Below are positions 1 through 34,211 of a stretch of 34,211 nucleotides of DNA, in pieces. The notes beneath the pieces are model-generated. The model had not been told where the DNA came from. It worked only from the letters and a program-made list of their open reading frames with translations, and did no database searches. This DNA is from Candidatus Gracilibacteria bacterium CG12_big_fil_rev_8_21_14_0_65_38_15 (GTDB taxonomy: Bacteria; Patescibacteriota; Gracilibacteria; BD1-5; UBA2023): contig PCUR01000001.1 in NCBI GenBank assembly GCA_002771035.1, positions 1 to 34,211 on the forward strand, written 5' to 3'. Position 1 is the stretch's first letter; each line of letters opens with the position of its first letter. The translations under genes and the position numbers were made by a program.

Positions 1-59
1 GCGAAGCGAGGCTTTAGCCCAGGGATATCGCCGGTCTGGGTGAGGAAAACTCCTTTAGT
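1..59 (+). repeat. Left copy of 59-bp terminal inverted repeat
   Basis: The first 59 bases are the exact reverse complement of 34124-34182, and the match ends at base 60. Because the copy starts at base 1 it may be longer than what is visible. It contains a CCCAG...CTGGG hairpin. Read on the plus strand it is open and encodes SPGISPVWVRKTPLV, then diverges and stops at 94-96. In the right copy the same peptide runs on into a lipoprotein signal sequence. It may be a mobile or recombining gene-start segment, or simply the repeat at which an assembly contig broke. Confidence 0.9.
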
Positions 60-114
60 TCGAAAAACCTACCAACTTTTGTCTATTAAGCCTTAATTTA
101 TTTCATGTAACTTC

Positions 115-1746
115 CTAGAATCTCTCAAAAGCGAGTTTTTCAGAGATTCTTTTTTCGATAATTTTCTCTGCGACAATAAGTCCGTCAATCGCTGATGAAG
201 TAATACCTCCGGCATATCCGGCATCTTCCCCGCTCGGGTAGATTCCTCAGATATTCGATTGCAGAGTTTCTTTGTCTCGGACGATTCGGAGAACTGCTGA
301 ACTTCGTGCCTCGATGGCAGTCAATATCGCATCATTTGAAGCGAATCCTTTTATCTTCCTATCGAGTTCGGGGAGTGCCTTGCGAAGAGCTTTGGTGATA
401 AAATCTGGGAGACATTCATCCAGCGATGTCATAGTAATTCCTGGAAGATAGGTCGAACCAAGTTTCCCTATCCCTTTGGATGGTACTTTCCGAAGAAAAT
501 CCCCCACCAACTGAGCTGGCGCATGGTAATTACTCCCACCGAGTTTAAACGCTTTTTCTTCCCATTTCCGCTGGAACTCTATTCCCGCCAGAGGATGTGT
601 CGATCCAAAATCTTCAGGAGTTACTCCAACGAGAAGAGCACTATTCGAAATACCACTATTCTGGAGATATTCACTCATACCATTGATACAGAGTCGTCCA
701 TCTTCACTCGAAGCCGCCACGACGTGCCCACCAGGGCACATACAGAAACTATATACGCTCCGTTCTTGTTCAGAGTGCGTCACCAGTTTGTAACTCGCTG
801 TTCCGAGCTTCGGATCTATACAAGAGTCTCCGAATTGTGAGCGGTTTACCATACCAGCATCGTGCTCAATCCGGACCCCCATCGCAAATGCCTTTTGAGT
901 CATCTCCAATCCTTTGTTGTAGATCATCTCATAGGTGTCGCGAGCCGAGTGTCCGACTGCGAGGACGAGTATATCGGTTTCGATTCGTTCACTCTTATTT
1001 ACGATGATTGCAACAAGTTTATTATCCACGATTTCCAAATCTGTAAGGCACGTTTCGAATCGAACTTCCGTCCCGAGCGAGATTATCTTCTCTCGGAGTT
1101 TCTTCACGAGAATACGGAGTTTATCGGTCCCGACATGGGCTTTTGCGGTGTAGAGAATCTCTTCTGGAGCTCCCGCTTCCACGAGTTCCTCGAAGACGTA
1201 TTTCGAGCGCGGATCGTTTATCATGGTATAAAGTTTTCCATCCGAGAATGTCCCAGCTCCTCATTCGCCGAATTGGATATTGGAACTCGTGTCGAGTTTC
1301 CCAGTTTTCATAAATGTCTCCACATCGCGGATGCGACTTTCCACATCCCGTCCTCGCTCGATGATAATCGGACGGAGTCCCGCTTTTGCGAGAGAAAGTC
1401 CCGCAAAAAGTCCCGCAGGTCCAGTTCCGACTACAACAGGTCTTTTTCTCCCGAAATCTTCTGGTGCTTTCTGAATATTGTAAACATATTCTTCCACCCA
1501 TTTCGCCCGATGTTTGACCGGATTCGGTTTGAGAATATTCACATTTTTATCCAACAAATCCACATCCACGCTGTAGATAAAGAGAATATTCTGTTTATCC
1601 CGCGAATCGATGGATTTTTTTACAATCTTATACGAAATAATCCCCTCATTCGAAATGGAGAGGATTTTCGCTATCTTGTCAGCAAGTACGGATTCATTAT
1701 CCGCAAGCGTGAGCTTGATTTCTTCGAGACGGAGGAGGTGGGACAT
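115..1746 (-). CDS. FAD-dependent dehydrogenase-like flavoprotein (COG2509 type), 543 aa
   Basis: Large flavoprotein of the uncharacterised FAD-dependent dehydrogenase family. The dinucleotide-binding motif GTGPAG is at residues 107-112, followed by FGEGGAGTFSDGKLYT at about 159-174 and, near the C-terminus, YAGGITSSAIDG, all hallmarks of the family. Two in-frame UGA codons (1261-1263 and 247-249) must be glycine. The first gives the family-conserved FGEGGAG. The second leads into the conserved GIYPSGEDAGYAGGI region. The true stop is TAG at 115-117. The N-terminal 100 residues match the usual extension before the Rossmann fold. Substrate and partner are unknown for the family. It lies downstream of the defence island and, before that island arrived, was probably next to pheT. 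Confidence 0.9.
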
Positions 1747-1759
1747 TTTTTATAAAAAA

Positions 1760-1816
1760 TTATTTTCTCAAGTTCATTCCTTCTCCTTCTAAATTATTTT
1801 GTTGAAGAATTTTATC
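1760..1816 (-). repeat. Degenerate copy of the pheT 3' end flanking the defence island
   Basis: On the minus strand this segment encodes DKILQQNNLEGEGMNLRK followed by TAA. The true end of PheT at 6066 reads EKIIKKLEGEGIELRK followed by TAA. The longest exact DNA match is 14 bases (1776-1789 against 6082-6095), with weaker similarity on both sides and the same reading frame and stop. It lies 13 bases before the ATG of the FAD gene. The two copies are direct repeats bracketing the genes at 1895-6047. This is what insertion at a gene 3' end leaves behind, but no integrase is visible, and part of the match is purine-rich. Confidence 0.55.
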
Positions 1817-1894
1817 ATTATTTGGAATTTATATTCTTTTCGTTTTTCTTTTTTCCAAGAGGGGTTAGGGGTGAATTGGGGGAAGGGAAACACC

Positions 1895-3403
1895 TTATTC
1901 TTCTATCATTTTCTTAAATTCTTTTTGAAATTCTTCAACCTTTTCTTTGTTATCTTTTTTCCATCTATTAAATAATTTCGAATAACCTTTACCAAAAAAT
2001 TTTGTAAATTTAGGATCTTTAAACCATCTTTTTATAACTCCTTTGTCATGATTTTCTGTTTGATAATTTACAAAACAGGTTTGTTTAGTAAAATTATTTT
2101 CTTCATCCCAAAACTCGTCTTCATCTGAAAGATTATATAAAAAATCATAAAAAATAGATTCTGGTCTATGATTTCCTGGTAAAATTATAGTTCGAAGAGG
2201 AAGTTTTGATGACTTATATTTCTCTCGACAATCACCATCTAATACAAAAAACATTTTTTTAAATATTGTGTGTTTTGATTCTGCCATTGAAGCAAGGGTC
2301 CCTTCGGGAAAAGGACCTTGAAGAATATTTATTTCATTTTTATATGAAGCTCCATTTAATAAATTTTTACACCATAATTCAGTCTCTTTATCCTCACATA
2401 AAATTTCTTTTTTTTCAATTCGGTCTTTTTGTCCTATCTGAACTCTAATTTTGTTTTTTAAAAAATCTATTTTTGGATTAATTTGATTTTTAATATTACC
2501 ACTTTTTAATTCTAAAAAATTGATTTTTGTCTCATTTCCATTTTTCTCTGATAAATATTCTAAGATTTCTATTGAATGTGTTGTAAATATTACCTGAATA
2601 TTATTATCTCTAGAAAATTTGTATAAATTCTCAATTAACTTTATTTGTGATCCAGAATAAAGGCTCGCATCAATTTCATCAATTAGCAATAAACCACCTT
2701 TAAAATTCTCTCCTTGTTCTTTTTTCAGTCTTCTAAATGAAAGTATTGAAGATATAATTTGTCCCATGTTATCTTGACCAGCAGAATTTCCCAAATGTCC
2801 ATAATTTACTGTTTTCATTGCCAAAATATCTTTATTTGTTGACTTTATCCCCTCTGAAGTTATATCTCTCTCTAAGAGAATTAATATTTCTTTGGATAAT
2901 TTTGAAAAAGAATCAATTTCTTCCTTTGTTAACTCAATATTTTTTTGAGAAATATTTTTTTCCGTAGCTAATGGAATTAGTCTTTTTAGACCTAAGTAAA
3001 TAACAGGGAAATCTAACGCTCTTTGATCGCTCTCTTTTATATTTCTATCAAAGTCAACCTTATATCTTTCCGATCCACCTTCTGTTTCTTGAAGATATCT
3101 TGTTGTCATTTTTTTTACTTTTTCTTCAAGATCTACATCTTGATATATTAGAGAAATGATATATTTTTTAGAGTAATCATTTTCTTTACAAAAACGAAAT
3201 ATTTCAGAATATCGAGATTTAAATTCTCTTCCTGCTATTGTTTTTGTTTTTCCTTTAAAATTACAAGATTGAGCAATCCACCCTAATAATGAAGATTTTC
3301 CAGTACTATTCTGACCACAAATCACAGTTAAATTTTCCCCAAATTCAATAGTCTGGTTTTTTACATGACGAAAGTTTTCTACATAAAGCTTTAATAATTT
3401 CAT
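1895..3403 (-). CDS. OLD-like AAA ATPase with C-terminal TOPRIM domain, 502 aa
   Basis: ATPase of the SMC/ABC-like AAA_15/AAA_21 class followed by a TOPRIM-like nuclease domain, the architecture of OLD-family defence proteins. Walker A is GQNSTGKSS (30-38), Walker B LLLIDEI (238-244), and the switch histidine is in TTHS (274-277). TOPRIM-like features are EILCEDKETELW (333-344, catalytic glutamate region) and LDGDCR (388-393, the DxD pair). GGAG lies a few bases before the ATG, one of few clear ribosome sites here. It is the third gene of a tight set: the methyltransferase stop is 10 bases upstream. It has no UGA codon in 502 residues, so it would also translate under the standard code. Role as an accessory effector of the R-M locus is inferred. 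Confidence 0.8.
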   Translation of the reverse strand: MKLLKLYVENFRHVKNQTIEFGENLTVICGQNSTGKSSLLGWIAQSCNFKGKTKTIAGREFKSRYSEIFRFCKENDYSKKYIISLIYQDVDLEEKVKKMTTRYLQETEGGSERYKVDFDRNIKESDQRALDFPVIYLGLKRLIPLATEKNISQKNIELTKEEIDSFSKLSKEILILLERDITSEGIKSTNKDILAMKTVNYGHLGNSAGQDNMGQIISSILSFRRLKKEQGENFKGGLLLIDEIDASLYSGSQIKLIENLYKFSRDNNIQVIFTTHSIEILEYLSEKNGNETKINFLELKSGNIKNQINPKIDFLKNKIRVQIGQKDRIEKKEILCEDKETELWCKNLLNGASYKNEINILQGPFPEGTLASMAESKHTIFKKMFFVLDGDCREKYKSSKLPLRTIILPGNHRPESIFYDFLYNLSDEDEFWDEENNFTKQTCFVNYQTENHDKGVIKRWFKDPKFTKFFGKGYSKLFNRWKKDNKEKVEEFQKEFKKMIEE

Positions 3404-3413
3404 AGCTCCATTA

Positions 3414-4490
3414 TTAAAAAGTAACTAAATCCCTCTCCACTTCTTTTGAAACAAAAACTTTCTTTTCTTTCACAGGCTCTGACCTTTGTATTTGATGAAG
3501 TTTCAAGTACTGCGAAACATCTTTATAAATCACACTTGCTAAGTGTTTTGCAAACTCTACAGGCACGGCATTTCCGATCATCTTGTAGCCATCAGCGATA
3601 CTTTTATACTTAAACAAGAAATCATCAGGGAAAGTTTGTATTCTAGCACATTCACGAACAGAGAGTCTTCTGTATAAATCTTCTTTTCCAGGGACGAAAA
3701 TTCTTTTATTCTGTTCGACAAATTGCATTTTTGGAGCTTGTGGGTGGAGTGGAGCATGACGACCTCCTGCCTGAATAGTAAAACTTGGTTCATCCCAGCT
3801 TCTTACACGGTTTCTTGACATGTAAATAGTAGAAAATCCACCATTCATATATTCATGATTTGAGCATTGAAGATCACAAATATCATTTGCATAGTTTTTG
3901 TCCTTTGCAGGTTTTGCGAGTCTCAGATCCCAGATTGCATCTTTTATTGTTGGTCTTGGTACAATTTCTTTCGGAGGAATAAACATTTTCCCTATTTTTT
4001 TATGATACCCTACGATGATAACCCTTTGTCTATCTTGTGGAACGCCATAATTATTCGCATTCAAAAGAAAATAGGAAACATTATAATTCAAAGACTTAAA
4101 TTCATTTAAGATATTTTGAAAAGCTTCCTCGTGTTTTGGGAGCAAGATACCAGAAACATTTTCTGCCAAGAAAAAGAGAGGCTCTTTTTCTTTTAAAATT
4201 CTAATATACTCAAAAAAAAGTTGTCCTCTTTTATCATTTATTCCCCTTCCTGCTCATGCTTCGCTCCAGCTTTGACACGGAGGACCTCCGATAATCCCCA
4301 TACATTCTGGCACATCAGATGTAGGAACATTTACAATACTCCTTTTGTCGAGATGAGTATGGGGGAAATTATGTTCAAAAGTTTCCCAAATTGTGCTATC
4401 GTATTCATTTGCCCAAATAGTCTCAAAACCGGCTTTATGAAAACCAAGATCAAGACCACCGGCACCTGTAAATAGTGATATTATTTTCAT
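3414..4490 (-). CDS. DNA (cytosine-5) methyltransferase, M.HaeIII type (predicted GGCC), 358 aa
   Basis: C5-cytosine methyltransferase with motif [12 protein letters not shown] (7-17), motif [10 protein letters not shown] with catalytic Cys72, motif VI AENV (109-112), motif VIII QDRQRV (152-157), and GNAVPV near the C-terminus. From memory it resembles M.HaeIII along its whole length, including the target-recognition part ([23 protein letters not shown]), so GGCC is the predicted site. An in-frame UGA at 4254-4256 encodes Gly79 in SWSEAGAGRG, just after the catalytic loop; the standard code would end the protein at 78 residues. It starts 2 bases after the restriction gene stop, so the two are almost certainly co-translated. 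Confidence 0.95.
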
Positions 4491-4492
4491 AA

Positions 4493-5479
4493 TTAATCTT
4501 TGCTAATATGTAAAGTATTTTTGAATAACTTTTTTGGAGATTTCAAAAGATTTATATCAAATTTTAGAGATGATTCTATTCTTGAACTTGCATTGTGTAT
4601 CCTAAAAGACAGAGTCCAATCATTATTCATTGTTATTATGACAGTTGTATTACTATTTTCTTTAAAAGAAATATCAATTATTTCTGTTGGCAAAGGAACT
4701 TTTGGTGTTTTATATTTTGGCTCAATTTTATCAAAAGGTAAATTCAAAGTTCCATTTATATTATATGCTTGTATCTCTACTGTATTTTTACTTTTTATCA
4801 CCTTGTAAAAGTCTTTGTTTCATATTAAATATGAAACAAGATTTGAGGGAATGTTATCATTATTTTCATTAAGGTTTCTTAGTTCTTTAATGAATGCTTC
4901 TAAAATTGGAAGATATACTGTAGTATGATAGTCTCCTAATTCACTCCATTTTTTTATCGCTTTACTCTCTTTTCTTAATTTTTCTAAACTTTGAAAAATA
5001 GGAGTAATTGTTTCGAAATATTCTTTTGAAACTTTTACACCTAACCATTTTTCACCGAAATCTATTAAATGTGATAAACGAGAATGTTTTACAGCATTAT
5101 GATTATTTTTAGCTGAAACACCAATTTCCCATTTTTGTAATAATCTAATAGCGAGTACATCTCTAACATCACCAGATTTTCCATGATCATCAGACAATAT
5201 CTCAAGTTGAAGAATATCTTTTATTCCAACATCATTTGATAATTTCGGTTCAATATCCATGAGAAAATTAACCGCAAAGCTAGCAGTAAGTAAATAATCA
5301 CTTTGTTCTGTTTTGCTTGTATTTTCAAAACATCCTTGAGCAATATGAAATGAAGAATTTTTAATCACTTCAATATTTGTTTTATCTTTCAATTTTTCTT
5401 CAAATTGAGTAAGTAAAGCATATTCAAAAGCTTTACCAGTAGTCATTTGTTTAGAATTTGTAGTAACCATATTAATCAT
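4493..5479 (-). CDS. HaeIII-family type II restriction endonuclease, 328 aa
   Basis: The cognate restriction enzyme of the methyltransferase next to it. Motifs that fit the HaeIII endonuclease family as I remember it are GKAFEYALL (15-23), GDVRD (103-107) and [20 protein letters not shown] (117-136), which could carry the metal-binding D...ExxxxK set. DFGEKW follows at 140-145. UGA at 4820-4822 is Gly220; the continuation adds about 108 residues and ends at TAA 4493-4495. The start could be Met1 or Met4. The family assignment is from recalled motifs and is supported by the HaeIII-like methyltransferase partner. No control (C) protein gene is visible in the locus. Confidence 0.78.
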
Positions 5480-5543
5480 CTTTTATAAAATATAATTTTA
5501 CATTTAAAATGTACTCATTTCGCTAGTTTTTTCCACTTTTAAA

Positions 5544-6047
5544 TTAAATTCATTTTTTGCGGAAGTATGAACCATAAAATATCCGCTTATCCCCCTCATA
5601 AAAATAAAAGAATAAAAAGTCCATTCCTTTCTTAAACTCTTCTACAGCTTTCAGGAACTGTTCATAATTTTGTTCAATCCTCGAAGGATTTATAGTATAG
5701 CCTTGGGTGATATGTTCACGAAGCGTAGTGGTTGCCCATCGGCGGAATTTGGTTGCTGTCTTGGAATTCACACGATATCCAACCGAGAGAATAGCATCGA
5801 GATTATAATGCTGAGTTTCGTAATTCTTGCCATCACTGGCAGTTATCCGGAATTTCCGGATAACTCATTCTTGGCTTAATTCTCAGGTTTTGAAGATATT
5901 TTGTAAATGCTCATTTATTGTTCGAATATCCACATCGAAAAGCTCAGAGATTTGTTTCTGAGTCGCCCAGATAGTATCATCACCTAAATCTCATTGAAGT
6001 GCGATACTCCCGTTTTCTGTCTGATATACTACAAGTTTTTCTTTCAT
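5544..6047 (-). pseudogene. Shortened RhuM-family protein (virulence RhuM N-terminal part), 167 aa
   Basis: The protein starts MKEKLVVYQTENGSI and contains the RhuM signatures LFDVDIRTINEHL, the YNLDAILSVGYRVNSKTATKFRRW region, and REHITQGYTIN. Four UGA codons (5991, 5883, 5865 and 5550) must be glycine; the stop is TAA at 5544-5546. RhuM proteins are typically around 330 residues. This one departs from the family after LKAVEEFK and ends in an unrelated aromatic tail (FLFFYFYEGDKRIFYG), so the C-terminal half is missing. It may be a remnant or a functional short form. It begins 18 bases after the pheT stop. RhuM genes are often found near restriction-modification and other mobile loci, which suits this position. 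Confidence 0.75.
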
Positions 6048-6065
6048 GGTCCTGAAAGTTACATA

Positions 6066-8651
6066 TTACTTTCTGAGCTCAATTCCTTCTCCTTCCAATT
6101 TCTTGATTATTTTCTCTTGAATAGCAAGTGCCTCCTCGTCGGTAATAGTTTTCGTGAGATCTTGAATAAGGAACGAGAATGAGATGGACTTCTTCCCTTC
6201 TCCGATTTTTACGCTGTCACGGAATTCATCTACCACCGAGAAGTTTGAGAGGAGCGGACTTACACTGGCAATCTTCGCGATAACTGTACTCACAGGAGTT
6301 GTTTCAGAAAATACGAAGTTGAGTTCACGGGTGATTCCTGGGAATTTTCCGATTTCAGCAAACGTATGACTTGCAGTTGCAAAATAATGAGAGAGTTTCT
6401 GATAATCCACTTCAAAAAGAAGAACATTTGCATTTGAGAGACCGAAAGACTCAGCAACACCGGGATGAAGAGAACCAAAACTTATAATCGTTTCATTTTC
6501 TATAACATATCGTCCGGATTTATTCGGATGAAAAATCCCCCGGTCTGCGACCACCCCCTTTGTCAAGGGGGCAATAACACCTTGTTCTACGCTGAATCCC
6601 ATTCCTGGAAGAATAGCACGGAGAAAACCGTCGAGAACAGTTCGAAGTGTTTTTATATCAGAACCCACTAGAACCCCAGTCAATGACTTTTTCTCGGTGA
6701 ACTTATTCTCTCCGAGGCGCTCGAAAATTTTTCCGATTTCGAAGAAGGCGAAATCTTTTTGTTGTTTGAGATTCTCGGCAGTCGCTTCCAAAAGATTCGG
6801 AACCATAGAACGCCGCATCATCGTGTATTCTACATTGAATGCATTTTGAATATGCACAGCATTGCTATCGTCCGCATATCCGACGAGTGCATCTTTGTTC
6901 TGGTTAGAAAAAGAGTAATTATACGTTTCAAAGAATCTCTCTGCGGAAAAATACGCATTGATACTATTTCGAAGTTCGATAGATGTATTCTTTTCAGCGA
7001 TGGAAAATGGTCCGGTAATCGGAGTATTTGGAACTTGTTCGTACCCATTGATTCGCCCGATTTCTTCAACCAAATCCTCTTTGATAGAAATATCCTTCGT
7101 AACTCGCCAACTCGGCACCTTCACAGAGAAACTCTGGAAAAACTCGTCCTTCGAGCTTAAATCTCCGCTTCCTCATTCATCGTACTGACTTCGTACGACT
7201 CATTCCGGTTCTCGATTTGCACTCGAATTACTTCCTTTTTGCACAGTTTCTAAGTTTGAGAAAGATACTTCAAATCCGAGTCGTGTCAGAATATCCTCTG
7301 CTCGTTCTTTTGATATCTTGAGTCCGAGTTTCTTCTCGACAAAAGCAAGATCAGTTGTTATAGAGATATCCCGAACCTTCGTGGTATCGAGGTAAGAAAA
7401 AGCTCCGGTACATGTTCCGTTCTTTCCAAGAAATTTCAATAGATCAAATACTCGAGGCAATGCGCGTCTCGCAAGGGTCGGATCGAGCGATTTCTCGAAA
7501 CGCATCGAACTATCGGTTCGTATCGCGAGTCGCTGGGACGTGAGACGGATGGAAACCGGGTCAAAACACGCCGCTTCAAAGTACACGTTTTTTGTCGTTT
7601 CACTCACAGCCGAGCTCATTCCTCCGATAACTCCCGCAATAGCGAGAACTTTCTCGCCATCAGCGATAACAACATCTTTGGAAGTAAGCGTATATTCCTT
7701 GGAATCGAGAGCAATAATAATTTCACCATCTCGTGCCTGACGAACTGTCACATCTCCCACTACCTTATCCGCATCAAAAGCGTGCATCGGTTGTCCAAGT
7801 TCGGTCATAATAAAGTTCGTAATATCCACGAGGTCGTATTTCGGAGCGATTCCCGATTTTCTAAGCATTTGGTCGATTCCGAGCGGAGAAATCCCTGCTT
7901 GGATATTTTCAACGGAAATGAGTTCATACGAGAGAACATTCGGAGACTCGATCTGAACGGAAAGTTTTCCGGAAATTGTCGGAAGTTTCCCATTATACGG
8001 CGTAAATGGAAGTGAAAATATCGCACCAAATTCGCGAGCATTTCCCTCGGCACTGAACAAGTCTGGACGATTGGTGATGAATTTATTGTCGATTTCAAAA
8101 ACAGTATCTTTCAAAGGAAAAGAATAGTTCGCTGTTCCGTTTCCCGGAATAGCCACTTCGAGAGCATAGAAAGGAGTTCCAAGTTTAGATTCTAAGAGTT
8201 CTTCGGAAAAATGTCTTTCAAGCTGCATGATACCATGAGCTCGTTCCTCCTGGAGTCCAAGTTCATCCTCACTACAGATCATCCCTTCACTCACTTCTCC
8301 GCGAATCTTGGAAGATTTGATTTCGAAATCCTGTTCCGCTCCGAGTTTCGCACCAACAAGTGCAACTGCGACGTATTTCGCGGTTCGGACATTTTCCGCT
8401 CCGCAGACGATACCCAGAGCTCCAAGCAGACCACAATCGAGTTCTACAAGGTTCAGGTGGTCACTATCCGGGTGAGGTCGAGTAGATATGACTTTCGCGA
8501 TTACCACTTTATCTTCGAGTCCTATTTTCTCGATACCGTCGATTTCGGCCGTATGAATAGAATACAAATGAGCTAAAGGTTTTGCTCCTTGTTCAGAAAG
8601 AAGTGGGGAAATATTTGTATATTGGGATATCCAAGAAAGAGGGATTTTCAT
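6066..8651 (-). CDS. pheT: Phenylalanine-tRNA ligase beta subunit, 861 aa
   Basis: Beta chain of the (alpha-beta)2 PheRS. It has the N-terminal tRNA-binding fold (HPDSDHLNLVELDCG), the B3/B4 region with GQPMHAFDADKV and AIAGVIGG, the B5 region ending VPSWRVTKDISIKEDLVEEIGRI, and a C-terminal anticodon-binding-like domain (ELNFVF). The usual length is near 800. In the B5 domain, 49 residues separate GFEV from PSWR where Escherichia coli has about 11. The extra roughly 38 residues are encoded by a dispersed palindromic repeat. Both UGA-Gly codons of the gene (7173-7175, 7200-7202) lie in that insert; the other 859 residues use none. pheS is separate at 20481-21503. Confidence 0.96.
7128..7253 (-). 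repeat. Dispersed palindromic repeat, copy A, inserted in frame in pheT
   Basis: About 125 bases of the pheT reading frame resemble 32533-32664 (minus) and 25843-25925 (plus). The core (7161-7211) holds the hairpin TCGTAC-gaagtca-GTACGA. Copy C has CTGTAC/GTACAG at the same place, a compensated change. The peptide includes PEGVVRS, matching PEGAVRS in the same frame of copy C. Similarity is moderate (three quarters or so by eye), so the copies are old or fast-changing. It recalls Rickettsia palindromic elements, which also insert in frame in genes, but no sequence link is claimed. Confidence 0.75.
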
Positions 8652-8674
8652 AGGGAAAATGAAGTTAAAATAGC

Positions 8675-8720
8675 AAAAAACAGTATTTTCCGAGGATTAT
8701 ACGGAAGATACTGTTTTTTT
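8675..8720. terminator. Hairpin terminator between surface-protein gene and pheT
   Basis: The stem CAGTATTTTCCG (8681-8692) pairs with CGGAAGATACTG (8702-8713) with one G-U pair. It is flanked by six A on the left and seven T on the right, so it can work in both directions. It lies downstream of the SLH/PKD gene (stop 8742) and just upstream of the pheT start on the same strand, separating the two transcripts. Confidence 0.8.
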
Positions 8721-8741
8721 CAAAAAAGAATGGAAAAAACT

Positions 8742-11117
8742 TTAAGGCACTGAGTAGATTCCTCCACGGGAATAAAGTATTTTTTTATCGGGAGAAGTTA
8801 TTGATGGGAAAATAATATCACAGCTTCGTATCTGTGCGACGAAATCGGATGAATACGCACATGGACAACTCACACATTGCACGCTTCATTCTATCATTCC
8901 CGATGTTTTTATCTTGTCTGTGAGACAGAGATTATTTATAATAGTTTCATTAGAATTATATTCATTTACGACGGGGCATCCTTTATTGGAAGCCGGACCA
9001 AATACATCTGGACAAACATCTTGTATATTTCCAGTAGTATCATAGTCAAGTATTCAATCTTTATCCCTATCAAGATTTGGAATAATTATTACAGATAATT
9101 GAGCATAGGCAATATTCCCAGATGTATCACGTACTATGAATGACACAGGATAAACTCCTTCTTGCATAAAAGTATGCAGTGGATCTTTCAGTGTCGCATT
9201 TCCACCATCTCAGAAATTCCACTCATAACTATAGTTTCCATCTCATCCTGCTGTGGTAGAAAAAAATGGCATAGGAACACCTATTGTTCCATAAAGAGTA
9301 CTGGAAGAGGTTGTGAGCGGATTATCGGTTTTATTGGAAGGATTTGATGTAGTAGTGCCACCTGTATTTATGAGAGTATTATTATAATTTTGAACAAAAA
9401 CTTCTTGATAAACGGTAGTATTGAGATTATTTACATCCGTGATAATAAGTTTTACCGTCCATAAACCAGTTGATCAGAGATTATAATTATTTAAACAATT
9501 TCCATTTGCCAATTTCTGTTCACCCGTAATGCTATTGATAAATGTCCAATTATAGGTCAGAGGAGGTATAAGAGTTTCATTTGCATAGCCACCAAAATCA
9601 TAGATAGTTTGTGTATTATCTGGAAAAACAGTAACATTATCAGTAGGAGAACAATTTTGTTTTTCTGTATCAAATATCTTGATGATTCCTTGAATAGAAT
9701 CACTTGGAATACCGATTTGTGTAGAAATTCCATTAGCTTGTACAAAAACCTCTTGATACGCAGTAGAACTATGGCCAGTTGCATCAGAAGTAACCAGTTT
9801 TACACTCCATAAACCTGCAGATACCAGATCGAAGTTATCAAGATAACTCCCTGTTGCAAATTTCTGTTCACCAGTTACAGTATTGGTAAATGTCCAATTA
9901 TAGGTCAGAGGAGCTGAGAGAGTTCCTGTTGCATATCCTCCAAAATCATAGATTGTTTCTGTATTATCTGGAAAGGTGGTAATGTTGGGATTTTTAGAAG
10001 AAGATGTTTTATCTTTATCAAAAATCTTGATAATAGAAGCAAATGGATCATTGGAATTGTCGGGATTAGTAATCGGTGGTAGAGGATTATTATCTTTCAC
10101 AAAAACCTCTTGATACGCAGTAGAACTATGGCCAGTTGTATCAGAAGTAACCAGTTTTACACTCCATAAACCTGCAGATACCAGATCGAAATTATCGAGA
10201 CAACTTCCTGTTGCGGTTATCTGCTCATTAGTATTTACATTGGTAAATGTCCAATTATATGTAGCAGGAAGCGTCACACTTCCTGCTACATATCCTCCAA
10301 AATCATAAGTTGTTGCAGTGCTGTCTTGAAAAGTTGTAACTGCCTGAGATTCAGAACAATTCTTCTTATTTTTATCGAAAATCTTGATAATAGAACCGAA
10401 ATCCGCAGGCTCATGAGATTCTTTTACACTACACATATTGATGGCATAAATTTTTGAAGCCATTACAACAAATTCTTTTCTGGTAATATATTCATCTGGA
10501 AATATCTTTCCATCTTTATCTATAAAAATAAGTCCTGTCTGTACTGCTTTTTGTGCATAACCATACCAATACATATCAACATCCTGCATGATTACTTTTT
10601 TCATATAAGAACTATTGTTTTGAGTCTCATCCCAAAGTCCCGATTGACGCAAAAGTACAGCCGCAGCCTCTATTCTCGTAACATTATTTGCCGGACAAAA
10701 CGGTACTTCAGAAAAAGTCTTATCATCCTGACACTGGGTTTTTCCTGTGGCATCGAGGACATATCATCGGGCAATTTCTTTTTCCTTCGCATAGGAAATA
10801 CAGTAAAAATACTGATTTTTTTTCAGCACATCAACAAAAGGATTTGTATTATAATGAATAATATCTTCCACACTCGGAGTAATACATTTCTGACAACTTA
10901 CCCCTACAACTGTTCCAGCGAATTCATCACGAGGGAGGAGTCCGTTCGGATGAAACAAATGATTGGAATTATCGCTGATAATTCCAGCATTATACATATA
11001 TTTAAGATCTGTATAATATAAATCCTCTATTGAAACATCCGTAAAAGGAAGTTCCGACGCAGCCATGGAAAGAGACGGAAAAAAGAGAAAAAAGAAGAGA
11101 AAAAGTTTTTTAAACAT
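8742..11117 (-). CDS. Secreted S-layer-like protein with SLH domains and PKD-type repeats, 791 aa
   Basis: The start is the ATG at 11115-11117, giving a signal peptide MFKKLFLFFFLFFPSLSMAA. About three SLH-type segments follow (FTDVSIEDLYY..., a segment with NVTRIEAAAVLLRQ, and DVDMYWYGYAQKAVQTG). Then come three consecutive repeats of about 115 residues, each with IIKIFD, YDFGGY, YNWTF and LWSVKL. Next is a PKD domain (YEWNFGDGG) and a thrombospondin-type calcium-binding stretch (DRDKDGILDYD), ending in a Cys-rich tail. At least six UGA codons are Gly, among them FGDGG. SLH domains usually bind wall polysaccharide, so it is probably exposed on the cell surface. Copies of the repeat are nearly identical at DNA level, so the number may vary between strains. 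It ends at TAA 8742-8744. Confidence 0.85.
9742..9840 (-). repeat. Internal repeat of the surface-protein gene, copy 2
   Basis: Ninety-nine bases that differ from 10099-10197 at only three positions. They encode the end of one PKD-like unit (FDLVSAGLWSVKLVTSD and the following YQEVFV). Such high identity inside a coding region points to recent duplication or gene conversion. The third unit (around 9380-9480) is more diverged. Confidence 0.9.
10099..10197 (-). repeat. Internal repeat of the surface-protein gene, copy 1
   Basis: Nearly identical partner of 9742-9840 (three differences in 99 bases), in direct orientation and the same reading frame. Spacing of the two copies is 357 bases, or 119 codons, which sets the length of the protein repeat unit. 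Confidence 0.9.
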
Positions 11118-11190
11118 ATCGGAGCAATGGGAAGAAAATGTACCGTTTCCTGTATTATAATACAAAAGAGTTTAATAAACAAACAAAAAA

Positions 11191-12081
11191 TTATAAATCC
11201 AGTACCTGTATCTTCCAATCTCCTTTCGGGAGATTATTTCCAAGTATCCATTGATTCAGTTGTCTCACCATAGCGTAATCATATTTTTTCTCTTGGCACC
11301 AATCTTTGATATCGGAAACATCGGAAACCTCGACGATATGTATCTTTGGTTTTATAAAAACATCTCAGAGTTCATCCTTGTTAAATATCTTATACTTATT
11401 TTCCATCAGATATTTGATAGCGAGAATTCGGAAAACATATCGGGTCGTCTCTTCGTTCATATAGAGATCGTAATAGGAAGCAACTTTCTGATCATCGAGA
11501 GCACGCCTTAATCAATTCTCCCCCCGGTTATAAGCCGCTGCTACCAGTGTCCAATCATGGAAATCCTTATAGAGTTTCTGGAAATATGCAATAGCTGCAT
11601 CGGTTGCAAGTTCGAAATTATATCGTTCATCCACCGTATCTGTTACCTGTAAACCGTATTGTCTGGCGGTATCCGGAATGAATTGCCAGATTCCTCCAGC
11701 CCCCGCACTACTGAGGGATTCATTTCTAAGTCCACTTTCAGCAATGGCAAGATATTTAAAATCATCCGGAATTCCTGCGGCTTTAAGTTTTTTCTCTATA
11801 TACGGAATATAGAGCGGTTCTCGTTTATGATAGAGAACAAATTGATACATATTAAATCTTGTCACCGAAAGTTCTTTCTCAAATTTCTCGATATTATAGT
11901 AGTATTTCCCTTCAAAAGAGACTTTTTCTCCAGCAAAATTCACTTGAGAATAATTAATGACTTTCGAGAGATCTCCATAGTGTTGGACTTTTTCTCCCAC
12001 GAGAAAAAATACCCAAACACTTATAAGAAGGAAAAAGGTGGAAATAGTGAGAATAATACGATTCTTACTTATTCTGAGCAT
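11191..12081 (-). CDS. Lytic transglycosylase (SLT domain), membrane-anchored, 296 aa
   Basis: Peptidoglycan-cleaving enzyme of the SLT/MltD kind. One N-terminal membrane helix (about residues 9-28, IILTISTFFLLISVWVFFLV) anchors it. The catalytic domain has AIAESGLRNESLSSAGAGGIWQF with the catalytic glutamate of ESG, then TARQYGL and AAYNRGENGL. The glycine of AYNRGENG is UGA (11512-11514). A second UGA is in DELGDVF. The stop is TAA at 11191-11193. The C-terminal part ending in LPKGDWKIQV is not clearly a LysM domain. The gene lies 12 bases after tsaE and upstream of the SLH surface protein on the same strand, perhaps one transcript for wall growth and surface assembly. Confidence 0.88.
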
Positions 12082-12093
12082 AGTGTAACTATA

Positions 12094-12504
12094 TTAAACC
12101 AATAAGATATGTATTTCTCTCTCGTCTTCCTTGTTCGTTTTTAATATCTCGATGTCTATGGTCGGATCATATCTCCCTACGAGCAGTTCTGGCCATTCAA
12201 TAAGACAGATATTTTCGGGATTATCGAGTATTTCCTCACCTCCGATATTCACGAAATCATCATAAGACTGAAGACGATAGAGATCGAAATGATAGATATT
12301 CTGTCCATATTTGTTATAATATATATATGTCGGGCTTTTGACGGGAGTTTCAATTCCGAGAAGAGAAGACACGAGATATCGGGAAATAGTCGTTTTTCCT
12401 GCTCATAAATCCCCTCGGAGAAATATCCTATCTCCCCTCTTTGGATGGATAGGAAGTCAGGAAAAATCTTCTTTTTTGAGAGTATTTATGATATTTCTTT
12501 GCAT
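12094..12504 (-). CDS. tsaE: tRNA threonylcarbamoyladenosine biosynthesis ATPase TsaE, 136 aa
   Basis: Small P-loop ATPase that assists the TsaB-TsaD complex in making t6A at tRNA position 37. The P-loop GDLGAGKTT is present only when UGA is read as Gly, giving one of the conserved P-loop glycines. A second UGA is earlier in DFSGLP. Other family features are SPTYIYYN, IYHFDLYRL and CLIEWPELL. The start is the ATG at 12502-12504 (MQRNIINTLKKEDF) and the stop TAA 12094-12096; the length is normal for the family. It is divergent from the pilus genes that begin 75 bases away. Confidence 0.93.
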
Positions 12505-12578
12505 AATTTGCATTATATGAATTATTATGATAATATCAATCCTGTTGATGTTTCTTTAATATTTATTCATTATATACT

Positions 12579-13145
12579 ATGAAAACAACAGAATCAGTAG
12601 AACTTGAACAAGAAACAGAAGATAAAAAGTCTACTCCAAACACATTTTTTATCCTTTCTACTACCCTTTTTGCTATCATTTGTGCTGTTTCCATATTTCT
12701 CTTTTTTGAGAATATGAGCCTGAATGCCTCTATTGATGCAAATAAAAATGAGATTGCTACCTATGTAAGTAGTATAAATAAAATCAAGAGTGATAAAAAA
12801 GTTATCGCAGCAGAGCTTGTTACAAATAACAAATCATCTATTCTTGCTTCTATTCAAATGAGCGATGCACAGAAATATATAGATGAGGTTCTTACTATCT
12901 CCAGAAAATACAAATTGATTTTTTCCGGGTTCTCTTATGCAAACGGAAAAATCAATACTTCCGCCGTGTCTATCCCAGAAACGGTTCTCTTCGGAGATGA
13001 TGGAGTGAAAAAAGTATCTAATCTTGTGAGAGATTATCGAACAGGAACTGGATTACTCTTTAATCTTTCTCCAGTACTTTCCATCTCTGGTTACGAACAA
13101 AAACGTGCATTTTCTCTCGAATTTAATGTTGCTGGTGTAAAATAA
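12579..13145 (+). CDS. PilN-like type IV pilus assembly protein, 188 aa
   Basis: Bitopic membrane protein: a short cytoplasmic N-terminus, one membrane helix (about 24-43, FFILSTTLFAIICAVSIFLFF without the first residues), then a periplasmic coiled coil (about 45-75) and a small globular domain. This is the shape of PilN and PilO, and the position before a PilO-like gene and pilC suggests PilN. Sequence evidence for the family is weak; the call rests on topology and neighbours. No UGA codons. Confidence 0.6.
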   Translation: MKTTESVELEQETEDKKSTPNTFFILSTTLFAIICAVSIFLFFENMSLNASIDANKNEIATYVSSINKIKSDKKVIAAELVTNNKSSILASIQMSDAQKYIDEVLTISRKYKLIFSGFSYANGKINTSAVSIPETVLFGDDGVKKVSNLVRDYRTGTGLLFNLSPVLSISGYEQKRAFSLEFNVAGVK

Positions 13146-13184
13146 ATTCTCCAGAAAACCTTTATCTCTTATAAATTATCTCTT

Positions 13185-13736
13185 ATGCAAACAACTCTTC
13201 AAAACAAAGAAGACAACAGAAAACAGGTAATCTCACTTGTATTCCTCATCTGTAGTATTGTTATCGGTTTCTTTTTTACTCTGGATCAAGGATATGGTTA
13301 CATAGAAAAAAAAGATACGCTCGATGCAACAAAAAAAGAAGTAATCGAGAAAAAAACAATGCTTGAAGTATTGCAAAATACTACGAAAAATATCGAAAAC
13401 AGTGTGGAACTTCAGAATGATATTGCACGATACGGATCTGAATTTCGAGAAGATGCTATTATAGATAGTATTTTTACTCCTATCAATGGAGTAAATATCG
13501 CAAATATTTCCATGTCCAAAGGAGAAAAGACTCCGAACGGACTTTCTCTTGCAAATATTTCCCTCTTACTCAAGGCACAAGACAGAGCAACTCTTGGTAA
13601 TTATCTCAATTACCTTACGAGCAGTGAAACGAATAAGAAATCATATATTATCAAGAGTCTAAATTTTCCACTTGATACAACGAGAGATACTCCTATTTCT
13701 GTAAATCTAGAACTTAGTATGTACTATTTTGAATAA
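13185..13736 (+). CDS. PilO-like type IV pilus assembly protein, 183 aa
   Basis: An N-terminal membrane helix (about 14-34, around VISLVFLICSIVIGFFF) is followed by a coiled coil (about 38-80, rich in K and E) and a C-terminal ferredoxin-like-sized domain. This matches PilO topology, whose partner is PilN in the inner-membrane alignment complex between motor and secretin or wall. It lies 39 bases after the PilN-like gene and 19 bases before pilC, so the three are one operon. The identification is by topology and context. Confidence 0.6.
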   Translation: MQTTLQNKEDNRKQVISLVFLICSIVIGFFFTLDQGYGYIEKKDTLDATKKEVIEKKTMLEVLQNTTKNIENSVELQNDIARYGSEFREDAIIDSIFTPINGVNIANISMSKGEKTPNGLSLANISLLLKAQDRATLGNYLNYLTSSETNKKSYIIKSLNFPLDTTRDTPISVNLELSMYYFE

Positions 13737-13755
13737 TCATTAGCCTTTATCATTT

Positions 13756-14850
13756 ATGAAAACAGAAGCTATACAGGAAGTACGCGAAGTACGATTCTGG
13801 CATCGTATCAGTACCAAAGAAAAAGCCCTTTTCTACGAGCATCTTGCAAATATGGTAGATGGAGGAGTGACTGTTATCGCAGCACTTCATTCTTTTCTCG
13901 ATAAGAATAGGAATGTAAAAATGGAAGTGGAAATTATGAATCTCCTTGTTTTCGTGGAATCAGGAGACAGTTTCAGTATCGCTATGAAGAAACTTCCGAG
14001 TATTTTCGATAAAAGAGAGATTGCGATTATAGAAGCCGGGGAACAATCTGGTACTATGCAACGTTCTTTCGTGAGTCTCGCAAATGAACTCCGAAACCAG
14101 GAAGAACTCACGTCGAAAGTAAAAGGTGCTCTCACTTATCCATTCATTATTGTTCTTTTTCTCATCGGTGCTGTTATTACTATAATGACCTATATCATCC
14201 CGAAATTGGAACCGCTTTTTATGGATACTGGAGTAGAACTTCCTTTTGCGACGAAATCACTTATCTTCACGAGTCATTTCATTCAAGGAAATTTCCTCGC
14301 TATCGTCATTCTTGTGATTGTCGCTCTACTTTCTTTTCAGGCGTATTCAAAGAGTACTTTCGGACGACGTTCACTTGATATGCTCTATCTCAAGATGCCA
14401 GTGATTGGAGATGTCTACCGTAATTTTATTATTGTTCGTATTGCTTCAACTCTTTCTCTTCTTCTCGAGGCCGGTATTCCTATTATCCAGACTCTCGGAC
14501 TCACAGGAGAAGCAAGTAATAATGTTATTTTCCAAGAAAAAATAGAGAAAATTTCCAAGAAAGTGCAGAATGGAAAAAAAATAGCTGAAAGTATCGAGGA
14601 AGTCGATCCAAATTTTCAGGCATTTACACAGGATTTCTATCAGATTATTGCTGCTGGAGAACGCACTTCCACCATCAATAAAGTATGTAAGAAACTCGCT
14701 GCCCAGTACACTCGAGAAGTGGATAGTTCTATTAATGTACTCGTTCGATTCATCGAACCGATTGCTATTCTCGTAGCCGGAATGTTCGTTCTCTGGTTTG
14801 CATTCGGAATCTTCTCAGCAGTACTAAAGATTACAGAAACTGTAGGATAA
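13756..14850 (+). CDS. pilC: Type IV pilus inner-membrane platform protein PilC (GspF family), 364 aa
   Basis: Polytopic platform protein of type IV pili and type II secretion. It has two GspF/PilC domains: the first around residues 20-145 (LANMVDGGVTVIAALHSF, AIIEAGEQSGTM), the second around 220-345 (ASTLSLLLEAGIPIIQTL, IIAAGERTSTI). Membrane helices are at about 127-150, 177-200 and the C-terminus. The repeated EAGE/AAGE motifs with G and S/T nearby are characteristic. Slightly short of the usual 400. Last gene of the pilus operon, followed by a strong terminator. The ATPase and pilin genes are not in this window. Confidence 0.92.
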   Translation: MKTEAIQEVREVRFWHRISTKEKALFYEHLANMVDGGVTVIAALHSFLDKNRNVKMEVEIMNLLVFVESGDSFSIAMKKLPSIFDKREIAIIEAGEQSGTMQRSFVSLANELRNQEELTSKVKGALTYPFIIVLFLIGAVITIMTYIIPKLEPLFMDTGVELPFATKSLIFTSHFIQGNFLAIVILVIVALLSFQAYSKSTFGRRSLDMLYLKMPVIGDVYRNFIIVRIASTLSLLLEAGIPIIQTLGLTGEASNNVIFQEKIEKISKKVQNGKKIAESIEEVDPNFQAFTQDFYQIIAAGERTSTINKVCKKLAAQYTREVDSSINVLVRFIEPIAILVAGMFVLWFAFGIFSAVLKITETVG

Positions 14851-14861
14851 TAAAAAATCTA

Positions 14862-14901
14862 CCAAAAAAAATAATCCGCCCATGCGGATTATTTTTTTTG
14901 G
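14862..14901. terminator. Bidirectional terminator after pilC
   Basis: A perfect 18-bp inverted repeat (14862-14879 and 14884-14901) with loop CCAT. Its outer part is A-rich on the left and T-rich on the right. It ends the pilus operon and, on the other strand, the gene whose stop codon (14889-14891) lies inside the stem. Confidence 0.93.
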
Positions 14902-15473
14902 ATTTCATTTAGTACGTGTTTCGGTAACATCACCAGATCTCCGAGAAGTATAAGCAGAAATTTCACTATAGCGTGTGCTGAGTCAAGTGCACCAATAGTG
15001 ATTCCCGCAAGATCAATGACGATATTTTCACCGAGTTTGCTATCCTCCAGTTTCTTGATCCAAGGAAATTTGGAACTGAGGTAAATTGCTTTATCAACCG
15101 TATATTCCTTCGAAACATTCAATCGACTGATTTCGAGCTTGAGTTCCTGGAGTCAGGATTCTGCCACTCTTTCAATCTCTCGAAAGAGGTTCATAATATC
15201 CTGAAGTGCTTCATCTGAGATTTTTGCCCCTTCCAATTTCTTCTCTTTTTCAAGCTCTCCTCGAAGTCCTTCAAGCCCCTTCCCTACCTCGATACGGTGG
15301 ATAAGTGCAAGGATTTCTTTTTTTGTCATATGACTATTGAGACTCTTGAGAGTATCAACAATCTGATTCTCGAGATCCGTTTTCTCCTTGTTCTTGAGGA
15401 TACCTGCGTGTTGTTCGATAGAAACGGGTTTTTTAGCTATTTCTCCAATAGAATCCTTTTGTTCGTGGGACAT
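14889..15473 (-). CDS. Hypothetical protein with C-terminal hydrophobic segment, 194 aa
   Basis: I do not recognise the family. Residues about 20-110 are highly charged and likely helical or coiled (KNKEKTDLENQIVDTLKSL; GLRGELEKEKKLEG). Residues about 150-185 contain a hydrophobic stretch (IVIDLAGITIGALDSAHAIV, then FLLILLGDLVMLP) that could be one or two membrane helices. UGA at 15153-15155 is Gly between RVAES and LQELKLEI; without it the gene would look like two ORFs. It stops inside the terminator shared with pilC and lies 24 bases after the end of the TPR gene on the same strand order, so co-transcription is likely. Confidence 0.75.
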
Positions 15474-15497
15474 ATATGAGAATTAAGAAGTTAAAAA

Positions 15498-16934
15498 CTA
15501 ATGTATGCTTCCGCTTGCATTTATACTTCCACTTCCTGTGTTTTCCATCTTTTGTAGAAGTTCATCCGCCTGTTCTCCAAATACTCCATCTGGATCGATT
15601 TCTTTCGTAGATTGTATGTATTCTTTTGCAGAAGTATAGTTATTTTTTGCAAAATGCAATTTTGCGAGTCCGAGAAGAGTTATAGGATTTCGCGAATCCA
15701 AAGAAAATGCCTTATTTAAATCTTCCATTGCCCGATCTATATCATTATTCAGGAGATAAAGATTCCCGCGAAGAGCGTAGAGCGTATCGGAATCGCTGTA
15801 TTTTTCTATTCCTTCATTCACCCAGAGAAATCCTTTTGCAAGCTCGTTTCCTTCGATAGCGAGATGTGCTGCTATGACGAAATCGTTCTCGGTAACATCC
15901 TCTTCTTTGAGAAGATACCTAAAAATCTTGAACATTCCTTTTTTATCTCCGAGAATATAATAATTATAAAGAAGTCGGCGTTCGAGCTCTGTTTTCGGCA
16001 TATATCCATTCAGAACGGCCGTATTGAAATACAGATTGGACAGAGTATAATCCTCGAGATAATAATTCGTGAGCCCGAGAGTATAAGCAATAGTCGTATC
16101 TTTAGAATCAAATGTATAATATTTCCCCAGATAAGTATTTGCTTCTTTGTATTTTCCGAGTTCATAATTACAATACCCTGCTATCTTGTAAGCGATTTTA
16201 TAATCGGGACGTTTCTCGATTATTTCCGCAGCGATTTTCGCACCAGCGAGATACTGTTTAGACTCGAAAAAAGCACCGGCAAGAAGTATATTTCGATACT
16301 GAAAATCAGTACTGACTTTCATATACGTATCTATGATATTTTTCAATTTTGCAGTTGGTTCATAGCTTCCAGAGTAAGAATCCAGATTTATAACGCAATT
16401 ATGAATCCCAGTATAACAGGTTTCTATATACGAATAATAATCCGTTTCATCTTTTGAAATTCAGAATTTTTGAATCTCCGTACTTTTTACTCCAGTACTT
16501 TCATCGAACATTAATGCTGAAAGCATTTTTTTCTTTTCCTCTTCTTCTAGATCGACAAATGGAACTTTCTTATAATACCTGTATGCATTTTCAAAATTTT
16601 TGAGATCAAAATATACTCAAGCGATTTTTCGCTCAAGAACATGGTCTTCCTTGAGACGAAGATAGGCATTGAGATAATATTTAAGTGCCATTTCCTGATC
16701 ACTTTTAAGCGAAAAATAATCCCCTTTTCGGATAATGGACCGAAAATTTATACGACGTTTGGATTCATTCAACTTCTCTTCACGGGTCTGTCCCGTCTGA
16801 ACAAGTACCACTTGCTTTACTTCACTTCCTGTCGAACTTTGCATAGGTTTTTCTGTATTTTGAGCAGAAAATGGGAAAGTACAAGAAGAGAAGAGAAAGA
16901 GAGTAATGGGAATAAAGAGAGTTTTTTGTGACAT
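15498..16934 (-). CDS. TPR-repeat lipoprotein, 478 aa
   Basis: The N-terminus MSQKTLFIPITLFLFSSCTF has a lipoprotein signal with lipobox LFSSC, so it is probably anchored at the outer face of the membrane. The rest is largely TPR-like helical repeats, clearest near the C-terminus (AYKIAGYCNYELGKYKEANT, AYTLGLTNYYLEDY, YALRGNLYLLNNDIDRAMED, TLLGLAKLHFAKNNYTSAKE). It ends with a Ser/Gly-rich tail. Two UGA codons are Gly (16617-16619 and one in IQKFGISKD). I chose the ATG at 16932-16934 over an in-frame TTG two codons earlier. The partner is unknown; a scaffold role for the pilus or cell envelope is possible from the neighbours. Confidence 0.82.
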
Positions 16935-17017
16935 ACGCAAGTGAAGAAAATAACTGATGACGAGTATATAGAAAAGAGCTATTTTGTCACGTATAATTTG
17001 TTTTTCCTCAACAAAAC

Positions 17018-17045
17018 TTGAAATCAGGAAAAATTATACGATAAT
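17018..17045 (+). promoter_or_regulatory. Candidate sigma-70 promoter for the collar-like gene
   Basis: TTGAAA (17018-17023), a 16-base spacer and GATAAT (17040-17045), with the ATG at 17077. The same 142-base divergent gap carries an imperfect inverted repeat, 16990-17008 against 17026-17040, each arm containing TATAAT on opposite strands. It may serve both this gene and the TPR gene. Confidence 0.45.
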
Positions 17046-17076
17046 AGCATTAATTTAATTTCTTATTTTTCTTTGC

Positions 17077-17667
17077 ATGAACTTGCACGATTTTAAAAAA
17101 TCTATCTATTCAGCACTTGTATTCTTCGGAACTCTTGCGATACTTTCAGTTGGATATGCTGCATTTTTAACCATCAATTCTAGCGAATATATTTCAGGAG
17201 CTCCACTTACATGAACTCTCTTTGGGAAAGTTGTAAGTAATCTTACTGATCTCAATACACGACTTTCAAATGCAGAAACAAACGGTGGAATCGTGCCAAC
17301 AGGAGCTATTATGGCTTTTAATCTCACAACCTGCCCAACAGGATGGACAGAATATACCCAAGCAAGAGGAAGGTTTCTCAGAGGACTCGATAGTGGAGCA
17401 GGAAATGATCCTGATTGTGCTACAAGAACAGGAGGGTGTACAGTTGGAAGTACACAAGGAGATGAATTAAAAAGTCATACGCACACACTTTCTGAAGTTT
17501 GGGATAATTCGCTTCAAACTTCCGATTCACCATATCCTCCAACAGGCTACCCTATCGCATCTGATGGCTGAAATGCAGGAATATCCTGATGATCTAATAT
17601 AGTACCAACATGATGAAATGAAACCCGTCCAAAAAATGTTATGGTGTTATATTGTAGCAAGAACTAA
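17077..17667 (+). CDS. Membrane-anchored phage tail-collar-like protein, 196 aa
   Basis: One N-terminal membrane helix (about 13-32, LVFFGTLAILSVGYAAF) precedes a short linker (VVSNLTDLNTRLSNAE) and a tail-collar-like domain. That domain has VPTGAIMAFN, CPTGWTEYTQARGRFLRG, SHTHTLSE, and the typical end TGGNETRPKNVMVLYC. Six glycines are encoded by UGA (17212-17214 region, then DGGN, SGGS twice and TGGN twice). Under the standard code the gene is cut exactly through the most conserved C-terminal motif. Collar domains are best known from phage fibres; here the single helix and lack of phage neighbours suggest a cell-surface or pilus-associated adhesin. That role is inference. The stop is TAA at 17665-17667. 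Confidence 0.85.
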
Positions 17668-17671
17668 TACT

Positions 17672-17712
17672 AAATAATCCTTTGGATTTCTTATAAATCC
17701 AAAGGATTATTT
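17672..17712. terminator. Bidirectional terminator between collar-like gene and aspS
   Basis: A perfect 18-bp inverted repeat (17672-17689 and 17695-17712) with loop CTTAT, A-rich at its left foot and T-rich at its right foot. It serves the two convergent genes on its flanks. Confidence 0.93.
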
Positions 17713-17725
17713 TTAATTAATTTTA

Positions 17726-19492
17726 TTACACTTCATCCCTTACTTCAATCCCTAATACCTTCAAATCTGCATCGTCGATGACGCTTGGTGCATTCATCAT
17801 AACATCCTCGGCTTTTCCGGATTTCGGGAATGCATAGACTTCACGGATATTGTCCTCGTCTTTCAGAATCATAAGGAGTCGGTCGAATCCGAAGGCGAAT
17901 CCTCCGTGCGGAGGCACTCCGAATTGGAACGCGTTGTACATCGCTCCGAATTTATCCTTCACTTCCTCTTCTCCTTTTCCGACCATTTCAAAAGCTTTTA
18001 CAAGTGCTTTCAAATCGTGGTTCCGGATAGAACCAGAGAGAACTTCGTACCCATTACAAGCGAGGTCGTACTGCATACCATGAATTTCTGTCGGTTCTGG
18101 ATTATCGAACGCAGTTGCTCCGCCGTGAGGCATGGAGAATGGGTTGTGTTCGAAATCGAGAGTACCATCGTCTTTTCGTTCGAACATTGGAAAATCCGTT
18201 ACCCAAGCGAATGCAAGCTCCGATTTGTCAGCGAGATTATATTTATCTCGAAGAGCAACACGAACCGCTCCAAGTACTTTGGTCACGAGTGCATATTCCC
18301 CTGCTCCGAAGAAAATCATATCTCCCGCTTTTGGTTGAAGCTTCTCTTCGAGTGCTTTCATCTCCGCTTCAGAAAAGAACTTGAGAATTGGACTTCGAGG
18401 ACCTTCTGCTTCATATATTATATAGGCAAGCCCCTTCGCACCATTTGCTTGAGCTACGGTGGTAATCGCATCAATTTCTGATCGGCTCATAGCAACATTT
18501 TCGAGTTTCATCGCTTTCACCACTCCTCCCGTTGCAACCGCTCCTTGAAATACAGAGAATCCTGAGTTTCTGAAATCTTCCGTAAAATCTTCAAAATGAA
18601 GGTCAAATCGAACATCTGGTTTATCGCTTCCATAGAGATTTTTCGCTTCTTTATGTGTGAATCGGTAGATTTTATTTTCTCGGATATGTTTCTCTGGAGA
18701 AACACCCGCGATAAGGTCTTTTACAAATGATTCTGCTACCTGGAAAATATCTTCCTGCTCTACGAAACTCATTTCGCAGTCAATCTGGTAGAATTCACAA
18801 GAATGTCGATCCGCACGAGGATCCTCGTCACGAAAACATGGAGCAATTTGAAAATATTTATCGATTCCACCAACCATGAGGAGTTGTTTGTACTGTTGTG
18901 GTGCTTGAGGAAGCGCATAAAATTTCCCGTTATGAAGACGAGACGGGATAAGGAAATCTCGAGCTCCTTCTGGAGAACTCACGGTAAAAATAGGGGTCTG
19001 AACTTCGGTGAATCCCTGAGTCGTAAACCAGTTTCGAGTGAAGTGGTTCATAATCGCACGGAATTTTATGTTTTCCAGAACCTTTGTTCGACGAATATCG
19101 AGGTATCGGTGTTTAAAACGGATTTCTTCATTGGCAGTCGTATGGTCAGAAATCTCGAACGGAGGAGTTTTGGATTCTGCGAGAATCTCAGCGTTAAGCG
19201 TGATGATTTCGATTTCTCCGGTCACGAGAGCAGGATTCGTCTGTCCATCTGGACGGTGACGAACTTTCCCAGTGAGTTTCACGACGTATTCGCTTCGGAA
19301 CGTATCGGCTACTTTCCAAGCGGATTCATTATCCTGCGGGTCGAATACCATCTGAGTGATTCCATATCGGTCGCGAAGATCGATAAATATGATTCCTCCG
19401 TGATCACGGCGGTTCGCTACCCATCCAGAGAGCGTAACTTCTTGTCCAATATGTGCAGCGGTAAGTTCTCCGCAAGTATGTGTTCGGTGCAT
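17726..19492 (-). CDS. aspS: Aspartate-tRNA ligase, bacterial type, 588 aa
   Basis: Class II aaRS with an N-terminal OB-fold anticodon domain (LSGWVANRRDHGGIIFIDLRD), motif 2 (FQIAPCFRDEDPRADR), the bacterial GAD insertion domain (about residues 290-410) and motif 3 (GFAFGFDRLLMIL). Full length for the bacterial type. No UGA codon is used. Whether it is strictly Asp-specific or also charges tRNA-Asn cannot be decided here; no asnS or gatCAB is in the window. It lies downstream of the HD-domain gene on the same strand, about 100 bases away, and could share that gene's structured leader. Confidence 0.97.
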   Translation of the reverse strand: MHRTHTCGELTAAHIGQEVTLSGWVANRRDHGGIIFIDLRDRYGITQMVFDPQDNESAWKVADTFRSEYVVKLTGKVRHRPDGQTNPALVTGEIEIITLNAEILAESKTPPFEISDHTTANEEIRFKHRYLDIRRTKVLENIKFRAIMNHFTRNWFTTQGFTEVQTPIFTVSSPEGARDFLIPSRLHNGKFYALPQAPQQYKQLLMVGGIDKYFQIAPCFRDEDPRADRHSCEFYQIDCEMSFVEQEDIFQVAESFVKDLIAGVSPEKHIRENKIYRFTHKEAKNLYGSDKPDVRFDLHFEDFTEDFRNSGFSVFQGAVATGGVVKAMKLENVAMSRSEIDAITTVAQANGAKGLAYIIYEAEGPRSPILKFFSEAEMKALEEKLQPKAGDMIFFGAGEYALVTKVLGAVRVALRDKYNLADKSELAFAWVTDFPMFERKDDGTLDFEHNPFSMPHGGATAFDNPEPTEIHGMQYDLACNGYEVLSGSIRNHDLKALVKAFEMVGKGEEEVKDKFGAMYNAFQFGVPPHGGFAFGFDRLLMILKDEDNIREVYAFPKSGKAEDVMMNAPSVIDDADLKVLGIEVRDEV

Positions 19493-19552
19493 AATAGTTG
19501 TTAGTTAAAAATTATTAGTTTGATTGATTTGTCATCCTGACATTTTTCCGTC

Positions 19553-19573
19553 ATTCTGAACTCGTTTCAGAAT
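19553..19573. repeat. Small intergenic palindrome (ATTCTGAA-ctcgt-TTCAGAAT)
   Basis: An 8-bp perfect stem with a 5-base loop in the gap between the HD gene and aspS. A TGTCA-tcc-TGACA mini-hairpin sits just to its left. Palindromes of the form GTCATTCTGAACT...TTCAGAATC are common intergenic repeats in several bacterial groups. It may be a REP-like element or a weak processing site; there is no clear T-run. Confidence 0.6.
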
Positions 19574-19592
19574 CTTTCTTTTTGTTTAAAAT

Positions 19593-20246
19593 CTAGATTT
19601 CTCATTTCACTTCCTCGTTGAGTCGATGGAAGAATATCTCCATAAAATCGTGTCTTTCCTGTGCCAGACGTTTTCATTCGGCTGTATATACTTTGTCTTT
19701 TATCTTCTGGAGTTTCACGGTATATTCGCGATATGCCGTGTCTTCTTTGGTATATTCGGCATTGGGATCCAGATTGGGATTCGGGTCGTGAAGTTTGGCG
19801 TGATGTTCTCCAGCAAACAGGAATGCCCGACCGATTCCGACAGCGCCGATGCCATCGAGTTTATCGGCATCGAACAAGACTTTCGCCTCGAGCGTTTCCG
19901 GGAAATTATTTCAACGGAAACGATGTGTTCCAATACAGTGAATAATTTTCTGGATTTTGTCGTCTGGTACTTCAAATGATTGTAGAATCTTTTCTGCCAT
20001 ATTTGCACCGAGTTCAGCATGACATACTTTTCATTTACTCTTGTCCTGTGCACTACGTCCGATGTCGTGAAGTATAGTCGCTATCTCGACTATTTCTATA
20101 TCGGCTCACTCCAATTTTGCTATATGTCGTGCCAATGTTAGAACTCTCTGTGTATGTTCCCAGTCGTGACTTCCATCAGTATGTTCAAAGACATCCTTGG
20201 TATATTCAAGGAGTTTTGCAAACAAGGGCGTTGAAACTTTGGGCAT
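19593..20246 (-). CDS. HD-domain phosphohydrolase, 217 aa
   Basis: Metal-dependent HD hydrolase of the COG1418 kind. The first histidine motif is SHDWEHTQRVLTLA, the HD motif is ATILHDIGR, then CHAELGA and IGTHRFRG, and a later LFDADKLDGIGAVGIGRA segment conserved in this group. Several UGA-Gly codons are needed (after AKLE at 20106-20108, KGKVCHAEL, RGNNFPETL, 19674-19676, and near the end); the stop is TAG at 19593-19595. I chose the ATG at 20244-20246; a GTG at 20307-20309 is in frame but lies in the structured leader. The substrate is unknown. Confidence 0.85.
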
Positions 20247-20432
20247 ATAAAAAACACGAGGAAATAAAGTTTCTTCGTGCTTCGGTTCGATATAATCGAA
20301 AGGTGCCACCGAGGCTGTACTTGATTTACTCTATGACGGGAGTTCCCGTGAGGTTCTACTTTCCGCCTAAGCGGATTTCTTCCTCCAGCATCGCAGGTGT
20401 TGGCTGCTCAATCGCTTTTGATGGAAACTATA
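20247..20432 (-). promoter_or_regulatory. Structured leader, T-box-like (UGGCACC) with intrinsic terminator
   Basis: About 185 bases before the HD gene contain several hairpins: CCGC-ttag-GCGG, ACGGG-aact-CCCGT, and a final terminator-like stem (20255-20279, one mismatch) followed by six T, ending at the start codon. Between them is CGGUGGCACC, containing UGGNACC, the core of the T-box bulge that binds the tRNA acceptor end. UGGC would pair with GCCA, as in tRNAs with discriminator G such as Asp or Asn, and aspS lies two genes downstream. I could not assign a specifier loop or stem I with confidence. A different, undescribed attenuator is equally possible. TTGACT and TATAGT (20427-20457) have a poor 19-base spacing. 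Confidence 0.4.
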
Positions 20433-20480
20433 GTATGAAAATACTCTTAAAAGTCAAACGAATTGCTTACGATACTATAA

Positions 20481-21503
20481 TTAAAACTGTTTCAAAAACG
20501 CAATATTCGGATTCTGAAAATACCGCATATCGGGTATTCCATAATTAATCATAACGAGACGATTCAGTCCGAATCCGAAGGCAAATCCGGTGTATTCGTC
20601 TGGATTAATTCCTCCTTCTCGAAGGACATTCGGATGAATAAGTCCCGCTCCCATAAATTCTATCCAACCAGATTTCTTACATATTTTACACCCAGTTCAG
20701 GAGCAGAATGGACAAGAGAAATCCACTTCTACTCCCGGTTCTACGAATGGGAAATACCCAGGACGCATACGGATGGAAACTTCTCGACCGAATATATCGG
20801 AAAGCATCGTTCGAAGTGTATATTTGAGGTTCGCAAGGGTAATATCTTTATCGATTACCATTCCTTCTACCTGGTAGAACGTATTTTCGTGTGTTGCATC
20901 GATATCCTCGTTTCGGAACACTCGTCCCGAGATAATCGCCTTTATTGGAGCTCCTTTAGATTTCATGATAATATTCTGCATACTGGAAGTCTGCGTCGCG
21001 AGAACATTCCCAGTTCCCTCAAGCCAGAATGTATCCTGCATATCACGAGCTGGATGGGTCTTCGGGATGTTGAGCGAGTCGAAATTCCAGTACTCAGTCG
21101 TTACTTCGTTCGATTCGTAAATGTCGAAACCCATACGTTTGAAACTGTCTTCGACCTTCATAAGCGTCCGAGTAATCGGGTGGAGATGGTTTCCGGTGTC
21201 TTCAGAAACCGGCAGAGTCACATCCTCGAATTCGTTCGCGAGCCGGTCGGCGATGAGTTGGTTCTTGATAACCGCAAGTTGTGTTTCAAAAGCAGAAGTA
21301 ATACGAATCTTACATTCGTTGATAGCTTTTCCGACGGTTTTCTTGTCCTCATCGGAGAGGTCTTTTACTCACTTCAAGAGTTCGGTCAAAGAACCATTCT
21401 TCCCGAGAATGGCGTTACGAAGGTCAATAAGCGAGGTTTCAGAAGTGAGAGCGGAGATTTGAACAAGAGAGTTTTGTTCGAGAGTTTGAAGAGTTTGGAG
21501 CAT
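20481..21503 (-). CDS. pheS: Phenylalanine-tRNA ligase alpha subunit, 340 aa
   Basis: Catalytic class II subunit of PheRS. It has an N-terminal coiled-coil region ([21 protein letters not shown]) and motif 1 ([19 protein letters not shown]). Motif 2 includes [22 protein letters not shown]. The [20 protein letters not shown] segment and motif 3 [14 protein letters not shown] follow. Two UGA codons are Gly, one at ELLKG and one at 20697-20699 in CSGTGC; the stop is TAA at 20481-20483. pheT is about 12 kb away on the same strand, so the usual pheST operon is split. Confidence 0.95.
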
Positions 21504-21533
21504 AAAACTTTAATATAGTAAAAACAAAAACTT

Positions 21534-21719
21534 GGAATCTCCTGAAAATGACGATTTTCTGTAAAACGGATTTTTAAGGGAAAAACTGCTTGAGTCAGAT
21601 GATAAACAGTTTATTTCTTGCTACCCGACGAGTTTTTTTCCCTTAAAAGCTTTTGGTACTTTTGACTACAAAAGTATATAATCCTTGAATACAAAGTTCG
21701 CGTTTCTCAGGAGATTTCC
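21534..21719. repeat. Nested inverted-repeat element between dnaN and pheS
   Basis: The outer arms GGAATCTCCTGA (21534-21545) and TCAGGAGATTTCC (21707-21719) are inverted. The inner arms TTTTAAGGGAAAAAC (21572-21586) and GTTTTTTTCCCTTAAAA (21632-21648) are also inverted. The element fills almost the whole 217-base gap and its right arm touches the dnaN stop codon. It could be a small non-autonomous element, or the inner arms a large terminator after dnaN on the minus strand. No ORF was found in it. Confidence 0.55.
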
Positions 21720-21720
21720 T

Positions 21721-22839
21721 TTATATCTTAAGTGGCATAATAATATGTCGGTACGTACTCTTTCCGTCGGTCTCAGGAACACCTTTTATCATAATCGGAG
21801 AAAGTGGAGTTTCGAAATCGATGCTCACGTAATCTTCTTTAATAACTCCGAGAACTTCGAGCATATAGACGGAATTGAGTCCGATCTGGGCATCTTCTCC
21901 TTCTACCGAGGCAACGACACGGATATTTCCGGCTCCGATTTCAGTATCTCCGGTGGAGATTTCGAGTCCGGATTCGCTTCGGAATGCGATGCGGGTATTG
22001 TAGTTATTCTCACGACTGATGAGATTCGCTCGTTTGAGAGCAATGATAAGGTCGTTTCGCATCACGACTCATTTTGTCGCATATCCTTTCGGAAAGAAGT
22101 TTGTGTAGTCTGGAAAATGTCCATTAAGTAGACGAGAGAAAACTTTGATAGTTCCGAATACGACAAGGAATTGATTGTCAGAAAGGAAAAGTTCTACGGG
22201 AACATTCTCTGGAAGAATCCGAGAAAGTTCCATGGCTGTTTTGGATGGGATAATGATTGCAGTAGAATCGGTGGATTGCAAAGAATTAAGAAGCACATAT
22301 TCCGAAAGTCGGAAACTGTCTGTTGAAGCGAATACTGCATTCTTGTCCCGAAGTGCGAGATATATTCCAGCAAGTGTGGGACGAATATTTCCTTCTGCGG
22401 TTGAGAAGAGCGTACGATCAATCGCTTTTTTCAAATCTCCAGAATTGATTCGAAAGGGTTGTTCCGCTTTGAATACGGGAATAAGTGGAAACTTCGATGC
22501 TTCGATTCCTTTTACCTTCGTCTCGGAAGATGGAGTCGTGAACTGGAGTGAACCTCCAGAAAGAAGCTCGATAGTCACTCGATCATCCTGTACAAGAGAG
22601 ATAAAAGAAGCAAGGAACTTAGCAGAAACTGTGAAATTCCCTTCAAGTTCTATATCTACCCCCGTGTCGACGATGTATTCCATCGCCATTTCGAGATTAT
22701 TTGCAGTAAGAACGATTTTCTTGTACTGTGCGGAGATGAGAATATTCTCCAGTATAGGTGTCATATTAGAAACGGTGCTTGCATGACTGACAACATCAAT
22801 TGCTTCTTTCAGAACCTTGGTATCGATAGTAAAACGCAT
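21721..22839 (-). CDS. dnaN: DNA polymerase III beta sliding clamp, 372 aa
   Basis: Three-domain processivity clamp. The start MRFTIDTKVLKEAIDVVSHA and motifs TPILENILI, FPLIPVF, HFPDYTNFFP and the C-terminal HIIMPLKI are typical of DnaN (the family ends in MPMRL-like). UGA at 22069-22071 is Gly in YATKGVVMRNDLI; this is the loop before the third domain, so the standard code would remove that whole domain. dnaA and recF are not beside it. The length is normal. Confidence 0.95.
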
Positions 22840-22985
22840 GAAAAAAGTGGTTAATTATGATGAAAATTCTCTTCATTGATTCCCTCGAGGATTTCACTCA
22901 AGAGAAATTAATAATTGTTTTATATCTATATTTCCCATACAGAGTACAAAAAACTCGGAAAAAATCAAATAGAAATATTTATTTT

Positions 22986-23013
22986 TTGTATTTTTTCAAA
23001 AAATCACTATAGT
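22986..23013 (+). promoter_or_regulatory. Candidate promoter for the NUDIX gene
   Basis: TTGTAT (22986-22991), a 16-base spacer and TATAGT (23008-23013), 35 bases before the ATG. It lies in the 209-base divergent gap with dnaN. I looked in that gap for DnaA boxes and saw none that I would call. Confidence 0.45.
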
Positions 23014-23048
23014 ACCCGGGATTTTAACTCCTTACCACCCTCTTGAGC

Positions 23049-23498
23049 ATGAATCGAATTTTCGAGAAAAGCTCCGGTGGAATCGTTTATAGAAAGCAAA
23101 AAGGCAAGATTGAAATACTCCTTCTCGAATGGGAAAATGCCAAACGAGAACGTGAATTCGTCATACCGAAGGGTCATATGGAAAACTCCGAAACAGCCAA
23201 AGATACCGCCATTCGTGAAATAGCCGAAGAAACCGGTTTGGCTGTCCAAGATCTTGAGATTATAAAATTTATGTCCAAGATTAATTATAGTTTCATAGCG
23301 ACATACAAAGAATGATGTCCAGTTATAGAAAAAGATGTCTATCTCTTTCTCGTGAAATACAACGGAACAAGTGAACCTATCCCTCAAAAAGAAGAACGAT
23401 TCCTCGGATTTCGATGGTTTAGCATCGAAGAACTGAAGACTGCAAATATTAAACCCGATATACATGGGTTTGTGAAGAAAAACTTGCAATATATGTAG
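23049..23498 (+). CDS. NUDIX hydrolase, 149 aa
   Basis: The NUDIX box GHMENSETAKDTAIREIAEE continues to TGL and satisfies GX5EX7REUXEEXGU. The N-terminal SSGGIVYRKQKGKIEILLLE is the usual first strand. UGA at 23313-23315 is Gly in YKEGCPVIEKDVYLFLV; the rest ends at TAG 23496-23498 and contains the expected ERFLGFRWFSIEEL. The ATG at 23049 is preferred over a TTG two codons earlier. The substrate could be a damaged nucleotide or a dinucleoside polyphosphate; the sequence does not decide. Confidence 0.92.
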
Positions 23499-23535
23499 AG
23501 AAATTTTTAGCTTTAAACTTTTAACTTTAAGCTCT

Positions 23536-24000
23536 ATGGACATAACTTCTCGAGATAATCAGATCGTTATAACTTCTGATAAAAAAGAAATTATTTTCTC
23601 AAATCCTACCTCTATTGTACTTGATGGTATGATAATCGATTTTCATGGTGAATACGAGAAATCCGGTTTTATGACAACTTTTCACGAAGTAGAAGGGAAA
23701 CCTCTTTTTAGTCTCCGTGTTGAAGGAAAAAATATCGCATATATTCCTACAGATGTGCTTGAAATTACTGAAAATGTCGTGGATTTCCTCGGAAATATCG
23801 ATATCCTCATAATTCCTGGAAACAAGAATTCGACAAAGATTTTTGAAAATCTCGAAGCACGAATGGTTGTTCCTTATGGTGAAGAAACTCCTCTTTTTCT
23901 TTCCTCTCTCGGACAAAATATCGAGATGGTGGACAAATACAAAACCAAAGAAACCGATTTTGAAGGAGAAGCAACGGTATTTGTACGAGTAGGAAATTAA
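23536..24000 (+). CDS. Metallo-beta-lactamase-fold-like protein, probably without metal site, 154 aa
   Basis: The pattern resembles small COG2220-type proteins: FHGEYEKSGF (family PGEYE-GV), EGKNIAYIPTD, LGNIDILIIPG, and ARMVVPYGEE (family KIVIPMHY). The histidines of the HxHxDH motif are absent, so it is likely non-catalytic or has lost the metals. It is 37 bases after the NUDIX gene, and an imperfect palindrome (about 23508-23533) occupies the gap. A terminator follows. No UGA codons. Confidence 0.6.
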   Translation: MDITSRDNQIVITSDKKEIIFSNPTSIVLDGMIIDFHGEYEKSGFMTTFHEVEGKPLFSLRVEGKNIAYIPTDVLEITENVVDFLGNIDILIIPGNKNSTKIFENLEARMVVPYGEETPLFLSSLGQNIEMVDKYKTKETDFEGEATVFVRVGN

Positions 24001-24015
24001 TAATTAATCACACTG

Positions 24016-24050
24016 AAAAAGAGAGAAATCAAATCGATTTCTCTCTTTTT
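24016..24050 (+). terminator. Terminator after the NUDIX and MBL-like pair
   Basis: A perfect 15-bp stem (24016-24030 and 24036-24050) with loop AAATC, ending in seven T on the plus strand. Confidence 0.93.
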
Positions 24051-24079
24051 TTATTTATCGAATAATCTTCGTCCAAATT

Positions 24080-24108
24080 TTGCTTTTACAGGAAAAATAT
24101 GTTACTAT
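24080..24108 (+). promoter_or_regulatory. Candidate promoter for the M23/SLH gene
   Basis: TTGCTT (24080-24085), a 17-base spacer and TACTAT (24103-24108), 33 bases before the ATG at 24142. Confidence 0.5.
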
Positions 24109-24141
24109 GAAAGAAATAGTTACAAATAAATATAAATATCT

Positions 24142-25776
24142 ATGCATATGCAAAAAAAACGATTTTCTGCACTCTCCGCAATCTGGGCCTGCAATCTCAT
24201 TCTTCTTCTCACTTATTCTCTTGGTGGACCAAGTCTTTCTTTTCTCAAATCTTCCATACTCGAATACAATAATATCAGTTCAGATCCTTTCGACGGAGCG
24301 GTTTCTCCTATCGCTTATATCCCTGATTGGTCAAAATCGGAAAATATTAACAAGGGGCGTTCCTTCGATAGTTTTGATATTTCCGACTTCATAGATATTC
24401 CTGAATATGATATCGAACTTCTTTCCGATAGTCTTCAGAAAACTACTGATGCTTCTATTCTCCGTTATACATATCCGGTTGTTTATATGGGAAGTTATCG
24501 TGGAAACTATACCGAGTACGATGGAAGTCATTGTGCAGTAGATATCCGAGCACCTATTTGAACTCCTGTAGTTTCTATCGCTAATGGAGTCGTAGTGAAA
24601 ATAAAAGATACCGAAACAGGAGATGGAAAATACGTAATCATCCGTCATGATAATATCGATGTAAACGGAACAAAAGAAACTCTTTATTCTGGATATGAAC
24701 ATCTTTCGGAGATATTCGCCGTTGAGGGAACGAAAATCAAACGTGGTGAATTACTCGGAAAAGTTGGAATGACAGGAATAACCACTACTCCGCACTTACA
24801 TTTTCAGATTGAAAAAACCACCTCACCATTTCATATGTATTGGCCGTATACTTTTAAAGATGCTGCCGATGCCGGACTCGATTTTTTCGGTGCCATCAAT
24901 GTCGGACTCGGAAAAGAAAATGCAATCCGCTATACCATTCATCCCATGGATTTCATAAAAAATCATCCGGTTCTTAATTCTGCACCTTTAGAAATAAGTA
25001 CTATTGATACAAATTCCCTTGGAGTAAAACAAGAACCGATTGTCGTATCTTCCCAGGTGGTTGCCGATACTACAACACCAAATACCAATGTCGTAGAAAC
25101 GGTTGTTCCAAAAATAGAAACTCCCGTTGTACAAGAAATCGTTGAACAACCTATGGTAGTTGAACAACCAACTCCTATTGTACAGGAAACCACTACAACA
25201 CCTTTTATCAATGCTCCGACTTTCATTTCTGACAATATTCATTTTTTCAGCGATATTCCTACAGATTCCACTTTCTATAATGCTACCAAGTATCTTAAGG
25301 AAACGGGTGTAGCAAACGGGTATACCGATGGAGGATTTCATCCGGCTGATAAAATTACCCGAAGTGAAACTATTCTCCTCTATGATCGACTCTTTAAAAA
25401 TGAAAATATCAGTACTGAAGTAAATCTTCCTTTTCTTGATATTCTTCCATCCGATGAAATTGCCTCGGCTCTTACGAGAGCCTTTACACAAGGAATCGTT
25501 GCAAAAAGTAATTATTTCCGTCCGAACGATTCTCTAACAAGAGCGGAAGCTATCACTCTTCTTGTTCGAACTTCTGGAGTACCGCTCGTAACTCTTAATT
25601 ACTCTCTCTTCAAGGACGTAAAAACAAGTAATTCTCATATGAGATATATCAATACTTTCGCAAAATATCTCGGAGTCACTGGTACGAACTTCGAACCAAA
25701 TACCGATATCACTCGCGGAGAACTCGCGAAGATACTCTATCTATTCAACCAAAAACAGCAAAAAGAGAGCAACTAG
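24142..25776 (+). CDS. M23 (LytM) peptidase with SLH domains, secreted, 544 aa
   Basis: An N-terminal hydrophobic segment (about 11-30) acts as signal or anchor. The M23 domain carries the metal-binding HxxxD in GSHCAVDIRAPIG and HLHFQIE. A Pro/Thr/Val/Glu-rich linker (about 300-365) leads to three SLH-like repeats (FFSDIPTDSTFYNATKYL with GVANGYTDGGFHP; FLDILPSDEIASALTRAF; LFKDVKTSNSHMRYINTF). UGA at 24562-24564 is Gly in APIGTPVVSIANG, the conserved strand following the HxxxD motif. It probably cuts peptidoglycan cross-links while held at the surface by SLH, as the SLH/PKD protein may be. A second ATG two codons later is possible. Confidence 0.92.
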
Positions 25777-25788
25777 CTCTCTTTTTTT
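25760..25788 (+). terminator. Terminator overlapping the M23/SLH stop codon
   Basis: An 11-bp perfect stem (25760-25770 and 25776-25786) with loop AACTA followed by T residues. The TAG stop lies across the loop and stem. Confidence 0.9.
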
Positions 25789-25842
25789 ATGTTCGTTATT
25801 TTAGGTAAATCAAGATTCTCCGAAAATATGAAAGAACGATAA

Positions 25843-25925
25843 TATTCGTGCGAAAACTGCGTACCGGAGTGAGCTGTACGAAGTAGTACAGTGAACGAGG
25901 CACGTAAAGTTTAAACACGAAGATT
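25843..25925 (+). repeat. Dispersed palindromic repeat, copy C, abutting galU
   Basis: Same family as 7128-7253 and 32533-32664, in the opposite orientation. The core ACCGGAGTGAG is followed by CTGTAC-gaagta-GTACAG, then TGAACGAGG. In the frame matching copy A it encodes PEGAVRSS. It stops a few bases before the galU stop codon (25930-25932) and fills most of the gap after the M23/SLH gene. Confidence 0.7.
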
Positions 25926-25929
25926 GAAG

Positions 25930-26811
25930 TTATTTCATATTTTCCACGCGTGTTTTCATGAAGGAGAGAAGCTGAGGTCCTAGATCTTCTCGATCAAGCG
26001 CATAATCGATAGTCGCTTTGAGAAATCCGAATTTATCCCCGGTATCGTACCGATCTCCTTCGAGTTCCAGACCGTAAATATCTCTATCAGATACCATTGC
26101 GGCGAAAGCATCAGCGAGACGGAGTTCTCCATCTTTACTCGCAGTTCCACGAGAATGTTCGATATAATCGAAAACTTCTGGGGTAATAATGTATTTTCCG
26201 ATAACTCCGAGTCTGGAAGTAGTCTCTGTCGCTTTTGGTTTTTCGAGGAATTTATCTACCAAATGAATACGGTGTTCCGAAGAGCTGGATTCGACAATAC
26301 CATAAGATGATACTCTTTTATCAGATACCTTTTCCAGAGCAATAATAGGAGTCTGTTTACGGGAAAATGCTTCGATGAGCTGAGTTGCCCCTCATTTTTC
26401 CCCTTTTATAAGGTCGTCTCCGAAGAGCACGAGACAAGGTTCATTTCCGATAAACGGTCGAGCTCGAAGAATTGCATCTCCATCCCCTCGTGGGATTGGT
26501 TGTCGAACATAGGCAATGCGTGCAAGATTTGGAATATTCTCAACTGCTGCGAGAAGATCATGTTTTTTCTTCTCAACGAGCGTATGTTCCAATTCAAACG
26601 AAGTATCGAAATGATCTTCGATCGAGTGTTTTCCTCGTCCAGTAACGATAACGATATCGGTAATACCGGCTGCAACTGCTTCTTCTACGAGGTACTGGAG
26701 AACTGGTTTATCTACAATCGGAAGCATTTCCTTCGGCATAGCTTTAGTTGCTGGGAGAAAACGAGTTCCATACCCAGCTGCTGCGATAATACATTTACGA
26801 ATCTGTTGCAT
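25930..26811 (-). CDS. galU: UTP-glucose-1-phosphate uridylyltransferase, 293 aa
   Basis: Makes UDP-glucose from UTP and glucose-1-phosphate for surface glycans. The nucleotidyltransferase motif is [22 protein letters not shown], here split only for length: [11 protein letters not shown] then [42 protein letters not shown] and [14 protein letters not shown] follow as in GalU. UGA at 26392-26394 is Gly in [13 protein letters not shown]. The length is typical. The stop TAA at 25930-25932 is next to repeat copy C. Confidence 0.95.
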
Positions 26812-26890
26812 AATGAAAGATGAAAAATATGATGCGGATAAATATAGTGAAAAAGAATATTAATGCAAGGAATTCGGAGGAAAAATATTT

Positions 26891-27553
26891 TTACATCCCT
26901 AAAACCTTTTTCTTACATTCCTCGTACACCTTTTCATCCACTTTCTCGAGTCCTGCGAATATCTCGGAAATAGCTCCATCAAGTAATAATCCGGTTCCTT
27001 CGTCGCGACTGAAACCACGGCTTCGGAGGTAGAAAAGTTCTTCATCGGAAATACGATCTATAGCGAGCGCATGACTCGCTTCGATATCGTCCGAATGGAC
27101 GATAAGCGCGGGAATCCCGCGGATTTTCCCACCCTCTCCGAGGAAAATATGTCGTTCTTTCAGTCTTCCGACGATTCGTTTCACTCCTTCCTGAATTTCT
27201 ATTGAACTATCGAGAAGTACTTCCCCGCCGGTTTCGGCAAGCGACAGGATATGAATCTCAGATAAAGCATCGTTTGCTTCAAAAGAACTCTTAATAATCG
27301 CTTCTATTTTTCCATTTTCCTGTGTATGAAATCCGCATTGAATCTGAGAATTACTTCCCGTTCCTTGGTGAATAATCCGAAGATGGAGTTTTCCGCTCGT
27401 TCGAGCACTATAGAAATAGAGTTTCGCCCCGTCTTCAAGAATAATTACCTGCTCGGTGTCATTATTTAGGAAATCAAGAAGAGTCCAAGATTCATTCGAT
27501 GGAATCTGAATAGTTTTCGGGAATAAGTGGAGGTATTGGATTTGACTTTTCAT
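26891..27553 (-). CDS. sufD: SufD-like Fe-S cluster assembly protein, 220 aa
   Basis: SufBD-family beta-helix protein, shorter than classical SufD (about 400). The C-terminal core is present: GGKIRGIPALIVHSDDIEAS with HALAIDRISDEELFYLRSRG, including the conserved histidine of ASHA. The N-terminal third is reduced. It should pair with SufB and SufC to form the scaffold that assembles Fe-S clusters in the cytoplasm. It is last of sufC-sufB-sufD in minus-strand order. No UGA codons. Confidence 0.85.
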   Translation of the reverse strand: MKSQIQYLHLFPKTIQIPSNESWTLLDFLNNDTEQVIILEDGAKLYFYSARTSGKLHLRIIHQGTGSNSQIQCGFHTQENGKIEAIIKSSFEANDALSEIHILSLAETGGEVLLDSSIEIQEGVKRIVGRLKERHIFLGEGGKIRGIPALIVHSDDIEASHALAIDRISDEELFYLRSRGFSRDEGTGLLLDGAISEIFAGLEKVDEKVYEECKKKVLGM

Positions 27554-27569
27554 AGAGTTTACATATAAA
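27542..27569 (+). promoter_or_regulatory. Candidate promoter for the small gene between sufB and sufD
   Basis: TTGACT (27542-27547), a 16-base spacer and TATAAA (27564-27569). It overlaps the sufD start codon on the other strand, so activity here could interfere with sufD expression. Confidence 0.55.
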
Positions 27570-27646
27570 GATATGGAATAATTATTCGGTACTAATCATA
27601 CAGATTTAGTGCCTTGTAGTAATTATCAAAAATGAGGGAGAAAATC

Positions 27647-27952
27647 ATGTTCGACAACTTTATTATGGCATCACAGATGACTGTCATCATCGAGGAAAAC
27701 AAACGACAACGGCTTTTGTCGGAACTGAATCAGTACGATCCGAAGGTTGTCGCCACCGTCGAAGAAATTCTTACTCAAATGGCAGGAGACGAAAACCGGG
27801 AACACAACATCTCACTAATGTGGGCCGAAAATAATGAAGAGTTCCGTAAACAATTCATGGATCTTACCGGAAAATTCGGTTATGTTGTTGTTCAGCATAC
27901 CAGTATTCCCAATCAGCGGTTTCTCTCCAGCTTTCCTCTCGGAAGAAAGTAA
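27647..27952 (+). CDS. Hypothetical small protein between sufB and sufD, 101 aa
   Basis: Family not recognised. The start is the ATG at 27647, preceded by GAGGGAG six bases upstream, the strongest Shine-Dalgarno in the window; an ATG at 27632 is in frame but overlaps that motif. The sequence MFDNFIMASQMTVIIEENKR is followed by a helical, acidic and polar region and ends RFLSSFPLGRK. Codon use is richer in G and C at third positions than the neighbours, and the terminator after it is GC-rich. It has no UGA. These features suggest a gene acquired from a standard-code donor. It is encoded against the suf genes. Confidence 0.75.
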   Translation: MFDNFIMASQMTVIIEENKRQRLLSELNQYDPKVVATVEEILTQMAGDENREHNISLMWAENNEEFRKQFMDLTGKFGYVVVQHTSIPNQRFLSSFPLGRK

Positions 27953-27969
27953 AATCCGAGTTGTAACTC

Positions 27970-27994
27970 GCCCGAGCATTGCTCGGGCTTTTTT
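27970..27994 (+). terminator. GC-rich terminator after the small gene
   Basis: GCCCGAGC (27970-27977) and GCTCGGGC (27981-27988) with loop ATT, then six T. The T-run overlaps the sufB stop codon on the other strand. Confidence 0.93.
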
Positions 27995-29378
27995 ATGTCT
28001 TCTCCATCTCCATCGCGATGAGCACATTCATCTCGGCGGCATATTCGAGTGGGAGTTCTCGGACGACGGGCGAGAGAAATCCATTCACTATCATGGTTTT
28101 TGCCGCATCTTCGTTGATTCCGCGACTCCGCATATAGAAGAGTGCTTCTTCGGATATCTTTCCGGCGCTCGCCTCGTGAGCGACGGTCGAGGAACTGTTT
28201 CCGACACGGATATCTGGATATGTATCACTCTTGGAATGGGAATCGAGGATAAGCCCATCACATTCGATTCTTGCGACTGACCCAATGGCGGATGGTTTGA
28301 TATCGAGAAGTCCACGATAGGTCGCCCGACCTCACCCTTTGGAGAGAGATTTTGAGAGAACAGTAGAAGTAGTCTGTTCTCCGATGTGAATAACTTTCGC
28401 TCCGGTATCAGTATCTTGTCCGGCCGCCGCAAGCGCGACTCCGATGTGCGTCGCAGAACTTTTATTTCCTTTTAGAACCGAGCACGGATAGAGCATAGTA
28501 ACTCCAGAACCCATATTTCCACCGACCCATTCCATAAACCCTTCTTCTTCGACGATTGCCCGCTTGGTATTGAGATTATAGGTATCGATGGACCAGTTCT
28601 CGACCGAACTGTACCGCATCTTCGCTCGTGCACCGACGTATATTTCAACACAACCAGCATGAAGGCTTGCAGTTCCGTATTTTGGTGCCGAACACCCTTC
28701 GATATAATGCGCTTGAGCTTCATCTTCAATGATAATAATCGTATGCTCGAACTGCCCTCCGGCACGGACATTCATACGGAAATACGCCTGAAGTGGATCG
28801 TCTATAACGACTCATTTCGGAACATAGAGAAATGTTCCACCACTCCAAACCGCTGCGTGAAGCGCTGCGAATTTATGGTCATGAACGGGAATCGCTTTCA
28901 TGAAATGGCTTCGCACGAGTTCTTCATGTTCGTGAATCGCCACCGACATATCCTCGAAAATTACTCCGAGATCCGCGAGTTCCTGACGGAGATTATGGTA
29001 CACCACTTCACTATCATACTGAGCTCCAACTCCTGCGAGCATTGCTTTTTCTGCTTCGGGAATACCGAGCCTGTCGAATGTTCGTTTGATTTCGTCTGGG
29101 ACATCTTCCCAGCTTTTTCGGTCTCCTTCGACTTGGGCTTTTGCAAAGTATCGGATGGAATCCAAATCGAGTCCACTTAAGTTTGGCCCCCAAGTAGGAA
29201 GCGATTTACTCCGAAAAACTTCCAAGGCTTTGAGTCGAAGTTCGAGCATCCACTCGGGGTCATTATTCGACTCCGAAATCTGTCGAATGATTTTTTCATT
29301 CAAACCAGCATCAGAAATATCGCGATAGATGATTTCATCGCTCGTGTCGAGATGAGATTGTAGGGAATTATTTTCCAT
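27993..29378 (-). CDS. sufB: Fe-S cluster assembly scaffold protein SufB, 461 aa
   Basis: Core scaffold subunit of SUF. Recognisable stretches are NNDPEWMLELRLKAL, PTWGPNLSGLDLDSIRYF, HNLRQELADLGVIFEDM, FRMNVRAGGQFEHTIIIIED, YIEGCSAPKYGTASLHAGCV, and ARIECDGLILDSHSKSDTYP with HEASAGKISEEALFYMRSRG. Two UGA codons are Gly, at 28812-28814 (VPKGVVIDDP) and 28332-28334 (KGGRATYRG), both family-conserved positions. The stop is TAA 27993-27995. The next suf gene on each side is separated by a small plus-strand gene, unlike a normal compact sufBCD operon. Confidence 0.96.
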
Positions 29379-29406
29379 TTGACTTTTTATTATTTTTCTA
29401 TATAAG
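29379..29406 (+). promoter_or_regulatory. Candidate promoter for the small Cys-containing gene
   Basis: TTGACT (29379-29384), a 16-base spacer and TATAAG (29401-29406), beginning one base after the sufB start codon on the other strand. Its layout is the same as at 27542-27569. Confidence 0.55.
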
Positions 29407-29443
29407 TAGCTCTGTTTTAATTAAATCTAATCTATTTACACCT

Positions 29444-29668
29444 ATGGCAGAAAAAGAGATATTACATGTTTCTGAGGGTCAATGTGAAGGCTCAATAGTT
29501 TGACGAGATGGAAAGAAAATGACTGCATTTGCAGTAGTACAAACATTCAAAACAAGTGCCACGGACGTATTGTGTTCAGCAAGATGAACGGGTAATCAAT
29601 CTCATCAATGCCTTCTTTATGGTTTCAATAACAATGCCAAATGTGCCTATCTGAAAACTGCAGTATAA
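29444..29668 (+). CDS. Small four-cysteine protein between sufC and sufB, 74 aa
   Basis: Found by reading UGA as Gly; two UGA codons (SIVGRDGKK and CSARGTGNQ) would otherwise hide it. The product MAEKEILHVSEGQCEGSIVG... has cysteines in GQCEG, LCSARG, HQCLLY and AKCAYL and lacks any membrane segment or signal. The family is not recognised. With its own promoter 38 bases upstream and a terminator 16 bases downstream it looks like an independent gene. The location between sufC and sufB and the four cysteines invite the idea of a metal or cluster role, but that is inference. Confidence 0.72.
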
Positions 29669-29683
29669 AGTAGAAATGTTATT

Positions 29684-29712
29684 AAAAACTCCAATTCTGT
29701 TGGAGTTTTTTT
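29684..29712. terminator. Bidirectional terminator between the small Cys gene and sufC
   Basis: A perfect stem AAAAACTCCAA (29684-29694) and TTGGAGTTTTT (29700-29710) with loop TTCTG. It serves the small gene on plus and sufC on minus, whose stop is at 29711-29713. Confidence 0.93.
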
Positions 29713-30439
29713 ATTCCCCAAACCCTTCCATTCCAATCTTCTCCACCAATTCAGCTCCACCTCGTTCGACAATTTCTCCGGTTTTTAGAATAATAACCTC
29801 ATCCGGTTTGACGAATTCGGTCATACGGAAATTATGGGTGATGATAATGAGTGTATTTTCCGGATTTTTCACACGAGCCAAAAGCTCAGCAACCGTTCGA
29901 AATGCATCGATATCGAGTCCGCTCTCAATCTCATCAAGAATGATATATTTTGGATTCAAGAGTTTCATCTGAAGGATTTCAATCTTACGTTTCTCTCCGC
30001 CCGAAAACCCAACATTTAAATCGCGATCCAGAAACGAATCGGGAATACTAAGTTCTTTCGTGAGAGTCGTCAGATATCTTCGGCAAAGAAATGGGGAAAG
30101 TGGTTTATTCCCGACCGAAAGATGTTTATTGTGAATCGTACGGAGGTATTCCCCGAGCCTAACTCCACGAACTTCTGGGATATTCTGGAGCGAGAGAAAA
30201 AGTCCCTTATGACTCCGTTCATCAGGCGTCATAGTCGCAAGATTTTCTCCATCAATCGTTATAATCCCCTCTTCTACGTAGTATTTCGGATGTCCCATAA
30301 GAGTCAGTGCCAGCGAAGATTTTCCACTCCCATTCTGTCCGAGAAGGTAGTAGGTTTTACCCGTTTCAAAGGAGATATCAATGTTTCGGAGAATCTCTTT
30401 TCCTTCGACCGAAACTCGGAGATTTTGTATTTGAATCAT
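29711..30439 (-). CDS. sufC: Fe-S cluster assembly ATPase SufC, 242 aa
   Basis: ABC-type cytosolic ATPase that drives the SufB-SufD scaffold. Walker A is GQNGSGKSSLALTLMG (34-49), the Q-loop is LSLQNIPEVRGV, the signature is VGFSGGEKRKIEILQ, Walker B is YIILDEIESGLD, and the switch is ITHNFRM. All are intact. First suf gene on the minus strand, with an IscR type-1-like palindrome 16 bases before its ATG. There are no UGA codons. Confidence 0.97.
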   Translation of the reverse strand: MIQIQNLRVSVEGKEILRNIDISFETGKTYYLLGQNGSGKSSLALTLMGHPKYYVEEGIITIDGENLATMTPDERSHKGLFLSLQNIPEVRGVRLGEYLRTIHNKHLSVGNKPLSPFLCRRYLTTLTKELSIPDSFLDRDLNVGFSGGEKRKIEILQMKLLNPKYIILDEIESGLDIDAFRTVAELLARVKNPENTLIIITHNFRMTEFVKPDEVIILKTGEIVERGGAELVEKIGMEGFGE

Positions 30440-30454
30440 AGTAAAATTTAAATG

Positions 30455-30469
30455 TGACTAAATTAGTCA
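30455..30469. promoter_or_regulatory. IscR type-1-like operator upstream of sufC
   Basis: TGACTAAATTAGTCA is a perfect 7+1+7 palindrome. Its inner 13 bases GACTAAATTAGTC fit the core of the IscR type-1 site, GACTRWWWYAGTC, exactly. It lies between the sufC start and the plus-strand gene at 30576, next to TATAAT (30470-30475), where a bound Rrf2-family repressor could block transcription. No Rrf2/IscR gene is in the window. Confidence 0.7.
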
Positions 30470-30514
30470 TATAATATAGAAAATGAAAGAGAATGCAAGT
30501 GGAAAATGTTTTTC

Positions 30515-30541
30515 TTGCTATCTTGGTATTTTCCTTATAAT
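30515..30541 (+). promoter_or_regulatory. Candidate promoter for the DUF2130 gene
   Basis: TTGCTA (30515-30520), a 15-base spacer and TATAAT (30536-30541). This places the transcript start inside an upstream in-frame ATG ORF and supports 30576 as the real start codon. Confidence 0.45.
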
Positions 30542-30575
30542 CATCTCTAAATTATCTGCAATCCCCTATTTTGTT

Positions 30576-31844
30576 ATGTCCAAAAAAATCAAAGTATCTA
30601 TTCAAGATGAAAACACTCTTGTTCTCCTAGAAGATGCTTCCAAAGGTGACTTAATAGATCTGAAATCTATTCATGAAACCGATATTGATAAAACATCTAT
30701 TGTGAACATTGTAAATTCCATAAAACGAGATAAGTTTCAGGAAGAATTAAAAAAAGAAACTGATCGTATCGAACGAGAACATGCTCTTCAACAAGAATTA
30801 AAAGAAAAAGATTGGAGAGAAACTGAACAAAGAAAATTACAAGAAAAAGAAAAAGAAATAAATGAATTAAGAATTAAATACAGTAATGTTGAAACTGAAA
30901 AAAAACTCGCTATTACTGAAGCTAAATCAGAGATTGAAAAAGATCGTGATCGTCTTGCAAATGAATTGAAGAATAAAGAAATAGAGAAACAGTTATTGGA
31001 AAAAACACTTAATGAGGGATTCTCTGAGAAAATAAAAAGCAAAGATGAAATTATAAAATTTAAAGATGAAGAGATAATTCGAGTAAAAGATATGAAAGCG
31101 AAACTTTCCACAAAAATGCTCGGTGAAACTCTTGAGCAACATTGCGAGACCGAATTCAATAAACTTCGTGCCACTGCTTTCCCAAAAGCATACTTTGAAA
31201 AAGATAATGATGCGAGAAGTTGAAGTAAGGGTGATTTTATTTACAGAGAAAATGATGCAGATGGGAATGAGATTATCTCCATTATGTTTGAGATGAAAAA
31301 TGAGAGCGATGAAACAGCAACTAAGAAGAGAAACGAGGATTTCTTTCGTGAACTCGATAAAGACCGAAATGAGAAGAAGTGTGAATATGCAGTTCTTGTT
31401 TCTCTCTTGGAAGCGGAGAGTGAATATTACAATTCTGGTATTGTTGATGTATCTCATAAATATCCAAAAATGTATGTTATTCGTCCACAATTTTTTATTC
31501 CGATTATTACACTCCTTCGAAATGCAGCCTTAAATTCGATGAAATATAAGTCAGAGTTAGCTATGGTGAGGGCACAAAATATTGATGTTACTAATTTTGA
31601 GAATGAGATAAATGAGTTCAAGGAAGGATTTGCCAAGAACTATGATTTAGCCAGTCGTAAATTCAAAACTGCAATTGACGAAATTGACAAGACCATTGAC
31701 CATCTTCAGAAAACAAAAGATGCTTTGTTATCATCAGAGAACCATCTTCGTTTAGCTAATAACAAAGCGGAAGAACTAACGATAAAAAAGCTAACAAAAG
31801 GAAATCCAACAATGATGGAAAAATTTAATGAACTTCCCAAGTAG
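30576..31844 (+). CDS. DUF2130 coiled-coil protein, 422 aa
   Basis: Cytoplasmic protein with a long coiled coil (about residues 45-180, repeated KEKE/EIEK patterns) followed by the DUF2130 domain. Typical stretches are [63 protein letters not shown] and [22 protein letters not shown] at 31221-31223 is the first Gly of SGSKGDF, conserved in the family. The start ATG at 30576 ([15 protein letters not shown]) is preferred over an ATG 31 codons earlier whose extra residues look non-native. The function is unknown; the domain resembles the DNA-binding restriction-like folds near RmuC proteins. Confidence 0.88.
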
Positions 31845-31930
31845 TCTATTTATCGGAGCACAGCTCCCAAAAGTAGAGTACCTAGAGCTCGGAAGTGGAG
31901 AGGAATAACAATTTATAAATTATCGAATTT

Positions 31931-32263
31931 ATGCAAACTCATTCCAATATCGTTCCTATTTTCTGAGAATCATTCGAGAAAAACGTCGAAAAATATTTCG
32001 AGGATTTTTTGGTATTTTTTCATTCTGATAACGAGGAATACCGTTGTATGGTTCCATCAAGAAGATTTATCAGAAATTTTGGAGAAAAACTTTTAAAATG
32101 AGAATCTTATTTCATTGCTCGTTCGATTATAGCAAATCAATATGGACATCTCGACGAAAAACTTATTTTTACTCTCTCGGAGAGAATATTTCAGTATTTT
32201 CTCTCGTATCGGAAAGAACATCTTTCTCGAGTACGTATTCTTGTAAATAACATTCTCGGATAA
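31931..32263 (+). CDS. Hypothetical protein, 110 aa, two UGA codons
   Basis: Visible only with UGA as Gly (VPIFGESFEKNV and KLLKGESYFIA). It starts MQTHSNIVPIFG at 31931 and stops with TAA 32261-32263. It is mostly helical, rich in aromatic and charged residues (YFEDFLVFFHSDNEEYRCMV, LSERIFQYFLSYRKEHLSR), without signal or membrane segment. Family not recognised. It follows the DUF2130 gene by 86 bases and ends right before a strong terminator, so the reading frame is probably real. Confidence 0.7.
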
Positions 32264-32265
32264 AT

Positions 32266-32305
32266 AAAAATAACCTCCACTTCTGCAGAAGTGGAGGTTA
32301 TTTTT
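32266..32305. terminator. Bidirectional terminator, 20-bp perfect palindrome arms
   Basis: Each arm is 20 bases (32266-32285 and 32286-32305) with effectively no loop beyond the central TGCA. It is A-rich at the left foot and T-rich at the right, and sits between convergent genes. Confidence 0.93.
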
Positions 32306-32314
32306 AAAATAGAA

Positions 32315-32446
32315 TTATATATTAAGAATCTGTTGAATTGCCTTTTGTACTCTTCCTGTTTCTTTAAGTTCTTGATGTTCATCGATGAGAGCGAACATCT
32401 CTCCGAGTCCAAGAGTTTTTTCTATGTTTTTGTCGTGTGATCTCAT
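32315..32446 (-). CDS. Small hypothetical ORF, 43 aa
   Basis: MRSHDKNIEKTLGLGEMFAL continues with a helical charged segment and ends IQQILNI, stop TAA 32315-32317. It fills the space between two terminators. There is no family and no ribosome site; it could be a real small protein or chance. Confidence 0.45.
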   Translation of the reverse strand: MRSHDKNIEKTLGLGEMFALIDEHQELKETGRVQKAIQQILNI

Positions 32447-32470
32447 AGTATAAAAGTGTTTAACAAAATA

Positions 32471-32510
32471 AAATAGACTATCGCGCGCGCTGGCACAGGA
32501 TAGTCTATTT
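32471..32510 (-). terminator. Terminator with 16-base GC-rich loop
   Basis: AAATAGACTATC (32471-32482) pairs with GATAGTCTATTT (32499-32510); the loop starts GCGCGCGC. It lies after the 44-aa ORF and the RNA methyltransferase gene on the minus strand, and the ORF stop codon is in the stem. Confidence 0.8.
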
Positions 32511-32639
32511 ATGATTCTTTTTCAAATCGAAATTACACTTTTCAGGAAGTCTCTGAAAAACTCGATCTTTGTATTCAAAATTCCGCTTCCTCATTCGTCG
32601 TACTACTTTGTACGCCTTATTCCGGTTCTCATTTTTCAT
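32505..32639 (-). CDS. Small basic ORF inside repeat copy B, 44 aa
   Basis: MKNENRNKAYKVVRRMRKRN is followed by FEYKDRVFQRL and ends KKNHK, stop TAG 32505-32507. It has a very basic composition. Almost the whole ORF is copy B of the dispersed palindromic repeat. Copy A also reads ENRNESYEV in the matching frame, so the reading frame may be part of the element. Translation is not established. Confidence 0.4.
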   Translation of the reverse strand: MKNENRNKAYKVVRRMRKRNFEYKDRVFQRLPEKCNFDLKKNHK

Positions 32640-32664
32640 ACAAATTTCTTCGTTTTTGAGAAAC
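32533..32664 (-). repeat. Dispersed palindromic repeat, copy B
   Basis: It resembles copy A over about 125 bases, with core 32581-32628. Its hairpin reads GCGTAC-aaagta-GTACGA, one pair weaker than A and C. It sits directly after the THUMP methyltransferase stop codon (32673-32675). Confidence 0.75.
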
Positions 32665-32672
32665 TTCTTTTT

Positions 32673-33782
32673 TTATTGGAACTTTTTCGAGTAAAAATAA
32701 CAGAGCTCGTTTCCATTATAGAGTTTGCGATTTTTCCAAGTATTCGCCCTAGTGTATTTTCCGAAATCGTAGGAAGTGATGATTCCTCCGAAGAGAGAAG
32801 TATTTTTCGTGAATACGATAGAAATATCTTTGTACAGTAAATCCAAATCGTAATCCTGAAGACGGATTCCGTATGGAGGATTCGACACGAGAGCTCCAGA
32901 AATATATTCGGAAACGTATTCTTTGAAATCCTTTTCTGAAAAATTGACTGTATCGGAAACCCCTGCCCGTTTGGCATTGTCCCGAGCAATTCGCACCGCT
33001 TCTGGATCAGTATCGCTTCCAGTTATGGTGTATTTTCTATCAGTCATTATTTTCGCTTTCGCACTTTCTTTCGCTTGCTTGAAATAGTTCGAATCGTACC
33101 AAGGAAAATATTCTCCTGCGAAACTTCGCGCCATTCCCGGAGCGATATTTCGAGCAATCATAGCAGCCTCGATGGCAATAGTTCCGGAACCACAGAATGG
33201 ATCCAAGAAAGGTTCTTTGTAACGCCATCCGGAAAGCATAACAAGCGCTGCGGCGAGCGTTTCTTTAATCGGCGCTTCGAGTGCTTCGGTTCGATATCCG
33301 CGTTTATGAAGCGGTTCTCCAGAAGTGTCGAGGAGGAGGAGAAGTGTATTTTCTCGGATGAGCGCAAAGATATGAATCCCCGTAACTTTATCATCCTCTC
33401 GGAGGATACTTTCCCGGTCTCCGGTAATCTTCGTGACGATTGCTTTTTTGATGGTTTTTTGAATCGCAGGAATACTATCTAAATCAGATTTGACTGATAC
33501 GGCATCAACGATAATTGGAGCATCCTTGGGAATGTATTTCCGCCAATCAATCGCACCGATTGCCTCAAAAAGCTCGTCGAAAGTCCGAGTCCGCTTCTCG
33601 GCGAGAACGAAATAAACACGGTTTCCCGTACGGATCCAAACATTGAGTTCCGCCATAAGATTATCCGGTCCCGAACAGAGGATTCCTCGGTCAGAGACAA
33701 CAAGGTCGGTTCCGCCGATTTTCTCAATCTCTTTTTTTAGGACTGATTCGACTCCGGGGGTACAAGTGATGAAGAATTGCAT
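32673..33782 (-). CDS. THUMP-domain class I RNA methyltransferase (RlmL/YpsC type), 369 aa
   Basis: Modifies guanosine in rRNA in relatives such as RlmL. The N-terminal THUMP region (about 1-150; MQFFITCTPGVESVLKKEIE) is followed by a SAM-dependent domain with DPFCGSGTIAIEAA, GSDTDPEAVRIARDNAKRAG and the catalytic SNPPYGIRL (N-P-P-Y). The start is the ATG at 33780-33782, which removes a 19-residue hydrophobic N-terminal extension not normal for the family. No UGA codon. The stop is TAA 32673-32675, next to repeat copy B. Confidence 0.9.
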   Translation of the reverse strand: MQFFITCTPGVESVLKKEIEKIGGTDLVVSDRGILCSGPDNLMAELNVWIRTGNRVYFVLAEKRTRTFDELFEAIGAIDWRKYIPKDAPIIVDAVSVKSDLDSIPAIQKTIKKAIVTKITGDRESILREDDKVTGIHIFALIRENTLLLLLDTSGEPLHKRGYRTEALEAPIKETLAAALVMLSGWRYKEPFLDPFCGSGTIAIEAAMIARNIAPGMARSFAGEYFPWYDSNYFKQAKESAKAKIMTDRKYTITGSDTDPEAVRIARDNAKRAGVSDTVNFSEKDFKEYVSEYISGALVSNPPYGIRLQDYDLDLLYKDISIVFTKNTSLFGGIITSYDFGKYTRANTWKNRKLYNGNELCYFYSKKFQ

Positions 33783-33819
33783 GGAAAAATGTAGAGAAAT
33801 AGGAATTATATTTATTAGT

Positions 33820-34143
33820 TTATTTCTTATAGTTATCAAATGTATTACTTGATGGTAATGGTTGCCAACTTCTTACTACTTCTTCACAAATAGGAGTTCC
33901 AGCAACAGAATCATGACAATTTTTACTACAGTAAACCTAATTATTATAGGCATCTGATTCTTTACTTACAGCCCAGGCTTTACAACCTTCATAGGTTGTA
34001 AAGATTTGTCAGTATCTAATGTTTGAATCTTTGGTTCATCCATCATAATATGAACCTTGCCATGTTTCCGTATTTCAGTCAGAACAACCAGATAACAAAA
34101 CAAGTCAACAAGTAATAATAAAGACTAAAGGAGTTTTCCTCAC
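33820..34143 (-). pseudogene. Lipoprotein gene interrupted by an in-frame TAG
   Basis: From a GTG at 34141-34143 it reads VRKTPLVFIITCGLVLLSGC, a lipoprotein signal with lipobox LSGC. SDGNTETWQGSYYDGGTKDS and FTTYEGCKAWAVSKESDAYN follow. A TAG then stops it at 33937-33939. The same frame goes on for 38 codons (VYCSKNCHDSVAGTPICEEV...) to TAA 33820-33822. The spread of cysteines on both sides suggests a single ancestral protein. Several UGA codons are Gly. Its first codons lie in the terminal inverted repeat, where the frame is also open further upstream. It could be a pseudogene, or a read error at one base (CAG to TAG). Confidence 0.6.
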
Positions 34144-34182
34144 CCAGACCGGCGATATCCCTGGGCTAAAGCCTCGCTTCGC
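34124..34182 (-). repeat. Right copy of 59-bp terminal inverted repeat
   Basis: Exact reverse complement of bases 1-59. It holds the first codons of the broken lipoprotein gene. Beyond it, 29 bases remain to the window end. Both copies point inward. Confidence 0.92.
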
Positions 34183-34211
34183 ATTCGCTCGCTCATTTCC
34201 GGATACACTTC

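Follow-up and report, generated by a model that had tools for sequence, protein, structure and literature searches.

The pheT gene of the Gracilibacteria genome studied here is interrupted, in frame, by one member of a dispersed family of palindromic repeats of about 130 bp. Using a covariance model trained on 45 copies, we counted 68 copies in this 1.01-Mb genome and 237 across seven congeneric genomes, the six congeners contributing 32, 10, 24, 61, 30 and 12. The family is very probably a non-autonomous, hairpin-forming mobile element of the MITE type which has multiplied in a lineage that reads UGA as glycine.

The window, that is, the whole 34,211-nt stretch of DNA that was analyzed, contains three copies. 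Copy A (7125–7256, minus strand; cmsearch 130.3 bits) lies within pheT (6066–8651, minus strand; 861 residues under code 25); its conserved core occupies approximately 7137–7241, with arms GAAACTGTG/CCAGAGTTTC, and on the pheT strand the insert folds with a predicted energy of -42.7 kcal/mol. Copy B (25816–25946, plus strand; 119.4 bits) belongs to a second subfamily and is located at the 3' end of a galU-like gene (25930–26811, minus strand), the last few codons of which come from the element; in the ortholog at locus L159 the stop codon stands immediately ahead of the element. Copy C (32543–32673, minus strand; 132.1 bits) adjoins the stop codon of a methyltransferase gene (32673–33839, minus strand), at -2. 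The cmsearch E-values of the three range from 1e-24 to 1e-27, for sequences which are among or near the training copies of the model, and blastn, which is independent of the model, also unites them. With the pheT insert as query it found 42 places in the genome (33 hits with the second subfamily), and because of these places and the E-values the similarity of the three loci, which align well, is judged to be far above chance. The repeats reported in the preliminary description at 25.9 and 32.6 kb are thus genuine, and its insert at 7128–7253 is real within the slightly different boundaries set by the covariance model. The compensated change CTGTAC/GTACAG, which had been assigned to copy C, also exists; it sits in the 25.9-kb copy, and agreement with that assignment depends on how the copies are labelled. 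A search of the window against Rfam matched no family near the elements.

Other features of the window include a perfect 59-nt inverted repeat at both contig ends (1–59 and 34124–34182), probably a repeated mobile element where the assembly broke. A DNA cytosine methyltransferase-like ORF is followed by an ORF for a candidate restriction partner (3414–5479), and three tandem repeats of approximately 300–350 bp (9384–10388) lie within a long surface-protein-like ORF (8742–11165).

Copy A has no counterpart in the pheT genes of the six congeners. Their matches stop at residue 465 to 469 and restart at 506 or 507, and the empty site reads FSGDAFSV, FSGNSFIAKV, FTGENFSVKV and similar; the insert is also missing from solved bacterial PheT structures (best alignment). 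It is thus not a universal part of the gene and, given these empty sites and the dispersed family, the original description of a palindromic repeat placed in frame in pheT holds. The insert corresponds approximately to residues 466–506, in a loop of the B5 domain, with a net gain of about 39 codons. There are exactly two TGA codons in pheT (7202–7200 and 7175–7173, minus strand), and both fall inside the insert, as was first claimed, each as part of an AAUGA within the conserved GA core. The peptide predicted across the insert, for example SNSSANREPEGVVR, has glycine at UGA. AlphaFold2 models the insert as a disordered loop, with pLDDT below 50 at residues 469–502, between strands 461–464 and 507–511, and with high confidence around it.

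For the seven congeneric genomes sequence was analyzed as stretches around the matches. At the level of the taxonomic family 16 of 27 genomes gave matches, with a maximum of 122 copies in one 2.4-Mb genome; in the remainder of the order matches were sporadic, few and weak. When 286 further genomes were drawn evenly from the phylum and searched with strict filters, no match reached E 1e-9. Among the genomes searched the element was seen only within the order of the source genome. The nearest neighbor of a copy lies in the same genome in 48 of 157 cases, compared to 37 expected; as this clustering by genome is weak, much of the family is old. In the source genome two inverted copies 0.65 kb apart (L007, 725–853 and 1486–1614) are 98% identical, one of them being in frame in an rlmL-like gene, which suggests recent movement (a local hop) or gene conversion. 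Variants of about 150–170 nt also occur (L029, 96–248; L030, 1408–1557; L036, 1498–1667; L062, 1471–1620; L190, 985–1135; L160, 3702–3856), and some longer variants carry an additional inner hairpin, for example AGCTCCCC...GTGGG.

Double compensatory changes were observed in 16 of the 23 predicted base pairs, and this covariation supports the hairpin fold. The core follows the pattern CCG-[GA]-[GU]-[GA]-NNC-GUAC-loop-GUAC-GNN-[GA]-[AC]-[GA]-GG. In 104 of the 157 copies matching this pattern, the dinucleotides enclosed by the GA motifs show covariation (GT/AC 50, AT/AT 19, GC/GC 15). The GA motifs presumably form tandem sheared pairs. The outer arms vary among copies yet stay complementary for 11 nt beyond the core, after which pairing ends abruptly. 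The plus strand, which bears the GA core, folds better than its complement (-40 versus -32 kcal/mol as RNA, and better with DNA parameters too). On one strand the element forms a long imperfect hairpin, with tandem G-A mismatches flanking the covarying GU/AC pairs at its core.

At least 27 copies, distributed over the seven genomes, lie in frame within conserved proteins as judged by domain or ortholog homology. The spanning ORFs with Pfam domains include an AddA-like helicase-nuclease, UvrA, PcrA/UvrD, RecG, a DinG-like protein, RadA (two), MiaB, RimO-like (three), RlmD-like (three) and RlmL-like proteins, Dus (two), KsgA, RlmE, a metallo-beta-lactamase-fold protein, a VWA protein, GatB, AspRS, a methyltransferase and a copper P-type ATPase. 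In the gene for the last (L185, 195–3809) there are both a sense and an antisense copy, each in frame. Excluded from the count were L016 (murG-like) and L172 (pth), where the element is at the N-terminus, and L139, L115, L177 and L125, for which clear homology did not extend to both flanks. We retained L058 (metallo-beta-lactamase fold), despite a domain match confined to the part upstream of the insert. As with pheT, orthologs from congeners mostly align across the junction and define empty sites for most of the other in-gene copies. At three sites two species both carry an insert, and inserts thus persist. Between the species the insert and host protein agree at 57 versus 87–91%, 43 versus 60–89%, and 91 versus 92–94%; in the first two cases the insert has diverged more quickly than the protein that carries it.

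The supported in-gene copies are biased in orientation and frame: 24 of 27 are in the sense orientation, and sense frame 0 accounts for 19. Testing against the shares of open frames gave p 1e-9 for the frame bias; for the strand bias, p is 3e-4 (shared sites merged). Their length modulo 3 likewise differs from that of other copies (p 2e-4). Of all copies, 49% have sense frame 0, the most hydrophilic frame, open when read with code 25, but 2% when read with code 11; the difference arises from the UGA within the GA core. Within the inserts 70 of 1193 codons are in-frame UGA, compared to 39 of 7508 in the flanks (p 2e-34). UGA has been described as a glycine codon in BD1-5/Gracilibacteria (PMC4032931), and in Gracilibacteria pheT 91 of 101 resolvable UGA columns align with a majority glycine; a tRNA-Gly(UCA) was not found in the sequence stretches examined, which represent part of the genome. 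Since sense frame 0 nearly always meets the UGA of the GA core, insertions in this frame should be tolerated only where UGA specifies glycine. The earlier claim that the insert is readable only because of this reassignment is borne out for pheT and for the 25 of 27 supported copies with at least one in-frame UGA; it fails for two rimO-like inserts which have none, so that dependence on UGA is the rule and not absolute.

We suggest that a minority of insertions landed in genes, and that the survivors are those in frame, mostly with the sense orientation and the hydrophilic reading frame (SQKRSNLSENREPEG-TVR...), purifying selection having produced the frame bias. Such inserts would presumably be translated as disordered loops of about 40 residues. 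Were the ribosomes instead to skip the element, or were it excised from the mRNA, frame would be irrelevant. Bypassed mobile hairpins exist in yeast mitochondria, and a strong hairpin within the coding sequence of essential proteins might invite such a mechanism. All 27 homology-supported copies are nevertheless open in frame, partly as a result of detection through spanning ORFs, which out-of-frame in-gene copies could escape, and neither the bias toward the hydrophilic frame nor the fitting length classes would be expected from bypass. A non-exhaustive search for genes split by an out-of-frame copy revealed none; the candidates inspected look like neighboring genes and not halves of one. We therefore consider bypass or RNA removal highly improbable.

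The intergenic copies show a different regularity. They are mostly antisense to the upstream gene, with its TAA or TAG stop codon within 4 nt of the right end of the element; of 77 elements in tandem gene pairs, 56 have the antisense orientation. Among 65 upstream stops facing the right end, pre-selected as lying no more than 40 nt from the boundary, 62 are found at -4 to +3 nt, and left ends display no comparable precision. These placement counts are approximate since the gene calls were greedy ORFs made for the analysis. TAA/TAG is enriched at the right end of both intergenic and in-gene copies, the intergenic set being confounded by selection for stop codons. As the right ends of in-gene copies too are enriched (15 of 27, compared to 6 expected), a preference for TAA/TAG as DNA target is likely, with selection adding to the preference.

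Placement directly after stop codons, antisense to the gene, would also suit a functional RNA element whose hairpin is a selected 3'-end structure, either a terminator or an mRNA stabilizer, with the in-gene copies as rare by-products, and several gene ends do bear a copy in two or more species. However, the strand that folds better and bears the GA core differs from that of the upstream gene's transcript, the subfamilies present at the same site differ, and many related genomes possess no copies or nearly none. On this evidence a selected RNA function appears unlikely. The subfamily present at a given gene end can vary from species to species, and some of the sites lacking a full copy retain the terminal 15–20 nt of the element. 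At a gene end coding for ...VMVLAH* or ...VMVLVH* (L122, L152, L044 and L170) a single stop codon is followed by different subfamilies in four species, either through recurrent insertion or through replacement of the arms.

We return to the mobile element as the preferred explanation. Insertion would place one defined end beside TAA or TAG, and most surviving copies would be those immediately after the stop codon of a gene and antisense to it. Mobility would be provided in trans by an enzyme, which may recognize the element as single-stranded DNA. No direct-repeat diagonal was present over 157 copies, as a fixed direct repeat would give, nor was there a TA peak at both ends indicative of TA duplication. 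The empty site in miaB fits a target-site duplication, with GAAATTTCT on both sides. Such a duplication was also considered as an origin for the pairing of the outer arms, but over all copies the correlation is only inverted and not direct; the arms may stem from the target or may coevolve.

Because one strand folds better, one end probably has a target and no duplication was seen, the element resembles those which transpose as single-stranded DNA. A narrower form of the preferred explanation would be single-stranded DNA transposition like that of IS200/IS605 or REP/RAYT elements: an HUH enzyme would recognize the hairpin and insert it 3' of TAA/TAG without target duplication. The strand-specific fold, the one defined end beside TAR in both intergenic and in-gene copies, and the absence of a fixed direct repeat agree with this. 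Yet a search restricted to the Y1_Tnp family found no Y1 transposase in five of the seven congeneric genomes, carriers of 10–61 copies, including the one with 61, and only one weak, distant copy in the source genome. An IS200/IS605 partner was therefore rejected as a general explanation, and we put this narrower form forward tentatively, as somewhat doubtful.

The closest parallel is provided by the Rickettsia palindromic elements (RPE; also WPE of Wolbachia), which are palindromes of 105–146 bp with many copies, both intergenic and in frame within unrelated conserved proteins (PMC2229807, PMC10969869). The Gracilibacteria family resembles them as a dispersed palindrome of about 130 bp, within the 100–150 bp or so expected, with 68 copies in the source genome, and in its in-frame insertion into unrelated conserved proteins (27 copies with domain or ortholog support). 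Unlike RPE it comes from a different phylum, its favored frame crosses a conserved UGA read as glycine, its intergenic copies lie against stop codons in a single orientation, and it has a tandem GA core. By analogy it is best read as working like RPE, without being classed among them, the likeness being one of behavior. ERIC and YPAL of enterobacteria are palindromic repeats capable of in-frame gene fusion (cited in PMC2229807) and are similar by description, but involve no recoded stop. MITEs such as Correia and RUP, and REP/RAYT systems, are likewise small, non-autonomous, hairpin-forming and multicopy; unlike them the Gracilibacteria element lacks a TA or other fixed duplication, and the Y1 enzyme is missing from five of the seven genomes. 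REPs occur mostly downstream of coding regions (PMC3733652), but the present element is much longer and abuts the stop codon exactly. Neither for Gracilibacteria nor for any recoded genome did a limited literature search turn up an account of elements of this kind. The class abutting stop codons, the tandem-GA core and the scale of the family are additions to the preliminary description.

That description had also proposed that recoding lets the genome tolerate such elements. The contrast between the two codes in openness of the favored frame and the lack of the family in the 286 other genomes of the phylum support this, short of proving causality. It is quite possible, if less than probable, that the protein-coding lifestyle of the element depended on stop-codon reassignment: the core would need GA-GA motifs which contain UGA, so that the favored frame could open only once UGA meant glycine, and the insertion enzyme would set one end beside TAA or TAG, the two remaining stops. 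Gene callers employing code 11 will split element-bearing genes, and annotations should be read with this in mind. The family adds to the Rickettsia elements a second, comparable case from uncultured Gracilibacteria, and offers approximately 25 natural insertion experiments in conserved enzymes. It links reassignment of the genetic code to tolerance of mobile DNA within genes: once one of the stop codons is lost, ribosomes can translate across a parasitic hairpin in essential proteins, and whether recoding favors such elements becomes testable.
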